Part shown: positions 1 through 64,000 of the stretch, in pieces
Position numbering within the stretch: position 1 is the first letter of the stretch
Layout: each line of letters starts with the position of its first letter
Source: Fidelibacterota bacterium MT.SAG.2
GTDB taxonomy: Bacteria > Fidelibacterota > SORT01
DNA: 64,000 bases
Direction: 5' to 3'
NCBI GenBank assembly: GCA_004402915.1
Contig: SORU01000002.1
Location: 1 to 64,000 of the forward strand
Notes under the pieces: generated by a model
The model's input: only the letters and a program-made list of their open reading frames with translations
The model's database searches: none
What the model was told of the DNA's origin: nothing
Translations under genes and position numbers: made by a program

Positions 1-24
1 GTGACGGAGGGTGTGATTCTGATG
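1..24. repeat. Partial copy of the long-inverted-end dispersed element
   Basis: The first 24 bases are the reverse complement of part of the element at 52564-52687. The remainder of this copy lies outside the window. Nothing further is recognisable between here and the end of pyrC. Confidence 0.7.
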
Positions 25-108
25 CTGATTCAAATTATTTCCTGTTTAGGATAAGCTACACTCTCACGCCTGCCTGGCAAGCAATCGGACAGGAAAAGGA
101 AGGGCTCG

Positions 109-1398
109 TCAGTTCTCGGAATATATTTTATTCCCGTTCACCACACCTAACACCTTACCTTTGAGCGTCATCCCTTCAAAAGGGGTGTTTCTTGACTGAG
201 AGTTGAATTCAGATGAATCTACTTTCCATTCAGTCGTAGTATCAAAGAAGGTCATATTGGCATTTTCACCGACCTTGATCTCCGCGGAAGGAAGGTTATA
301 TATCTTCCTCGGAGCGGTGGTAAGTTTCTCTACGAGCTCCTCTAATTTCAAAACTTTCGTGTCCAGAAGATTAACAACGCAAACACCAAACGCCGTTTCG
401 AGTCCCACAAGACCGAACGGAGCGTCGAGCAGGTCGGCTTCATTCTCTTCGGGCGAATGCGGCGCATGGTCGGAAGCGATACAATCTATCGTTCCGTCGG
501 CAAGCCCGGCACGCAATGCTTCCATAACGTCCTCAGTCCGAAGCGGAGGATTCATTTTGTATGCCGCATCGAACTTCTCAAAATTGGAATCGGTAAGACT
601 CAGGTGATGCGGAGTCACTTCGCAGGTGACGGCAAGTCCTTTGTTTTTCGCCCGGCGAACGAGTTCGATCGTCTCTATTGATGAAATGTGCGGGACGTGC
701 AGTCTGCCGTTTGTGAGTTCAACGAGTCTGATGTCCCGTGCCACCATTATATCTTCTGCGTGTGAGGGAATGCCGGGGATACCGAGTCGTGCCGAGACGG
801 CGCCCTCGTTCATAATTCCCCCCTTTGCGAGGCTTCGTACTTCCGAATGGTTGACTATCGGTACGCCGAACATCTTGGAATATTCGAGCGCGATGCGCAT
901 CAGCTCTTCGTTCTCAACCGGGTCGCCGTCATCTGAGAATCCGACTGCTCCGGCATCAACCATATTTCCTATCTCGGCAAGTTCTTCTCCTTTGCGTTCT
1001 TTGGAAACCGTGCCGAGCGGAAAAACTTCAACCAAGTGACCGTTCGCCCGCTGTTTAACGGAAGTTATCATATCTTCGGAATCGAGGGGAGGGTCTGTGT
1101 TCGGCATACAGCAAACAGCGGTGAATCCACCTGCCATTGCGGCGTCGGAACCTGACAAAATCGTCTCTTCGTCTTCCCTCCCCGGTTCGCGAAGATGCAC
1201 ATGAACGTCCGCCCATCCGGGAGAAATGTAAGCCCCTTCTAAATCAACTGTGTGCGTGGTTTTTGAGGGGTTCGTCACGCTCCCTATCTCTTTGACAGTG
1301 CCGTTTTCAATCAGAATATCAATAGGCGATCTCTTGCCGCCGACGATAACTCCGTTCTTCAGTAAAATGGATTTGTGTTCAGAAAATTTATCAGCCAT
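109..1398 (-). CDS. pyrC: Dihydroorotase, class I (PyrC)
   Basis: It catalyses the reversible cyclisation of N-carbamoyl-aspartate to dihydroorotate, the third step of de novo pyrimidine synthesis, in the cytoplasm. The 429-residue protein has the usual length of the class I amidohydrolase form. Visible motifs are the metal-binding HVHLREPG near residue 65, CMPNTDPP shortly after, and ASDHAPH near residue 310. Its start overlaps the end of pyrB by 8 bases, so it is the last gene of a pyrR-pyrB-pyrC operon and is probably translationally coupled. Regulation is expected through the leader attenuator upstream of pyrR. Identification is secure from motifs and neighbours; whether it forms a complex with PyrB is not visible here. 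Confidence 0.96.
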   Translation of the reverse strand: MADKFSEHKSILLKNGVIVGGKRSPIDILIENGTVKEIGSVTNPSKTTHTVDLEGAYISPGWADVHVHLREPGREDEETILSGSDAAMAGGFTAVCCMPNTDPPLDSEDMITSVKQRANGHLVEVFPLGTVSKERKGEELAEIGNMVDAGAVGFSDDGDPVENEELMRIALEYSKMFGVPIVNHSEVRSLAKGGIMNEGAVSARLGIPGIPSHAEDIMVARDIRLVELTNGRLHVPHISSIETIELVRRAKNKGLAVTCEVTPHHLSLTDSNFEKFDAAYKMNPPLRTEDVMEALRAGLADGTIDCIASDHAPHSPEENEADLLDAPFGLVGLETAFGVCVVNLLDTKVLKLEELVEKLTTAPRKIYNLPSAEIKVGENANMTFFDTTTEWKVDSSEFNSQSRNTPFEGMTLKGKVLGVVNGNKIYSEN

Positions 1399-2341
1399 CT
1401 ATTTTCTTTTTTCTCTTGTTGTGTGTCTCCGTCAGCAGGACAAGCACAGCCATCCTCACCGCAACACCGTTCAGCACCTGATTCAATATGACCGAATGTT
1501 CGCTGTCAGCCACATCCGCGTCGATCTCAACGCCTCTGTTCAGCGGGCCGGGATGCATGATGGTATATTTCTTTTTATTTTGATTCAACCGTTTCATCGT
1601 TATGCCGAAGAATTTCCGGTACTCCCGGAGCGAGGGGAATAGACCGCCTGTTTGACGTTCTAATTGTATGCGCAGTATGTTGAGAACGTCGGCGAATTCG
1701 AGCGCTTCGTTCAGGTCGGTAGAAACGTGAACGCCGAGCGCTTCCGCCTCATAGGGGAGGAGAGTACTTGGCCCGCATATCATGACCTCGGCGCCCATGG
1801 TTTTCAGTCCGTGAATGTTCGACCGGGCGACCCTGCTGTGCTTAATATCGCCGAGAATGGCTACCTTCAGTCCTTTAAGCGATTTTAGATGTTCCTCGAG
1901 CGTCATGATGTCGAGCAGCCCCTGTGTCGGGTGTTCATGAGCGCCGTCGCCGGCATTGATAATATTTGAATCTACGAATCCGGTCATGAGTTTAGCCGAA
2001 CCGGGCGCTGAATGACGGATAACTACTGTATCGATCTTCATCGCCTCGATCGTCCTGATCGTATCTCTGAGCGTCTCGCCTTTAGAGGCGCTGCTGCTTG
2101 ATTTACTGAAGTTTATGCTGTCGGCGGAGAGTCGCTTTTCGGCAAGTTCAAAAGAGATGCGGGTCCGGGTTGAAGATTCATAAAAGAAGTTCAGTACGGT
2201 TTGTCCCTGAAGGGTCGGCACCTTCGGAACGGGACGGTCGAGTATTTCCCTGAAAGTGAATGCCCTATCGAGTATAAGCCTGATGTCTTTCTGAGGGACG
2301 CCTTCAAGCCCGAGCAAGTGCCTGTCTGAAAGAGCGGCCAT
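1391..2341 (-). CDS. pyrB: Aspartate carbamoyltransferase catalytic subunit (PyrB)
   Basis: It joins carbamoyl phosphate and aspartate, the committed step of pyrimidine synthesis. The protein carries the carbamoyl-phosphate signature FYESSTRTR, the HPTQGLLD segment and the GDIKHSRVARS segment. The ORF track starts ten residues earlier, but the ATG at 2341 is preferred: it forms a TGATG overlap with the stop of pyrR and gives a 316-residue protein of normal family length. The upstream extension would lie wholly inside pyrR. No pyrI-type regulatory subunit gene is present, which is usual where PyrR controls the operon. Confidence 0.96.
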   Translation of the reverse strand: MAALSDRHLLGLEGVPQKDIRLILDRAFTFREILDRPVPKVPTLQGQTVLNFFYESSTRTRISFELAEKRLSADSINFSKSSSSASKGETLRDTIRTIEAMKIDTVVIRHSAPGSAKLMTGFVDSNIINAGDGAHEHPTQGLLDIMTLEEHLKSLKGLKVAILGDIKHSRVARSNIHGLKTMGAEVMICGPSTLLPYEAEALGVHVSTDLNEALEFADVLNILRIQLERQTGGLFPSLREYRKFFGITMKRLNQNKKKYTIMHPGPLNRGVEIDADVADSEHSVILNQVLNGVAVRMAVLVLLTETHNKRKKKIDG

Positions 2342-2889
2342 CAGACCTCTACATCCACCAAGAGAACACAATCCTCATCATCGATCTCAGTCATCTTTAC
2401 GCGAACCTCCTCGCCTATGGACGTGGGAATGTTTTTTCCGATGTAATCGGGAGCGATAGGCATCTCTCTGTGTCCCCTGTCGACGAGCACGGCAAGCTGA
2501 ATACTCGCGGGTCTCCCGTAATCCATCAGAGCGTCGAGAGCGGCGCGGATCGTCCTGCCAGTGTAAAGAACGTCATCGATCAGAATGACATGCTTCCCGT
2601 CGATATCGAATGAAATTTCCGAGAGTTGTACTTCCGGGTGTTTCAGCGCTATACGGAAATCGTCTCTGTATAACGAGACATCAAGAGTGCCGATCTCCAG
2701 CTTAGTTCCCTCGATTTCTTCTATCTTGGCGGCGATCCGGCGGGCGATAAAATCACCACGAGTCCTTAAACCTATGATAGCCAAGCCTTTCGAGCCTTTG
2801 TTCTTCTCGATTATTTCGTGAGCGAGACGTGTGAGCGTCCTCGCGAGTCCCTCCGAATCGATTATTGCAGCTTTAACTTTTACGTTCAT
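2341..2889 (-). CDS. pyrR: PyrR, pyrimidine operon attenuator and uracil phosphoribosyltransferase
   Basis: PyrR proteins bind the leader mRNA of pyr genes when UMP is high and favour transcription termination; most also have weak uracil phosphoribosyltransferase activity. The 182-residue protein is typical in length and has the PRPP-binding loop VILIDDVLYTGRT near residues 100-112. It is the first gene of the operon. A promoter, a candidate PyrR-binding sequence and a Rho-independent terminator all lie in its 5' leader, so it probably autoregulates. The start is the only ATG consistent with the leader layout. Confidence 0.95.
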   Translation of the reverse strand: MNVKVKAAIIDSEGLARTLTRLAHEIIEKNKGSKGLAIIGLRTRGDFIARRIAAKIEEIEGTKLEIGTLDVSLYRDDFRIALKHPEVQLSEISFDIDGKHVILIDDVLYTGRTIRAALDALMDYGRPASIQLAVLVDRGHREMPIAPDYIGKNIPTSIGEEVRVKMTEIDDEDCVLLVDVEV

Positions 2890-2908
2890 TCTACCATCCT
2901 AAAGAGCT

Positions 2909-2933
2909 AAAAAAAATCCGCCTTCAGGCGGAT
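2909..2933 (-). terminator. Attenuator terminator in the pyr leader
   Basis: On the minus strand a perfect 7-bp stem (ATCCGCC / GGCGGAT, loop TGAA) is followed directly by eight T residues, 20 bases before the pyrR start. Its position between promoter and first gene marks it as a conditional terminator rather than an operon end. Confidence 0.88.
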
Positions 2934-2964
2934 GGTTCTTCTATGTCTTTCTCTCTTTCCCCTT

Positions 2965-2980
2965 ACCATCTCACCGGATT
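2965..2980 (-). promoter_or_regulatory. Candidate PyrR-binding site (anti-antiterminator)
   Basis: The leader contains AATCCGGTGAGATGGT on the minus strand. This resembles the known PyrR recognition core (ARUCCNGNGAGGYU) in its AAUCC and GUGAG parts, with a slightly longer 3' side. It lies between the promoter and the attenuator, where the binding loop is expected. The match is imperfect, so the call rests partly on context. Confidence 0.65.
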
Positions 2981-2998
2981 AGTTTAAAGGGCTGCGAT

Positions 2999-3027
2999 AT
3001 GATACGGAATATTGATTGCTTTGTCAA
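2999..3027 (-). promoter_or_regulatory. Sigma70-type promoter of the pyrRBC operon
   Basis: On the minus strand TTGACA (3027-3022) and TATCAT (3004-2999) are separated by exactly 17 bases. Transcription would start about 100 bases before pyrR and include the whole attenuator leader. Confidence 0.82.
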
Positions 3028-3065
3028 GTGTGGAGTTTAAATGTGATGATTAGGGCTTGTTCATG

Positions 3066-3195
3066 CTGTCTTTGCGAGACATGATTTATCAGGTCGTGAT
3101 CTGCCAGACATTAGTCAGGCGGGCAATCTCAAATCTATCCTCAGTAGTTACTCAGAGATTGCCGCGTCACAGCTTTGCTGTTCCTCGCAATGACG
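3066..3195. repeat. Dispersed REP-like repeat (GCGAG...CTCGCAATGAC family)
   Basis: The unit begins with a TTTGCGAG end and finishes with the inverse CTCGCAATGACG, with GAGATTGCCGCG inside. Related copies occur at about 6582, 8592, 11458, 30963 and 47328. It fills most of the gap between the divergently transcribed pyr operon and the nuclease pair. It can fold into a long imperfect hairpin. The ORF at 3057-3242 is an artefact of this repeat. Confidence 0.7.
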
Positions 3196-3270
3196 ATAAT
3201 CCTCTCCCCATAATACCTTGCCTTTATTCGGTCATTACTTAAATTTAACAGCTTATGGAACAGACTCAGA

Positions 3271-4392
3271 ATGGTTAGACTTCTTCACTTAGCGGACCTG
3301 CATCTCGGAGCGAAATTCAAATCGCTCGGAGAAAAAAGCTCGATGAGAAGAGAAGATCTGTCCGAAGCGTTCAAGCGCGCAATAGACTTCGCCGTAGATG
3401 AGAAGAATAAGATCGATGCCGTGCATTTCGCAGGCGACACTTTCGATTCACATAAACCGTCTAAAGAGGCGACAGAACTCTTTCGGGCGCAGCTCGGCCG
3501 ACTCAAAAAACGCAAGATCCATGCTATTTTAATCCCCGGAAACCATGACGCTTACGAGTATTCCGACTCGCTCTGGAGGGAAGAATTCGATTGGCTTCAC
3601 CTGTTCAGCGAACCGGAGATCGGTGAGCCGCTCATTCTTTTGATCAACGGTGAAGAGTGTCATTTCTACGGATTCGCTTTTGATTCACGCAAGAGCAACG
3701 AGCCGTTTGACGAATTCAAAGCGGCCGATTCAGAAGGATTTCATATCGCCTTGCTTCACGGATCGCTCGGAGTAGGAGATCATTTTGAACTGCATAACCG
3801 GAGCGTTCCCCTGAACCGGAAAAAACTCGGAAAAACTCGGATGGATTATATCGCACTCGGGCATTATCATAATTTTGATGAAATAAACGAGGGAGGTGTA
3901 ACGGTCGTATATCCCGGAACGTTAGAGGGGACGCGGTTTGGGGAGGATGGAGACCGCTGGCTGGTCGTTGCGGAGCTGTCGCAAAAGGGCGTAAATATCC
4001 GGAAAGAGAAATTCAATAAACGGACATTGCTCAGTGAAACGATTGATCTGAGCGATTCTTCAGATGCAACCTCCACCGTGCGGGAACGTTTGAAAGAACT
4101 CGCCGACGAGAACAGACTTCTCAAACTTGAGTTGACCGGCTCGGCGAATAGTGCCGTCGATGTAGGCTCGTTGATAAAAGCATATGAAGAACAGTTTTTT
4201 CTGCTACAGATCGTGGACAATCTGTCGCTTTTAGACAGCAAGCAGATAGAGAATCTGCGGAGCGAAGTGAGCGTTCGTGGAAACTTTGTTGATTCGCTGC
4301 TGAACGGGCTTGATAAGTTGGACGACAGGGAACGCAGTCTGCGTGAACTTGCACTGCGTAAAGGGTTGGCGCATCTTGGAGGAATTGACTGA
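3271..4392 (+). CDS. SbcD/YhaO-type DNA repair exonuclease (calcineurin-like phosphoesterase)
   Basis: A 373-residue metallophosphoesterase. The two-metal motifs are all visible: DLHLG near residue 9, AGDTFD near 55, GNHDAY near 90, LLHGS near 164 and LGHYHN near 195. The family (SbcD, Mre11, B. subtilis YhaO) are Mn-dependent DNA nucleases that work with an SMC-like ATPase. The partner gene begins two bases after this stop codon, so the two form one transcriptional unit. The short protein and its partner type make YhaO the closest named relative, rather than classical SbcD. Substrate specificity cannot be read from sequence. Confidence 0.87.
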   Translation: MVRLLHLADLHLGAKFKSLGEKSSMRREDLSEAFKRAIDFAVDEKNKIDAVHFAGDTFDSHKPSKEATELFRAQLGRLKKRKIHAILIPGNHDAYEYSDSLWREEFDWLHLFSEPEIGEPLILLINGEECHFYGFAFDSRKSNEPFDEFKAADSEGFHIALLHGSLGVGDHFELHNRSVPLNRKKLGKTRMDYIALGHYHNFDEINEGGVTVVYPGTLEGTRFGEDGDRWLVVAELSQKGVNIRKEKFNKRTLLSETIDLSDSSDATSTVRERLKELADENRLLKLELTGSANSAVDVGSLIKAYEEQFFLLQIVDNLSLLDSKQIENLRSEVSVRGNFVDSLLNGLDKLDDRERSLRELALRKGLAHLGGID

Positions 4393-4393
4393 T

Positions 4394-6553
4394 ATGCGGC
4401 TGAAACGCTTACTGCTGGAACGATACGGGCTTTTCAAGGGGAAAGTGGAGCTTCAATTTTCTGACTCGGGAATTGATATCATAGTCGGTGACAACGAATC
4501 AGGTAAATCGACTCTGATGGACGGGATCCTCTCCACAATTTTCGGAACTAAAAGGGAAGAGAGAGTGAATCTGATTCCCTGGAACGAGCCGTCAAGCGGT
4601 GAGTCACTGATAGAATTAAAAACCGATAAAAGTATGAAGATACAACGGGTGATCGAGACTCAGCATACAACTCTGACAATGAACCAGGACACTGAACCAT
4701 TGGTCGTCTTCAGTGACAAAGCGAGCCCTCATGGTAAGAAGGAGGCGGCTCACTATTTTGATATGTTGAATGAGATTTTCGGGTTTAGCGACAGATCTAT
4801 TTTGGAATCGCTTACTTTTCTGAAACAAAACGAAGCTGAAACCAATCTTGACCAGAAGATACGGGAGCTGATATCGGGAAGCGGAACGGGAGATTATAAG
4901 AAGGCAATAGATAGTCTAAAGAAAGAGACACTGCTGATAACACGCGATGTTTTTTGGATGAATCCGTCAAAAGACAGGCTGTTAGAAGACCTCGTAAACG
5001 AACTGATAGAACTAAAACAGGCGTTGGAAGAGGCGCTGAATGTCCGGGATGAGGGAGGCGATGTCGAAGGCGAGTTGAAAGAAACCGAAGCCGGTCTCGG
5101 CAAGCTCGGGAAGAAATTGAAAACCGAAGAGGTCAAGTTAGATACTATTAAGAAATTCAGGGAATCAATTGAAAAATATGGACGCTCAAAAAAAGAGCAT
5201 GATAAACTTTTAGGCGAAATCCGAGAGAGGGAAAAACAGATAAAAGGGCAGGAAGAGCTCGAAGCGAAGTTGAGCGATGAGTTCGTAATTCAGATCAAAG
5301 AAGCCGGAGGCTCTTTGAGGGATGAACTGAACGAACTTAAGGGGATAGAACAGAAGAAAAAGGAGTTAGCAAACGAGATCGAAAGCTTAAGGATGCATGA
5401 TGTTGAATCGGTTGAACTTTTATCCGGCGGAGTAAAAGCCGCTATAGTTCTTTCGGTCGCTGTTATTGGAATAATCGCCGGACAGATGTGGAACTCGACT
5501 CAGATGTCAGCGCTGCTCGCATTCGTTTTCGGCTCGATTGCCGCCGCACTGCTTATGCTGCTTGGGAGGAAAAAACCTGTCTCAACCGATACACGATTAT
5601 CGGTCAGAGAGTCCGATCTGACCGACCTGATAGAAAAAGAAGAGGAGTTGATAGAAAAATACTCTAACATACTATCGGATAGTAGTATAGAAGAAACACT
5701 TAAACTGATAGATAGCGTAAAAGAATGGAAAACAGAACTGAAATTGATGCAGGAAATCCGTTCCGACAAGAAACCGTTAGAGGAGCTCGAAAAGGAGTCC
5801 AATTCTCTCCTGCAAACCATTCTGTTGACCGAAACTAACTTGGAAAATCTTGAAAAAGAATACTCTGAGCTACTCAAAACCGAACGGAAGATCGGCGCGG
5901 CTGAAGCGTTAGAGGCGGAACAGACTGAAGTTATCACTGAATTGTCTACCGAGCATAAATCACTCGAAGAAGTAAAACATGAGAATGAGAAAAAAATAGC
6001 AAAACATGAAGGTCGCGGCGTAGGCAATATTGACCTGCTCAATCATGAGATCATGGAAAAGGAAGAAGAGATCGAATCGAAGCAATTGGAATCCGATGCT
6101 TTGCAGTTAGCGGTCAGTACCTTAAAAGAATCTGCCGAAAAATTTCAGGAATCGCACCACAACAGGCTGAGCGAACAGATCTCCGAGTGGTTTGAGCGTT
6201 TCACCGGAGGAAGGTACAGCGGTGTCAAATTAGACCACAACTGGAATCCGGAGATCAGAACTAAAGAGGGCAAACGGATCGGACCGCAGCACCTCAGCGT
6301 CGGGGCGAGAGACCAGCTCTACTTCGCCATGCGACTCTCTCTTGCCGAACTGATGTCTGAGGATGTGAATCTTCCGATCGTTCTTGACGACCCTTTCGTG
6401 AATTATGATGATAAGCGGCTTAAAATCTCTATAGAGCTGCTAAAAGAGATAAGTAAAGAGCATCAGGTGCTGCTTTTTACTCATTCTCCTGAATACGCCA
6501 AGTGGGGAAATGTTGTAATGAACCTGAATGATTATTGGAAGAATATGAAGTGA
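4394..6553 (+). CDS. YhaN/SbcC-like AAA ATPase with coiled coils and a central membrane-type hairpin
   Basis: A 719-residue ATPase partner of the preceding nuclease. Walker A is GDNESGKST near residue 40, and the Walker B region LPIVLDDP lies near residue 660, after a family-signature segment LSVGARDQLYF. Between them are long Glu/Lys-rich coiled coils. Near residues 350-400 there are two strongly hydrophobic stretches, as in YhaN-type proteins, which suggests membrane attachment. The ORF track start at 4310 lies inside the nuclease gene. ATG 4394 is preferred because it follows GGAGG at about 12 bases and gives the family N-terminus (MRLKRLLLERYGLF). Likely role: DNA end processing or repair near the membrane (inference). 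Confidence 0.85.
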   Translation: MRLKRLLLERYGLFKGKVELQFSDSGIDIIVGDNESGKSTLMDGILSTIFGTKREERVNLIPWNEPSSGESLIELKTDKSMKIQRVIETQHTTLTMNQDTEPLVVFSDKASPHGKKEAAHYFDMLNEIFGFSDRSILESLTFLKQNEAETNLDQKIRELISGSGTGDYKKAIDSLKKETLLITRDVFWMNPSKDRLLEDLVNELIELKQALEEALNVRDEGGDVEGELKETEAGLGKLGKKLKTEEVKLDTIKKFRESIEKYGRSKKEHDKLLGEIREREKQIKGQEELEAKLSDEFVIQIKEAGGSLRDELNELKGIEQKKKELANEIESLRMHDVESVELLSGGVKAAIVLSVAVIGIIAGQMWNSTQMSALLAFVFGSIAAALLMLLGRKKPVSTDTRLSVRESDLTDLIEKEEELIEKYSNILSDSSIEETLKLIDSVKEWKTELKLMQEIRSDKKPLEELEKESNSLLQTILLTETNLENLEKEYSELLKTERKIGAAEALEAEQTEVITELSTEHKSLEEVKHENEKKIAKHEGRGVGNIDLLNHEIMEKEEEIESKQLESDALQLAVSTLKESAEKFQESHHNRLSEQISEWFERFTGGRYSGVKLDHNWNPEIRTKEGKRIGPQHLSVGARDQLYFAMRLSLAELMSEDVNLPIVLDDPFVNYDDKRLKISIELLKEISKEHQVLLFTHSPEYAKWGNVVMNLNDYWKNMK

Positions 6554-6581
6554 GCGTGGTTAGGGTTTTACTGCAACTAAC

Positions 6582-6667
6582 TGTCATTACGAGGAGCGAA
6601 ACGACGAAGTAATCTCAGAAATGTTCTGAGGATAAAATGAGATTGCCACGCTTCGCTCGCAATGACG
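6582..6667. repeat. REP-like repeat, TCATTACGAGGAGCGAAACGACG type
   Basis: The unit starts TCATTACGAGGAGCGA and ends TCGCTCGCAATGACGG, so the two arms are inverted copies around a short centre containing two GAGATT-type segments. It closely matches the copy at 8592-8686. It follows the stop of the ATPase gene and may fold as a transcript-end hairpin, though no T-run follows. Confidence 0.75.
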
Positions 6668-6672
6668 GCAAA

Positions 6673-6822
6673 CTTCCCCTCCTTATGAAGGAGGGGACTG
6701 AGGGGTGGTTGATATTTAGTGTGGTCAATCTGAATCCTGAATCGCATGAGACCGATAATTCCCCTCTAAAAAGACGGGGTGTGTAAAGAGATAGAGGCGG
6801 ACAGACTGAATCCTGAATCGCA
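6673..6822. repeat. CCCCTCC/GGAGGGG repeat cluster with 17-bp flanking direct repeats
   Basis: The hairpin CCCCTCCTTATGAAGGAGGGG is followed by the GAGGGGTGGTT tail seen elsewhere, then a second unit CCCCTCTAAAAAGACGGGGTG. The second unit is bracketed by perfect 17-bp direct repeats of CTGAATCCTGAATCGCA (6730-6746 and 6806-6822). This fills the gap before hutU; no gene is visible. Confidence 0.7.
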
Positions 6823-6872
6823 CAGCAAATGTCGTGTAAATAGTACAATAAGGATTGAAGGAATATAGATAA

Positions 6873-8525
6873 ATGAGCGGAGCAAGAGAAGTCAGAGCGC
6901 CACGGGGAACTACATTGAGCTGTAAGGGGTGGCATCAGGAGGCGGCAATGCGGATGCTGATGAATAACCTTGACCCTGAAGTAGCGGAAAAGCCTGATGA
7001 ACTTATCGTTTACGGAGGAACGGGAAAAGCTGCCCGGAACTGGGATGCGTTCGACGCCATCATACGAACGCTCAAGGAACTCGAGAATGACGAGACGCTT
7101 CTCATCCAATCGGGTAAACCTGTCGGTGTTTTCAAAACACACGAATATTCGCCGAGAGTCATAATCAGCAACTCGATGTTGGTGCCGAATTGGGCAAACT
7201 GGGAGCATTTCAGAGAGCTCGAGGAGCGCGGACTGATGATGTACGGACAGATGACGGCGGGTTCATGGATCTACATCGGCTCGCAGGGGATTCTGCAAGG
7301 TACCTATGAAACGCTCGCAGAGGTGGCGCGGAGGCACTTCGGCGGAAGTTTGAAGGGCACGCTGACTCTTACAGGCGGATTGGGCGGTATGGGCGGAGCG
7401 CAGCCGCTTGCGGTTACCATGAACGAAGGTGTCGCTTTGATCGCCGAGGTAGAGCGAGCACGGATAGAGAAACGGCTTAGCGCTAATTATTTAGATGTCA
7501 TGACGGAGAGCATCGGAGAGGGGATCGATTTGGCGCTTGAGGCGAAGAAAAAGGGCGAGGCGAAGTCTATCGGGATTCTCGCGAACGCAGCTGATCTTTT
7601 GGAGGAATTTATAAAACGCGGTGTTACACCGGATCTGCTTACGGACCAGACTTCCGCTCACGATGAACTCAACGGGTATATCCCTTCAGGCATGTCGTAT
7701 GAAAAAGCGTTGGAGCTCCGAATCTCCGCTCCGACACAATATATAGAGAAATCGTATGATACGATGGCCCGGCACGTCAGGGCGATGTTGGAACTTCAGA
7801 AGAAAGGCTCGGTGACGTTCGATTACGGAAATAATCTTCGCGGTCAGGCGAAATCGGCGGGAGTGGAAAACGCTTTCGATTTTCCCGGTTTCGTTCCCGA
7901 ATATATCCGTCCACTCTTCTGTGAGGGGAAGGGACCGTTCAGGTGGGTAGCGCTTTCGGGCGACCCGAAAGATATTGCGGTGACGGACAGGCTCGTCCTC
8001 GAACTCTTTCCGGAAGATGAAGCGCTTACGCGATGGATAAAGATGGCGGGGGAAAAAGTAAAATTTCAAGGCCTGCCGGCTCGCATCTGTTGGCTCGGGC
8101 AGGGCGACAGAGCATTGTTCGGAAAGGCTATCAACGATGCGGTCGCTTCGGGAGAGATCTCCGCTCCGATAGTCATAGGACGGGATCATCTCGATACGGG
8201 TTCCGTAGCCTCGCCTAACCGCGAAACGGAGGCGATGAAAGACGGTTCCGATGCGGTGGCCGATTGGCCGATATTGAACGGTCTACTTAACGCTGTTTCG
8301 GGAGCGAGTTGGGTTTCGGTGCATCATGGCGGCGGCGTGGGTATGGGACTCGCGATCCACGCGGGGATGGTGATAGTCGCCGATGGAACTGAGGAGATGG
8401 GAAAACGGCTTGAGCGGGTTCTTACTAACGACCCGGGAAGCGGTGTGATGAGGCACTATGACGCGGGATATGAAGCGGCAATAGAGACAGCGAAGAAGCA
8501 CGGCATAAAGATACCGATGGGGTGA
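6873..8525 (+). CDS. hutU: Urocanate hydratase (HutU)
   Basis: It converts urocanate to imidazolone-propionate, the second step of histidine degradation, using tightly bound NAD. The 550-residue protein has the usual length and family signatures: [11 protein letters not shown] near residue 47, [14 protein letters not shown] near 126, [11 protein letters not shown] near 166 and HHGGGVGMG near the C-terminus. A purine-rich GAAGGA lies about 11 bases before ATG 6873. The next pathway enzyme, HutI, is encoded after one intervening gene. No hutH or hutF/G gene is in the window. Confidence 0.97.
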
Positions 8526-8591
8526 ATAGGATTGTGTAGCGGTTGGGGCTTGTGTCGTAGACCCTCCTTTAGGGCCTCGACTACAAATAAC

Positions 8592-8783
8592 TGTCATTAC
8601 GAGGAGTGAAACGACGAAGTAATCTCATAATTGATTCGAGGATAGGGTGAGATTGCTTCTCCCGATAAATCGGGATCGCAATGACGAAACCTCTCTCCCC
8701 AGGGGGAGAGGCTAAAATTCCCCTCTATCAAGAGGGGTGGATTTGATAATCGAAGATTATCTAAGACGGGGTGTGTAAGGAGA
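8592..8783. repeat. REP-like unit followed by CCCCTC/GAGGGG and GACGGGGTGTGTAA units
   Basis: 8592-8686 is a second TCATTACGAGGAG unit with an inserted CCCGATAAATCGGG hairpin. It is followed by two G/C hairpins (8692-8710 and 8719-8738) and a final GACGGGGTGTGTAAGGAG tail. Other copies of the tail read GTGTGTAAAGAG; here a one-base difference makes AAGGAG, a good ribosome binding site for the next gene. Confidence 0.75.
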
Positions 8784-8792
8784 GTTAAAGAA

Positions 8793-9506
8793 ATACAACG
8801 AATAATACACAGAGCAAACGGCGGAGCCTATCCGGAGAACACGCTTGAGGCACTGGAGGAGATGGTTCAGGCTGATGCCGAGGGGATAGAGATCGATATA
8901 CAACTTTCTAAAGACGATGTACCGATGGTGTTTCACGACCCGCACTTGGGCAGGTTGACAGGCAGGGATTCGCTCCTGAGAGAACTGTCGGCGGTAGAAT
9001 TAAAATCTCTCAAGGTGAGTTCTAATAGTTCAGACAAATCGGGAACTATACCGACTCTCGATGAAGCAATTGAGATACTGAAAGGGAAGAAGCAGTTTTA
9101 TATCGAACTCAAAAAAGGTGATACAAATAATATAACGGAAAATGTTTTAAGTGTATTAGATGAAAGGCTTTCAGAGGATTCATTCACACTATCTTCATTC
9201 GATCCTAAGTTGATAAAAGCGGTAAAAGCCAAGAATGAAAATGTCAGAACGGGCTATATCTTTTCCACTCAACTTCGCAATATTTTTCTGAACCGAACCG
9301 AAAAACAGGTCGGCGGATTTGACCAATGGCATATCGAAAATGGAATGCTGAATGAACGATTGCTAAAAAAAGCGCGAAGGATGAATCGGGAAGTGATGGT
9401 CTGGAAGGCGAACAGTGAAGCTCAAATGAAACGTTGTATTGAATTGGGTGTGGATGGTATTATTACGGATAATATCACTAAATTGAATAAGGTTTTGAGC
9501 GGGTGA
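8793..9506 (+). CDS. Glycerophosphodiester phosphodiesterase, start codon unusual
   Basis: It hydrolyses glycerophosphodiesters to glycerol-3-phosphate and an alcohol. GDPD-family residues are all present: IIHRANGG and PENT at the very start, EIDIQLS, and the catalytic VFHDPHLGRLTG. The ORF track begins at 8862, which would remove the essential HR and PENT motifs, so that start is wrong. The frame is open upstream into the repeat, but no ATG, GTG or TTG occurs in it. The natural N-terminus is codon ATA at 8793, ten bases after AAGGAG, giving 237 residues. Either ATA initiates here, or ATG was mutated or misread. There is no signal peptide, so it is probably cytoplasmic. Its stop overlaps the hutI start. 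Confidence 0.8.
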   Translation: MQRIIHRANGGAYPENTLEALEEMVQADAEGIEIDIQLSKDDVPMVFHDPHLGRLTGRDSLLRELSAVELKSLKVSSNSSDKSGTIPTLDEAIEILKGKKQFYIELKKGDTNNITENVLSVLDERLSEDSFTLSSFDPKLIKAVKAKNENVRTGYIFSTQLRNIFLNRTEKQVGGFDQWHIENGMLNERLLKKARRMNREVMVWKANSEAQMKRCIELGVDGIITDNITKLNKVLSG

Positions 9507-10720
9507 ATAAAATTCTGATAAAAAATATCGGCGAGCTGCTGACAGGGCGAAACGGTTCGTTGGAGATTCTGCATAATAAAGAAATATTGATCAGAGAGGG
9601 GATGATAGAGTCTGTCGGGAAGCGGGGTGAGTTCAGCGAAGAGGGTTGCGAAGTAATCGATGCAGGAAATTCACTCGTCACGCCCGGGTTGGTAGACCCG
9701 CATACGCATCTTGTTTTCTTCGGAACGCGCGAAGATGAGTTCGAAATGCGTATACAGGGAAAAGGTTATATGGAGATAGCAGCTGCAGGGGGAGGGATAC
9801 GAAAAAGCGTCAAAATGCTCCGTGAGGCGAGCGAAGACGACCTCGTCGAGCACAGCCTGCCCTATTTAGAGAGTATGCTAAGGCACGGCACCACAACTGT
9901 CGAAGTTAAAAGCGGTTACGGTCTATCTTTAAAGGATGAATTGAAGTCATTAAGAGCTCTGAAAAGGCTCAACGAAATGCAAAAAGTCGATCTGGTGCCG
10001 ACATTTTTAGGCGCGCACGAGTTCCCTGATGAGTACAGGAATGACCGGGAAAAATATATTGATTTGATAATAAACGAAATGATCCCCGCTGTCGTTGAGG
10101 AGGGGTTGGCCGAGTTCTGCGACATCTTTACGGAGGAGGGAGTCTTCACCGTTTCCGAGTCGGAAAAGATATTAACGGCGGCTTCGGATGCGGGTCTCGG
10201 ACTAAAACTTCACGCGGAGGAATTTGAGCCTATCGGCGGAGCAGAATTGGCGGCGAAATTGAACGCTGTTTCCGCCGACCACTTAGTCGCTGTCAGCGAT
10301 GAAGGGATTCGAAGCTTGAAGGAAGCGGGAGTGACTCCCGTGCTGCTTCCCGGAACGACATTCTTTCTCGGCTCGGATGTTTACGCTCCCGCGCGGAAGA
10401 TGATCGATGCGGGACTCAGACCCGCCATCGCGACCGACTTCAATCCCGGCTCATCGATGACGGAATCGCTTCAGATAATACTCACGATAGCCTGCCTGAA
10501 ACTCAAACTTACTCCGCTCGAGGCATTCGAAGCGGTAACTCTCAACGCCGCTAAAGCGTTGAATCGCAGCGATTCTATCGGTTCACTTGATATCGGCATG
10601 AAGGCGGACATCGTCATCTGGAACGCCGATAATCATAAGCAGATTCCTTATCACTACGGCGTTAATAACGTCCGGACAGTTATTAAAGGAGGAGATGTGG
10701 TTTTTTCTTTTTCAGGTTAG
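9503..10720 (+). CDS. hutI: Imidazolonepropionase (HutI)
   Basis: It hydrolyses imidazolone-5-propionate to N-formimino-glutamate, the third step of histidine degradation. The 405-residue amidohydrolase has the metal-binding DPHTHLVFFG near residue 65, GTTTVEVKSGYG near residue 130, LHAEEF, and the late metal ligand in ATDFNPG. The GTG start at 9503 overlaps the previous stop (GTGA), indicating translational coupling with the phosphodiesterase. The family assignment is firm. The interposed phosphodiesterase gene is unusual for a hut operon. Confidence 0.96.
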   Translation: MNKILIKNIGELLTGRNGSLEILHNKEILIREGMIESVGKRGEFSEEGCEVIDAGNSLVTPGLVDPHTHLVFFGTREDEFEMRIQGKGYMEIAAAGGGIRKSVKMLREASEDDLVEHSLPYLESMLRHGTTTVEVKSGYGLSLKDELKSLRALKRLNEMQKVDLVPTFLGAHEFPDEYRNDREKYIDLIINEMIPAVVEEGLAEFCDIFTEEGVFTVSESEKILTAASDAGLGLKLHAEEFEPIGGAELAAKLNAVSADHLVAVSDEGIRSLKEAGVTPVLLPGTTFFLGSDVYAPARKMIDAGLRPAIATDFNPGSSMTESLQIILTIACLKLKLTPLEAFEAVTLNAAKALNRSDSIGSLDIGMKADIVIWNADNHKQIPYHYGVNNVRTVIKGGDVVFSFSG

Positions 10721-10753
10721 TTTTTAGCGTTTTATTCTTCTTTTGATCCAATA

Positions 10754-10814
10754 GTTCACTTTATGTTCACTAATTCCTTGACTGCTGATTTTATGCTTTA
10801 TATATTAAGTGAAC
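10754..10814 (+). promoter_or_regulatory. Strong promoter-like site flanked by GTTCAC/GTGAAC boxes
   Basis: TTGACT (10778-10783) and TATATT (10801-10806) are spaced by 17 bases. Two direct GTTCAC boxes lie just upstream (10754-10759 and 10765-10770, 11-base period), and an inverted copy GTGAAC lies just downstream of the -10 (10809-10814). This is the layout of a regulated promoter. The next confirmed gene on this strand, dnaE2, starts about 810 bases later. Confidence 0.55.
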
Positions 10815-10828
10815 AAAAGGCGTGTATA

Positions 10829-11012
10829 TTAATTCCCCTCCTTTTTAAGGAGGGGACACGCTGAAAGCGTAAGGGGTGGTTTACAAATAGGAATGAGTCC
10901 GATTAATTCCCCTCTAATAAGAGGGGTGTTCCGAAGGTCACGAAGGACTCCTTTGGAGAACTCCTACGGAGGATTCGAGTCCGAAGGATGAGAAGACGGG
11001 GTGTGTAAAGAA
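10829..11012. repeat. Composite CCCCTCC/GGAGGGG repeat block
   Basis: Starts with the hairpin CCCCTCCTTTTTAAGGAGGGG and an AAGGGGTGGTT tail. It continues with CCCCTCTAATAAGAGGGGTG, several short GGACTCC/GGAGTCC-like palindromic pieces and the AGACGGGGTGTGTAAAGA tail. The same modules recur at 6673, 8690, 11104, 30780, 31040 and 40062. No open reading frame of interest is present. Confidence 0.72.
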
Positions 11013-11103
11013 CAGAGATTCAATGATAGACGGGTGAACAATGATGTGAGAGGTAACATGGATTTTAATGACAATAGGTAGTAATGACATATGAGGGAAG
11101 ATT

Positions 11104-11172
11104 ATTACACACCCCAGCCCTTTGCTATAAGATTTCTAAAGGATCGGCTACCCCTCTTGATAGAGGGGAATG
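11104..11172. repeat. TACACACCCCAGCC...CCCCTCTTGATAGAGGGG repeat, inverted orientation
   Basis: Nearly identical to 40065-40132, including the internal segment TTTGCTATAAGATTTCTAAA. It carries the ACACCCC end of the family and a CCCCTCTTGATAGAGGGG hairpin. Confidence 0.75.
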
Positions 11173-11215
11173 TTTCGCATCGTAGATGCGATGTGAAAGC
11201 GGTCAGGACAATTAA

Positions 11216-11346
11216 CCTCTCCCCTTGAGGGGAGTGTCCGTCAGCTGACGGACGAGGGGTGTTATCGTTCGGTTACAATAAGTTTTGAAAAGAATATTAG
11301 GATCACACCCTCTGTCACTCTGTGACACCCCCCTCGAGGGGGGAGG
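11216..11346. mobile_element. MITE-like element with about 42-bp inverted ends (copy 1)
   Basis: The left end (CCTCTCCCCTTGAGGGGAG...GAGGGGTGT) and right end (ACACCCTC...CCCCTCGAGGGGGGAGG) are inverted relatives of each other. Each carries its own terminal hairpin and an inner hairpin, around a core of about 45 bases. Full copies occur at 39459-39583 and 52564-52687, and part of one at 1-24. There is no coding capacity. Non-autonomous mobility is inferred from copy number and structure. Confidence 0.65.
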
Positions 11347-11354
11347 AACGGGAA

Positions 11355-11587
11355 TCCCCTCCTTATCAAGGAGGGGATTAAAGGGGTGGTTGACTCTTAT
11401 GCCGGTCAGGGCTCCGAAAGGAGTGTCTTTGGCACAAGCCCTGACTCGCACTTGGTTGTCATTGCGAATCCGCCGGTTGGCGGGTGTGGGAGCCGAAGAC
11501 AGGCGCATGCCAATCTCACGCTTGCCTACAGCAACAGATTTGAGATTGCCACGTCGTCCCGAAAAATCGGGACTCCTCGCAATGACG
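11355..11587. repeat. Three abutting repeat units upstream of dnaE2
   Basis: A CCCCTCCTTATCAAGGAGGGG hairpin with AAAGGGGTGGTT tail is followed by a GCCGGTCAGGGCT...AGCCCTGACTCGC unit (11399-11455, also at 39401 and 30748). Next comes a REP-like unit ending CTCGCAATGACG (11458-11587). The ORF track extends dnaE2 through this block, but these codons are translated repeat. Confidence 0.75.
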
Positions 11588-11625
11588 ATGTCCTTAATAA
11601 ACAAATGACAGAAAATAGAGAAAAC

Positions 11626-14613
11626 ATGTTCCTACACCTGCATACACATTCGAACTACTCGTTCTGCCGGGGGGCGGACACGATACGCGACCTCTGCATC
11701 GCCGCGAAGCTGGCGGGGATGGAGAAGCTTGCCCTCACCGATACGAACGGACTTTACGGTATGCACTGGTTCATAAAGGCGGCAAAGGAGGAGGGCGTAA
11801 TTCCGATAATCGGCGCTCAATTGGTTGACGAGTGCGTAAGCGCGGTGCTGTTGGCAAAAGACGAATCTGGTTATTCCGCTCTCTGCCGCGTCATCTCCGA
11901 GCGTCACAGGAAGCGCGAAAAGGGCGAGGAAAATTTCTCACTCACGAGTCATTTGCAGCGGGACAGGCAGGGGCTTATAGTTCTCTCCGGTTCGACCGCT
12001 CTGCTTGAAGCGTTAGCGGAGGATAACGGCAGTTCAGACCTCTACGTCGAGCTTTCGCCTCTGACAAGAAGGGAAGAGCTTGTGCGATTCAGCAAAAAAA
12101 CAGGTCTGCCGCTTGTCGCCACGAACGCCGTTCATTTTATACTTCCCGAAAGGCATAAGCTCCACCGGCTCTTGCGGGCGATAGATCTCAACACCACGCT
12201 CAGCCGTATCCCCGAAAGTGAACTCGTCACTCCCGAATGCTGGTTCAAGGGGGCGACGTTGATGAGTCGTTCTCATCCGAACACACCCGAAGCGTTGGAG
12301 AACACTCTGCGTATTTCCGAGGCTTGCAAGTACGAGGGCGAGGGAGCGGGATTCGTCTTTCCCTCTTATGACGGAGGCGACGAGGAAGCGACATATAAGG
12401 AATTAGAAGCGGCGGTCTGGAAGGGAGCGAAGATGCGTTACGGCGCTATCAGCGACAAGGTGCGCGGGCGTATCGCTCACGAAATGCGTTTAGTGAAGGA
12501 AAAAGGATTCGCCTCGTATTTCATGGTCGTGCGGGATATAGTTTCGCGCTCGAACCGGACTTGCGGACGCGGCTCCGCGGCGGCGAGCATCATCGCCTAT
12601 ACCCTTGCTATCACTCACGTTGATCCGATAAAGCATAACCTCTTTTTCGAGCGGTTCCTGAATGAAGGACGATTAGATCCGCCCGACATTGACGTTGATT
12701 TTCCCTGGGACGAGCGGGACGATGTTCTCGATTACGTCTTCAATAAATACGGCTCCGAACACAGCGCGATGGTCTCCAATCATGTGCGGTTCAAGGCTCG
12801 CTCTGCGCTCCGCGAGGTGGCGAAGGTTTACGGAATCCCCGACAACGAGATACGCGCAATGACCAAACGGATGCGGCATTTGTACGACATAAAGAACACA
12901 TCGTCGGCGATGAACGGACTGCACTTCAAGGATGTTGAGTTCCCCGAACCGTGGCCCGAAATGATAATCATGGCGGACAGCATCTCGAAATATCCGAGGT
13001 ATATGTCCGTCCACTGCGGCGGTGTCGTTATCACGCCGGATGCCATCACCGACCATGTGCCGATCATGCCGTCGGCTAAGGGCGTCAACATCATCCAATG
13101 GGAGAAGGAGCAGACGGAGCGAGCCGGCTTGGTGAAGATAGACCTGCTCGGCAACCGTTCGCTTGCGGTGATACGGGACGCTCTCGCCGCTATCAAGACC
13201 CATTACGACATCACGATAAATTACGCCCGCTGGAATCCGTTGGTCGATCATGAAACGCAGGAGCTCATCAAGCGCGGTGATACGATAGGCGTTTTTTATG
13301 TGGAGTCACCCGCCATGCGTCAGCTTCAGATCAAAGCGAAGACGGGTGATTTCGAGCATCTCGTCATACACTCGAGCATGATCCGTCCTGCGGCGAATAA
13401 GTTCATCAACGAATACGTCCGCAGGCTCCACGGCGGCGAGTTTGAGCCGCTGCACCCGATGATGCTTGAACTCATGCCTGAGACTTACGGCATCATGTGC
13501 TATCAGGAGGACGTGGCGAAGGTGGCGATGCTCTTTGCGGGGTTTTCCGCGTCCGATTCCGATGTTTTGCGGAAGATAATCTCGTGGAAGGAGGCGGACA
13601 GGGAGCTGCGCGATTACCGTGATAAGTTCTATTCCGGCTGCACGCGGAACGGTTTCGCGAAGGAACTTATAGAGGAGTTATGGGAGATGATAATGTCGTT
13701 CGCGGGTTACTCGTTCTGCAAACCGCACTCGGCATCGTTCGCCATGGTGTCGTATAAATCGGCATACCTGCGGGCGCACTATCCGGCTGAGTTCATGGCG
13801 GCGGTCATCTCGAACCGGGGGGGATATTACTCGCCGCTCGCCTACATCTCCGAGTGCCGCCGGATGAAATTGCAGGTGCTCATGCCCGACGTGAATGAGA
13901 GCCGGTTTGAATACACCGGCATTGATAATCGCGTGCGTGTCGGATTTATGCAGCTCAAAGGGTTCACTACCGAAGCGTCCGAACGGCTCCTTGAGGAACG
14001 CAAAAAAAGCCGGTTCCGTTCGTTCGATGATTTTCTCAGGCGCGTGAATATGAATCCTGCCGACCTGCGTGTGCTTATCAAATCAGGAGCGTTCGACGCC
14101 GTCGAACCGAGGCGGACCCGACCCGAACTGATGTGGCGGTTGTCGCAGAAAACAGCCCGCAGACGCAAGGAAAAGGCGGTTTCTGAGGAACTCTTCGACT
14201 ATACGCCCGACAGACTCCCAAAATCGCCCGAATATAGCGCTAAAACGATGCTTACGCACGAACAGGAGACTTTAGGTTTCTTAATGAGCAGGCACCCGCT
14301 GACGCTCTATCATGACCAGATACGGCGCGCGAAGCCTGTCCGGGCGAGCAGACTGCGTGAACACATTGGAGAGCGTGTCCGCACTATCGGCTGGCTCGTG
14401 ACGGGGAAGATCGTCCGCACGAAAAACGACGAGCTGATGGAGTTCTACTCGTTCGAGGACACGACCGCGCTCTACGAAACGGTCTTCTTCCCGAAAACCT
14501 ACGCCCGCTTCTGCAACATGATCTCCACCATCCGCCCCTACGTCCTCACAGGCACTGTCGACTGCGAATTAGACGCCATAACTCTCAATGTGGAAGAGGT
14601 TAGGTTTTTGTAG
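11626..14613 (+). CDS. dnaE2: DNA polymerase III alpha family, DnaE2/ImuC-type error-prone polymerase
   Basis: A C-family DNA polymerase of about 995 residues. An N-terminal PHP domain begins FLHLHTHSNYSF. The polymerase core has CGRGSAAASIIAY and the catalytic acidic motif PDIDVDFPWDERDD near residue 350. The SFAGYSFCKPHSASFA segment near residue 700 is typical of the family. An OB-like C-terminal region (VRTIGWLVTGKIV) is present, but the beta-binding tail of replicative DnaE is not obvious. Length and motifs fit DnaE2, which does lesion bypass, better than the replicative DnaE of about 1150 residues. The track start at 11386 runs through repeat DNA; ATG 11626 has AGAG just upstream, and ATG 11605 is an alternative. 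No imuA/imuB genes are nearby. Confidence 0.8.
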   Translation: MFLHLHTHSNYSFCRGADTIRDLCIAAKLAGMEKLALTDTNGLYGMHWFIKAAKEEGVIPIIGAQLVDECVSAVLLAKDESGYSALCRVISERHRKREKGEENFSLTSHLQRDRQGLIVLSGSTALLEALAEDNGSSDLYVELSPLTRREELVRFSKKTGLPLVATNAVHFILPERHKLHRLLRAIDLNTTLSRIPESELVTPECWFKGATLMSRSHPNTPEALENTLRISEACKYEGEGAGFVFPSYDGGDEEATYKELEAAVWKGAKMRYGAISDKVRGRIAHEMRLVKEKGFASYFMVVRDIVSRSNRTCGRGSAAASIIAYTLAITHVDPIKHNLFFERFLNEGRLDPPDIDVDFPWDERDDVLDYVFNKYGSEHSAMVSNHVRFKARSALREVAKVYGIPDNEIRAMTKRMRHLYDIKNTSSAMNGLHFKDVEFPEPWPEMIIMADSISKYPRYMSVHCGGVVITPDAITDHVPIMPSAKGVNIIQWEKEQTERAGLVKIDLLGNRSLAVIRDALAAIKTHYDITINYARWNPLVDHETQELIKRGDTIGVFYVESPAMRQLQIKAKTGDFEHLVIHSSMIRPAANKFINEYVRRLHGGEFEPLHPMMLELMPETYGIMCYQEDVAKVAMLFAGFSASDSDVLRKIISWKEADRELRDYRDKFYSGCTRNGFAKELIEELWEMIMSFAGYSFCKPHSASFAMVSYKSAYLRAHYPAEFMAAVISNRGGYYSPLAYISECRRMKLQVLMPDVNESRFEYTGIDNRVRVGFMQLKGFTTEASERLLEERKKSRFRSFDDFLRRVNMNPADLRVLIKSGAFDAVEPRRTRPELMWRLSQKTARRRKEKAVSEELFDYTPDRLPKSPEYSAKTMLTHEQETLGFLMSRHPLTLYHDQIRRAKPVRASRLREHIGERVRTIGWLVTGKIVRTKNDELMEFYSFEDTTALYETVFFPKTYARFCNMISTIRPYVLTGTVDCELDAITLNVEEVRFL

Positions 14614-14619
14614 GAAGTG

Positions 14620-14646
14620 TTGTATAAGAACTATATAAAGTATAAA
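14620..14646 (+). promoter_or_regulatory. Possible promoter of the TcmP cassette
   Basis: TTGTAT (14620-14625) and TATAAA (14641-14646) lie 15 bases apart in an AT-rich stretch just before the cassette. The spacer is short and the region is AT-rich, so chance is possible. Confidence 0.35.
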
Positions 14647-14686
14647 CTTATAGCGAATTCTAAAAAAATCCATAAAAAAGCACAGA

Positions 14687-15847
14687 ATGACTAATCGAAA
14701 AGAGTTAGACAGAGAGTTTTTTAAGGGTAAGAGGCCTTGGTCAAAGATTAAGGACGAAGTGCTAGGGAAGTACTTAAAGCCCTACCTCGCCAAAGTAAAA
14801 ATGTTAAAAAAAGAAATTTTATTGATTGATACTTTTGCAGGTCCTGGAAAATTTGATGATGGAGAATCAGGATCACCTTTAATGATGGTTCAAATGGCGC
14901 GAAAGATGGTAAATGATAATTATAAGGCGATATTTGTGAACAATGATAGAGTACATCATGAATCAATATTACACTTGTTTGGAGAAAAATGTCCATTAGA
15001 AAATTTGATAGAAAATCAAAAAGTGATTCCAATATATGATGATGCAAAAAAATTCTTAATTCGTCTTAATAGTTCGCTCACTGATCAAACTGTGTTTTTG
15101 TATTTGGACCCATATGCACTTGAAGGATGCGAATTTAACACATGGTTGCCGTTCCTGAAAAGAGAGCAGAAAGCAAGTACTGAAATATTAGTAAACATCA
15201 ATATATCAGCTATACGAAGGCTAGCTTCTCGTAAGTCATTTTCAAAAGGAAAAATAAATAATGAAATCATACGGCATCATAAAAGACTGGATGAAGTAAT
15301 TGGAGGAAAATATTGGAGAGAATTTTTACTAGGGTCCAGTCTCAGCCAAAAAGATGCTGAGGAAGAATTGATGAAGAAATTCAAGAAAAGGATATTAAAA
15401 TATGTTAAGTATGTTGGATATTGTCCAGTGAAAGAAAAACCGAAGAATCTTGCAAAATTTTACATTATGTTTTTATCTAATTCTGAAGATGGCTTAATGC
15501 TGATGAATGATATTATGTGTAAAGCATACGATACGCGTATGAAGAAATCAATTACTAAACCAATTCCCTTGTTCCCAGATATGGAAATTAAATGGAGGAA
15601 TGAGGAAAACACAATGGAATTAAGAAATATTATTTTAACTTTTATTACATCAGAACCGAATAAATCGCGTAAAGAATATTGGTTATTAATTTGTATAGAT
15701 TATTTTATGCAATACATTGAACGCGAATATAGAGCAGCTGTGAAGGACCTGCATCACGACAATAAATTATTATTTAAAAATGTAAAAGGAACTAAGCGTT
15801 TAAATGATCATTCTATATTATATTTACCTGACCACAAAAGTATATAG
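14687..15847 (+). CDS. tcmP: Three-Cys-motif partner protein TcmP
   Basis: A 386-residue protein matching the TcmP family, named because it is encoded beside DUF5131/Gp37-Gp68 proteins, which carry a three-cysteine motif; that gene follows here by nine bases. Visible features are DTFAGPG at residues 48-54, GESGSPL just after, and FLYLDPYAL at about 137-145. These resemble motif I and the acidic catalytic motif of Rossmann-fold methyltransferases, but catalysis is inferred, not shown. The gene is markedly richer in A and T than dnaE2 before it and the acetyltransferase after the cassette, suggesting recent acquisition. The true role of the family is unknown to me; phage defence or nucleic-acid modification are reasonable guesses. 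Confidence 0.85.
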   Translation: MTNRKELDREFFKGKRPWSKIKDEVLGKYLKPYLAKVKMLKKEILLIDTFAGPGKFDDGESGSPLMMVQMARKMVNDNYKAIFVNNDRVHHESILHLFGEKCPLENLIENQKVIPIYDDAKKFLIRLNSSLTDQTVFLYLDPYALEGCEFNTWLPFLKREQKASTEILVNINISAIRRLASRKSFSKGKINNEIIRHHKRLDEVIGGKYWREFLLGSSLSQKDAEEELMKKFKKRILKYVKYVGYCPVKEKPKNLAKFYIMFLSNSEDGLMLMNDIMCKAYDTRMKKSITKPIPLFPDMEIKWRNEENTMELRNIILTFITSEPNKSRKEYWLLICIDYFMQYIEREYRAAVKDLHHDNKLLFKNVKGTKRLNDHSILYLPDHKSI

Positions 15848-15856
15848 ATAAACAAT

Positions 15857-16624
15857 ATGGTCTCGAAATCACATATAGAATGGACAGATTCAACCTGGAA
15901 TCCGGTAACGGGCTGTGATAAGGTTAGTCCCGGGTGTAAACACTGTTATGCTGAGAGAATGGCGAATAGACTTCATGCTATGGGACAGTATAGGTATAGG
16001 AATAAATTTAAGTTAACGTTGCAAGAGGATATAGTAGACGCTCCACTCTCATGGAAAAAGCCAAGAATAATCTTTGTTAATTCAATGAGCGATCTGTTTC
16101 ATGACAACGTACCTTTCAAATTTATTGAAAGAGTCTTTGCAACGATGATAAACGCAAATCAGCACATTTACCAGGTATTGACGAAGAGGTCTGAACGGTT
16201 ATTGGAAGTGGCAAAGGACCTTCCATGGACTGATAATATATGGATGGGAGTTAGCGTAGAAAACGAAGATTATACGTATAGAATAGATCATCTGAGGGAT
16301 AGCCCTGCCAAAGTAAAATTCTTGTCTCTTGAGCCGCTGTTAGGGCCATTAAAGAATCTAAAATTAAAAAATATCGATTGGGCGATAGTTGGTGGAGAAT
16401 CAGGTCCCGGTGCCAGACCAATGGATGCTCAATGGGCGAGAGACATAAGAGATATATGCATCGAGCAAAAGGTAGATTTCTTTTTTAAGCAATGGGGTGG
16501 TGTAAACAAGAAAAAAGCAGGTAGGGAATTGGATGGTAAATTCTGGAATGATATGCCAGACTTCTCAAATAACATATTAATATACAAATCAAATAAAAAT
16601 AAGGAGATAAGTCGCAATGTCTGA
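15857..16624 (+). CDS. DUF5131 / phage Gp37-Gp68 family protein with three-cysteine motif
   Basis: A 255-residue protein with the family start [14 protein letters not shown] and the cysteine cluster C20-x6-C27-x2-C30 ([11 protein letters not shown]). Further family segments are NSMSDLFH near residue 75, VLTKR near 113, WMGVSVEN near 130, and [10 protein letters not shown] near 180. The cluster could bind a metal or an iron-sulfur centre, as in radical-SAM-like enzymes, but it does not have the canonical CxxxCxxC spacing. It lies between tcmP and a small gene whose start overlaps its last 8 bases, so the three are one operon. Function is not established. Confidence 0.85.
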
Positions 16625-16907
16625 TGATAAAGTAATGAATAGATTGGATGAACTGATTAAAAATGGTGAAGCAGTACTTGCTACAAAAAAATCATCTGAT
16701 ATGGTGTCGGATTCTGTCTCAAATGATATTTTTCATCAATGGAGAGTCGAATCATTATCATTTCTGCAGGCTGCATTTGGCGATAGTGGTATCTTTTTCA
16801 CAGAATTTAAAGAAAAATGTAAAGACTCTTATCACCATCACGCAGAAGAAGGATTAGCAATATTAAATGGAGCCAAATCTGAATTAGATAGTGGAGATAT
16901 TTTTTAA
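16617..16907 (+). CDS. Small acidic protein, third gene of the TcmP cassette
   Basis: A 96-residue protein of unknown function. An AAGGAG lies about 10 bases before the ATG, and the start overlaps the DUF5131 stop, so translation is credible. The pattern, with [14 protein letters not shown] early, W[14 protein letters not shown] in the middle and a [15 protein letters not shown] end, resembles N-terminal modules I associate with larger defence-linked proteins, where an effector domain would follow. Here the protein ends straight after the module. It may be a stand-alone adaptor or a truncated remnant. Codon use is as AT-rich as its two partners. Confidence 0.7.
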
Positions 16908-16922
16908 TAATTCTGATCTAAT

Positions 16923-17513
16923 ATGGGTATAAATATTTTCGGAAACCCAACCCTCACATACCACCCCCTGACCTCCGACAGATGGAAAGATGTGGAGGGT
17001 CTGTTCGGGCCGAAGGGAGGGTGCGCGGGCTGCTGGTGCATGTATTGGAAGCAGAAGCAGTCGGAGTATGACGCGAAGCGCGGGGATGAGAACAAGAAAC
17101 TTTTCAGGAAGCTCGTGATGTCCGGTAAAGAGATGGGTATTTTAGCGTATGCCGACGGCGAGGCTGTCGGCTGGTGCGCTGTCGCTCCGAGGGAGGAGTA
17201 TTCACGGCTTGCGCGGTCGCGTGTGCTGAAACCGGTGGACGATAAGGAAGTCTGGTCTGTCGTCTGCTTTTTCATTAGGGCTCCGAACAGGAAGAAAGGA
17301 ATTTCCGCCGGATTACTGGAAGCAGCGGTCGAGTTTGCCGCCGAAAGAGGAGCGAAAATAGTCGAGGGCTCTCCGATAGAGCCGAAGAGTGACAGCTATC
17401 CTCCTGTCTATGCTTGGACGGGATTCGCGGGAGCATTTAAAAAGGCGGGATTCAAGGAAGTGGCACGAAGATCGCCCACCCGGCCGATCATGAGGTTTAT
17501 AATCCCCTCTTAA
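16923..17513 (+). CDS. GNAT-family N-acetyltransferase
   Basis: A 196-residue acetyltransferase. The N-terminal half has the cysteine-rich GGCAGCWCMYW segment found in one GNAT subfamily. The acetyl-CoA-binding part follows, with VVCFFIRAPNRKKGISAGLLEAA at about 115-137 in place of the classical R/Q-x-x-G-x-A loop. The substrate is unknown. Base composition returns to that of the core genes, so the preceding AT-rich cassette ends at its start. Its final codons and stop lie inside a terminator hairpin that looks like one of the dispersed CCCCTC/GAGGGG units. No clear ribosome binding site precedes the ATG. Confidence 0.8.
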   Translation: MGINIFGNPTLTYHPLTSDRWKDVEGLFGPKGGCAGCWCMYWKQKQSEYDAKRGDENKKLFRKLVMSGKEMGILAYADGEAVGWCAVAPREEYSRLARSRVLKPVDDKEVWSVVCFFIRAPNRKKGISAGLLEAAVEFAAERGAKIVEGSPIEPKSDSYPPVYAWTGFAGAFKKAGFKEVARRSPTRPIMRFIIPS

Positions 17514-17528
17514 AAGAGGGGATTTTTT
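17501..17528 (+). terminator. Rho-independent terminator overlapping the acetyltransferase stop
   Basis: An 11-bp perfect stem (AATCCCCTCTT / AAGAGGGGATT) is followed by four more T residues. The TAA stop codon at 17511-17513 sits at the tip of the hairpin. Confidence 0.85.
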
Positions 17529-17605
17529 CGCGCAAATCTGAAACAAATTTTAGACGGAACATGTATATTAATTGAATCGGATAAATAAACTCAATAGGAG
17601 TCATT

Positions 17606-18580
17606 ATGTGTTCAGCTTGTGAACGATTTTTCTTAATAGTTGTCATTCTCTTTGCATTGCTGAATGGCGCTCAGGGTCAAAATAGTAAACTGAAGATCAA
17701 GGAATATAAAGTTCCGAAAGGTTCTCACCCGCATGACGTGGCGCCTGCGCCCGACGGAACTGTCTGGTACACTGCTCAGCATCAGGAAGCGTTGGGCATT
17801 CTTGATCCTAAAACTGGCAAAACGAAGCATGTGCATTTGGGCGACGGTTCGAGTCCGCACGGTGTGATCGTAGGTCCTGACGGAAATGCCTGGATAACCG
17901 ACAGCGGTTTGAACGCTATGGTGCGTGTAAATGCTCTCACAATGGAGGTAACAGTCTATCCGCTGCCCAAATGGACAGGCTACGCGAACCTGAATACGGC
18001 GACATTTGATGGAAAGGGCACGCTCTGGTTTACGGGACAGAGCGGGTTCTACGGTCGATTGCTGCCGGACGACAAAGTTGAGGTTTTCCGGTCGCCAAAA
18101 GGACGGGGTCCTTACGGGATCGCAACAGCGCCGAATGGTGACGTTTACTACGCATCGTTGGCGGGAAGTTATGTCGGCAAGGTGAATTTGGAAAATGGAA
18201 GCGTTGAGGTTCTGGAACCTCCTACAAGGGGACAGGGGGCGAGGCGTGTCTGGGCGGATTCAAAAGGTCAGATCTGGGTAGCGGAATGGAAGGGTGAACG
18301 GCTCGCCCGTTACATCCCTGAAAGCGGTGAGTGGAAAGAGTGGAAGTTACCGGGTCGTAATCCGAAACCGTATGCGGTTTATGTCGATGAAAATGACGTT
18401 GTGTGGCTAAGCGATTTCGGAAACAATTCTATGGTCAGTTTCGATCAAGAGAAGGAAGAATTCAGAGTTTACAAGATCCCGAGCACGGGCGCTAAGGTGC
18501 GGCAGATCCTCGGCAGGAAGGGAGAGGTATGGGGAGCGGAATCGGGGCAGGATAAACTTCTGCTGATTAAAACTAATTAA
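17606..18580 (+). CDS. Secreted beta-propeller protein, virginiamycin B lyase-like
   Basis: A 324-residue protein with an N-terminal signal peptide (hydrophobic FLIVVILFALLNGAQGQ) and repeated propeller blades. The blade marker P-D/N-G-x-x-W/Y recurs (APDGTVWYT, GPDGNAWIT, APNGDVYYA) with related WADSKGQIWVAEW and DENDVVWLSDF. This is the streptogramin-lyase (Vgb) fold. Many members act as extracellular lyases or simply as binding propellers, so antibiotic lyase activity should not be assumed. AGGAG lies 6 bases before the ATG. Export across the inner membrane is predicted. Its last 8 bases overlap the convergent gene that follows. Confidence 0.82.
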   Translation: MCSACERFFLIVVILFALLNGAQGQNSKLKIKEYKVPKGSHPHDVAPAPDGTVWYTAQHQEALGILDPKTGKTKHVHLGDGSSPHGVIVGPDGNAWITDSGLNAMVRVNALTMEVTVYPLPKWTGYANLNTATFDGKGTLWFTGQSGFYGRLLPDDKVEVFRSPKGRGPYGIATAPNGDVYYASLAGSYVGKVNLENGSVEVLEPPTRGQGARRVWADSKGQIWVAEWKGERLARYIPESGEWKEWKLPGRNPKPYAVYVDENDVVWLSDFGNNSMVSFDQEKEEFRVYKIPSTGAKVRQILGRKGEVWGAESGQDKLLLIKTN

Positions 18581-19229
18581 AGAGTTCTTTTAACTTGGCG
18601 TTTATACGCAGTTCAGCTCTGCCCGATGAATCTGAAAGCTCCTTGAACAATTGGAGTTTCTCAGCCGGTTCCATTGCTTCCGTAACAGAGTGGAGAGTTT
18701 CATATTCAACTGCTTTTTTCTTTTGAAATTCATTCCAGACAGAGTTATAACCGGATATATGTTTGAATTCATTTAAGTGCCGGGTGACCGCACCCGCTTC
18801 GACAGGATCGGAATACGGTTCTGGTTGTAATATCTTTATGCTCTCCCTCGAATACGCTATCAACGCTTTTCCAAAGGCGATGGAGGCAGTTATAAGAGTG
18901 TCTGTTTCCACTCGAGGAAGTTTGGAAATCCATGAATTTAACTTATTAGTATAACGCGCCATTTCATATTCGTTTTTATATCTCGGTTTACCATTATAAG
19001 AAGAGAGAATAATCGTGGCGATAAATTCGGTATGCCACTCGTAATGTTCCCGCCATTCAGGCGGTTCCCATATCGCGGCGATGCCCCTGTACACTGCATA
19101 AGGGGGTAAAACAACCGACAGAACACCGTGAGTCATTCCGTGTCTATAAAAAGACCAGAAAATACCCCACAGGATAAGGGCTATTGTCACAACAGCGATC
19201 TTTGGGTGTTTCCTTAGCCGAAATTTCAA
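18573..19229 (-). CDS. Membrane-anchored protein of unknown function
   Basis: A 218-residue protein I do not recognise. It has a basic N-terminus (MKFRLRKHPK), one clear membrane segment at about residues 11-28 (IAVVTIALILWGIFWSFY), a second weak hydrophobic stretch near 35-50, and then a mostly helical charged domain. The soluble part is predicted to lie on one side of the membrane. The gene is convergent with the propeller gene, overlapping it by 8 bases. Nothing in the neighbourhood points to a role. Confidence 0.65.
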   Translation of the reverse strand: MKFRLRKHPKIAVVTIALILWGIFWSFYRHGMTHGVLSVVLPPYAVYRGIAAIWEPPEWREHYEWHTEFIATIILSSYNGKPRYKNEYEMARYTNKLNSWISKLPRVETDTLITASIAFGKALIAYSRESIKILQPEPYSDPVEAGAVTRHLNEFKHISGYNSVWNEFQKKKAVEYETLHSVTEAMEPAEKLQLFKELSDSSGRAELRINAKLKELFN

Positions 19230-19399
19230 TAGACTATCTCCACTAAATCTAACGGCAGTAAACTTAGCCGAAATTTATTCTAACAGTCCTTCATACGAAT
19301 GTCAATTGGTTTAAGCTCCATAAATAACTTGTAATTCTCCTTCACACAGATTATTGTTTATTGATAACTTCCGAACGCATAAAATCAAAGGGAGAGATT

Positions 19400-19837
19400 T
19401 TGTTTCGTTTTACGATTATAATTTCGGCTGCACTTCTTCTCATCGGCTGCGGCAGCGACGAGAAAAAGAAACCCGCCGCGGTCAAGGTAGAAACCACAGG
19501 AACTCAGCTGGTCATCAGTGATTCGACTGCTCCGACCGAAGTGGCGACCATGAGTAAGGCGACCCTGAAGCCGGTACCGGTTCAACTCAGGAAAGGCAAT
19601 TTTACCGTTCAGATAGGCGCGTTCCGTACCGAATCAAGAGCGCATGAAGCGATAACCAAGTATAAGGCGATGGGTTATGACGCTTATATCGAGGAAGCAA
19701 AAGTAGGGGAAGGCGACCGAGTCTGGTTTCGTGTGCGGATCGGACGATATCAACGGAGTTCTGAGGCAAAACGGATAGCGGACGAGCTCAACGCAAAAGG
19801 TAACATCAAGGCGTGGGTGGATAAGGTCTCCAGATAA
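19400..19837 (+). CDS. SPOR-domain lipoprotein
   Basis: The protein joins a lipoprotein signal (FRFTIIISAALLLIGC, lipobox LIGC with Cys17) to a short spacer and a C-terminal SPOR domain (FTVQIGAFRTESRA to AWVDKV). SPOR domains bind denuded peptidoglycan, often at division sites. The ORF track starts at a TTG at 19361. The TTG at 19400 is better, because GGGAGAG lies directly upstream and it gives a proper signal peptide and a 145-residue product. It probably sits in the outer membrane facing the periplasm (inference). rpmB follows with its own promoter. Confidence 0.82.
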   Translation: MFRFTIIISAALLLIGCGSDEKKKPAAVKVETTGTQLVISDSTAPTEVATMSKATLKPVPVQLRKGNFTVQIGAFRTESRAHEAITKYKAMGYDAYIEEAKVGEGDRVWFRVRIGRYQRSSEAKRIADELNAKGNIKAWVDKVSR

Positions 19838-19856
19838 TTTTAGAGCACTTTTCTGC

Positions 19857-19885
19857 TTGACAAATCGAACGAATATTCGTATTAT
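19857..19885 (+). promoter_or_regulatory. Sigma70-type promoter of rpmB with palindromic spacer
   Basis: TTGACA (19857-19862) and TATTAT (19880-19885) are 17 bases apart. The spacer includes the perfect 12-bp palindrome ACGAATATTCGT (19869-19880), which touches the -10 element and could be an operator. Confidence 0.82.
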
Positions 19886-19918
19886 TTCCCGCATTCTGAA
19901 AATGGAGAAGTGAAAAAG

Positions 19919-20110
19919 ATGTCAAGAGTTTGTGATATATGCGGTAAGGGTCCCATGTTCGGGAACAAGGTGAGTCATGCTCACAATACGAGTAGAAGAA
20001 GATGGCTGCCGAACTTGCAGCGGGTGAAGGCTAACATTAACGGCACTGTTAAAAGGATCCGCGTTTGTACCTCGTGTTTGAAAAACGGTAAGGTGGTCAA
20101 AGCGGCTTAG
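19919..20110 (+). CDS. rpmB: Large ribosomal subunit protein bL28
   Basis: A 63-residue ribosomal protein with the family start [12 protein letters not shown] and the motif [12 protein letters not shown]. It has two cysteine pairs (CDIC near the start, CTSC near the end), so this is the zinc-ribbon form. The track start (GTG 19910) would add three residues. ATG 19919 gives the normal N-terminus and is preceded by GGAG at about 11 bases. It is a single-gene unit with its own promoter and terminator. Confidence 0.96.
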
Positions 20111-20133
20111 TTTTTTCCGAAAAGAATTTGTTC

Positions 20134-20165
20134 AAGGGAGAGTATTCTTACTCTCCCTTTTTTTG
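20134..20165 (+). terminator. Rho-independent terminator of rpmB
   Basis: An 11-bp stem (AAGGGAGAGTA / TACTCTCCCTT, loop TTCT) is followed by a run of T residues. It lies 23 bases after the rpmB stop. Confidence 0.92.
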
Positions 20166-20283
20166 TTTTATAATCCTTTAATATCAACGCTTACAGCCCT
20201 TCAATAATCTTTATGTGGCTGAAACGTGACCAAACGTCTCTTGTGTTGGTGCATAAATATTTACTATATATTGTATTTTCCTC

Positions 20284-20312
20284 TTGACTGCAAGTTTCAA
20301 TGTTACTATATT
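20284..20312 (+). promoter_or_regulatory. Sigma70-type promoter for the two unknown genes at 20.5-21.4 kb
   Basis: TTGACT (20284-20289) and TATATT (20307-20312) have a 17-base spacer. The remaining sequence between the rpmB terminator and the next gene, about 220 bases of AT-rich leader, shows no other recognisable feature. Confidence 0.65.
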
Positions 20313-20533
20313 AAAGTCTCAGTGGATTTGGTGTATTGCAACACATATTATTTCACTTTATTAGAAACAGAATATATATGCGTATGAGAATACTCTCCGC
20401 CATGGGCCAATAAGACGAAATCTGAAAAATCTTAAACTAACATATTAGACCAATAAACTCTTGCGGTAATTTCAAGGGATGGGATTAATCCGCTTCTCTG
20501 AAAGATACTGTTAATAACAAAGGAGGGATCATA

Positions 20534-20989
20534 ATGATTCTAAAATGCTGGACAATCAAAACACCAAGTGGGAGCAGAATTCATTTTAAGTCGGAACTTG
20601 AAGAAAGTGAAGTAAATATCTTTGAGGAAGTAGATATTAATAATATCCTCCCAAATAGTACCTTGAATGGGCTTGAATTAACTGCAATAATTAGTATACC
20701 GTCAAAAATAGAAACGTTAGATACAAGCCTATCTGACGACCAAATACTCGATGACTTCCAGCATGGGAAACGGAATGCGTCTATAGATTTAACTAAGCCG
20801 GTCGATTTTTGGATTGAAACTATCTATGAATCGGATAGAACTATAAACATGGCAAGGGACAATATTATTGATCCAATTCTTAAGGCATTTAATGAATTAA
20901 GTGAAAATGTCACCCTTTCGGAGCATAAAGTTTTACTTACTTCAACTGAGAGACAGGACAAGTCTGCAGATCAAAATAAAAATAGTTGA
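20534..20989 (+). CDS. Hypothetical protein, first of an AT-rich gene pair
   Basis: A 151-residue soluble protein with no signal peptide, membrane segment or recognisable motif. It is acidic, with a hydrophilic C-terminal tail. A strong AAGGAGGGATCAT ribosome binding site precedes the ATG, and a good promoter lies 220 bases upstream, so expression is likely. It is AT-rich compared with rpmB and ftsZ on either side. The next gene begins 18 bases later and encodes a small membrane protein, so the two probably act together. Confidence 0.65.
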   Translation: MILKCWTIKTPSGSRIHFKSELEESEVNIFEEVDINNILPNSTLNGLELTAIISIPSKIETLDTSLSDDQILDDFQHGKRNASIDLTKPVDFWIETIYESDRTINMARDNIIDPILKAFNELSENVTLSEHKVLLTSTERQDKSADQNKNS

Positions 20990-21007
20990 AACTAATCTTA
21001 CCGATAA

Positions 21008-21391
21008 ATGAATAGACCAAGTAAAAAATCAATTAAATACATTGAGCATAAGCAAGGAATATTTGATTCTTATCCTGTCACGATGCAACAATGGAAAGAT
21101 ATAAAATCAAGCATAGATTTGTTAAATATAACAGGTAATATTTATCAAACAATTTTAAATGGTGTAATCGGTCTTGCTATTGGATTGATTCTGTCATTTT
21201 GGAGTTTTTTTCTCGGGAGCGAGGTCCCAGATTGGTTGATAATTATATATGGTATATTGTTAGGCATCTCGATTTCAACCACATTAATCCTCATGCACTT
21301 CATGAAAGATAAGAATGAAGTCATAACTAATTCAAAAAAAAGGATTCTCTCAGATATGAAATCTATAGAAGATGGATGGAAAAGTCGTTGA
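21008..21391 (+). CDS. Small two-helix membrane protein of unknown function
   Basis: A 127-residue protein. Two membrane segments lie near residues 48-70 (LNGVIGLAIGLILSFWSFFLG) and 76-96 (LIIIYGILLGISISTTLILM), separated by a short turn. Both tails are charged, and the long N-terminal and basic C-terminal tails probably face the cytoplasm. It follows an unknown soluble protein and ends before a strong terminator. No family is recognised. Confidence 0.65.
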   Translation: MNRPSKKSIKYIEHKQGIFDSYPVTMQQWKDIKSSIDLLNITGNIYQTILNGVIGLAIGLILSFWSFFLGSEVPDWLIIIYGILLGISISTTLILMHFMKDKNEVITNSKKRILSDMKSIEDGWKSR

Positions 21392-21448
21392 ATGTTAAAT
21401 TTAATATCAATAATTCACCAGCGGTGACCCTAACCCGCATGGGTGTCC

Positions 21449-21487
21449 AAAGCAAAGAACCCGTCTTGCGACGGGTTCTTTGCTTTT
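21449..21487. terminator. Bidirectional terminator between the unknown pair and ftsZ
   Basis: A perfect 17-bp stem (AAAGCAAAGAACCCGTC and its complement) with loop TTGC. It lies between two convergent transcription units and its arms end in T-rich sequence on both strands. The ORF at 21376-21636 runs through it and is not a gene. Confidence 0.88.
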
Positions 21488-21512
21488 CTCTTAGGGGTGA
21501 CGACCCTGGGTG

Positions 21513-22682
21513 TTACAAACTAGCTATGCTGCCTTGTTTTCTAAGGAACGCCGGTACTTCCATATCATCCATCGGTATCGCGATTTCCGGCGGTACAGAT
21601 ACCGGTTTAACCGGTATTGAACCGTCTTCCGCCTGACGCTGCACGGCGGGTTTCTCCAACTCTTCCGGATTTTTGCGATAGAAAGCGTAATCTCTCTCTT
21701 CCGTTGCCGGCATGGAGACCGGGTTCTTGTTGAAGCCTGTTGCTATCACGGTGACGCTTATCTCGTCGCCCATTGATGGATCGATAACGGCGCCGAATAT
21801 GATATTAGCGTCTTCACCCGCTTCCTGGTAGATGATGGAGGATGCTTCTTCGACATCGCAGAGGGAGAGACTTTCGCCGCCGGTGATGTTTATGAGCACT
21901 CCGAGAGCGCCGCTGATGTCCGTATCCTCCAAGAGGGGACTGTTTATCGCCTGCTGAGCGGCTATCACTGCTCTTTCCTCGCCTGAGGCGCTGCCCGTAC
22001 CGAGTACCGCATCACCCATATCCGCCATTACCGTGCGCACATCGGCGAAATCAAGGTTGATGATGCCGTGAAAGGTGATGAGGTCGGAAATTCCCTTAGT
22101 CGATTGATAGAGCAATGTATCGGCGATCTGAAATGCGTTCAGAACCGAGGTATCGCGGTCGACTATGGATAGCAATCGCTGGTTAGGTATAACTATTATA
22201 GTATCCACATTGCCGCGCAACTCTTCTATACCCGCTTCGGCTCTTATGGTCCGCTTCGGAGCTTCGAAGATGAACGGTTTAGTGACGATAGCTACCGTCA
22301 ATGCGCCGAGGTCTTTAGCGATCTCCGCTACGACAGGAGCTGCACCTGTTCCCGTTCCGCCGCCCATACCCGCCGTTACGAATACCATATCGGTATCGGC
22401 GAGCACTTTCGCTACTGCATCCCTGTCTTCCTCGATCGCCTTTTTGCCCATTTCAACGTTTGCGCCTGCGCCGAGACCTTTCGTAATACTCTGTCCTATC
22501 TGTATCTTCGTCTTCGCCTCGCTATGATCGAGCGCTTGCGCGTCGGTGTTTATCGCCACGAAATCCACTCCCTCCAAACCGGAACGGATCATGCGATTTA
22601 GCGCGTTACCACCCGCGCCGCCTACTCCAACTACCTTCATCTTGGCTCTCTGTTCGAGAACCTCAGTGAATTCGAATAGCAT
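21513..22682 (-). CDS. ftsZ: Cell division protein FtsZ
   Basis: The tubulin-like GTPase that builds the division ring. The 389-residue protein has the N-terminal VGVGGAGGNALNRM, the tubulin signature GGGTGTGAAP near residue 107, and NTDAQAL. The conserved C-terminal peptide EVPAFLRKQ, the docking site for FtsA and other partners, is near the end after a flexible linker rich in Pro, Glu and Val. It is the last gene of the dcw cluster, 38 bases after ftsA. Confidence 0.98.
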   Translation of the reverse strand: MLFEFTEVLEQRAKMKVVGVGGAGGNALNRMIRSGLEGVDFVAINTDAQALDHSEAKTKIQIGQSITKGLGAGANVEMGKKAIEEDRDAVAKVLADTDMVFVTAGMGGGTGTGAAPVVAEIAKDLGALTVAIVTKPFIFEAPKRTIRAEAGIEELRGNVDTIIVIPNQRLLSIVDRDTSVLNAFQIADTLLYQSTKGISDLITFHGIINLDFADVRTVMADMGDAVLGTGSASGEERAVIAAQQAINSPLLEDTDISGALGVLINITGGESLSLCDVEEASSIIYQEAGEDANIIFGAVIDPSMGDEISVTVIATGFNKNPVSMPATEERDYAFYRKNPEELEKPAVQRQAEDGSIPVKPVSVPPEIAIPMDDMEVPAFLRKQGSIASL

Positions 22683-22720
22683 AATTGCCTCCTACTTTCT
22701 GTTTATCATTCATTTTTCAT

Positions 22721-23977
22721 TCAAACAAAAAAATCTGTTATTTTGGTGATGATATTCCCCATCACTCTCCTGAAAGCGGGTTTCTCATTCGGGAGATATG
22801 ATTCCGACTCTCCTTCGGGACTGACCGCATAATTCAATAATCCTACCACCGTGGCGAACTCCGGTTCCGAGACGAGATCGGTAAGCCCCTTGAAGGGGGA
22901 GGGTTTGCCTATTTTGACCGGCTGATTGAAGATATCCTGAGCGAGATCCACCAGACCGTCGAGTTTCGCCCCGCCGCCCGTCAGGACAACACCGCCCGCG
23001 AGCATATCGTAACGGTCACACTTCTTCATCTCCATCTTCGCCATTTTCATGATCTCCTCGACTCTCGGCTCGATATATGAGGCAAGAAGCATACGGGATA
23101 TTTCCCTCGGCGATCTGCCGCCTATGCTCTTGAGCTTCAGATATTCGTCTTTGCTTACAAGCGATTGTTTCGCGCAGCCGTATTCGCATTTTATCTCTTC
23201 CGCCTGCTCACGCGGCGTACGGAGCATATAAGCGATATCGTTGGTGATATTTTCGCTCCCGAGTCCTACGACAGCCGTGTGTCTTACAGCCCCGTTGAAG
23301 AAGAGGGCTACATCTGTCGTTCCGCCTCCGAAATCGATAAGCGTCACGCCGAGCTCTTTCTCCTCGTCATCGAGAACGGCGTAACTGCTCGCTAACGGTT
23401 CGAGCACTAAATTATTTACAGTGATATCCGAGCGGTTCACAGCCTTGACGATATTTTTGGACGATGTAGCGGAACAGGTGACTATATGAACTTTCGATTC
23501 CAATTTCATTCCTGTTATGCCGATAGGCGATTTTATTCCGTACTGATCATCAACGGCGTATTCCTGCGGGAGAACGTGTAATATCTCTCTGTCGAGTCCG
23601 GTGAGGACAGCCATTGCCGCTTCGGTAACGCGCTCTATGTCATCTTCGGATATCTCTCCGTGCTGTAAGCCGCGTTTAGATTCTGATTTGGATACGGCTA
23701 TCACGGCGTCGCTGTTCATGCTTCGAATGTGGTTTCCGCCTATACCGACGTAAGCTCCGTTGATGTTCACTCCCGCCATCCGTTCGGCTTCTTCGACCGC
23801 ATTGGAAATGGAGGAGATCGTTTTCTCGAGGTTAACCACGACTCCGCGTTTGAGGCCATGTGAGGGTACGGTACCGACACCGAGTATGTTCAGTTCACCC
23901 GAATCTTCAAGCTCCGCGATGACAGCGCATATCTTTGTTGTTCCTATGTCAATACCTGTGACTATCGATTCTCTCAT
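22721..23977 (-). CDS. ftsA: Cell division protein FtsA
   Basis: An actin-like ATPase that tethers FtsZ to the membrane. The 418-residue protein has the phosphate-binding GIDIGTTKICAV at the start, the second phosphate motif LIDFGGGTTDVALF near residue 203, and ADENOSINE-type LTGGGAKLDGL near 335. The C-terminal amphipathic tail (RVMGNIITKITDFF) is the expected membrane anchor. It lies between ftsQ and ftsZ in the usual order. Confidence 0.98.
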   Translation of the reverse strand: MRESIVTGIDIGTTKICAVIAELEDSGELNILGVGTVPSHGLKRGVVVNLEKTISSISNAVEEAERMAGVNINGAYVGIGGNHIRSMNSDAVIAVSKSESKRGLQHGEISEDDIERVTEAAMAVLTGLDREILHVLPQEYAVDDQYGIKSPIGITGMKLESKVHIVTCSATSSKNIVKAVNRSDITVNNLVLEPLASSYAVLDDEEKELGVTLIDFGGGTTDVALFFNGAVRHTAVVGLGSENITNDIAYMLRTPREQAEEIKCEYGCAKQSLVSKDEYLKLKSIGGRSPREISRMLLASYIEPRVEEIMKMAKMEMKKCDRYDMLAGGVVLTGGGAKLDGLVDLAQDIFNQPVKIGKPSPFKGLTDLVSEPEFATVVGLLNYAVSPEGESESYLPNEKPAFRRVMGNIITKITDFFV

Positions 23978-23994
23978 AATTTGTTACTCCTGTT

Positions 23995-24759
23995 TCAAGA
24001 GCGTTCCTTAACTATTACCTGATTATCAAAACGAAGATCCACGTAGTGGTAACGACCCAGACCGCCTCTCGGGTTCAGAGTCGCGATAAGAGAGCGGATC
24101 CGGTCAATTTTATTACGGAAACCTGATTTTCCGAGATAGATACGGGTTCCTTTCCGGGCGCCTATCAGACTGACTTCACCGTCCGGCGTGAGGTTTATCT
24201 CAGAAATAGCGTTGTAAAGAGGGATCGGACCTTCACCAAGAATTTTTACTATGTTCAATGCCTTTTGAAAGAGCGGGCTCTCTATTTTACCGCCGTACGA
24301 AGGGAGGTTTACGTCTTCTATACCCGTTATGACGGGGAGGTCGAAATTCTTATGCGAACGGGAGGGAAGCAGATGCCCGCTCAGATCGGTGCAATAAAGT
24401 TCATCAAGAGCGATGAACGCAAAGGGTTTCCGTTCAATTACTGCGATAGAGAAACTGTTCGGCAGCTCTCTAAAGATCACCGCCTTCCGTATGAAGGGAT
24501 TAGATTCCAACCGTACCGCGGCTTCACGCAGGTCGGCGGCAAACATGTCGTCCCCGAAACTGAATCCCGTCAGTCTGAAGATCTCGTCCGATGACACCGT
24601 CTCGTTGCCCCGTATCTTGACGCTCTCGAGCGAAAAGACCTCGAACGCCTCGGCGTAACTCATTATCGCGGCGGCAATAAGAATCGTTGTCGTAGCTATC
24701 ATCAAGAGAAACATCATCTGCTTGATAAAGGGTAGTTTTGACTTTATAAATTCTCTCAT
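23995..24759 (-). CDS. ftsQ: Cell division protein FtsQ/DivIB
   Basis: A bitopic division protein linking FtsL and partners to the ring. It has a short cytoplasmic N-terminus, one membrane segment (MMFLLMIATTTILIAAAIM), then a POTRA domain beginning FSLESVKIRGNETVSSDEI and a beta domain with ERKPFAFI. ATG 24759 is chosen because it shares bases with the murB stop (TAATG). The track's GTG at 24771 would add four residues and cannot be excluded. Confidence 0.92.
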   Translation of the reverse strand: MREFIKSKLPFIKQMMFLLMIATTTILIAAAIMSYAEAFEVFSLESVKIRGNETVSSDEIFRLTGFSFGDDMFAADLREAAVRLESNPFIRKAVIFRELPNSFSIAVIERKPFAFIALDELYCTDLSGHLLPSRSHKNFDLPVITGIEDVNLPSYGGKIESPLFQKALNIVKILGEGPIPLYNAISEINLTPDGEVSLIGARKGTRIYLGKSGFRNKIDRIRSLIATLNPRGGLGRYHYVDLRFDNQVIVKERS

Positions 24760-25691
24760 TAGATGAACCACTCCTCAAATCCTACCAACTTCAGTTCGAG
24801 CTCGAGTTTCACTCCGAACTTGTCTTGAACCGTCTTCTGAGCAAGAGCGATCAGATGCATCACATCTTCCGCTTTCGCTTTCCCGACATTAACAATGAAA
24901 TTCGCGTGTTTATCGGAAATCATCGCACCGCCCGCGCGTGTTCCCTTCAACCCCGCATCCTCGATAAGTTTGCCTGCCGAATCGCCTTCTTCCGGATTCT
25001 TGAAGATACTGCCCGTGGAGGGGAGGGTGACCGGTTGTTTTACGTTACGCTCTTTAACTATATCCCTTGAACTTCCGTAAAGCTCGGACGCGTCTTCAAC
25101 CTGCTCCAACTCGAACTCCGACTCTAAAATGATGGCTCCTTCGGGAAGGTTGGATTCTCTGTATTCAAATTGAAGTTCTATCGCCCGAAGTTCCAAGAAT
25201 TCCCCGTTTTCCAACAAAAGACTGAGCGATTTCAGTCTCTGGGATATCTCCGAACCGAAAGCGCCTGCATTCATGAACAGAGCGCCGCCGAGGGAGCCGG
25301 GAATACCGGCAAGTTTCTCTACGCCCGCAAGGTTGTGTTTTCGGCAGGTAGAGACAAACCGCGCAAGACTCACGCCCGATTGCGCCTTGACTATATTGCC
25401 TTCGACCTCGATCGAGTTGAACCCTCTTTTGAGGTCTATTATCAATCCTTGGTAGCCTTTGTCGTGCACGAGGATATTGCTTCCGCCGCCTAAATTGAAG
25501 TGCGGAAGATCATGCTCGGAAGCGAACTCCATGAGCGTTTTCACATCGTCCTTATCAGCGGGAAGAGCATAGATATAAGCCGGACCGCCGATATTATAAG
25601 TAGTATGCTCCGACATCGGCGTGTTATATATCAGCTCGCCTTTCACCGAGTTCTCGAGTTCCCGAAGTTCCTGATCGTTAACTAATTGCAT
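24759..25691 (-). CDS. murB: UDP-N-acetylenolpyruvoylglucosamine reductase (MurB)
   Basis: It reduces UDP-GlcNAc-enolpyruvate to UDP-MurNAc using FAD and NADPH. The 310-residue protein shows the FAD-binding HTTYNIGG and GGGSNILVHD near residues 26 and 65. The GIPGSLGGALFMNAGAFG segment is near 128, and SIFKNPE with the active-site Ser is near 228. It appears to be the short type II form, lacking the extra C-terminal domain of the E. coli enzyme. It overlaps murC by 14 bases. Confidence 0.96.
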   Translation of the reverse strand: MQLVNDQELRELENSVKGELIYNTPMSEHTTYNIGGPAYIYALPADKDDVKTLMEFASEHDLPHFNLGGGSNILVHDKGYQGLIIDLKRGFNSIEVEGNIVKAQSGVSLARFVSTCRKHNLAGVEKLAGIPGSLGGALFMNAGAFGSEISQRLKSLSLLLENGEFLELRAIELQFEYRESNLPEGAIILESEFELEQVEDASELYGSSRDIVKERNVKQPVTLPSTGSIFKNPEEGDSAGKLIEDAGLKGTRAGGAMISDKHANFIVNVGKAKAEDVMHLIALAQKTVQDKFGVKLELELKLVGFEEWFI

Positions 25692-27081
25692 CTTTATCCG
25701 CTGTCTCTAATTTTTGTATGAACTCTTCCCCTATCTTAAAGATATCGCCGGCGCCGATGGTGATTATCATATCGCCTTCGGTCGCAAACTCCATCAAAAA
25801 ATCTGCTATCTTCTCTTTTTCAGGGAGATAATGAACCTCTTTATGTCCCGAACTTTTCACCGCATCGGCGATCAATTTACCCGTAACTCCTTCGATGGGA
25901 GCTTCCCGGGCGGGATAGACGTCCGTGATTATCACCACATCCGCATGATTGAAAGAGCTGCCGAATTCATCTTTGAAATCTCTCGTCCGTGAATAGAGAT
26001 GAGGCTGAAACACCGCTATTACCCGCCTGTCCCATCCGGTCTGCGCGGCGGAGAGCGAACTCTTCACCTCCGTGGGATGATGAGCGTAATCGTCCACTAT
26101 CATCATACCGGCTATCCGTTTTTTGATCTCGAAGCGACGGCGTACACCTTCAAATTCGCTCAACGCTTTCGCAACGGTATCAAAGGGGATATCAAGTTCA
26201 AACGAAAGGGCGATAACGCCGAGAGCGTTCTTCACGTTATGAACGCCCGGCAGACGCAAACGAATTTCGCCTAAGTCATCCCCGTCGTTAATAAGATTGA
26301 ATCTGCTTTCACCCGAATCATAACTAATGTTGACCGCCCTGACCTCGGCGCTTTCGTCGAGACCGTATGTGATTATCCGTTTCTTAATGTCGGGAAGGAT
26401 CTCTCTGAGGTGCTGTTCGTCGATACAGGCGATTACCGCTCCGTAAAAGGGAACTCTCGAAGCAAATGTGATGAAAGTGTTTTTGATGTCATCCAAGTCT
26501 TTGTAAATATCGAGATGCTCTATCTCGATATTCGTGATAATAGCTATGGTAGGGGAGAGGGTGAGGAATGAACGGTCAAATTCATCCGCTTCCGCCACGA
26601 TATAGTCGCCATCGCCGAGCCGCGCATTGGTGGCTAAGCTCCGTACGACCCCGCCGACGATAATTGTCGGATCGAGTCCGGCTTCCGTCATGACCATACC
26701 TGCTATCGAAGTGGTAGTGGTCTTTCCATGCGTTCCAGCCACCGCCACCGCATACGGTTTGAGTCGGACGAGTTCCGCGAGCATCTCCGCCCTGCGGATC
26801 ACCGGGATCCCCTTCTCATTTGCGGCTACGATTTCAGGGTTATCGTTTTTCACAGCGGAGGAATGCACAACCACGTCTGCGCTGCCGATGTTTTCGGCTG
26901 AATGACCTATAAAGATCCTGCCTCCCATCTTCTGCAAATTCCGGGTTATGTCCGTTTCGGTCATATCCGAACCGGAAACTGTGTATCCCTGATTCAATAG
27001 AAGCTCGGCAAGACCGCTCATGCCGATGCCGCCGACTCCGATAAAGTGCAGATGGTTTGTATGTCCCAATTTTACCATCAT
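25678..27081 (-). CDS. murC: UDP-N-acetylmuramate-L-alanine ligase (MurC)
   Basis: It adds L-alanine to UDP-MurNAc, the first peptide step of peptidoglycan synthesis. The 467-residue protein has FIGVGGIGMSGLAELL at the start, the ATP-binding GTHGKTTTTS near residue 117, and DDYAHHPTEV near 335. The start overlaps the murG stop (ATGATG), so either of two adjacent ATG codons can be used. Confidence 0.97.
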   Translation of the reverse strand: MMVKLGHTNHLHFIGVGGIGMSGLAELLLNQGYTVSGSDMTETDITRNLQKMGGRIFIGHSAENIGSADVVVHSSAVKNDNPEIVAANEKGIPVIRRAEMLAELVRLKPYAVAVAGTHGKTTTTSIAGMVMTEAGLDPTIIVGGVVRSLATNARLGDGDYIVAEADEFDRSFLTLSPTIAIITNIEIEHLDIYKDLDDIKNTFITFASRVPFYGAVIACIDEQHLREILPDIKKRIITYGLDESAEVRAVNISYDSGESRFNLINDGDDLGEIRLRLPGVHNVKNALGVIALSFELDIPFDTVAKALSEFEGVRRRFEIKKRIAGMMIVDDYAHHPTEVKSSLSAAQTGWDRRVIAVFQPHLYSRTRDFKDEFGSSFNHADVVIITDVYPAREAPIEGVTGKLIADAVKSSGHKEVHYLPEKEKIADFLMEFATEGDMIITIGAGDIFKIGEEFIQKLETADKDAIS

Positions 27082-28204
27082 GCCTTTGCCAATTCGATCA
27101 TCTTGAAGAGCGAGTTGATTATTTTCAAAGCTGAGTCTTCATGAGCCACCGCCTTGCCTGCCTTTGACATCTCTTTCAGTTTCCAATCGTCGAACAAAAG
27201 CTCGAAGAGAACCTTCTCCAATTTTCCCGAGGATAACTCTTCCTGATTTATCACTAAAGCGGCGCCGGCATCTGCCATGAGCTTCGCGTTATAATCCTGA
27301 TGCTTCTCCGCCGCATGAGGGAGAGGGATAAGAATGGATGGAAGACCGACAGCGGCGAGTTCCGCAATGGTCAGCGCGCCTGCTCTGCAAACGGCTAAAT
27401 CGGCGGAGAAATATGCGCCCGCCATATTAGAGAGGAAGGGGAGTATCTTAACGTTCTCCCGTTCTCCAACCTCTTTGATTATCTTCTGATAATCGTTCGT
27501 ACCCGTCTGCCAGAGAAGTTGCAGCTCAGGACGACCTGTGTATTTTTCCAAATTCTCCAATATGTGCATGTTTATTGGTCGGGAGCCTTGACTGCCGCCG
27601 AAAATAAGCAGAGTTCGTTTTCCTTCGGAGAGACCGTACGACTTTGAAGTGAGCGTTTTTGCTCTCCTGAGCAGTTCGCCTCTTATCGGATTTCCGCTAA
27701 TTCCCATATTCAAACTTTTTTTTTTAAGTATTTTGTGCATTCTTCATAACTCAGCTCAATTCGGTCGACCCTGCCTGCCAATAATCGCGTAGTCAGACCC
27801 GGGTAAGAGTTCTGCTCGTGAATCAGTGTCGGAATGCCCAACAAGGTCGCAACATAAAGGGGAGGACCGGAAACGAAACCACCGGTGCCGATAACGGCGT
27901 CAGGTTTCTGTCTCATAAGGAACCAGAACGATTGAGCCGTCGCAATCACCAACTTGAAGGGAATCAATAGATTCTTGAGAATAGTTAAAAATAAATTATT
28001 CTCCCTGCTTATTCCCGAAATCCATATCGGCAGGAAATCGAAATCACTGTCGGGGATTATCTTTCCTTCGATCCCCTTTTTAGTTCCGATAAATTTTATC
28101 ACTGCCGACTTTTGCACTAATTTGAGCCGTTCGGCGATGGCGAGAGCGGGAAATAGATGACCGCCTGTGCCGCCTCCCGCAAAAATGACCTTTAGAGCTT
28201 TCAT
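27078..28204 (-). pseudogene. murG: MurG, frameshifted at an A10 tract
   Basis: MurG transfers GlcNAc to lipid I to form lipid II at the inner membrane face. The gene is read in two frames. The N-terminal part (27710-28204) has FAGGGTGGHLFPALA and IHEQNSYPG. The C-terminal part (from about 27725 to 27078) has the donor-binding GGSQGSRPIN, CRAGALTIAELAAVGLPSILIPLPHAAEKHQDYNA. The frames meet at ten consecutive A residues (minus strand, 27725-27716). One extra A would give an intact product of about 375 residues, the normal size. murG is essential and single here, so likely explanations are a sequencing error or slippage on the A10 tract rather than true loss. Confidence 0.88.
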
Positions 28205-28205
28205 T

Positions 28206-29351
28206 TCAGTTAGAACTCCTGTTATATCTCTTTTTTATATTCTTAGTTGAGGATGAAATATTCAGTATCACGCCGACCGAGCCGAGTGTATAGAGAACGT
28301 TTGAACCTCCGTAACTGACAAGCGGAATCGGTAATCCCGTTACCGGAAGCAGTCCTGAGACGACAGCAGCGTTAACTACCGCATAAAGAAATATCGAGCT
28401 GGCGAGTCCGACAGCGAGATAGAGTCCGAAACTGTCTTTGGAGGATTTCGCTACCTTTAACGATCTAAAAAAGAACATCAGAAACAGTGTTGAGATAGCC
28501 AACACACCTAAGAAGCCCATCTCCTCGCCGATTATGGCAAGTATGAAATCGGTATGTGGAGTAGGAAGGAAGAGGTTCTTGCTTATGCTCTCACCCAATC
28601 CTATTCCGAGAAAACCGCCGCCGCCGAGGCTCATCATCGACTGCTGCATCTGATAGCCCGCACCGGACAGGTCCCCGCCCTTGAAATATGATTCTATCCT
28701 CGCTATCTGATAACTGGAACCGAATAGAGAGAGGAGCATCAAAAGGCTGCCGACAGAGCCTATTGCGAAAAGATGGCTTATCCGCGCGTTACCAATGAAC
28801 AGCATGATGAATACGACCGTAACCAGTATGGCGGTTGTGCTGAAATCAGGCTGTTTCAATATCAGTAATGACGATATGCCGATCACGATGACCATCGGCA
28901 GGAGTCCGTCATTGAAGGAGTTCATTTTGTCCTTCTTCTTTTCGAGGTAATATGCAATGTAAGTGATAAGCGAGAACTTCATCAGCTCGGAAGTCTGCAC
29001 GCTTATCCCGCTGATATATATCCAGCGTGCCGTGGTACCCGTTCCCCAAAAACGATGGTGTATCAGACCGGCGAGTAAAACTATCGCCGCGATGACTAAT
29101 AGCGGGAATGCGATCTTTTTATAAAGTCTGTAATCTATATGCATTGTCAGGGCAAGCACTCCGAAGCCTATAAGCAGCCGCACGAAATGACCCTTCAGAT
29201 AGATGGCGCTGTCGCCCAGCTCTCTGCCGATAGCGGAGCTTGCGCTGTAAAGCATCACCATGCCTGTTCCCGCGATCAGCACGATAATGAACAGAAGCTG
29301 TTTATCGTAATCTCCTAAACGGAAAGGGATATATGAAACTATCTGGTTCAT
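28206..29351 (-). CDS. ftsW: Peptidoglycan glycosyltransferase FtsW
   Basis: A SEDS-family polytopic membrane protein that polymerises lipid II at the division septum. The 381-residue protein has about ten hydrophobic segments and family motifs such as KLxxI-type QTSELMKF near residue 119, KQPDFSTTAILV near 163, and LPLVSYGGSNVLYTLGSVG-like sequence near the C-terminus. It overlaps murD by 4 bases (ATGA) and lies one base from murG. Confidence 0.96.
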   Translation of the reverse strand: MNQIVSYIPFRLGDYDKQLLFIIVLIAGTGMVMLYSASSAIGRELGDSAIYLKGHFVRLLIGFGVLALTMHIDYRLYKKIAFPLLVIAAIVLLAGLIHHRFWGTGTTARWIYISGISVQTSELMKFSLITYIAYYLEKKKDKMNSFNDGLLPMVIVIGISSLLILKQPDFSTTAILVTVVFIMLFIGNARISHLFAIGSVGSLLMLLSLFGSSYQIARIESYFKGGDLSGAGYQMQQSMMSLGGGGFLGIGLGESISKNLFLPTPHTDFILAIIGEEMGFLGVLAISTLFLMFFFRSLKVAKSSKDSFGLYLAVGLASSIFLYAVVNAAVVSGLLPVTGLPIPLVSYGGSNVLYTLGSVGVILNISSSTKNIKKRYNRSSN

Positions 29352-30712
29352 GAGCCGGCTCCGTAGGAATTAACCTCGTCTTTGAACTCTTTGCCGCGCT
29401 CCTCGTAATTTTTGAACATATCGAAGCTTGCGCAGCCGGGTGAGAGGAGCACCACTTCACCGCTTTCCGCTATCATGACGGCAGTTTCCACCGCTGCCTT
29501 CATGCTTGTCGCAAAATGCACATCTTTGATTTTCCAGAATGCTTTGGCGATCTTTTCATCCGCTTCGCCGATAAGGATAAGTTTTTTTACTTTTTTTGCC
29601 GCAAGTTCTGTCAACGAATTGAAATCGCCGCCCTTATCTCTGCCCCCGGCAATAAGTACCAAAGGTTCATCAAAAGAGTTAAGAGCTACAGCCAATGAAT
29701 CTACATTTGTAGATTTCGAGTCGTTGACGTAACTTACTTCATCGAGCATACGAACCGTTTCGAGACGGTGCTCGACGCCTTCAAAGGAAAGGAGGGCGCT
29801 ACCAGACCTGACAATGGAAGCGCCCCCTTGTGTGGTGAGAATCATGCAAGCTGCGGCATTTGCCACGTTGTGCAAGCCGCGGAGCTTAAGGTCTTTAATG
29901 TCTAATATTTTTTCATCAAAACTGTCGAATTTCAATTTGAGTTCGGTTCCTTCGAGCCAGCAGCCCTCTTCTAATTCCTGCGTAACGGAAAACGGCAACT
30001 TTCTGCTCTTGGAAAGCGAGGCTATTCGAGTTGACTCTTCGTCATCGAGATTATAAACGAAGCAATCTTCGGCGGTCATATTCTCTACTATGCGGTCTTT
30101 GGCTCCAACGTAACTCGCAAGGTCGGTATGCCAATCGAGATGGTCGGGCGTGACGTTCAGCACGGTGGCGAGGGAAGGGTGAAAATCTTTGATCCATTTG
30201 AGTTGGAAACTACTCACCTCCAAAATGTAATTCGTATCGGCGTTGTCTCCGTCAATTACCAAAGATGAAAACGGAGTTCCTATATTTCCGCCGACGCGAA
30301 CGTCGTCAAACGAACCCTTCATCATCTCGCCTAACAGGGAAGTGCAGGTTGTTTTCCCGTTAGAGCCTGTGATGGCGGTTATCTTTCCTGCGGCGAACCA
30401 GCTTGCCGCTTCGAGCTCAGTGTAGAGAGGCAAGTCAGAATCTAACACCTTCTTTATCACGTCAGATGATTCAGGAATGCCGGGGCTGGTGACAACGAAG
30501 TCGGCTTCCAACACTCTGTCGGTGTGACCGGCGGTTTCGTAAGGGATATTCATGCCATTCAATTCTTCAATGGCACTGACAAAGTTTTCCGATTTGCCGC
30601 TGTCGCTCATGAACAGCTCCGCGCCCGCTTCCGATAAGAGCCGGGCTGCCGCTCTGCCGCTTTTTCCCATTCCGAGCAGCGTGATCTTTTTATTTGACAG
30701 TTCATCTTTCAT
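29348..30712 (-). CDS. murD: UDP-N-acetylmuramoylalanine-D-glutamate ligase (MurD)
   Basis: It adds D-glutamate to UDP-MurNAc-L-Ala. The 454-residue protein has LLGMGKSGRAAARLL at the start, the P-loop TGSNGKTTCTSL near residue 114, VLNVTPDHLDWH near 185, and VNDSKSTNVDS near 319. It is first after a 600-base repeat block that separates it from mraY, so it either has its own promoter or depends on read-through of that block. Confidence 0.97.
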   Translation of the reverse strand: MKDELSNKKITLLGMGKSGRAAARLLSEAGAELFMSDSGKSENFVSAIEELNGMNIPYETAGHTDRVLEADFVVTSPGIPESSDVIKKVLDSDLPLYTELEAASWFAAGKITAITGSNGKTTCTSLLGEMMKGSFDDVRVGGNIGTPFSSLVIDGDNADTNYILEVSSFQLKWIKDFHPSLATVLNVTPDHLDWHTDLASYVGAKDRIVENMTAEDCFVYNLDDEESTRIASLSKSRKLPFSVTQELEEGCWLEGTELKLKFDSFDEKILDIKDLKLRGLHNVANAAACMILTTQGGASIVRSGSALLSFEGVEHRLETVRMLDEVSYVNDSKSTNVDSLAVALNSFDEPLVLIAGGRDKGGDFNSLTELAAKKVKKLILIGEADEKIAKAFWKIKDVHFATSMKAAVETAVMIAESGEVVLLSPGCASFDMFKNYEERGKEFKDEVNSYGAGS

Positions 30713-30745
30713 CTTAAAATTTTATTCACTGTTAAAACGGTGATT

Positions 30746-31240
30746 AATGTGCGAGTTAGGGCTTGCCCTGACCGCACTTCCGATCCTCTCCCCTCCTTTT
30801 TAAGGAGGGGAAACGCTGTAAGCGAGGAGGGGGTTGAATTATTCTTGAATATCGACTCCTCAGAAAAATCTATTGTCATCCCTGAAAGCGTTGTCGATGA
30901 CCAATAGGCGTCAGGGCAAGCCCCGACTGCCACGTATCTTATAACTTTCGATAACCGGATAGTATGAGATTGCCCGCCTGACATTAGTCGGGCAGGCCGC
31001 GTTGCTACGCTCCTCGCAATGACTGTGATAGTTTGAATCTTTACACACTCCGTCTTCTCATCCTTCGGATTCGAATCCACCCCTCTTAATAGAGGGGAAT
31101 ATTTCGTCCCCTCCTTTTTAAGGAGGGGAAGCGCTGTAAGCGCGAGGGGTGGTTGATGCCCTGACCGCATTTCCAAAGAATCAGACCCTGAGATTGCCGC
31201 GTCGTTCAACAGTTGTCGAACTCCTCGCAATGACACAATC
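30746..31240. repeat. Repeat block interrupting the dcw cluster between mraY and murD
   Basis: The gap holds, in order along the plus strand, a GTGCGAGTTAGGGCT/AGCCC-type unit, a CCCCTCCTTTTTAAGGAGGGG hairpin, and REP-like units ending CTCGCAATGAC at 31025 and 31234. Between them lies an inverted TTACACACTCCGTCTTCTC tail with CCCCTCTTAATAGAGGGG and a second CCCCTCCTTTTTAAGGAGGGG. The 201-codon minus-strand ORF 30709-31314 consists of these repeats and is not a gene. Confidence 0.8.
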
Positions 31241-31317
31241 CTATGCTTGGAGGGCAATAGCACAGGCCTATGTCTGAAGGACAAGGATATAGATTGTCTA
31301 TTATTATCTTTCATACT

Positions 31318-32421
31318 TCATCTTAATTTGAATGTGCTTAAACTGATTATTGCGGAGAGGATACCTATTATCCAGAACCGCACGACTATTTTCGATTCAT
31401 CCATCCCTTTCAACTCAAAGTGATGATGGATCGGAGCCATCTTAAAAAACCGAACTCCTTCGCCGAATTTTCTTTTTGTATATTTGAAATACAAAACCTG
31501 AATGACCACCGAGAGTGTCTCCATCAGAAAAACCGAGCCGACGAATACGAGCAGAATTTCCTTTTTGATCAAAATCGCCGCGACTCCGAGCGCCCCGCCG
31601 AGCGCCAGCGCTCCCGTGTCACCCATGATAACCTGCGCGGGTTTGCTGTTGAACCAGAGGAATCCGAGTGTCGCTCCCACCATCGCGGAGAGGAAGACGG
31701 TCATTTCACCCGAGCCTGCAAGATAATCTATATAGAGATAGTTGGCGATTATCGAGTTACCGGTGGCGTAAGCCATGACGGTAAACGCGAGAGCGGCGAT
31801 ACACACGAGTCCGGTCGCAAGTCCGTCAAGTCCGTCTGTTAGATTGACGGCGTTTGAAAACCAGGTAACAGTGAATACGACCATCGGGATATAGAAAACT
31901 CCGTAGTCTATCTGATAACCTTTAAAGAAGGGGAGGTAACTGCGGGTACCGACCGATTCCCATTCGGGGGAGAAGTAAACTATTCCGCCGATTATCAATC
32001 CGAGCGTAATCTGTCCGAAGAGTTTATATCTCGCTACAAGTCCTTTTTCGATCTTTTTAACAACCTTGAGATAATCGTCAAGCCAGCCGACGAACCCCAT
32101 CCAGCAAGTTGCGAAGAGCGCAAGTTGAACGTAATGATTCAGTAGATTAGCCCAGAGCAGTGTCGGCAGAATGATGGCAGTCAGTATCAAAAGTCCGCCC
32201 ATCGTCGGCGTGCCCTTTTTCGCTTGATGAGATTCCGGTCCGTCGGACCTTATCTCTTCCCCAAGTCCATGTTTATGCAATAGCCTGATGACGAACGGAC
32301 CGACCATAAAACTGATGAGCAAGGCGCTGACTGCAGCGCCGGCGCTTCTGAAAGTTATATATTGAAAAACATTGAACCCTGAAAAGTAATCTCTCAGTGG
32401 ATATAAAAGATGAAACAGCAT
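31318..32421 (-). CDS. mraY: Phospho-MurNAc-pentapeptide translocase (MraY)
   Basis: It transfers phospho-MurNAc-pentapeptide to undecaprenyl phosphate, forming lipid I. The 367-residue protein has about ten membrane helices, with family motifs KKGTPTMGGLLIL near residue 69, NLTDGLDGLATG near 191 (catalytic Asp region), and MAPIHHHFELKG near 330. It forms a TGATG overlap with murF. Downstream, the cluster is interrupted by repeats. Confidence 0.98.
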   Translation of the reverse strand: MLFHLLYPLRDYFSGFNVFQYITFRSAGAAVSALLISFMVGPFVIRLLHKHGLGEEIRSDGPESHQAKKGTPTMGGLLILTAIILPTLLWANLLNHYVQLALFATCWMGFVGWLDDYLKVVKKIEKGLVARYKLFGQITLGLIIGGIVYFSPEWESVGTRSYLPFFKGYQIDYGVFYIPMVVFTVTWFSNAVNLTDGLDGLATGLVCIAALAFTVMAYATGNSIIANYLYIDYLAGSGEMTVFLSAMVGATLGFLWFNSKPAQVIMGDTGALALGGALGVAAILIKKEILLVFVGSVFLMETLSVVIQVLYFKYTKRKFGEGVRFFKMAPIHHHFELKGMDESKIVVRFWIIGILSAIISLSTFKLR

Positions 32422-33791
32422 CAGTTGACGTTCCCGATCATCAGAGTTATCACGTCTTCCATTTGCATACCGCGGGAACCTTTAACGAGTATCACATCAC
32501 CCGGAGCCGAAAAATTCATAAGCGTTTCGGTCATTTCTTCCTTGCTTTCAAAGTGAACTGCTTCCTCGCTGCCCTCTTTTTGCGCTTCGTCTATCGTTGC
32601 CTTCGTTTCCGTACCGTAAGCGTAAACAGCATCGAACCCCGCAACCGACAGCTTTCTTCCTATCTGCCTGTGCTCTTCTTCGCTGTGAGAGCCTAATTCG
32701 AGCATGTCTCCTATAACGACTATTTTTTTGGAAGAAGAGGTGAACGCCGAGAGCGAATTCAGCGCGAATTCCACGGAAGCAGGATTTGCGTTATAGCTGT
32801 CGTCAATGACTATTCTTCCTGCAACTTCTAACCTATTCATGCGTCCCTTGAATCCCCGGTATGACTCGATCGCTTCACATATGTCGGGAAGCGGTACGGC
32901 GAACTTCAGACCGATAGCCGCCGCTGCAATGGCGTTCTCAGCCATTTTTTTGCCCAAAACGTTCAGAGTAAACGGTTCGCAGCCATTGAATTCGACAACT
33001 GCGCGTGAATCATCCTCGATTCTCAATATCTTTCCACGCATATCGGCATCTACATGGAGACTGTAAGTCAATTTTTTATCTAAATTTTCGGCCAACGCCT
33101 TGATATGCGAATCGTCAATATTCACGATGGCGGTCCCACCGACCGCCATACCGGTGAACAGTTCACCTTTTGCTTTCGCAACCCGGTCAACACTTCCGAA
33201 AAATTCAATATGCGCCAACTCCACATTGGTGATAAGAGCGACGTCAGGCTCGGCGATGGAGCAGAGATAGGTCATTTCGCCGGGATGGTTAATTCCCATT
33301 TCAATTACAGCATAATCCGTGGAGTCATTCATTTCAAGCAGAGTGAGAGGGACCCCGATATGATTATTCAGATTTCCTTTGGTCTTGTGGACATTCCCGA
33401 TCTTGGACAGAACGAGAGCGGTCATCTCCTTAACGGTTGTTTTGCCGTTCGATCCGCTGATGCCCACTATCGGTTGTTTTTTAAAATTCCGGTGCATATT
33501 GGCGTATTGACCGAGAAAGAGCAGAGTGTCGACAAAAGTGTAAATACCGACCGATTCATTGATCGGAAGAACATTCTCGGAATTCCATTTTCGTGAGACT
33601 ACGACAGCGGCTGCTCCGTTAGATATAGCGGAATCAAGAAAATTGTGACCGTCGAATTTGTCTCCCTTCAGCGCGACAAACAGATTTCCCTCGCTGACAG
33701 TTCTGGAGTCGATAGACACGCCCGTGAGTTCTCCGCTGAACGGTTGAAGTTCGGTCAAACCTTTCATCTCTTTAAGAGAAACGAAACTCAT
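32421..33791 (-). CDS. murF: UDP-MurNAc-tripeptide-D-alanyl-D-alanine ligase (MurF)
   Basis: It adds D-Ala-D-Ala to the UDP-MurNAc-tripeptide. The 456-residue protein has the P-loop GISGSNGKTTVKEMT near residue 109, EMGINHPGEM near 168, and DDSYNANPASVEFAL near 326. It overlaps murE by 4 bases at its start and mraY by 1 base at its stop. Confidence 0.97.
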   Translation of the reverse strand: MSFVSLKEMKGLTELQPFSGELTGVSIDSRTVSEGNLFVALKGDKFDGHNFLDSAISNGAAAVVVSRKWNSENVLPINESVGIYTFVDTLLFLGQYANMHRNFKKQPIVGISGSNGKTTVKEMTALVLSKIGNVHKTKGNLNNHIGVPLTLLEMNDSTDYAVIEMGINHPGEMTYLCSIAEPDVALITNVELAHIEFFGSVDRVAKAKGELFTGMAVGGTAIVNIDDSHIKALAENLDKKLTYSLHVDADMRGKILRIEDDSRAVVEFNGCEPFTLNVLGKKMAENAIAAAAIGLKFAVPLPDICEAIESYRGFKGRMNRLEVAGRIVIDDSYNANPASVEFALNSLSAFTSSSKKIVVIGDMLELGSHSEEEHRQIGRKLSVAGFDAVYAYGTETKATIDEAQKEGSEEAVHFESKEEMTETLMNFSAPGDVILVKGSRGMQMEDVITLMIGNVN

Positions 33792-35251
33792 ATATTCAAT
33801 TGCTCCATAAGCTCTATAAGTACCTCTTTGTCGCTAAACTTAGTCCTGACTCCCATAACCTCCTGATACGCTTCATGCCCTTTGCCGGCTATCAAGACAA
33901 CATCACCTGTTCCGGCGATCTTCAATGCCCTCTTCAGAGCAGCGCGCCTATCAGGTATTGACTCGAATGGCGCTTTTGAGACTATTCCCGTCAGTATTTC
34001 ACTGATAACAGCTTCCGGTTTCTCGCCTCGTGGATTGTCGGAGGTAATGATCGTAAAATCGGAAAGGGTGGAGGCGACTTCTCCCATGAGAGGTCTTTTT
34101 TCTCTGTCCCTGTCACCGCCGCATCCGAAAACCGTTATGAGTTTCCCGCTGCCGCTCAGAATCTCACGAGAAGCGTTAATGGCGTTTTTCAAAGCGTCCG
34201 GCGTGTGCGCGTAATCCACGAGCACGGTGAAATCCGAATCGATTGAGATCTTTTCGAGTCTGCCCGGAATTTGAGGAAGCTCGCTGAGGTCGCTACCGGG
34301 TTCGGCTCCCACAGCTTCCGCGGCGGCATAAGCTGCCATAAGGTTGTAAATGTTGAATTCGCCGACCAACGAAGATTTGATCTCGGTTTCAGCGTCGGGT
34401 GTAATGAGATTGAGCCGTAATCCGTCCGAAGAGTAAGAATACGATTCGGCATGATAATCAGCTGTCGAATCTGACAGCGAATAAGTGATGAGTCCGGCGG
34501 GGGAGGAGGAAACCATCTTCTCCCAAGAGGAGTCGTCTTTGTTCAAGATCGCCTTGGAGGAGGAACTCAAGTCGTTGAACAGCATCGCTTTTGATTCTCT
34601 ATATGAATCGAAATCACCATGAAAATCGAGGTGGTCGTGCGTCAGATTAGTGAAGAGAGCCACGTCAAAGGCAAGCCCCGCAGTCCTCTTCATAGATAAA
34701 CTATGCGAAGAGACTTCCATTACTGCATGAGTGGAGCCTGTCTTTAACGCGTCCCGCAAAAATTTGTTGATCTCGGGCGCTTCCAGTGTGGTCAATTTGC
34801 TTTCGATCAGACCGCTGCCGAGATCATTACCAATAGTTCCCATGATTGCTGTCCGGTGTCCGTCCGATTGAAGCAGATAACGAAGAATGAACGCTACAGA
34901 TGTTTTGCCGTTCGTTCCCGTAATTCCGATAAGCTTCAGTTCCCGTGAGGGATGACCATGAAATGCGGAAGAGGCAAAAGCGAGAGCCGAGCGGGAATCA
35001 GGCGTGATCAAGAGCGGGGCGAACGATCTGTCGACAGCTTTCTCTGTAACCACAGCGCTGCAACCCTTTTCGATAGCGTCATCGATAAACTCCGCGCCGT
35101 CGAAAGTTCCCCCTGTCAGAGCGAAGTAAACGTCACCCTCCTGAAGCGTGCGCGAATCATACGCAATTCCGCTCACAGGTGTGTCCTGACCCGATTTCTG
35201 CGTGTATTCTATTCCTTCCATAATTTCAAATAGCGTAAGCGTTCCGCTCAC
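33788..35251 (-). CDS. murE: UDP-MurNAc-tripeptide synthetase (MurE), meso-DAP type
   Basis: It adds the third amino acid to the peptidoglycan stem. The 487-residue protein has the P-loop GITGTNGKTSVAFIL near residue 110, TNLTHDHLDFHG near 200 and YAHTPDAL. The specificity motif TSDNPRGEKP contains DNPR, typical of meso-diaminopimelate ligases, so the cell wall is predicted to be the DAP type. It overlaps ftsI by 4 bases. Confidence 0.97.
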   Translation of the reverse strand: MSGTLTLFEIMEGIEYTQKSGQDTPVSGIAYDSRTLQEGDVYFALTGGTFDGAEFIDDAIEKGCSAVVTEKAVDRSFAPLLITPDSRSALAFASSAFHGHPSRELKLIGITGTNGKTSVAFILRYLLQSDGHRTAIMGTIGNDLGSGLIESKLTTLEAPEINKFLRDALKTGSTHAVMEVSSHSLSMKRTAGLAFDVALFTNLTHDHLDFHGDFDSYRESKAMLFNDLSSSSKAILNKDDSSWEKMVSSSPAGLITYSLSDSTADYHAESYSYSSDGLRLNLITPDAETEIKSSLVGEFNIYNLMAAYAAAEAVGAEPGSDLSELPQIPGRLEKISIDSDFTVLVDYAHTPDALKNAINASREILSGSGKLITVFGCGGDRDREKRPLMGEVASTLSDFTIITSDNPRGEKPEAVISEILTGIVSKAPFESIPDRRAALKRALKIAGTGDVVLIAGKGHEAYQEVMGVRTKFSDKEVLIELMEQLNI

Positions 35252-37278
35252 TCCGATTCTTGCCCCATTGTTAATATCACTTCGCTACCGCTGACGATGC
35301 GCGCTCCGGCAGACGGTCTCTGCTTCTTTACAATGCCGCTTCCTGAAAATTTCGGATTCAAATTTCGCTCGCCTAAGATCTTCAGCGCATATCTGAGGCT
35401 CATCCCCTTAACGTTCGGCATGATGTTGCCCGGAACAGTTTCATCTTGTAAATTCGGTTCTACATATCTGACAGTTTGAAGGCTCATAAAAGAGTTTTCG
35501 TGTTTCGCCTCTTCCCTAAGCTGTGAATTCGACCGCTCGATCTTTGTTGAAGTCCCGGAGACGAAAAGATGCGGGTTCGCATTCGCAATCCGTGTAAATA
35601 TCTTTTTCACTATCGGAGCCGCGACCTCTCCTCCGTAAGGAAGATATGTTTTAGGATCATCCACAATTATCAGGCAGAGAAATTCAGGATCTTCTGCGGG
35701 AAAAAACGCCACAAATGAAGCATAGTAATCGTTTGAGTGCTTACCATCGATGATTTTCTGAGAAGTTCCGGATTTTCCCGCTACCCTGAATCCCCTAATA
35801 TACGCCTTCTTTCCCGTTCCTACTTTTACCACCCCCAGAAAAAGCTCTTTAAGCTTTTCGGAGGTTTCGGGCGACATCACCCGCCGGATGACCTTGACAT
35901 CATCAGAGATATCAACACTGCCGTCGCTCGATTTTGCTGAACGGATGATCTGAGGTTTAAGAAGATATCCTCCATTCGCTGCCGCTGCGTAAGCCATTGC
36001 GAGCTGGAGCGGAGTGACCGAGACTTCATACCCGATGGCAACCTCAGCTAAGGAGAGCGCAGACCATTTTTTCAATTCTCTCAGGATCCCGTTCGACTCG
36101 CCGTCTAAAGAGAGTCCCGTTTTATTACCGAATCCAAACGCTCTCGCCATTTTGTATATATTCTCTCGACCGGCGTTTTGCGCTATCTTTATGACTCCCA
36201 CGTTACTTGAATTGTAGAATACCTGATTGAATGTCAGCCAGCCGTAAGGTTTATGGTCGGAAATGGAAATGTTTTGTATATCTATTTTTCCGTTTTCGCA
36301 GAAGATGAGGTCAGAATCGTTGTATAGATTATGTTCGATCGCGGTGGTAGCGGTAACGAGTTTGAAAGTCGACCCCGGTTCGTAAATGTCGGTGATCGTT
36401 CTGTTCTTATAGTTTGCAACGGGATATTTCGTATACTCATTCGGATTGAAACCGGGCGCGCTCGCCATAGCAAGCAATTCACCCGTACGAGGCTGTAAGA
36501 TAATACCGATAACATTTTCAGCCTTTTTACTCTTGTAGGCGGAGAGTATTTCTTCCTGAAGGATTATTTGATATTCACGGTCTAACGTGAGGATCAGATC
36601 GCCGCCCGGAATCGGCTCAACAGTGCGGGAGAGGAGACCGGAAAGGTCTCTGCCCTTGCCGTCGATCTTGAAACTCTTATGACCGTCGGTTCCTTTTAGG
36701 AATTCATCATACGTTTTTTCGATTCCTTCTATACCTCTGTTGTCTATATCGGTAAAACCGATGACCTGAGCGCCGATTTCATCATACGGATAAAAACGTT
36801 TACTCTGCTTGATAGCCGAAATACCCTTAAAATCATGCCTTATAATAGCCAGACCCTTAGCCGGAGCGACCTTTCGCTCCATCCAGACGAAATTTTTGTC
36901 GGTCGATAGCTTCTCCATATAGTAGGAGGTGGATTTCCCGAAAGTTTCGCTGAAAACCTTCGCCATAAGCTCGGGATTCTCGACAACAGGTGGGTGCGCT
37001 CCCAAGTCATAATGCGGCAGATTCATCGTCAAAGCGGTTCCGTTTCTGTCTCTTATCGTACCGCGTTCCGCTACAAGCAGCAGTTCCTGATTATAAAGGT
37101 TATTCCGCACCAGCTGCACGCTCTCATGATTCACTACCTGCAGCCAGAAGAGCTTGCCCATTATCAACAGCCATCCGGCTAAAACCATGACAGACAGAAC
37201 AGCAAGACGAATGTTCACTTTTGAACTTTTTTTCTTTGATGTTCTACTTTTTCGTTTCACTCTATCTGCCTTTGTCAT
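35248..37278 (-). CDS. ftsI: Peptidoglycan transpeptidase FtsI/PBP3 with C-terminal PASTA domain
   Basis: A class B penicillin-binding protein that cross-links septal peptidoglycan. After a basic cytoplasmic tail (KRKSRTSKKK) and one membrane anchor (LAVLSVMVLAGWLLIMGKLF), it has a dimerisation domain and the transpeptidase motifs EPGSTFK, SSN and GKSGTSQK. The last 65 residues form a PASTA domain (NIMPNVKGMSLRYALKIL). PASTA tails are common in Gram-positive PBPs and also occur in FCB-group FtsI. It overlaps ftsL by 17 bases. Confidence 0.97.
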   Translation of the reverse strand: MTKADRVKRKSRTSKKKSSKVNIRLAVLSVMVLAGWLLIMGKLFWLQVVNHESVQLVRNNLYNQELLLVAERGTIRDRNGTALTMNLPHYDLGAHPPVVENPELMAKVFSETFGKSTSYYMEKLSTDKNFVWMERKVAPAKGLAIIRHDFKGISAIKQSKRFYPYDEIGAQVIGFTDIDNRGIEGIEKTYDEFLKGTDGHKSFKIDGKGRDLSGLLSRTVEPIPGGDLILTLDREYQIILQEEILSAYKSKKAENVIGIILQPRTGELLAMASAPGFNPNEYTKYPVANYKNRTITDIYEPGSTFKLVTATTAIEHNLYNDSDLIFCENGKIDIQNISISDHKPYGWLTFNQVFYNSSNVGVIKIAQNAGRENIYKMARAFGFGNKTGLSLDGESNGILRELKKWSALSLAEVAIGYEVSVTPLQLAMAYAAAANGGYLLKPQIIRSAKSSDGSVDISDDVKVIRRVMSPETSEKLKELFLGVVKVGTGKKAYIRGFRVAGKSGTSQKIIDGKHSNDYYASFVAFFPAEDPEFLCLIIVDDPKTYLPYGGEVAAPIVKKIFTRIANANPHLFVSGTSTKIERSNSQLREEAKHENSFMSLQTVRYVEPNLQDETVPGNIMPNVKGMSLRYALKILGERNLNPKFSGSGIVKKQRPSAGARIVSGSEVILTMGQESE

Positions 37279-37633
37279 AGTGATTTATAGTTTTCTCATT
37301 AACTCTTGCTGCAAGTCTGATTGGCTCCGGTTCCGGGAAGACCATATCAAGTTCGTTCTTTGCTTTGTCGGTGATCCTGTCCGACCGGGAGAGATGCGCG
37401 ATCTCCGCATCGAGCAGGTTCAGCGCCGTGCGGTTTTTCGATAGTTCCTTGCTCAAAATGGAAATATCGTTCAGAGTGGCGGTGACCTCGTTGTTCAGCC
37501 AAACGTAGCCGATCATCAGCGCGAATGAACTGATAGTAAGGAAAATGAAGCCTATTGCTGAACCCTCGCCCTTCTTTTTGGCGTGTTTGGCTCTCTTCGG
37601 GAGTTTGATTCCTTTATTTAGCGATTTAAGCAT
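37262..37633 (-). CDS. ftsL: FtsL-like small division protein
   Basis: A 123-residue bitopic protein between rsmH and ftsI, the fixed position of ftsL. It has a basic N-terminal tail (KLPKRAKHAKKK), a membrane segment near residues 27-46 (AIGFIFLTISSFALMIGYVW), and a helical, leucine-spaced periplasmic part suitable for the coiled coil with FtsB. Sequence conservation in this family is low, so the call rests on topology and position. Confidence 0.82.
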   Translation of the reverse strand: MLKSLNKGIKLPKRAKHAKKKGEGSAIGFIFLTISSFALMIGYVWLNNEVTATLNDISILSKELSKNRTALNLLDAEIAHLSRSDRITDKAKNELDMVFPEPEPIRLAARVNEKTINHYDKGR

Positions 37634-37636
37634 ATT

Positions 37637-38581
37637 CTACAATTTCTCCGCTGCTCTCAAACGGGCGCTCCTCGAACGGGGATTACGTTCGATTTCCGAT
37701 CCGGTCGGTTTTATCACCTTTTTAGTGAGTAATTTCAACTCTTTCACCTGATCTCTATAGCCTGTAGGGCTTTCAGGATCCTCTATGTGAGATTTCGACA
37801 GATCCCGCAACCGGTTCTTGACTATCCGGTCCTCGAGGGAGTGATAGGAGAGAACAACGATCCTTCCGCCTTTTTTTAGTAGTTTTATTGCTGCGCTAAG
37901 ACCCTCTTCGAGGCTTGAAAGCTCGTCATTTACCGCTATCCGCAGCGCCTGAAAGACCCGCGCAAGCGATTTCGTCTTCATATTTCCCATTATGACCCTC
38001 TTAACGATAGAAGAGAGGTCGGATGTGGTTCTAAGCTGTGATTCTTTCTGAAAATTGACTATCGCAGACGCTATCTTTCTGCTGTGCCGTTCTTCACCAT
38101 ATTCGTAAATGAGATCTGCTAACTCCCTTTCAGTCAGCGATTTAATCAAATCAGCTGCATTGATCCCTGAATCCTGATCCATCCTCATATCGAGAGGACC
38201 GTCTGAGGAGAAGGAGAAGCCGCGTTCCGGAAGATCTATCTGAGTGGAAGAGACGCCGAGGTCGAGTAGAACGCCGTCAACGCCCTTAACACTCATCCGT
38301 TCGGCGATCTCGTACATCATTGAGAAGTTGCCCTGAAATAACTCAACTTTTGCAGTAGAGTCCTTGAATCGTTCTTTGCAATAATCAATTGCGGTTGCAT
38401 CTTTGTCAATCCCTATGTAAAGGGCTTTATCGGTTAGTCTGTCAAGTATAACTTCAGCGTGACCGCCACCTCCGATAGTTCCGTCAATATAAACCCCATC
38501 CGGGTTTATGGTTAAAAACTCCGTTACTTCTTCCGCCATAACCGGGGTGTGTCTTTCATTTCCGCTGAAATCAGACCCCAT
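37637..38581 (-). CDS. rsmH: 16S rRNA (cytosine-1402-N4)-methyltransferase RsmH (MraW)
   Basis: It methylates N4 of C1402 in 16S rRNA using S-adenosylmethionine. The 314-residue protein has HTPVMAEEV at the start, DGTIGGGGHAEVIL near residue 34, LLDLGVSSTQID near 105, and SYHSLEDRIVKNR near 228. It is the second gene of the dcw cluster after mraZ. Confidence 0.97.
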   Translation of the reverse strand: MGSDFSGNERHTPVMAEEVTEFLTINPDGVYIDGTIGGGGHAEVILDRLTDKALYIGIDKDATAIDYCKERFKDSTAKVELFQGNFSMMYEIAERMSVKGVDGVLLDLGVSSTQIDLPERGFSFSSDGPLDMRMDQDSGINAADLIKSLTERELADLIYEYGEERHSRKIASAIVNFQKESQLRTTSDLSSIVKRVIMGNMKTKSLARVFQALRIAVNDELSSLEEGLSAAIKLLKKGGRIVVLSYHSLEDRIVKNRLRDLSKSHIEDPESPTGYRDQVKELKLLTKKVIKPTGSEIERNPRSRSARLRAAEKL

Positions 38582-38592
38582 GACGGATTCAA

Positions 38593-39066
38593 CTATAAAA
38601 CTATCTTTTCGGCGAGAGCCGCTAACTGCTCTTCGGTCAACTTTTCGTCGTCCGAACTCTTCTTATCCAGCTCTCCCGGATCCCAAATCTCTATTTGTTT
38701 CAACATTCCGATAATGACGGCTTCATTGGTCAAGCCGGCAACTTCGAGGAGACTTTTAGGTATAGTTATCCTCCCCTGGCTGTCATATCTGCAAATGGTG
38801 GCGTACCGTGTCAAATCTCTAAGCCATTTCTGATCTATAGGGTTCATCCGAAGGAGTTTCCGTGTCAGATTTTCTTCGAACAGTGACCAATCCTCAAAAG
38901 GCATGGCGACAAGGCATTTATCCTTAGCAATACTCTTCGAAATAACAAAAGTCCTGTTATTCGCGGGGTGCAGTACCTTTCTGAAAGGGGCAGGCACATT
39001 GACTCTGCCTTTTTTGTCTATCGTGTACCGATACTCACCTAAAAATGAATTTGGTTCGGGTGTCAT
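38593..39066 (-). CDS. mraZ: Transcriptional regulator MraZ
   Basis: MraZ is a two-SpoVT/AbrB-domain DNA-binding protein that represses the dcw promoter. The 157-residue protein has the first domain around EYRYTIDKKGRVNVPAPFRK and the second around YDSQGRITIPKSLLEVAGL. It is the first gene of the cluster. Candidate MraZ boxes (TGGG repeats) overlap a promoter about 55-100 bases upstream, consistent with autoregulation. Confidence 0.96.
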   Translation of the reverse strand: MTPEPNSFLGEYRYTIDKKGRVNVPAPFRKVLHPANNRTFVISKSIAKDKCLVAMPFEDWSLFEENLTRKLLRMNPIDQKWLRDLTRYATICRYDSQGRITIPKSLLEVAGLTNEAVIIGMLKQIEIWDPGELDKKSSDDEKLTEEQLAALAEKIVL

Positions 39067-39121
39067 TACCTTATCGTTTATTTAAAATTGCTAATATTTA
39101 ATTATAAAAAGCGGGCTTTTA

Positions 39122-39165
39122 CCCACAATTACCCCATAACATACACAATTACCCATTGTTGTCAA
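39122..39165 (-). promoter_or_regulatory. dcw promoter overlapped by candidate MraZ boxes
   Basis: On the minus strand TTGACA (39165-39160) is followed after 16 bases by TATGTT (39143-39138). Three TGGG boxes lie in and just after it, starting at 39155, 39136 and 39125 on the minus strand. They are spaced 19 and 11 bases, close to two and one helical turns, and two share TGGG(G)TAATTG. MraZ is known to bind repeated TGGG boxes at its own promoter. Confidence 0.62.
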
Positions 39166-39400
39166 GGAAAATATTCAATATATGCGAATCTACTTTAACC
39201 TAAACCGCTGAAACGCTTATATAACATAGCTTATAACAATTAAACTTTTTTTAGGTTTACTTGAATTGAAAGGGCGAATTACCCTCTGTTACTGAATTAA
39301 GCTACCCGCACCTAATGGAGTTGTTTAACTACATACTGAGTGTTGATAACTTCTATACATATATATGGTATTGGTAGGGGATGAGGTGGGGATAAGCGGA

Positions 39401-39453
39401 AGTGCGGTCAGGGCTCCATAGGAGTGTCTTCGACACAAGTCCTAACCCGCATC
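39401..39453. repeat. Cruciform-type unit GTGCGGTCAGGGCT...AGTCCTAACCCGCA
   Basis: The two ends are inverted relatives and enclose two small hairpins (CTCCATAGGAG and TGTCTTCGACA). A close relative lies at 11399-11455 and a shortened one at 30748-30776. From here back to the dcw promoter the sequence is AT-rich with no gene visible. Confidence 0.65.
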
Positions 39454-39458
39454 TTATT

Positions 39459-39583
39459 CCTCTCCCCTTGAGGGGAGTGCCTCGCAGAGGCGAGGGGTGT
39501 GACTATTCGATACCGAGGAGTACTAAAAGAATATTACAATTACACCCTCCGTCACTCCGTGACACCTCCCTCAAGGGAGGAGG
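39459..39583. mobile_element. MITE-like element with long inverted ends (copy 2)
   Basis: This has the same architecture as 11216-11346 and 52564-52687: a CCTCTCCCCTTGAGGGGAG left end and an inverted CTCCCTCAAGGGAGGAGG right end. Each end includes an inner hairpin (GCCTCGCAGAGGC; GTCACTCCGTGAC). It sits between mraZ and arfB transcription units. ORFs 39402-39848 and 39499-39936 are artefacts of it and of arfB. Confidence 0.7.
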
Positions 39584-39623
39584 TTTTAGGTTTCCCCCTG
39601 AGGGAGAGAGGGGAACTGTTAGC

Positions 39624-40046
39624 TCAATCGTCATCCTTGACATTGCCGCGGAGGCGTTTCAGATTGCCTCTAATCTTTTTACTTCTCAGTTGTTTTTCCT
39701 TAGAGGCGGCGGTCGGTCTGGTTTTACGGCGCGGTTTCGGTTTGTGGATCGCTTTCAGTATCAAAGATTTCAGCCGTTCCAATGCTTCCGCTCGGTTCTG
39801 CGATTGGGATCGGGATGTCCGCGCGTCGATCAGAAGAACAGCCTCTGAATTGACTCTTTTTCCGGCCAACTTTATCAGTCTCGGTTTGATCTCATCCGGG
39901 ATGGAGGTGGAGTTACGAATATCGAAGCGAAGTTGAACCGCAGATGCTACTTTGTTGACGTTTTGTCCGCCCGGTCCGGATGAGCGCACAAAATCGAAAC
40001 GGATTTCGGCGGTTTTTATTGTTATATCAGAGTTTATTTCAAGCAT
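39624..40046 (-). CDS. arfB: Ribosome rescue factor ArfB (GGQ peptidyl-tRNA hydrolase)
   Basis: A 140-residue release-factor-like protein that frees ribosomes stalled without a stop codon. It has the catalytic SSGPGGQNVNKV near residue 28 and a basic C-terminal tail (KPRRKTRPTAASKEKQLRSKK), which in ArfB inserts into the empty mRNA channel. It lacks the stop-codon recognition domain of RF1/RF2. It is probably a single-gene unit flanked by repeats on both sides. Confidence 0.92.
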   Translation of the reverse strand: MLEINSDITIKTAEIRFDFVRSSGPGGQNVNKVASAVQLRFDIRNSTSIPDEIKPRLIKLAGKRVNSEAVLLIDARTSRSQSQNRAEALERLKSLILKAIHKPKPRRKTRPTAASKEKQLRSKKIRGNLKRLRGNVKDDD

Positions 40047-40061
40047 TCTGTTTAGTGTAAC

Positions 40062-40304
40062 TCTTTACACACCCCAGCCTTTTGCTATAAGATTTCTAAA
40101 GGATCGGCTACCCCTCTTAATAGAGGGGAATTTATCGGACTATTTCTTAATTGTAAACCACCCCTCAGTCCTCTCGCTTGGAAGGAGGGGAAAACCACAC
40201 CCTCCCGATGTATCGGGATAAACTTCCTCGTTTGGAGTACTCCAAAAAACCTCATCAGTGTCACAAAGTCAACCACCCCTCAGTCCCCTCCTTTGGAAGG
40301 AGGG
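40062..40304. repeat. Repeat block upstream of arfB
   Basis: It contains TTTACACACCCCAGCC with the TTTGCTATAAGATTTCTAAA core seen at 11104, and a CCCCTCTTAATAGAGGGG hairpin. AACCACCCCTCAGTC with GGAAGGAGGGG follows, then a CCCGATGTATCGGG hairpin and a second AACCACCCCTCAGTC unit. No gene is visible; ORFs 39952-40221 and 40085-40276 are repeat-derived. Confidence 0.78.
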
Positions 40305-40335
40305 GATGAAAACCGCTAACCCGCACAATATCATC

Positions 40336-43215
40336 TCAATTTTCTAAGACTTCTCTTATCTTCTTTCCGAGTGACGAGGCGGTAAAAGGTTTCTGCAGGA
40401 AGGAGAGACCCTCGTCAATCATCCCGTGCTTGGCGATCACATCGTCGGAATAGCCCGATATGAAAAGCACTTTCATATCCTCCCGCTTCTTGGCAAGTTT
40501 TTCGGAGAGTTCCCGCCCGTTCAATCCGGGCAGAATGAGGTCTGTCAAGAGGAGATGGATCTTATCCTTGTATTTACCTGATATTTTCAGCGCTTCGGCA
40601 GAATCTGAAGCCTCCACAATCAAATATCCGAGCTCTTTGAGTATAAGCTTCAAAACCTCTCTGACCTCTTTGTCATCTTCTACGAGTAAAATGACCTCAT
40701 TTCCGTGATAATCCTTATCAGCAATAGTTTCATGTTTCAGCTCTTCCACCGGTTGATCGATCTTCGGCAGATATATCTTGAATGTGGTTCCTTTCCCCGG
40801 TACGCTATGGCAGGTTATCTCACCACCGTGTTGTTTCACGATGCCGTAGACCACGGACAGACCGAGTCCGGTTCCGTGTCCTTTGTCCTTCGTAGTGAAA
40901 AACGGCTCGAATATATGTTCTCTTATTTCGTTGGTCATACCCGGACCGTCATCAATTACGGAAGTGAGTACGTAATCGCCTGCTGTCAGTGCAAGTCCCG
41001 CTTTTATCTGTTTGCTGCTCACAGTTATGTTCTCGGTAAGAATAGTAATCGTGCCTTTATCACCGATCGCGTCCTTGGCGTTAATAACAAGATTTATCAG
41101 TACTTGTTCTACCTGAATAGGATCCGCTTTAACGTTCCATAGCCCAGAACTCGGTCTCATCTTTATGGAGATTCCATCGCCTATAGAGCGTTGGAGCAGA
41201 TCACCGACAGAGAGGAGTGTAGTGTTGATATTTATTACATGCGGTTCAAGGACCTGCTTTCTTCCGAACGCCATCAATCTTGCCGTGAGTTGCGTAGCTC
41301 GTGTTGCGCTTTTGTTTATCGTATTCAGCGCTTTTTTCAGCGGATCGTCATCTTCGAGGCGGGCGAAATGCATCTGAGAGAGGGCAAGAATAGGAGTCAG
41401 CGCATTGTTAAAATCGTGCGCTATCCCGCCTGCAAGATTGCCTATAACTTCCATACGCTGCGCATGACGCAGCTGCTCTTCGGCATTGATCCTGTCTGTC
41501 ATATCGGAGCCGATGCTTGCTGCTCCGAATATTTTACCGGATGAATCTCTAAGAGGAGTGTTATTCCAGGAGAACAGGAGATTATTCCCATCTTTTGTAA
41601 TTATTTCGTTATCAAAGTGAGAGGGTATTGAACCGGCGAGAACGTTATCCAAAAACATTTTTTTAATATTAGCTCTTATCTCTTCGGGGAGGAAAATATC
41701 GAACCAGTTCTTCCCTAAAACGTCACTCTTCTTATGACCTGTTTTTTCCAACAGGTAATCGTTGCAAAAGAGGATATTCCCCTCGAGGTCAAGGAGAATA
41801 GCTATCATTTTAAGGTTTTCAAGCAGTTCACGGAATCTCCGCTCGGTCTGGAGCAGCGCTTCTTCAGATTGTTTATGTTGGGTTATATCCCTGATAATTC
41901 CCTGATAACGTAAAACCTTTCCATCGGCTGACGGTCTGATAGTAGCGGAGAGCAAACAGTCTATCGGTGTACCGTCCCTTTTTTTAAGTTTCAGTTCATA
42001 ATCTCTGACAAAGCCGTTGGATTCTAAATCGTGAACGAATTTAAAACGATCATCGGGATTTAGGTAAAGGTCCCTTGCGGTGATCTTCTTGATCTCTTCA
42101 CGAGTGTAACCGAAGAGCTCCAAGCCCGACTCGTTTATCTCTATGAAGTGCCCATCGGTGTCCGTGACATAAATGACATCCCGTGATTCTTCAAATATTG
42201 AACGGTATCTTCGCTCGCTTTCCGCTAACGCGAATTCAGCCACCTTTTGCTGCGTTATGTCTCTTGCGACCGCCTGAAATCCCTTTATCTTGCCTTTTTC
42301 GATGATAGGTTGAACGTTTTGACCAAGCCATATTTCAGACCCGTCGCCTTTAATTGCAGGGAATTCGAAGTAGGTATTCGAAACTTTATTCCGAAACTGT
42401 TTCGTATAGAATTTCTTAGCAATTTTGCGATAATCTTTCCTGATAAGACTTAGATAATTTCTTCCTAAGAGCTCCTCTTTCGATATTTTCATGATAACTG
42501 AGGCTTTAGGATTAAAGTAAGTTGAATTGCCTCTCCGATCGGTTTCATATATCATGTCGCTTGCATTATCGATGATGTGCCTGAATCGAGCTTCGCTCTC
42601 GAGAAGAGCCTTTTCCATTTTGGTTCTTTCTTTAATATCTCTCCGAAGTTTTTCCAAAGCTTGATTGAGCTCTTCGGTGCGTTGCTTTACTTTATCTTCA
42701 AGTGACTTATTGAGCGTAATTATTTCATTTTCTATTTTTTTGCGGGTAGCGATATCTCTTGCGATCCCGAGAACGAGTCTGCGTCCTCCGATCTTGACGG
42801 GGTGCGTACGAATCTCCAAATCGATTTGTGAGCCATCTTTTCTGTTGAAGGTGAACACGGTAGGACCGGTAGATCTTCCACGGGCATTATGGTATAAATG
42901 TTTAGCCGCTTTGATTATCCCACTCGTCGTTAGGAGTCTGAGCTTAAGGAAGTTTTTTCCGATAAGTTCTTCCCGCTTGTATCCGGAAAGTTTTTCAGTC
43001 ATCAAATTTCCGTCAATGAAGTAGCCTTTTAGATCGTAAAGATAATACGCATCGGGCGCGTGCTCAAAAATTACGTTTAGATCTTCGGTATTATAACCTT
43101 CTCCAAAGTAGCTGGAAATATTATCATTGAGCGAGGATTTCTTTTCAGGCTCTTTCCCGTCGATGAGCTCTAAATCTTTATCCGGTCTACCTTTCGTCTT
43201 TTGAAATATTTTCAA
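40336..43215 (-). CDS. Multi-PAS hybrid sensor histidine kinase with C-terminal receiver
   Basis: A 959-residue cytoplasmic sensor kinase; no membrane segment is seen. Four PAS domains follow one another at about residues 45-155, 210-325, 330-450 and 455-575. A coiled coil (SLEDKVKQRTEELNQAL) lies between the first two. The kinase has the H-box GIAHDFNNALTPIL near residue 600, the N-box LINLVINAKDAI, the G-box FTTKDKGHGTGLGLSVV, and a receiver domain with LLVEDDKE and phospho-acceptor LLTDLILPG. The signal is unknown; PAS domains may bind a cofactor such as haem or flavin. No separate response regulator is adjacent. Confidence 0.93.
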   Translation of the reverse strand: MKIFQKTKGRPDKDLELIDGKEPEKKSSLNDNISSYFGEGYNTEDLNVIFEHAPDAYYLYDLKGYFIDGNLMTEKLSGYKREELIGKNFLKLRLLTTSGIIKAAKHLYHNARGRSTGPTVFTFNRKDGSQIDLEIRTHPVKIGGRRLVLGIARDIATRKKIENEIITLNKSLEDKVKQRTEELNQALEKLRRDIKERTKMEKALLESEARFRHIIDNASDMIYETDRRGNSTYFNPKASVIMKISKEELLGRNYLSLIRKDYRKIAKKFYTKQFRNKVSNTYFEFPAIKGDGSEIWLGQNVQPIIEKGKIKGFQAVARDITQQKVAEFALAESERRYRSIFEESRDVIYVTDTDGHFIEINESGLELFGYTREEIKKITARDLYLNPDDRFKFVHDLESNGFVRDYELKLKKRDGTPIDCLLSATIRPSADGKVLRYQGIIRDITQHKQSEEALLQTERRFRELLENLKMIAILLDLEGNILFCNDYLLEKTGHKKSDVLGKNWFDIFLPEEIRANIKKMFLDNVLAGSIPSHFDNEIITKDGNNLLFSWNNTPLRDSSGKIFGAASIGSDMTDRINAEEQLRHAQRMEVIGNLAGGIAHDFNNALTPILALSQMHFARLEDDDPLKKALNTINKSATRATQLTARLMAFGRKQVLEPHVININTTLLSVGDLLQRSIGDGISIKMRPSSGLWNVKADPIQVEQVLINLVINAKDAIGDKGTITILTENITVSSKQIKAGLALTAGDYVLTSVIDDGPGMTNEIREHIFEPFFTTKDKGHGTGLGLSVVYGIVKQHGGEITCHSVPGKGTTFKIYLPKIDQPVEELKHETIADKDYHGNEVILLVEDDKEVREVLKLILKELGYLIVEASDSAEALKISGKYKDKIHLLLTDLILPGLNGRELSEKLAKKREDMKVLFISGYSDDVIAKHGMIDEGLSFLQKPFTASSLGKKIREVLEN

Positions 43216-43607
43216 TCAGAACCTTTTGTAATGAGCCATCTTAACCACGCCAGCAGCTGAGCATACCATAAAAAAGCAGTAGTATGGTTGTGAATAACTT
43301 TTATTAAAATTTAATTATTAGCATGAAATATAAAGCCCGGCGTTCATTTTTAAAAGAGGAAAATATAAAAGGAATTCACGTTTTTTAGTTCAACTCTCTA
43401 AATATGTTTTTATTATATTGATATTACAAGAGTTAGCACGTTTAATAAGGTTCAATATTTTTCCTATATCGGTTACTTAAACGAATTAGATAACCATTCC
43501 TAAGCTGTTGATAATGTGAGGTATATCAACAAAAATCATCATATTGACAGGGAACACACTATGTTACTCTCGTCTGATTAGCTTGATTTAATAAGGAGAG
43601 GAGTAGA
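43216..43607. other. AT-rich gap between the kinase and the TerB-like gene
   Basis: About 390 bases of AT-rich sequence between divergent genes. It has none of the dispersed repeats that fill other gaps. A TTGACA at 43544-43549 could be a -35 element for the TerB-like gene, but no good -10 follows. I see nothing else here. Confidence 0.5.
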
Positions 43608-43982
43608 ATGAGCGGTAAAAATAGATCACGGATCGGACGAGAGGAGGCATCGAGGAAGGCATTTATCGGGCTTTGCATCGCAATGGCGGGGTGTGATTCA
43701 AAGATGGACATCAAAGAGATTTCGAAGCTCAGAAGAGTCATGGACAGATACGGATTTTCCGAGGAAGAAGTAGTGCGTGAACTAAAAGATTTTTCCAAAA
43801 TGAATATCGAGGAGGCGTTACTATATGGAAGACGGTGCATGGCTGCTCTTCCAGAGTTAGACGAGGATTTACAGAAGAGATTGTTGATTTCTCTTACAGA
43901 AATAGCCTTAGCTGAAGACGATTTCGAAGAGACTGAAATCAGAGTGATGAACACGGTTATGGATCGGTTCGTAAATGATTAA
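43608..43982 (+). CDS. TerB-like (tellurite resistance/co-chaperone fold) protein
   Basis: A 124-residue helical protein. The pattern CIAMAGCDSKMDIKEISKLRRVMDRYGFSEEEVVREL, followed by a second half ending ISLTEIALAEDDFEETEIRVMNTVMDRF, is the duplicated acidic metal-binding arrangement of TerB domains (D-x-K-x-D-x-x-E in each half). GGAGAGGAG precedes the ATG by about 5 bases. The family is linked to stress and metal responses, but a specific role cannot be inferred from this neighbourhood. Confidence 0.72.
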   Translation: MSGKNRSRIGREEASRKAFIGLCIAMAGCDSKMDIKEISKLRRVMDRYGFSEEEVVRELKDFSKMNIEEALLYGRRCMAALPELDEDLQKRLLISLTEIALAEDDFEETEIRVMNTVMDRFVND

Positions 43983-44138
43983 GACTTTAGACTCGAATGT
44001 AGTATATAAAATCAATTGAAAAGTGTTACCCATCTCTCCGAACATTTGATATTATAATTTGAACTGGGCAAAATAATCACTGCTCACATAGGTTGTGATA
44101 GTGACCTAAAATAGTGGGGAAGGGAGGGAAGACTAATT

Positions 44139-44429
44139 TCAGCCCAGACTCAGACTCTCCATATTCGAAATTACCAACTCTTTTACCGGTTGGAACTCGG
44201 GGATATGAGTAATGGAGTATTTGATCGTCTCCCCGGTAATAGGGTCGCTTTCCGCAATTTTCGAGTGTATCGAGTATTTAAAAGATCCAAGCCCCTTAAG
44301 GGTGACACTTCCTTTGTCATTTAAGGCAATTTTCATGTTGGTTGCCAAGGACTTGAGTACTTTCGCAGTCTGTTCAACGGAAACACCGCAATCACGGGCT
44401 ACAGCCCGAATGAGGTCTTTATCGTTCAT
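44139..44429 (-). CDS. HU/IHF-family DNA-binding protein
   Basis: A 96-residue nucleoid-associated protein. It starts with MNDKDLIRAVARDCGVSVEQTAKVLKSL, the helical dimerisation part, then VTLKGLGSFKYSIHSKIAESDPITGE, the beta-arm region with the conserved GxF. It is divergent from typical HU in the arm, where the usual R-N-P is replaced by S-D-P, so it may be a specialised paralogue. A sigma54-type promoter and twin palindromes lie upstream, unusual for an HU gene. GGGAGGG precedes the ATG. Confidence 0.88.
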   Translation of the reverse strand: MNDKDLIRAVARDCGVSVEQTAKVLKSLATNMKIALNDKGSVTLKGLGSFKYSIHSKIAESDPITGETIKYSITHIPEFQPVKELVISNMESLSLG

Positions 44430-44482
44430 TTATTCCCTCCCTTTTGCCCAAAATCTTATAGATCGAATTCATCTATTTTAAA

Positions 44483-44499
44483 GGCAATAGTTGTGCCAA
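44483..44499 (-). promoter_or_regulatory. Sigma54-type (-24/-12) promoter of the HU-family gene
   Basis: The minus strand reads TTGGCACAACTATTGCC. The GG and GC dinucleotides have the required 12-base offset and TGGCAC-N5-TTGC fits the consensus. The predicted transcription start is about 43 bases before the HU-family ATG. Confidence 0.7.
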
Positions 44500-44572
44500 T
44501 CTATGCTGCTGGCTGTTTTTGGCTTAGACTCTGTATCAGTGATTTTAATTAGACTGTTGAATCGGGAACTAT

Positions 44573-44618
44573 CGGCAATATATTGCCGCTTTAAGATGTA
44601 AAACGGCAATATATTGCA
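44573..44618. promoter_or_regulatory. Twin palindromic operator sites, possible enhancer sites for a sigma54 activator
   Basis: CGGCAATATATTGCCG (44573-44588) is a perfect 16-bp palindrome, and CGGCAATATATTGCA (44604-44618) repeats it imperfectly 31 bases away, about three helical turns. They lie roughly 110 and 140 bases before the predicted sigma54 start point, the usual distance for enhancer-binding proteins. Confidence 0.6.
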
Positions 44619-44656
44619 CATTTCACATTTAAGGTTCAGAGCGGGAGAGAAAGAAT

Positions 44657-44710
44657 ATGCTCCGCATATTCGGTTGCACCATGAAAAATGAACCTCAGTA
44701 TGCGGAGCAT
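44657..44710. terminator. 12-bp inverted repeat after the second pilin-like gene
   Basis: ATGCTCCGCATA (44657-44668) and its perfect complement TATGCGGAGCAT (44699-44710) enclose 30 bases. It lies 41 bases past the end of the pilin-like gene on the minus strand. There is no T-run, so it may be an mRNA 3' hairpin or a protein site rather than a simple terminator. Confidence 0.4.
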
Positions 44711-44750
44711 TGTGGTTGTTGGGGATGTCTAAAAATTCAAATAGGGTGGT

Positions 44751-45248
44751 TCATCTTACTATCCTGTCAAGTGAAGGCATTCTCACCGGTTGCCAGGAGA
44801 CGATGCCGTCCTTGTTGATTATTGTAGAAAATTCTAATCCTGTATAATTACCTCTTGCTATGAGCGTGAACTGCTCACCTGTAATATCTGCTACTTCATA
44901 GGTGCCCCATTCATAAGTCGAATCGATGGCGAAGTTCGTAATATCGGAACGGGTAATGATCTTTGGAGCGTCCATACCTCTGGATACCGGCGTTCTCCAA
45001 TACAATTTTGAAACTTCCGATATTTCCTGCACTCCCTGCATGAGTTGGTTAAATTCCATTAAAAGGACTTTTCGCTCTATGTTAAAGTCAGCGAGCAGAT
45101 ACTCATATTGTCCGTAAATCTTGTCCTGAAATATTTCGTTCTCAACCTTTACTTCGTGCATTACATACCAACCGATGCCGGAAGTAATTAAGATCCCGAA
45201 TATCGATATTACCAATACCACCATTGCTGATTTATTTTGATTCATCAT
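44751..45248 (-). CDS. Pilin-like membrane-anchored protein, second of a tandem pair
   Basis: A 165-residue protein with an N-terminal membrane segment (SAMVVLVISIFGILITSGIGWYVM) and an extracytoplasmic domain. Its C-terminal half aligns with the protein encoded just upstream: LMQGVQEIS with LLQDVNNIA, LYWRTP with AYWRKP, FAIDST with FGADST, GTYEV with GTFVM, and FTLIARG with FILTATG. The pair is therefore a tandem duplication. The architecture (short cytoplasmic tail, one long helix, beta-rich domain) resembles type IV pilin-like proteins, but no prepilin peptidase motif is present. The function is not known. Confidence 0.7.
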   Translation of the reverse strand: MMNQNKSAMVVLVISIFGILITSGIGWYVMHEVKVENEIFQDKIYGQYEYLLADFNIERKVLLMEFNQLMQGVQEISEVSKLYWRTPVSRGMDAPKIITRSDITNFAIDSTYEWGTYEVADITGEQFTLIARGNYTGLEFSTIINKDGIVSWQPVRMPSLDRIVR

Positions 45249-45328
45249 AGAGTTTCCTCTTTATTGTTCGTTAGAGTTAAGTTTTCAATAATTCGGTTCA
45301 TATCTATTAGCTCCCGTTTTGAGTCGTT

Positions 45329-45350
45329 GGCGGCAGAGGGAGCTGCCGCC
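45329..45350 (-). other. Intercistronic stem-loop between the pilin-like genes
   Basis: GGCGGCAG and CTGCCGCC form a perfect 8-bp GC-rich stem with a 6-base loop. There is no T-run, so it may stabilise the upstream mRNA or partly attenuate the downstream gene. Confidence 0.5.
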
Positions 45351-45387
45351 GTAATATCTGACTCGTTAGATCCTATCATTCACTCAC

Positions 45388-45774
45388 TTACGGTAATGTT
45401 ATCGTAGGAGTTCCCGAAACTCCCTGTTGAGTAATAGTCGCCACAATAACGACTCCTTCGTTCGCTCCGGTGGCGGTAAGTATAAAATCATCTTTCGTAG
45501 GTGTTGACATAACGAAGGTTCCATTTGCATTTGTTGAATCGGCTCCAAATACAACCACATCGGCAACTAAGAGAAAACTACGCGCTCCGCCGCCGAGTGC
45601 GGCAGGTTTACGCCAATATGCCGCTGCCGTTGATGCGATATTATTGACATCCTGGAGTAGTGCGTCCCTTTCCGCGTTGATTGCACCTGTAGTGAACATA
45701 TTAATTCCTACCACTACTGCGACTCAGACGATTATAGTACCGAGTACGATAAGCAGTAATTGTTGTTGACCCAT
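45388..45774 (-). pseudogene. Pilin-like protein (MGQQQLLL type) broken by an in-frame TGA
   Basis: A strong AAGGAG lies 8 bases before ATG 45774. The frame encodes MGQQQLLLIVLGTIIV, then TGA at codon 17, then continues VAVVVGINMFTTGAINAERD to a normal stop, 128 codons in all. The TGA falls inside the single membrane helix, where a small residue (probably Gly, GGA) is expected. The ORF track shows only the 108 codons after the stop. The protein is homologous to the next gene. A nonsense mutation, a base-calling error or read-through are possible; other genes here use TGA as a stop, so genetic recoding is unlikely. Confidence 0.78.
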
Positions 45775-46007
45775 GATTCTTCTCCTTTATCTTGTTTTTT
45801 GTTTTTCCACAGTGTTACTGTTCATATTCCGCCCAACAACATGGAGCCGTTAGTATCCGTATCCGGTCCTGACTCTCCTGATCCTTATTTTTTTTACCGC
45901 CTATCATTTTTCCATCTCTGTTCATGCCACAAAGATATCTGTGCGAAGATATTGTGATATGACCCAGAGCACGTTATGCACTGTTTAGACGGTTTACACG
46001 CTAATTC

Positions 46008-46055
46008 TGTGACTTGTGTCATAAAATTGCGACAGCTTATGTTATCCATGTCACA
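46008..46055. promoter_or_regulatory. Two CRP/FNR-type operator sites
   Basis: TGTGA-N6-TCATA (46008-46023) and TGTTA-N6-TCACA (46040-46055) each match nine of ten positions of the CRP-family consensus TGTGA-N6-TCACA. Their centres are 32 bases apart, three helical turns. They lie in the AT-rich gap between the pilin-like gene and the tRNA cluster. The remainder of 45775-46223 shows no gene. Confidence 0.5.
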
Positions 46056-46223
46056 ATCGGTTCAAATATAATAGTAAATGTGAAATATGAAAGTAAATAT
46101 CAGCTCCCGGTTCATTTTTAATTTTCACTCTGAATTGCACAAATGATGCCGAAAAGTTAAGAAAGTTCTAAATTTTATCTTGACTATTTATAGAGGCATG
46201 ATAAGTTTACGCAGCTGTGAAAT

Positions 46224-46296
46224 GCCACCATAGCTCAGTTGGAAGAGCAGGGGTTTTGTAAACCTCAGGTCGCGGGTTCGAATCCTGCTGGTGGCT
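46224..46296 (+). tRNA. tRNA-Thr (TGT anticodon)
   Basis: A 73-base cloverleaf. Acceptor GCCACCA pairs with TGGTGGC, the D arm is TAGCTCAGTTGG, the anticodon loop is TTTGTAA with TGT, and the T arm is GGGTTCGAATCC. No CCA is encoded. TTGACT at 46180-46185 may be the -35 element of its promoter, though the -10 is unclear. Confidence 0.95.
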
Positions 46297-46306
46297 CTGC
46301 TGAGAC

Positions 46307-46389
<83 letters not shown>

Positions 46390-46404
46390 CGAATTGCGGT
46401 AATT

Positions 46405-46475
46405 GCGAGAGTAGCTCAGTGGTAGAGCCCCGGCCTTCCAAGCCGGATACGCGGGTTCGATCCCCGTCTCTCGCT
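46405..46475 (+). tRNA. tRNA-Gly (TCC anticodon)
   Basis: A 71-base cloverleaf. Acceptor GCGAGAG pairs with CTCTCGC, the anticodon loop is CTTCCAA with TCC, and the T arm is GGGTTCGATCCC. It is last of the three-tRNA cluster. In many bacteria tRNA-Thr and tuf would follow directly. Confidence 0.95.
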
Positions 46476-46578
46476 CGGATGAAATCTCTTCAATTTTCCG
46501 AAGATTTTCCCAACTGTTTTTTCGTGTATTTTAGTGATCTTCAGGTGGCATATAGCGGTCACACTATCGGCAAGAGAA

Positions 46579-47012
46579 TTATTGCTTGGTATATTCAATC
46601 ACGGTAAAGGTAGTGTAACCATCTACGGTCTCGCTGCTCGTTAGGGTAAGCTTATTTCCCGATATAGAATATTCATAAACGTCATCTCCATCACCAACCC
46701 CATACAGAGTCAGCGTATCTCCATCAGCCCACCAGCCGCCTGAATCGTTTTTTGTTTCAACAAGAGATAGGCTTTCCGCTGACCATCTGTTGTCAGCGCT
46801 GATAGTAAGCGTAAATTGCAAGTCATTAACGAATGTATACACGAACGTAAAATCAGGATTTGAGATCGATCCCCTATAAATGGTGAATTTATCTGCTTTC
46901 CACGTACCAACCAATTCGTGAGTCTTGGTGCAGTAGGATTATCATCACCACATGCGGAAAAGAGCGATAATGTCAATGATAGAATCAAGACTAAGATTTT
47001 CAAAGAATTCAT
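46579..47012 (-). pseudogene. Small lipoprotein, probable single-base frameshift
   Basis: The N-terminal frame encodes a lipoprotein signal (MNSLKILVLILSLTLSLFSAC, lipobox FSAC) and a GDDNPTAP spacer. Immediately after, the coding signal moves to the frame of ORF 46579-46914, which reads ELVGTWKADKFTIYRG and ends in a beta-rich domain (GDTLTLYGVGDGDDVYEYSISGNKLTL) resembling lipocalin-like lipoproteins. One missing base near 46918-46930 would restore a 144-residue protein. It lies just after the tRNA cluster on the opposite strand. Lesion and sequencing error cannot be told apart. Confidence 0.65.
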
Positions 47013-47125
47013 TATCTAACTTCCTTTGTTGCGAATATAAATGTCAATGTGGTTCTACCAATCTAGCTGATTCTTTAGCATAAGTCAAATATTAATTGAG
47101 TAAAAGGTTCTTGCCGCCCCCGATC

Positions 47126-47252
47126 ATCCGATTTTGTCTGGACGAGGAAGATGATGTGATTGAAATAGAGGATCCCCGTCTCTTGCTTAATAGAGGATAA
47201 TTTAGGCAATCATTTATCTTGCGAGATTTTAATTAATGAGGTATCTTTTGAC
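47126..47252. repeat. Accessory-region repeat, copy 1 (GACGAGGAAGATGATG core)
   Basis: Shares GACGA-GAAGATGAT-TGATTGAAATAGAG and TAATTTAG...ATCATTTATCTTGCG with copy 2 at 48370-48552. The remainder of the 47013-47714 gap holds this copy, a REP-like unit at 47328, and otherwise AT-rich sequence. Confidence 0.65.
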
Positions 47253-47327
47253 CTTAGTTTTGTGTAATCAATATGAGATATTTAAAAGGATATTGATGAC
47301 ATCTGAGCCTAAACGAAAATTAGCCTA

Positions 47328-47461
47328 TTCAGTCTTTGCGAGAAGCGAGGCGACGAAGCCCGGAGGGATTCCTTTGGAACAATCTCAATTTAAAGCTGTG
47401 CGGGACAATTTTGAGATTGCCGCGATCATCCGCCAAGAGGCGGATTCCCTCGCAATGACAG
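47328..47461. repeat. REP-like repeat, TTTGCGAGAAGCGAGGCGACGAAG type
   Basis: The left arm GCGAGAAGCGAGGCGACGAAG and the right arm ending CTCGCAATGACA enclose two GAGATTGCCGCG-like segments. It is related to units at 3066, 6582, 8592 and 11458. ORF 47236-47550 is an artefact of this unit. Confidence 0.72.
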
Positions 47462-47714
47462 CTGATCACTGTTTAGGGCTTATTTTGATCTCCCTTAGAC
47501 ACGATATTTCACATACCGATTGGAGAAACGGACGCAAGTTGCAGCATTAAAAGTTTTTATTGTTAATGTGATGAATTTAGTCTTATATTTTTCATAGTGA
47601 AACTCCATAGGGTCTAACTTCTTGGTAATACTTGATAGCCCTTGAAGATTTTAGTTCAGTACGATAGGTCAGATGGAGCATACACTATTACTCAAACTCA
47701 AAAAGGAGCACGAT

Positions 47715-48326
47715 ATGCGGATAAATCCTTTATTTATCACCATAGCACTCATTAGTATTATAACTGTAACCTCCTGCTCCGGCTACGAAGAGAAAAAGCC
47801 GGTTGCAAAAAGTTCTCGGGCTGTATCAGAGGTAAATGAGGGAACAGTAAGAAGAACTTACGTTGACAAGCCACTCATTGGTGCAAAGGGTTATGTAGTC
47901 GGCGATTGGGAAAAGGGAGAAGCCAGGGTTGAAGTAATGAACTTCCCGCCATCAGAAACAGGATATGAAGCATTCCTCTTTGAAATTGATGTGATGGCCT
48001 ATATGTCAATGATGTTCGTTGATGGAAATCCGGAAAAAGGGATTGTCCCTGAACCACCACCTTTTGGTGACGTTGGAGCTTTGATAAGCCAATGGCACAG
48101 TTTAGGAGATATTGAGATGAACGACAATGGGGGCGGTACGCTCGAATATCGGGAAGGTGATGACCTTGTAGCCAAAGGACTCAACATGATAATGATATTT
48201 GAAAAGGTAACAGATGGTAGGCACGAAGGTCCTGAGGATTTCAGTAAGCTCATGGTCGAATGCAATGGGCCAGTTGCCGGATTCCCGGGTGCGGATATAA
48301 TGGCTAAGGCGATAAATGTGTTTTAA
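47715..48326 (+). CDS. Lipoprotein of unknown function
   Basis: A 203-residue lipoprotein with signal MRINPLFITIALISIITVTSC and predicted lipidated Cys21. The track start at 47673 is too early; ATG 47715 has AAGGAG 6 bases upstream. The mature part includes VVGDWEKGEARVEVMNFPPSE and a segment rich in acidic residues. No family is recognised. It belongs to the accessory block between tRNA-Gly and tRNA-Thr and has a repeat copy on each side. Confidence 0.75.
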   Translation: MRINPLFITIALISIITVTSCSGYEEKKPVAKSSRAVSEVNEGTVRRTYVDKPLIGAKGYVVGDWEKGEARVEVMNFPPSETGYEAFLFEIDVMAYMSMMFVDGNPEKGIVPEPPPFGDVGALISQWHSLGDIEMNDNGGGTLEYREGDDLVAKGLNMIMIFEKVTDGRHEGPEDFSKLMVECNGPVAGFPGADIMAKAINVF

Positions 48327-48369
48327 GTCTAAAAAATAATTGAATTGCTTTTTTCCAATTATGCTAAAT

Positions 48370-48552
48370 GCCAACTCGTCCCGACGATGAAGATGATCTG
48401 ATTGAAATAGAGTATCAGATTCATAAGGAATAGAGTTCCCCCGAGAGGACTCTTCGGTGACCTTTGGAGGATCTCCCTCTTTCGTTCACTGAATGCTAAT
48501 TTAGCTGATCATTTATCTTGCGGAGAATTTAACAAATTGGTATCTTCCAGCT
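48370..48552. repeat. Accessory-region repeat, copy 2
   Basis: Matches copy 1 in two blocks (about 30 bases near 48380 and about 45 bases near 48505-48552), with some 60 extra bases between them, including a small CCGAGAGGACTCTTCGG inverted stretch. Confidence 0.62.
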
Positions 48553-48570
48553 TTAACAATGGAGGTACCG

Positions 48571-48795
48571 ATGCCGGAAGAAAAAAATGTAGGTCAACTT
48601 GACAGTATAATAAGAATAATTTTAGGCTTCGGCTTTGTAGGGTTGATCGCTTATCATTTCATTGGTGATAGAATTCTCCCGATCTATGGGCTTATTCCTG
48701 TCCTGATCCTTATACCATATTTCCTTAAAACCGGATTTACTAAAGTATGCCCGATCATGAAAGCCATGAATGTTTCGACTATCAAAAGCAAATAG
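48571..48795 (+). CDS. DUF2892 (YgaP transmembrane-like) small membrane protein
   Basis: A 74-residue protein with two membrane segments. The family pattern is N-x-G-x-L-D-S-I-I-R-I-I-L-G-F at the start and a C-terminal TGFTKVCPIMKAM. ATG 48571 is preceded by GGAGG with a 5-base spacer, so the track start at 48559 is not needed. The role of the stand-alone family is unclear; in YgaP a similar part anchors a rhodanese domain. Confidence 0.82.
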   Translation: MPEEKNVGQLDSIIRIILGFGFVGLIAYHFIGDRILPIYGLIPVLILIPYFLKTGFTKVCPIMKAMNVSTIKSK

Positions 48796-48860
48796 AATCA
48801 CTGAAGCAGGAAAGTTAAATCTATAGATCTCAGTCATATCAAAAGAATGAGGTTATTGAG

Positions 48861-49166
48861 TTGAAATATAAAGTCCAAGCGAGAGTTATCCAGAGCAAAT
48901 CTAAAGAGTTTTATCAGCTGCTCAAGGGCGGGAGTTTAGAAGAGCAAGCGCCCGACGGACCGGAAATTCTTGCCTCGATGGATAGAGCGACGGTGGACTC
49001 TTCAGGTTTAGTCAGGTGGACAGAAACGTGTTATTGTCCGACTCCATTGAGACATGAACGGGCAACGGTTTACGATAAATATTTCTCTGATATGCAAACC
49101 GAGGAGACAACGGATCATGAAAGGTTTGAGGGAGAATCATTCTTAAAGCATATTTCTAAGAATTAA
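48861..49166 (+). CDS. Hypothetical protein, 101 residues
   Basis: A small soluble protein with a TTG start and GAGG a few bases upstream. It begins MKYKVQARVIQSKSKEFYQLL and contains ILASMDRATVDSSGLVRWTETCYCPTPLRHERATVYDKYF. The mixed alpha-beta pattern with an internal C-Y-C motif resembles small ferredoxin-like-fold hypothetical proteins. Coding is supported by composition and by its position between two transcribed accessory genes. I do not recognise a named family. Confidence 0.65.
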   Translation: MKYKVQARVIQSKSKEFYQLLKGGSLEEQAPDGPEILASMDRATVDSSGLVRWTETCYCPTPLRHERATVYDKYFSDMQTEETTDHERFEGESFLKHISKN

Positions 49167-49219
49167 TGCTTTTGATTATCGCAAGCTACAAGTCCGTTCG
49201 CCCGACTGTCTGGCAGCGG

Positions 49220-49253
49220 TTTCATCCGGACAATGAAGATGTCTCTTTTGAAC
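49220..49253. repeat. Accessory-region repeat, copy 3 (short, diverged)
   Basis: TTTCATCCGGACAATGAAGATG resembles the core of copies 1, 2 and 4. Reading through gives a peptide RFHPDNEDVSFEL that is similar to those encoded by the other copies. Confidence 0.4.
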
Positions 49254-49266
49254 TGAATACCGCTGA

Positions 49267-50250
49267 ATGAAAGCAATTGTCTATTACAGCTATGGCTCAC
49301 CGGATGTTCTCGAATTCAAAGAAGTAGAAAAACCTGTTCCAAATGAGAATGAAGTCCTGATAAAAGTCCGGGCGGCGTCCGTAAATCCACTCGAGTGGCA
49401 TTTCATGAGAGGCAAACCGCTCTTTATGCGACTAATGGGTATAGGTCTTCTAAAACCGAAAAACAATATTCTCGGAGTTGACATAGCGGGCCGGGTAGAG
49501 GCGGTTGGCAGAAACGTAAAACGGTTTCAGCCGGGTGATGAGGTCTTCGGAGGAAGTAATTCCGGGGGAGGATATGCTGATTATGCCTGTGTCGATGAAG
49601 ATCGATTAGCGCCGAAACCGGAGGGTACGACGTTCGAGGAAGCAGCGGCTATTCCTATAGCGGCAATCACCGCCTTGCAAGGTCTTCGAGATAAAGGAGA
49701 GATTCAGTCAGGACAAAAAGTATTGATAAATGGAGCGGGTGGAGGTGTTGGTACATTCGCGGTGCAGATAGCCAAATCGTTCGGGGCTGAAGTGACAGGA
49801 GTGTGCAGCACAGAGAAATTGGAGATGGTCAGTTCGCTCGGGGCAGACCGGGTAATTGATTATACTCAGGAAGATTTCACTGAAAATAGTGAGCGATATG
49901 ATCTGATCTTTGATGCTGCGGCATATCGTTTGATTTCAGACTATAAGCGCGCATTAAGTCCGAATGGAATTTATGTCATGATCGGTGGCTCGATGTCTCT
50001 CATGTTCCGAATTATGTTTTCAGGACCATGGCTTTCAATGACCGGGAGTAAGAAATTCTTTGTCTTGATGGCGAAAATAACCGACAAGGATCTGGTATTC
50101 TTGAAAGAGCTTTTTGAAGCAGGGAAAGTAAAATCTATTATAGACAGACGTTACCCGCTCAGTGAGGTTGCTGAAGCTATCCGGTATCTTGAAGAAGGAC
50201 ACGCCCGGGGAAAAGCTGTTATAACTTTGGAGCATGACAGCAAAACCTAA
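49267..50250 (+). CDS. Medium-chain NAD(P)-dependent dehydrogenase, quinone-oxidoreductase type
   Basis: A 327-residue medium-chain dehydrogenase without the structural-zinc cysteines, placing it with quinone oxidoreductase or RTN4IP1-like members. It has the GroES-like N-terminal domain (MKAIVYYSYGSPDVLEF, VRAASVNPLEWH, GVDIAGRVEAVG) and the NADP-binding VLINGAGGGVGTFAVQIAKSFGA near residue 152. It reduces an unknown carbonyl or quinone. No clear ribosome binding site is seen before the ATG. It is part of the accessory block. Confidence 0.88.
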   Translation: MKAIVYYSYGSPDVLEFKEVEKPVPNENEVLIKVRAASVNPLEWHFMRGKPLFMRLMGIGLLKPKNNILGVDIAGRVEAVGRNVKRFQPGDEVFGGSNSGGGYADYACVDEDRLAPKPEGTTFEEAAAIPIAAITALQGLRDKGEIQSGQKVLINGAGGGVGTFAVQIAKSFGAEVTGVCSTEKLEMVSSLGADRVIDYTQEDFTENSERYDLIFDAAAYRLISDYKRALSPNGIYVMIGGSMSLMFRIMFSGPWLSMTGSKKFFVLMAKITDKDLVFLKELFEAGKVKSIIDRRYPLSEVAEAIRYLEEGHARGKAVITLEHDSKT

Positions 50251-50347
50251 TATAGCGTTTCAGTTGATGGTGGTTCTGACCTTACAAGGAAGATAGCGTT
50301 TTTAAGTAATCTGCGTAGAAATTAAATAATCAGGAAAGGAGGAAGAA

Positions 50348-50569
50348 ATGCTCACTCTATTCGGCTCTGTTGCCGTCGCTGTCATGTTCTTGTCTTACTG
50401 GTTCGAGCCGAGGTCTAAATGGTTCGTTCTGATCTTCGCCGGTGCCTGTGCTTCTACTTCAGCCTACAGCGCCCTTGCGGGGGTCTACCCAATAACCGTT
50501 ATTGAGGCGCTCTGGTCGATCGTGGCGTATCAGCGGTTCTCTCAGAGGAGTCGGCATGAGGCATCATAA
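50348..50569 (+). CDS. Small membrane protein of unknown function
   Basis: A 73-residue protein with two or three hydrophobic segments (TLFGSVAVAVMFLSYWF, WFVLIFAGACASTSAYSALAG, ITVIEALWSIVAYQRF) and a basic C-terminal tail. AAAGGAGGAAGAA directly precedes the ATG, a very strong ribosome binding site, so it is likely real. The family is not named as far as I know. Confidence 0.7.
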   Translation: MLTLFGSVAVAVMFLSYWFEPRSKWFVLIFAGACASTSAYSALAGVYPITVIEALWSIVAYQRFSQRSRHEAS

Positions 50570-50774
50570 CAATTCTTCTGGTGGATGGACTTGGAACGGG
50601 TTCTTTGCAACAGCTTGATCAAAGTAGGTTCATCGTAAAACCAAATCAGTGAGTGGCTGGATGGAATTCAGCATCGCTGAAAAGGAAGGTTACTCGGAAG
50701 TGGCTCAATTGCAGAAGAAAGCAGGTGCGAAGGTCTAACAATAAGGCATCTACTTCTACCGTCTCCAAGCCGGC

Positions 50775-50818
50775 GATTTCGTCCAGACGAGGAAGATGGT
50801 TTTGTTGAAGTAGAACTG
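50775..50818. repeat. Accessory-region repeat, copy 4
   Basis: GATTTCGTCCAGACGAGGAAGATG matches the core of copies 1 and 3. One frame reads RRFRPDEEDGFVEVEL, parallel to the peptides of the other copies. The rest of 50570-50774 holds only a short open segment (MEFSIAEKEGYSEVAQLQKK) that may be a gene remnant. Confidence 0.5.
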
Positions 50819-50835
50819 TCCCATAAACCCAGGTT

Positions 50836-50975
50836 ATGACACACCCCGTCAGACCGATGTCGGGCTGGTTGATAGCGGGGAATTTTTCAGTCTCTCCTCG
50901 CGAAGGGAAAGGTTTATTGAAACCACCCCTCCGCTCAGAGCGGTTTTCCCTCCTTTGAAAGGAGGGGAGATATCA
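50836..50975. repeat. CACCCCGTCAGACCGATGTCGGGCTGGTT and CCACCCCTCC repeat block
   Basis: It has the ACACCCCGTC end of the dispersed family, a hairpin-forming middle, AACCACCCCTCCGC and TTGAAAGGAGGGGAG. The first 21 bases reappear inverted (20 of 21 identical) between rplJ and rplL at 55761-55781. Confidence 0.65.
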
Positions 50976-51065
50976 GCATTTCGACTCCGATTTTGAGTAA
51001 AACGGATTCGCAATCCGGAATGCATAGAAAAATGTAAATTTATTTTATTTTCGGCACTTTTTTTC

Positions 51066-51092
51066 TTGACAGATAAATCTTTCTTTTATAAC
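51066..51092 (+). promoter_or_regulatory. Promoter of tRNA-Thr-tuf operon
   Basis: TTGACA (51066-51071) and TATAAC (51087-51092) with a 15-base spacer, 75 bases before the tRNA. The spacer is short, but the -35 is perfect and the site is where a promoter is needed. Confidence 0.6.
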
Positions 51093-51166
51093 TTTATGAG
51101 CTGTCTTGCTTGCGTAAATTTTACGCATATTTTGAGGCGGCTGAGAGAAGAAAAAATGGGCAGAGT

Positions 51167-51239
<73 letters not shown>

Positions 51240-51309
51240 CTGAAAAAGTAAGATGTCCCGTTATTGGGAGGGACAATAAAAGAACTGAAATAGAACCAGG
51301 AGGAGATCG

Positions 51310-52500
51310 ATGGCTAAGGAAAAGTTTGAGAGGACAAAGCCACACGTAAATGTCGGTACTATCGGTCACGTTGACCATGGAAAGACGACGTTGACCTCGG
51401 CGATCACAATGTATTTGAGTAAGAAAGGACTGGCTGACGCCCGTACCTTCGATTCTATTGATAACGCTCCTGAAGAGCGTGAAAGAGGGATCACCATAGC
51501 CACGGCGCACGTCGAGTATGAAACGGAAGCTCGTCATTACGCTCATGTTGACTGTCCCGGTCATGCCGACTATATAAAGAACATGATAACGGGTGCCGCT
51601 CAGATGGACGGCGCTATCCTTGTGGTCTCCGCAGCTGACGGTCCGATGCCTCAGACTCGCGAGCATGTGCTTCTTGCCCGCCAGGTCAACGTTCCTTCTA
51701 TTGTAGTGTATCTGAACAAGATCGATATGGTCGACGATCCCGAACTGATAGAGTTGGTGGAACTCGAGTTAAGAGAGCTTCTCTCCAAGTATGAGTTCCC
51801 GGGCGATGAAATACCTATCATTAAAGGGAGCGCACTCGAGGCGCTCAACAATCCCGATGACGCCGAGAAGACGAAGAGCTTACAGGAGTTGTTGGATGCG
51901 ATTGATAATTACATTCCGATCCCTGAGCGTGAGATCGACAAACCCTTTTTAATGCCTGTCGAGGATGTATTCTCCATAACGGGTAGAGGAACTGTAGGCA
52001 CAGGCAGGATAGAGCGTGGAGTTGTTACGGTAGGCGAAGAGATGGAGATGGTCGGTCTTAACGCCGAAGGAAAGACTACTATCACGGGCGTAGAGATGTT
52101 CCGTAAGCTTCTCGACAGAGGCGAGGCAGGCGATAACGTCGGTCTCCTGATGCGTGGAGTCGACAAGGATTATCTGAAACGCGGAATGGTCATAGCCAAA
52201 CCCGGCAGCATTACTCCTCATACGAAGTTCAAGGCTGAGGTATATATCTTGTCGAAAGACGAGGGCGGCCGTCACACACCTTTCTTCAAGGGCTACAGAC
52301 CGCAGTTTTATTTTAGGACAACCGATGTGACCGGTTTGGTCGAGCTTCCCGAAGGCACGGAGATGGTAATGCCGGGTGACAGTCTGAGTCTTGAGATCGA
52401 GTTAATAATGCCTATAGCGATGGATAAGGAGTTGCGTTTCGCCATCCGTGAAGGTGGACATACGGTCGGAGCGGGTGTCGTAACGGAGGTGATAAAGTAG
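51310..52500 (+). CDS. tuf: Translation elongation factor Tu
   Basis: It delivers aminoacyl-tRNA to the ribosome as a GTP complex. The 396-residue protein has the G1 loop [13 protein letters not shown] near residue 19, the switch region [24 protein letters not shown], and the C-terminal GGRHTPFF and GRTVGAGV-like [10 protein letters not shown] strong AGGAGGAG precedes the ATG. The 70-base leader after the tRNA includes a TGTCCC/GGGACA hairpin. It is first of the protein genes in the tuf-rpmG-secE-nusG-rplKAJL-rpoBC series. Confidence 0.99.
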
Positions 52501-52563
52501 TTGATGTATTCTAATAATTATACAGATGTGCGATCGGGTTTTACCACAAACTACATCCATGAT

Positions 52564-52687
52564 CCTCTCCCCTTGAGGGGAGTGCCTCGTAGAGGCGAGG
52601 GGTGTAACCTTTTAGAGGCGATAATACTGGAAAGAACATCAGAATCACACCCTCCGTCACTTCGTGACACCTCCCTCAAGGGAGGAG
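52564..52687. mobile_element. MITE-like element with long inverted ends (copy 3), inside the tuf-rpmG operon
   Basis: Left end CCTCTCCCCTTGAGGGGAG with inner hairpin GCCTCGTAGAGGC; right end ACACCCTCC, GTCACTTCGTGAC, CTCCCTCAAGGGAGGAG. The final GGGAGGAG stands 7 bases before the rpmG ATG and serves as its ribosome binding site. The core between the ends differs from copies 1 and 2. Confidence 0.75.
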
Positions 52688-52694
52688 TTAAATA

Positions 52695-52844
52695 ATGAGA
52701 GAAAAGATTACTCTTGAGTGCGTTGAATGCCATCAGAGGAATTACGATACGACTAAAAATAAACATTTGCATCCGGACAGGGTCGAGCATAAAAAGTACT
52801 GCCGCTTTTGTCAGAAGCACACTACACATAAAGAGACTAAATAG
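52695..52844 (+). CDS. rpmG: Large ribosomal subunit protein bL33
   Basis: A 49-residue ribosomal protein, too short for the ORF track. It has the zinc-ribbon cysteines CVEC and CRFC and the family segments [19 protein letters not shown] and [17 protein letters not shown]. It lies between tuf and tRNA-Trp, its normal place. Its ribosome binding site is formed by the end of a dispersed element. With the Cys form of bL28 upstream, both zinc-type proteins are used. Confidence 0.95.
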
Positions 52845-52859
52845 AGAATTTTAATATAA

Positions 52860-52933
52860 AGGCCTGTAGCTCCAATTGGTAGAGCGCCGGTCTCCAAAAC
52901 CGGATGTTGGGGGTTCGAATCCCTCCAGGCCTG
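52860..52933 (+). tRNA. tRNA-Trp (CCA anticodon)
   Basis: A 74-base cloverleaf. Acceptor AGGCCTG pairs with CAGGCCT, the anticodon loop is CTCCAAA with CCA, and the T arm is GGGTTCGAATCCC. It lies between rpmG and secE, a common arrangement. Confidence 0.95.
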
Positions 52934-52960
52934 CAGAGCAGGCACGGAAATAAAAGGAAT

Positions 52961-53146
52961 ATGATAACAAAAATAAGATTGTTTTTCGAGAGCGTCGTCT
53001 TCGAGTTGAAGAAGGTCTCATGGCCCAGCTGGGCGGAGCTCAAAGGTTCAACCATAGTAGTACTTGTCTTCTCTCTGATATTGGCAATATTCCTATTCGG
53101 GATCGACCGGACGCTCGGCGGTGTTGTAGGATTTTTACTTCAGTAA
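52961..53146 (+). CDS. secE: Protein translocase subunit SecE
   Basis: An essential subunit of the SecYEG channel. The 61-residue short form has the amphipathic helix with FELKKVSWPSWAEL, the family signature, and one membrane helix (TIVVLVFSLILAIFLFGIDRTLGG). The track ORF begins inside tRNA-Trp; ATG 52961, with AAGGA 4 bases upstream, is the real start. It is followed by nusG after 5 bases. Confidence 0.94.
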   Translation: MITKIRLFFESVVFELKKVSWPSWAELKGSTIVVLVFSLILAIFLFGIDRTLGGVVGFLLQ

Positions 53147-53151
53147 GGATT

Positions 53152-54048
53152 ATGAAAAATAAAAAAGAAAATATGCCTAAAAGCGAACCGCTTGATAAAA
53201 CGATAGATGGTTCCACTATGGCAGAGGATGTTGAAGCGGTCGATAGCGTCGCTCAACCCTCAAAAGAAATCGTTGCAGCGGAAGAGAGCGAAAGCGAGAA
53301 TGGGGATAGCTCCGTGACGGAAGAAGCTGAGGAAGCGTCTGATGCTGATACTACTAAGGGTGCTGCTGAAGAAGACGGGGACGAGAAACCCGAAATTGAG
53401 GTCACCGGGTCTGAACCTGCTGTAGAAGATGTCAAGGTTGCCGAGGAGACGGAAGAAGAGTCGGACGAGGCTGTAGATCCGGATGATCCGGATGGCGAGC
53501 ATAAAATTGATATCGGCAGAGCGAAATGGTATGCCATTCGGACATTCAGCGGTCAGGAGAAGAAGATAAAGGATTCGTTGCAGGCGAATATTGACCGCGA
53601 AAAGATGGATGACAGTATCTTTGAGATATTGGTGCCTACGGAGAACGTTGTCGAGATGCGCGACGGAAAGAAGCGCTCGAGGGTTAAGGTCTTTTTCCCC
53701 GGTTATGTTCTCATCCAGATGGATCTGAATAAAGCGACACGCTTCCTTATAGAAGAGACTTACGGCGTTTTGAATTTTATCGGACCGGGTAACAATCCTC
53801 AGGAGCTCAAAAAGAAGGAACTGAGGCGGATATTAGGCGATACGGAAGAGCGTAAAAAGAGGAATATCATGGCTGCTCCGTATGAGGTCGGTGATTCGAT
53901 CAAGGTCGTTGACGGTCCCTTCAATGATTTCTCCGGTTACGTGCAGGAGATAAACGAAGAGAAACAGAAGGTCAAGGTGATGGTGTCCATATTCGGCAGG
54001 GCGACGCCGGTGGAGCTTGATTTTCTTCAAGTAGCATTAGAGAAGTAG
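53152..54048 (+). CDS. nusG: Transcription antitermination factor NusG with a long acidic N-terminal extension
   Basis: NusG binds RNA polymerase, promotes elongation and couples to ribosomes or Rho. The NGN domain starts at about residue 125 (KWYAIRTFSGQEKKI) with FFPGYVLIQMDLN. The KOW domain has VGDSIKVVDGPFNDFSGYV. Before the NGN domain lie about 120 residues dominated by Glu, Asp, Ala, Ser and Thr, probably disordered, making 298 residues against the usual 180 or so. ATG 53152 with AAGGAT upstream is chosen over the track start, which lies inside secE. Later starts (MPKS, MAED) would shorten the tail by at most 22 residues. Confidence 0.93.
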   Translation: MKNKKENMPKSEPLDKTIDGSTMAEDVEAVDSVAQPSKEIVAAEESESENGDSSVTEEAEEASDADTTKGAAEEDGDEKPEIEVTGSEPAVEDVKVAEETEEESDEAVDPDDPDGEHKIDIGRAKWYAIRTFSGQEKKIKDSLQANIDREKMDDSIFEILVPTENVVEMRDGKKRSRVKVFFPGYVLIQMDLNKATRFLIEETYGVLNFIGPGNNPQELKKKELRRILGDTEERKKRNIMAAPYEVGDSIKVVDGPFNDFSGYVQEINEEKQKVKVMVSIFGRATPVELDFLQVALEK

Positions 54049-54054
54049 AGGATT

Positions 54055-54483
54055 ATGGCAAAAAAAGTAGAAGCAGTTATCACATTACATATTAAGGCAG
54101 GGGAAGCTTCTCCTGCGCCGCCCGTCGGACCGGCGCTCGGTCAGCACGGCTTGAACATTATGGAATTTTGCAAGGCGTATAATTCCCGAACGGATAAGAT
54201 GCGTGGATATATCATCCCTGCTAAACTTACCGTCTATTCGGATCATACGTTTTCATTTATTACAAAGACTCCTTTAGCCTCCGATCTGCTTTTGAAAGCG
54301 GCGAAGATAGAGAAAGGTTCCGGGGAGCCGAATAAGGAAAAGGTTGCGGATATCAGCAAAGCAGAAGTTAAAAAGATAGCGGAAATGAAGATGGTCGATC
54401 TGAATGCGGGCGATATCGAAGCGGCGATGAAGATAATTGCCGGCACGGCACGCAGCATGGGGATATTAGTAGAGGGGGAATAA
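54055..54483 (+). CDS. rplK: Large ribosomal subunit protein uL11
   Basis: A 142-residue protein of the GTPase-associated centre that binds 23S rRNA near helix 43-44. It has the N-terminal [28 protein letters not shown] motif and C-terminal [16 protein letters not shown]. It follows nusG after 6 bases. Confidence 0.98.
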
Positions 54484-54484
54484 A

Positions 54485-55180
54485 ATGAAGCATTCAAAAA
54501 GATATAATGAAAGTTCTAAGAAGGTGGATCGATTGACAGAGTATTCCCTGAACGACGCAGTGGCATTATTAAAGGATATGCCGGCTACGAAATTTGATCA
54601 GACGGTCGAAGTAGCAATTAATCTCGGAATAGATCCCAAGCATGCAGACCAGCAGATAAGAGGGACGGTCTCTCTTCCTCATGGGATCGGGAAAACGGTA
54701 AAAGTTCTCGCCATCACTAAGGGCGAGAAGCAGAAGGAAGCAAAAGACGCGGGCGCAGATGTGGTAGGGTTTGAAGATATATTGGAGAAGATAGAGGGCG
54801 GATGGTCGGATATAGACGTCATAGTCGCGACACCCGACGTTATGGGTCAGCTCGGAAAGCACGGAAGGATTCTTGGTCCGAAGGGATTGATGCCGAATCC
54901 TAAGAGCGGCACGGTAACAAACGACATAGGCAAAGCAGTGAAAGAATTGAAAGCGGGTAGGTTGGAGATCAGGACGGATAAGTTCGGAGCCGTTCACTCC
55001 GCGGTAGGGAAGCTTTCGTTTGACAACGACAAGATAGCAGAGAACATCAAAAGTCTCGTAAGTACTCTGATGCGGATGAAACCTGCGGTTGCAAAGGGTG
55101 TTTACTTTAAGAATATGACGATCTCGTCATCGATGGGTCCCGGTATAAAGGTTGAAAAGACCTCTGCGGGCGCAAAATAA
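54485..55180 (+). CDS. rplA: Large ribosomal subunit protein uL1
   Basis: The L1 stalk protein, 231 residues, with TKFDQTVEVAINLGIDPKHADQ near the start and LGPKGLMPNPKSGTV near residue 130. In many bacteria L1 also represses translation of the rplKA mRNA. It starts one base after rplK ends, and GGGGAA precedes the ATG. Confidence 0.98.
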   Translation: MKHSKRYNESSKKVDRLTEYSLNDAVALLKDMPATKFDQTVEVAINLGIDPKHADQQIRGTVSLPHGIGKTVKVLAITKGEKQKEAKDAGADVVGFEDILEKIEGGWSDIDVIVATPDVMGQLGKHGRILGPKGLMPNPKSGTVTNDIGKAVKELKAGRLEIRTDKFGAVHSAVGKLSFDNDKIAENIKSLVSTLMRMKPAVAKGVYFKNMTISSSMGPGIKVEKTSAGAK

Positions 55181-55213
55181 GATTTGAACATTTTTTTAAT
55201 GGAGAACTGATAA

Positions 55214-55732
55214 ATGCCTAATGCTCAGAAGATAGAAGCCGTAAAGGAACTCGTTGAGAAGCTTTCCAAGGCAAAAGGGATCTATCTTGCCGATTTTACC
55301 GGATTGACGGTTCAGGAGGCGGTTGAATTCAGAAGGAAGCTCAAGGAGAACGGCATTGAGTACCGCGTTGCTAAGAACACTTTGATAAAGATCGCAGCGA
55401 AAGAAGCCAAAATTGAAGGACTTTCGGAATATCTTGTAGGTCCGACGGGGATCGCTTTGAGTTACGATGATCCCGCCAGTCCCGCGAAGCTATTCTACGA
55501 TTTTGCAAAAGAAAATGATAAGATGAATGTGAAGGTGTGTTGGATGGAGGGCGAACTGTTCGGGGCGGAGAAGTTCGTGGAGATAGCCAAGCTGCCACCG
55601 AGAAATGAAATGTTAAGTCGTCTTATCGGCGATTTGCAGAGTCCGATGAGAACATTGGCAGCAACTCTCCAAGCGTCGATGTCCAAATTGGTAGGAACTT
55701 TGAATTCACTAAAAGACACTAAACAGGAATAG
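55214..55732 (+). CDS. rplJ: Large ribosomal subunit protein uL10
   Basis: The base of the L7/L12 stalk, 172 residues. It has the N-terminal rRNA-binding part (GIYLADFTGLTVQEAVEFR, YRVAKNTLIKIA) and a C-terminal helix that carries L7/L12 dimers. It lies in the standard order between rplA and rplL. Confidence 0.97.
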   Translation: MPNAQKIEAVKELVEKLSKAKGIYLADFTGLTVQEAVEFRRKLKENGIEYRVAKNTLIKIAAKEAKIEGLSEYLVGPTGIALSYDDPASPAKLFYDFAKENDKMNVKVCWMEGELFGAEKFVEIAKLPPRNEMLSRLIGDLQSPMRTLAATLQASMSKLVGTLNSLKDTKQE

Positions 55733-55760
55733 ATAAATTTTAATTATAAACATGATAAGC

Positions 55761-55781
55761 AACCAGCCCGACATAGGTCTG
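55761..55781. repeat. Fragment of a dispersed repeat between rplJ and rplL
   Basis: AACCAGCCCGACATAGGTCTG matches the inverted sequence at 50850-50870 in 20 of 21 positions. It ends a few bases before the GGGAGG used by rplL. Confidence 0.55.
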
Positions 55782-55801
55782 GCAGGGAGGATAGACTAAG
55801 A

Positions 55802-56182
55802 ATGGCAGCCATCAAAAAAGATGATGTAATCTCTTACCTCGAGAAAGCGAATATGCTTGAGATATCCGAGTTGATCGGAGATATAGAAGAGAAATTCGGA
55901 GTAACAGCAGCAGCGCCGGTCGCGGTAGCGGAGGCAGAAGGCGGAGATGCCGGCGTAGCAGCGGAAGAAAAGACAGAATTCGATGTTTTTCTCGCAGATA
56001 TAGGCCCTCAGAAAATTCAGGTTATCAAGACGGTCAGAGCCATGACGGATCTTGGATTGACAGAAGCGAAGGAAGTTGTTGACAAAGCACCCGGTAATGT
56101 GATTGAGGGGGTCTCAAAGGAAGACGCCGAGAAAGCAAAAGCAGCTTTAGAAGAGGTTGGCGCAACAGTAGAGCTGAAGTAA
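55802..56182 (+). CDS. rplL: Large ribosomal subunit protein bL12 (L7/L12)
   Basis: The flexible stalk protein that recruits translation GTPases, 126 residues. It has the N-terminal dimerisation helices ([19 protein letters not shown]), an Ala-rich hinge ([13 protein letters not shown]) and the C-terminal domain [20 protein letters not shown] and [16 protein letters not shown] lies about 11 bases before the ATG, next to a repeat fragment. Confidence 0.98.
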
Positions 56183-56243
56183 ATATCCGTTTCGCGCAAG
56201 AATATCTAAACTTTCAAGCGATTTATCGCAAGGAGGAATACTC

Positions 56244-59200
56244 TTGAAAAGAGTAAAGGGTCAATTTTTGACTCGGCAGTCCTTCGCTAAGATTCCCGTA
56301 TCTGTTGATATGCCGAATCTTCTTGACATTCAGCTGTTGTCGTACGAGGATTTTTTGCAGCAGAGTGTGAAACCCGAGGATAGGGAGAGTAAAGGGCTAC
56401 AAGCCGTATTTGAGACTGTCTTTCCAATTGAAGACAATCATGGAAATTTTAAAATTGAGTTTCTAAATTATTTTGTAACATATCCTAAATACACTGTTGA
56501 GGAGTGCCAAGACAGGGGAATGAGTTACAGCGCGCCGCTGAAAGCGAATCTTCGACTGACGGTGGCGAGTGAAGACGATAAAAACGTTGTTGCCGAAGTT
56601 ATTGAGCAGGAAGTCTTCTTCGGAAACGTTCCTTATATGACAGATCGGGGAACGTTCATCATCAATGGGGCCGAAAGGGTTATCGTCAGCCAGCTGCATC
56701 GCTCACCGGGAGTTTTCTTCGATCAGAGTATTCATCCGAACGGGACAAGATTGTTCTCGGCAAGGATCATACCTTTCCGCGGGTCATGGGTCGATTTCAC
56801 TACGGATATTAACGATGCGCTTTTCGCGTTGATAGACAGGCGAAAGAAGTTTCCCGTAACAACTCTTTTGCGCGCTATCGGCTATTCGACGAACGCCCAA
56901 ATATTAGAGTTGTTCGGTATGGCAAAAGAGCTCAAGGTCGGCTCTAAAAATATTTCCGATCATTTTGAGTCCGCCATCGCCGAAAATATAATCAATAAGG
57001 AGACGGGCGAGATACTTGCGGAGGCGGGTTCTCCTCTCAACGAAGAGGTAGTTGCCATTCTTAAGAAAGAGAAGGTCAGATCCGTAATCATCTTCGACGC
57101 TTCAGACGAAAAAGACGCTGAAGTAATCGCCAATACTCTGAAGAAGGATACTTCCACCGATGAGGAATCGGCGCTTCGGCTTATCTATAAACAATTGAGA
57201 TCCGGAGAACCGCCGAATATAGAGACTGCGCGGAAATTCGTTGACAGACTCTTTTTCAGTCCTGCGAAGTACGACCTCGGAAGCGTAGGAAGGTATCGTA
57301 TAAACAGAAGGTTCGATCTTAAAACGTCTGACGATGTTACGGTTCTCACCAGAGAAGATATTGTCGCGATAATTAAACATCTGATGGAAGTAAAGAAGGG
57401 TAATGAGACCACGGACGACATCGATCATTTAGGAAATAGACGGATAAAGACGGTCGGAGAACAGCTCAGCAATCAGTTCAGCATCGCTTTCGCGCGTACT
57501 GCGAGGACAATAAAAGAACGCATGAATGTAACCGACGGGGAAACGCTGACTCCTTCAGACCTCATTAACTCACGGATAATCACTTCCGTAGTCAATACGT
57601 TCTTTGGAACAAGTCAGCTTTCGCAGTTCATGGACCAAACAAACCCGCTCTCGGAATTGACTCACAAGAGGCGTCTGAGCGCACTCGGACCGGGTGGATT
57701 GACGAGAGAACGGGCAGGGTTCGAGGTAAGAGACATTCATTATACACACTATGGCCGTCTCTGTCCTATCGAGACTCCGGAGGGTCCGAACATCGGACTT
57801 ATCTCTTCGCTTTGCACATTCGCGAGGATAAATCAACTCGGATTTATCGAGACTCCTTATATGAAAGTCAGCCATCACGGTAAATCAAGGGTGACAAAGA
57901 AAGTAGTGTTTCTATCAGCCGACGATGAAGAGAAAATGAAGATAGCGCAGGCAAATGCTCCGCTGAACGATAAGGGAGAATTCTTAGAATCGACCACTCG
58001 TGTGAGATTACGGGCGGATTATCCTCTTGTGGATATCAAATCTGTTCAATATATGGACGTTGCTCCTCAGCAGATAGTCAGCGCCGCCGCAGCGTTGATA
58101 CCGTTCTTGGAGCATGACGATGCTAACCGCGCGCTCATGGGTTCAAATATGCAGCGGCAGGGTGTTCCGCTTCTCAGACCGGGTACTCCTATAGTAGGAA
58201 CCGGAATGGAACGGATAGTGGCGATGGATTCCAAGGCGGTAGTGCTTTCAGACGTCACCGGAGTAGTTCAGAGCGTCTCGGCGGATAAGATAGTCGTACG
58301 CAGAGATATATCCGAGTCCGAGGCTCTTCATCAGATCACCGATGAAGGGGTACGGGAGTTTGATCTTATCAAATTCCTCCGGACGAACCAGGATACTTGT
58401 GTCAATCAAAAGCCTTTAGTCAAGGTCGGCGATAAGGTAAAAGTCGGTGATGTGTTAGCCGACGGCGCCGCAACCGAAATGGGCGAGCTTGCTCTCGGGC
58501 AAAACGTCCTGGTCGCTTTCATGCCATGGAGAGGTTATAACTACGAAGACGCAATTGTCGTAAGCCAACGGCTTGCGAGAGATGATGTCTATACTTCTAT
58601 ACATATTGAGGAATACGAGCTTCAGGTCAGAGACACCAAACGGGGCGAAGAAGAGCTTACGAGGGAGATACCCAACGTGAGCGAAGAAGCCACGATGAAC
58701 TTAGATGAAAACGGCGTTATAAGAGTTGGAGCTGAGGTTGAGCCCGGAACTATCTTAGTAGGTAAGGTGACTCCCAAAGGTGAGACCGATCCCACACCTG
58801 AAGAAAAGCTTCTCAAAGCCATCTTCGGAGAGAAGGCGGGCGACGTAAAGGATGCCTCGCTGAAAGCCTCACCCGGCGTTCATGGAGTAGTGGTCGACAC
58901 AAAAGTCTTCACACGCCGAAGCAAAGACTTCAAACAGGAAGAGAAGAAGAAAGCGGCAAAGATAAGTTATGAATTCAACAGGCGGTTGAAATGGCTCCGC
59001 GAGCTTCGTAACGCGAAATTGACGAAGATCTTGGAAGGCAAAAAGAGCATGAGCTTACGCGATGTTGAAACCGGAAAGAGCGTTCTGAAAGCCGGTCTCG
59101 AGTATAACGCCGACCGAATTGATTCGATAGATTTCGACAATGTCAGCAAGGATACTCCTTGGACAGATAACACTGAAGCCAACGAATCTGTCTTCAAATT

Positions 59201-60020
59201 AATGAAGAACTACGAAACAAAAGTTACCCAATTAAATGAAGAGAGAGATAGGGAATCGTTCAAGCTCAAGGCGGGTGACGATCTTCCCCCCGGAATAATT
59301 CAGCTGGTAAAGGTTTATATCGCCTCGAAGAGAAAGATTTCGGTGGGTGATAAGATGGCAGGACGCCATGGTAACAAGGGTGTTGTGGCAGAGATAGTGC
59401 CGATAGAAGATATGCCTCACTTGAAAGACGGCACACCGATAGATATGATCCTTAATCCGTTAGGCGTTCCCTCACGTATGAATTTAGGGCAGATCTACGA
59501 AACTCTGCTCGGATACGCAGGATTCAAACTCGGTGTTTATTATGAGACTCCGGTGTTTGACGGCGCCCAAGCTTCAGAGGTTGCTGATGAGTTGAAGAAA
59601 GCGGGGATCCCCGAAGACGGCAAGATTGAACTTTATGACGGAATCACAGGTGAGAAATTCGATCAAAGAGTGACGGTAGGAAAGATATATATGCTGAAAC
59701 TCTCTCACCTTGTTGACGATAAAATGCACTCACGTTCAACCGGACCCTATTCACTTATAACTCAGCAGCCGTTAGGCGGGAAGGCGCAGTTCGGCGGGCA
59801 GCGGTTCGGAGAAATGGAAGTATGGGCTCTTGAAGCTTACGGAGCTGCTCACACACTCCAGGAGATGTTGACGATAAAATCCGATGATGTCGAAGGCAGA
59901 TCGAAGACTTATGAGGCTCTTGTCAAAGGTCAGAACCTGCCTGAACCCGGTATCCCTGAATCTTTCAACGTGCTGTTACGAGAGCTGATGGGCTTAGGAT
60001 TAGACATTGAACTTAGATAG
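56244..60020 (+). CDS. rpoB: DNA-directed RNA polymerase subunit beta
   Basis: The 1258-residue beta subunit. It begins at a TTG with AAGGAGG about 8 bases upstream. The rifampicin-region FFGTSQLSQFMDQTNPLSELTHKRRLSALGPGGL is near residue 455. The VAFMPWRGYNYEDAI motif is near 757, and the C-terminal GGKAQFGGQRFGEMEVWALEAYGAA is complete. The rifampicin pocket residues visible in the cluster look wild-type. It lies 61 bases after rplL and 39 before rpoC. Confidence 0.98.
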   Translation: MKRVKGQFLTRQSFAKIPVSVDMPNLLDIQLLSYEDFLQQSVKPEDRESKGLQAVFETVFPIEDNHGNFKIEFLNYFVTYPKYTVEECQDRGMSYSAPLKANLRLTVASEDDKNVVAEVIEQEVFFGNVPYMTDRGTFIINGAERVIVSQLHRSPGVFFDQSIHPNGTRLFSARIIPFRGSWVDFTTDINDALFALIDRRKKFPVTTLLRAIGYSTNAQILELFGMAKELKVGSKNISDHFESAIAENIINKETGEILAEAGSPLNEEVVAILKKEKVRSVIIFDASDEKDAEVIANTLKKDTSTDEESALRLIYKQLRSGEPPNIETARKFVDRLFFSPAKYDLGSVGRYRINRRFDLKTSDDVTVLTREDIVAIIKHLMEVKKGNETTDDIDHLGNRRIKTVGEQLSNQFSIAFARTARTIKERMNVTDGETLTPSDLINSRIITSVVNTFFGTSQLSQFMDQTNPLSELTHKRRLSALGPGGLTRERAGFEVRDIHYTHYGRLCPIETPEGPNIGLISSLCTFARINQLGFIETPYMKVSHHGKSRVTKKVVFLSADDEEKMKIAQANAPLNDKGEFLESTTRVRLRADYPLVDIKSVQYMDVAPQQIVSAAAALIPFLEHDDANRALMGSNMQRQGVPLLRPGTPIVGTGMERIVAMDSKAVVLSDVTGVVQSVSADKIVVRRDISESEALHQITDEGVREFDLIKFLRTNQDTCVNQKPLVKVGDKVKVGDVLADGAATEMGELALGQNVLVAFMPWRGYNYEDAIVVSQRLARDDVYTSIHIEEYELQVRDTKRGEEELTREIPNVSEEATMNLDENGVIRVGAEVEPGTILVGKVTPKGETDPTPEEKLLKAIFGEKAGDVKDASLKASPGVHGVVVDTKVFTRRSKDFKQEEKKKAAKISYEFNRRLKWLRELRNAKLTKILEGKKSMSLRDVETGKSVLKAGLEYNADRIDSIDFDNVSKDTPWTDNTEANESVFKLMKNYETKVTQLNEERDRESFKLKAGDDLPPGIIQLVKVYIASKRKISVGDKMAGRHGNKGVVAEIVPIEDMPHLKDGTPIDMILNPLGVPSRMNLGQIYETLLGYAGFKLGVYYETPVFDGAQASEVADELKKAGIPEDGKIELYDGITGEKFDQRVTVGKIYMLKLSHLVDDKMHSRSTGPYSLITQQPLGGKAQFGGQRFGEMEVWALEAYGAAHTLQEMLTIKSDDVEGRSKTYEALVKGQNLPEPGIPESFNVLLRELMGLGLDIELR

Positions 60021-60059
60021 ATATGATTACGAGGCTGATTTACCCCTTAGGAGGATAGT

Positions 60060-63000
60060 TTGGCATATATAAAACCACGACAGGCGAAGTTTAAAGAAGA
60101 ATTCACCGAAATAATTATTTCTCTTGCTTCTCCCGATGCAATACTTTCCCGTTCTTACGGTGAAGTGCTTAAACCGGAGACGATAAATTACCGTACCTAT
60201 AAACCGGAGAAGGACGGGCTGTTCTGCGAGAAGATCTTCGGTCCGGTCAAAGACTGGGAATGTCACTGCGGAAAATATAAGAGGCCGCGTTACAAGGGGA
60301 TCATCTGTGACCGGTGCGGAGTCGAAATAACCCGCAAGAAAGTCCGGAGAGAGCGGATGGGACACATCACTTTAGCGGTACCGATAGTCCACATCTGGTA
60401 TCTCCGCTCGATACCGAGCAAGATCAGCTACGTCTTGGGGATGTCGGTCAAGGAACTCGAAAAGATAGTTTATTATGAGAACCATGTTGTTGTAGCTCCC
60501 GGCAGGACGACTTTAGACAAAAATCAGCTCCTGACGGAAGAGGAATACAATGAAGTTATTGAGGAGTTCGGCGAAGAGATAGAAGAAGGCGATGAACCGC
60601 TGATAGTTGAAACGGGCGGTGACGCCATCCGAAAAATGCTCTCCATTATAGTGGTGCCGGACCTTATGGCAGAATTGCATGAGAAGGTTCTTACCGAGAC
60701 TTCTGTTCAGCGGAAGAATGATGCTCTCAAACGGCTCCGTGTTGTGAAAGCCTTCGCGGAAAAAGAAGGCAAGAAGTTGAACAAACCTGCGTGGATGGTG
60801 ATGAACATCATTCCTGTAATACCTCCGGAACTCAGACCTCTCGTGCCACTTGACGGCGGCAGGTTCGCCACAAGCGACCTTAACGATCTTTACCGGCGCG
60901 TCATCATACGTAATAATCGTTTGAAGCAGCTCATGGAAATACGCGCTCCCGAGGTCATCTTGAGAAACGAAAAACGGATGCTTCAGGAAGCGGTGGATTC
61001 ACTTTTTGATAACTCGCGCAGACGCACAGCGGTGAGAAGCGGCACACGAAGGCTGCTTAAGAGCCTTTCAGATATGCTCAAAGGGAAACAGGGCAGGTTC
61101 CGCCAAAATCTACTCGGTAAACGAGTGGATTATTCGGGACGTTCGGTAATTGTTGTCGGACCGGACTTGCAAATGCATCAATGCGGATTGCCGAAAGAGA
61201 TGGCGATAGAGTTATTCAAGCCGTTTATCATCAACAAACTTATTGAGCGCGGCTATCAGAATACAGTCAAGGGCGCAAAAAGAATGGTCGAGGGGAAAGA
61301 CCCCCAAATATGGGATGTCTTAGAAGAGGTGATCGAAGATCATCCCGTTCTTCTCAATCGCGCGCCTACCCTTCACAGGCTCGGAATACAGGCATTTCAA
61401 CCCGTTCTGGTCGAGGGAAGAGCTATTCGAATTCATCCGCTTGTCACTACGGCGTTCAACGCTGACTTTGACGGTGACCAGATGGCGGTACATATTCCGC
61501 TTTCAGTTGAAGCTCAACTCGAAGCCCGCGTGCTGATGCTTTCGAGTCACAACATTCTTTCTCCGGCGCACGGTATGCCGATCGCGCTGCCTTCGCAGGA
61601 CATGGTATTGGGATGCTACTATCTGACGAAGACTCTTCCCGGCGCGAAGGGTGAAGGTATGGTTCTCAGCTCTACATCAGAGGCGATTATCGCATATGAT
61701 CATAAAGAGATAGCATTACATGCCATTGTAAAGGTGCGGATGAACGGCGAGCTCGTTGAGACGACCGCTGGCAGGGTTATTTTTAACACTGTAGTTCCGG
61801 AAACTTTGGAGTATGTGAATAGGGTAGTTACTAAAAAGCATCTTGAAAAGATTGTGGGTGAAGCATTCAGATTGTCTGGTAACTATGAGACTGTCAAATT
61901 CCTTGACGGGTTGAAGAGACTCGGCTTTGAACATGCGACAATGGGCGGAATCTCTTTCGGTCTCGGTGATGTGGTCATCCCTCCGGAGAAAGATGCATTG
62001 GTGGAATCTGCCCGGAAGCAGGTCGATCAGATCATGGCGCAATACGATGCGGAGATCATTACCGACGGCGAGCGGTATAATAAAGTGATCGATATTTGGA
62101 CCACCACGAGTTTGAAGATAGGCGACGCTATGATGACTCACCTCAAGGAAGCGGATCACGGATTTAATCCTGTTTATATGATGTCCGATTCCGGCGCAAG
62201 AGGAAACAAAGAGCAGATCCGGCAGTTAGCCGGTATGCGCGGACTTATGGCGAAACCGCAGAAGAGTCTCACGGGCGGCACCGGTGAGATCATTGAAAAT
62301 CCGATCGTATCGAACTTCAAAGAAGGGCTTACAGTACTTGAATACTTTATTTCGACGCATGGCGCGCGAAAAGGACTTGCCGATACTGCATTGAAAACAG
62401 CCGATGCGGGTTATCTCACAAGACGGTTGGTTGACGTAGCTCAGGATATGGTAATTCTCGAAGAGGATTGCAAAACAATTCGTGGAATTTCAATCTCTGC
62501 TCTTAAAGAAGGTGAAGAGGTCAAAGAGCTTCTTAAGGACAGAGTCCTTGGAAGGGTTTCGCTTGACGACGTTTACGATCCGATAACAGAAGAATTTATC
62601 GTGGGCGCAGGCAAGGAGATAGTTGAAGCCGTAGCTGATAAGATTGAAAACAGTTCGGTCGAAACAATGTCGATCCGTTCTGCGTTGACCTGTGAAGCCA
62701 AGCGCGGTCTTTGCGTTCGCTGCTATGGCCGAAATCTCACTACAGGGAAGATGGCGAATATCGGGGAGGCAGTCGGTATCATGGCTGCCCAAAGTATCGG
62801 AGAGCCGGGAACACAGCTGACTCTTCGTACATTCCACGTCGGCGGTATCGCAAGCGTCATCGCCGCCAGGACCGAGATGAACGCCAAGGTAGCGGGAATT
62901 ATAAAATATGATAAGGGTCTTAAAGTCACAAAGAAGAGGAAAGAGGGAAGAATTGCCCTTACAAGGAATTCCAGGATACATATCATAAACAATGACGGTC

Positions 63001-64000
63001 AAAATCTTGTGAACTATAACGTTCCTTACGGAGCGGGCGTCCTCAAGAGGGACGGCGCGAAGATAGAAAAGGATGAAGTGATATTCAAGTGGGACCCGGA
63101 TATGGATGTAATCCTTGCTCCGGAAGACGGCAAGGTCAAATTCCACGAGATAATCGAGGGACAGACACTGCGCGAGGAATCTGATGAAGCGGGTCGTAAA
63201 CAGCGATTTATCATTGAATCGAGAGACAAAAAACTTTCGCCGAAGATAGAGATATCGGCAAAGGGGAAGAAATCTCCATCGAGCTCGAGGATCCCTGTCC
63301 GTTCACAGCTCATGGTAGTCGATGGACAGACTGTAGTACAGGGCGACATACTTATCAAGAAGCGTCGTGAAAGCAGGAAAGCCGGCGATATTACCGGCGG
63401 TCTTCCGAGAGTTGCGGAACTCTTCGAGGCGAGACAGCCTAAAGAACCCGCCGTCGTGACCGAAATTGACGGTGTCGTGAGTTACGGTAAGTTGAAACGA
63501 GGTGTGCAGGAGATCTATATCAACGAGGGACATGAAGAAGATGAGAAGAAATATAATATTCCATACGGAAAACATATTCTTGTGCATCCGGGTGATATAG
63601 TTATTGCCGGCGAGGCATTGTCTGAAGGGTCGATCGTGCCGCAGGATATTCTGAGCATTCTCGGACCGGGTCGAGTTCAAGAGTATTTGGTGGATGAGAT
63701 TCAGGCTGTTTACCGATTCCAAGATGTGCGTATCAACGATAAGCATATTGAGGTCATAGTCAGGCAGATGATGCAGAAGCTCGAAGTTGAAGATCCGGGC
63801 GATACCGATTATCTTGAGGGCGATCGTGTAAATAAGGTTGCCTTCCTTAAAGAGAACATTAAGATGGAAGGGATCGTTGTGATCACCGATTCAGGCGACT
63901 CCAAAATCGCTGTCGGTGAGATCTTGGATAAAGAACGCTTTAAACAAACCAACGAACGCTTGAAGAAGGTAAAGAAAGCTCCCATGAAATCGCGCCCTGC
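60060..64000 (+). CDS. rpoC: DNA-directed RNA polymerase subunit beta', truncated by the window end
   Basis: The catalytic beta' subunit; about 1313 codons are inside the window and the 3' end is outside, which is why the ORF track omits it. It starts at TTG 60060, six bases after GGAGG, reading [15 protein letters not shown]. Landmarks are the first zinc site (CHCGKYK ... CDRCG, residues about 67-86), the active site [12 protein letters not shown] near 467, and the second zinc site ([13 protein letters not shown]) near 878. Minus-strand ORFs such as 62490-63146 are shadows. Confidence 0.97.

What the first reader, a model, noticed from the sequence alone, without database searches (positions are those of the whole stretch)
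27078..28204. murG split by a frameshift at ten consecutive adenines
The two ORFs together contain every MurG motif, and they join at an A10 tract in the coding strand. One additional A restores a normal-length protein. Runs of nine or more A are known slippage sites for RNA polymerase. Since murG is essential and no second copy is in the window, slippage, a hidden read error, or another copy must explain it.
Basis: partly seen in the sequence, partly recalled or inferred. Interest (0 to 1): 0.62.

Follow-up and report, generated by a model that had tools for sequence, protein, structure and literature searches.

The report
Conserved frameshift at murG adenine run
An essential cell-wall enzyme gene is written in two reading frames joined at a run of nine to eleven adenines, and the same break is kept in at least 37 species of this marine bacterial phylum, so the cells most likely make the whole enzyme by letting RNA polymerase stutter on the run.

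Summary
murG (minus strand) is two ORFs joined at A10 (27716-27725), the only A10/T10 in the 1.69-Mb genome (about 22-43 expected). It is not a read error or a pseudogene. In 37 Neomarinimicrobiota genomes (10 families, 16 genera) murG breaks at the same codons, always into the -1 frame and always at an uninterrupted A9-A11 reading AAA AAA AAA. Ninety-six intact relatives lack the run; ten intact ones keep it in frame. Both halves are under purifying selection (dN/dS 0.03-0.33). Near-complete split genomes show no second murG. 28 of 37 have no start codon near the junction for the second half, so the frames must be fused during expression. No Shine-Dalgarno-like stimulator or excess downstream structure was seen, and the best bacterial ribosomal slip heptamer, A_AAA_AAG, is never in phase. 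I favour RNA-polymerase slippage adding one A (about 0.7) over ribosomal -1 frameshifting (about 0.22). murD has the same break in one family. A new, unusually conserved case of a known kind. No expression data were available.

The parts
27710..28204 (-). murG ORF1: start codon, N-terminal Glyco_transf_28 domain (PF03033), zero-frame stop TGA at 27710-27712
27716..27725 (-). A10 slippage run (T10 on the + strand); zero frame TTA AAA AAA AAA GTT TGA; only A10/T10 in the genome
27078..27740 (-). murG ORF2 in the -1 frame: rest of MurG with C-terminal Glyco_tran_28_C domain (PF04101). The ATG at 27740 is a mechanical ORF start, not a supported translation start
27078..27081 (-). ATGA overlap of the murG stop (TGA 27080-27078) with the murC start (ATG 27081-27079); possible translational coupling
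25678..27081 (-). murC, intact, downstream neighbour; control gene, in one frame in nearly all the split-murG genomes

Best explanation
murG is a working gene with a built-in frameshift. RNA polymerase slips on the A9-A11 run and a share of the transcripts carry one extra A (or two fewer). Those transcripts read ORF1 into ORF2 and give full-length MurG; unslipped transcripts give only the N-terminal domain plus 1 to 45 further codons. Shown: conserved position and direction, purifying selection on both halves, usually no start for ORF2, no second copy in near-complete genomes, and avoidance of long A runs elsewhere in the genome. Inferred: that the polymerase rather than the ribosome slips, the slippage rate, and that the reduced or tuned MurG dose is tolerated or useful.
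For: Same -1 break at the same codons in 37 genomes of 10 families. Every one has three in-frame AAA codons in an uninterrupted A9 (9), A10 (26) or A11 (2). Lys codons elsewhere in these murG genes are only 43-85% AAA (log10 P of all-AAA about -8.8 over 15 lineages). KKK itself is not needed: 1 of 96 intact, run-less MurG has it nearby. Split state is tied to the run (37 of 47 with run, 0 of 96 without). The split persists where dS is 1 to 3, with dN/dS 0.03-0.33 in both halves. 28 of 37 have no ORF2 start codon within 75 nt before the GNP motif. Direction is always one A short, as expected if the polymerase mainly adds As (Thermus dnaX, PMC5009743; tssM, PMC4256274). Long A runs are strongly avoided in this genome. 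No Shine-Dalgarno-like motif (0 of 36) and no excess downstream structure (p 0.21) as ribosomal stimulators. Two intact genomes inside split clades (G004, G014) keep A10, as expected if slippage buffers the frame.
Against: No RNA or protein data. Ribosomal -1 slippage at A_AAA_AAA predicts the same frame, and that heptamer is always in phase. No slippage rate is known for RNA polymerase of this phylum. In genus g28 (family f11) an A9 or A10 run sits in an intact frame, so the run alone does not require a split. Lineages are not independent, so the P values overstate the evidence.
Confidence: 0.7

Rival explanations
1. Programmed -1 ribosomal frameshifting: tandem lysyl-tRNAs slip back one base on A_AAA_AAA and the ribosome enters ORF2.
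For: The direction is -1 in all 37 and A_AAA_AAA is always in phase with the zero frame. Ribosomes can slip on A runs, and dnaX in many bacteria uses ribosomal frameshifting (PMC5009743).
Against: Seven As would do, yet all have at least nine. A_AAA_AAG, much more shift-prone in E. coli than A_AAA_AAA (PMC5009743), is never in phase. No Shine-Dalgarno-like motif in the tested interval (0 of 36) and no excess downstream structure.
Confidence: 0.22
2. Assembly or homopolymer read error: the genes are really in frame.
For: Homopolymers are error-prone; reads were not available.
Against: The same break and direction occur in 37 genomes of 10 families, with run lengths 9, 10 and 11. Intact genomes with A9 or A10 are read in frame. 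murC in the same genomes is almost always in one frame, and other A9+ coding sites in five relatives are in frame.
Confidence: 0.02
3. Two separate polypeptides: ORF2 is translated on its own and the two halves assemble into a split MurG.
For: The break lies near the boundary of the two domains; in f1 genomes an ATG or GTG exists in the ORF2 frame near the junction.
Against: 28 of 37 genomes have no ATG, GTG or TTG in the ORF2 frame within 75 nt before the GNP motif. It does not explain why A9-A11 is always at the junction or why the shift is always -1.
Confidence: 0.03
4. Neutral buffering: once an A9+ run exists, slippage makes the genomic frame nearly irrelevant, and the split was never selected for. 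The molecular mechanism is the same as in the best explanation, so this confidence overlaps with it.
For: G004 and G014 are intact inside split clades and keep the run. The distance from run to zero-frame stop varies from 1 to 45 codons, so the short product's tail is not conserved. Parallel in Blochmannia (PMC3017870).
Against: About 21 other A/T9+ coding sites in six genomes are all in frame while murG is split in 5 of 6. The run is kept over deep branches although these genomes avoid such runs.
Confidence: 0.35

Closest known systems
Thermus thermophilus dnaX (A9 transcriptional slippage, about 50%)
   Same: A9-type run inside a cellular gene; mRNAs of mixed length give two products (PMC1088944, PMC5009743)
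   Different: In Thermus the long product is in the genomic frame and slippage makes the short one; in murG the long, enzymatic product needs the slip
Citrobacter rodentium tssM1 (A11)
   Same: Premature stop after a poly-A run; added A gives the full-length protein, 20-25% (PMC4256274)
   Different: A secretion gene; murG is a single-copy cell-wall gene, split across 10 families
Frameshifted homopolymer genes of Blochmannia and Buchnera
   Same: Genes with indels in A runs, some of them essential in E. coli, thought to be rescued by slippage (PMC3017870)
   Different: Those genomes are AT-rich with over 100 long coding A runs and several frameshifted genes each; here one A10 in the genome, and a split conserved across families
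IS elements with 9A slippage
   Same: Conserved overlapping ORFs joined at A9 (PMC1088944)
   Different: Mobile elements, not housekeeping genes

Membership tests
MurG (GT28 family) | N-terminal PF03033 and C-terminal PF04101 domains, alignment to solved MurG | tested here: met
[quoted passage not shown]
   37 genomes
Functional transcriptional slippage | Selection against long A/T runs elsewhere in the genome | tested here: met
   (expectation extrapolated from the window)
Functional transcriptional slippage | Transcripts of mixed A-run length | not testable with these tools
   no RNA data
Programmed -1 ribosomal frameshifting | Slippery heptamer in phase (A_AAA_AAA or A_AAA_AAG) | tested here: met
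   A_AAA_AAA in all 37, A_AAA_AAG in none
Programmed -1 ribosomal frameshifting | Upstream Shine-Dalgarno-like and/or downstream structural stimulator | tested here: not met
   0 of 36 and p 0.21; pseudoknots not modelled
Pseudogene | Relaxed selection, decay of motifs | tested here: not met
   dN/dS 0.03-0.33 in both halves

The most novel reading that the evidence does not exclude
The slip is a regulatory device: its rate sets the ratio of full-length MurG to N-terminal domain (and, through the ATGA overlap, murC translation in this genus), so that peptidoglycan synthesis is tuned by RNA-polymerase behaviour, in a phylum that keeps this site while purging such runs elsewhere.
Probability: 0.22. 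Interest if true: 0.85.

Novelty: new member of a known kind. Interest (0 to 1): 0.74.

Why it matters
A single-copy gene regarded as essential for cell-wall synthesis would depend on recoding across much of a phylum, over amino-acid divergences of tens of percent. Annotation pipelines are likely to call it a pseudogene or two fragments, which affects pathway and completeness calls for these largely uncultivated bacteria. It gives a natural series (A9, A10, A11, in-frame and out-of-frame, plus murD in one family) for asking whether such slippage is a selected control or a tolerated accident.

Tried and rejected
Read error: rejected by conservation and by controls (murC; other A9+ sites). Second murG copy: none found. 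Pseudogene: dN/dS low. Independent start for ORF2: absent in 28 of 37. Downstream RNA structure and Shine-Dalgarno signals: no excess over intact genes. Held papers: no report of a murG recoding found among those listed, nor of frameshifting in Marinimicrobia; PMC3711429 and PMC1088944 main texts do not name murG; most subscription papers are not held.

Full report
What is there. On the minus strand, murG lies between ftsW (28206-29351) and murC (25678-27081). ORF1 (27710-28204, 164 aa) carries the N-terminal GT28 domain and ORF2 (27078-27740, 220 aa) the C-terminal one. They join at A10 (27716-27725): TAC TTA AAA AAA AAA GTT TGA, the remainder being in the -1 frame. The read-through protein aligns along its length with solved MurG.

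Not chance. The run is the only A10/T10 in 1,694,984 bases; Markov models from the window predict about 22-43. A9 words are 13 against about 72-129. The genome therefore avoids long A runs, and the longest one sits exactly at the frame break of murG.

Not an error. Searching the phylum with the read-through protein gave matches in 224 of 245 genomes. In 37 of them (10 families, 16 genera, G000 included) murG is broken at the same place. All 37 shift to the -1 frame. All have an uninterrupted run of 9 (nine genomes), 10 (26) or 11 (2) As, read as exactly three AAA codons in the zero frame, about 20-27 nt before the codons for the GNP(V/I)R motif. Of 106 intact genes examined, 96 have no A9+ at the site. 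Ten have A9 or A10 in frame: G004, G014 and eight species of genus g28. As a control, murC of the same genomes is found in one frame nearly everywhere (G145 has a gap and G108 ends at a contig edge).

Not a pseudogene, not two proteins. Pairs of split genomes have dN/dS 0.03-0.33 in both halves, with dS up to 1-3 in several pairs. Near-complete split genomes show only the two pieces of murG. In 28 of 37 there is no ATG, GTG or TTG in the ORF2 frame in the 75 nt before the GNP motif, so ORF2 cannot start on its own there by a usual start codon.

History. On a MurG tree of 143 sequences, built without the junction columns, the split needs at least nine changes and is shared by whole clades (family f1 with f7; f9/f17/f20/f28; genera g15 and g46 of f11; g24 of f14). 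G004 and G014 are intact inside split groups and keep the run. G014 has A10 where its congener G104 has A9; G004 has one more base just after the run than G003. The tree is of the quick type and some branches are long, so the number of origins is approximate.

Selection on the run. Other Lys codons of these murG genes are 43-85% AAA; that all three are AAA in 15 lineages has log10 P of about -8.8. KKK is found near the site in only 1 of 96 intact, run-less genes, so the protein does not require it.

Mechanism. Adding one A (or removing two) in the transcript, or moving the ribosome back one base, would restore the frame. For polymerase slippage: at least nine As in every case, the length at which slippage is known in bacteria (PMC1088944, PMC5009743); genome-wide avoidance; always one A short, as expected from a polymerase that mainly adds As (PMC4256274, PMC5009743); and no ribosomal stimulators (0 of 36 Shine-Dalgarno-like motifs in the tested interval; downstream folding z -0.35 against -0.12 in intact genes, p 0.21). 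The heptamer best known in bacteria, A_AAA_AAG, is never in phase (PMC5009743). For the ribosome: A_AAA_AAA is always in phase. I put about 0.7 on the polymerase and 0.22 on the ribosome. This is inference from sequence.

Programmed or tolerated. In G000, G003, G004, G031, G103 and G105 about 21 other coding sites with A9 or T9 are in frame, whereas murG is split in five of the six (an IS3-type element of G000 is the one other candidate). That argues for something special about murG. But the distance from the run to the zero-frame stop varies from 1 to 45 codons, so the short product is not obviously conserved, and intact relatives exist. I leave the choice between selected control and buffered accident open; buffering uses the same molecular mechanism, so its probability overlaps with that of the best explanation.

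A second case. In both genomes of family f7 (G010, G015), murD is also split at A10 in the same direction, 2.5 kb upstream of murG. In the other split-murG genomes where murD was listed, its open frame is full length.

Known or new. Slippage at A9-A11 is known from Thermus dnaX, tssM, IS elements and insect endosymbionts. I found no report of it in murG or in this phylum in the held library. I file it as a new member of a known kind, notable for being in a single-copy cell-wall gene and conserved across families.

Limits. No reads, transcripts or proteins were available. Genomes are mostly draft. Other phyla could not be surveyed. Related genomes are not independent, so the P values are guides only.

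Noticed in passing
L173 (G010:C11:112000-114600) and L174 (G015:C85:9700-12400): murD of family f7 is split at A10 in the -1 direction in both genomes, 2.5 kb upstream of the split murG.
   Followed up: partly
L172 (G000:C37, run at 6657-6665): IS3-type transposase orfA and orfB meet at an A9 run; orfB is in the +1 frame.
   Followed up: partly
window 27078-27081 (-): murG stop and murC start overlap as ATGA, so murG frameshifting could affect murC translation.
   Followed up: no
genus g28 of family f11 (L082, L084, L087, L088, L090-L092, L094): Eight intact murG genes keep A9 or A10 in frame at the same site; slippage there would make a truncated product, as in Thermus dnaX.
   Followed up: partly
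G086:C2:129829-130873 (L076): murG of a small f6 genome matches in three pieces with stops and no A run; a different kind of break, perhaps decay or poor assembly.
   Followed up: no
G145:C70:8055-8402: murC match has a gap (query 264-362) between two pieces; could be a frameshift or a local assembly problem.
   Followed up: no
G069:C18:7638-7690 and C23:35190-35244; G121: Very long A runs (over 50) in G069 and several hundred A10 words in G121, some at contig ends; possible assembly or adapter artefacts.
   Followed up: no
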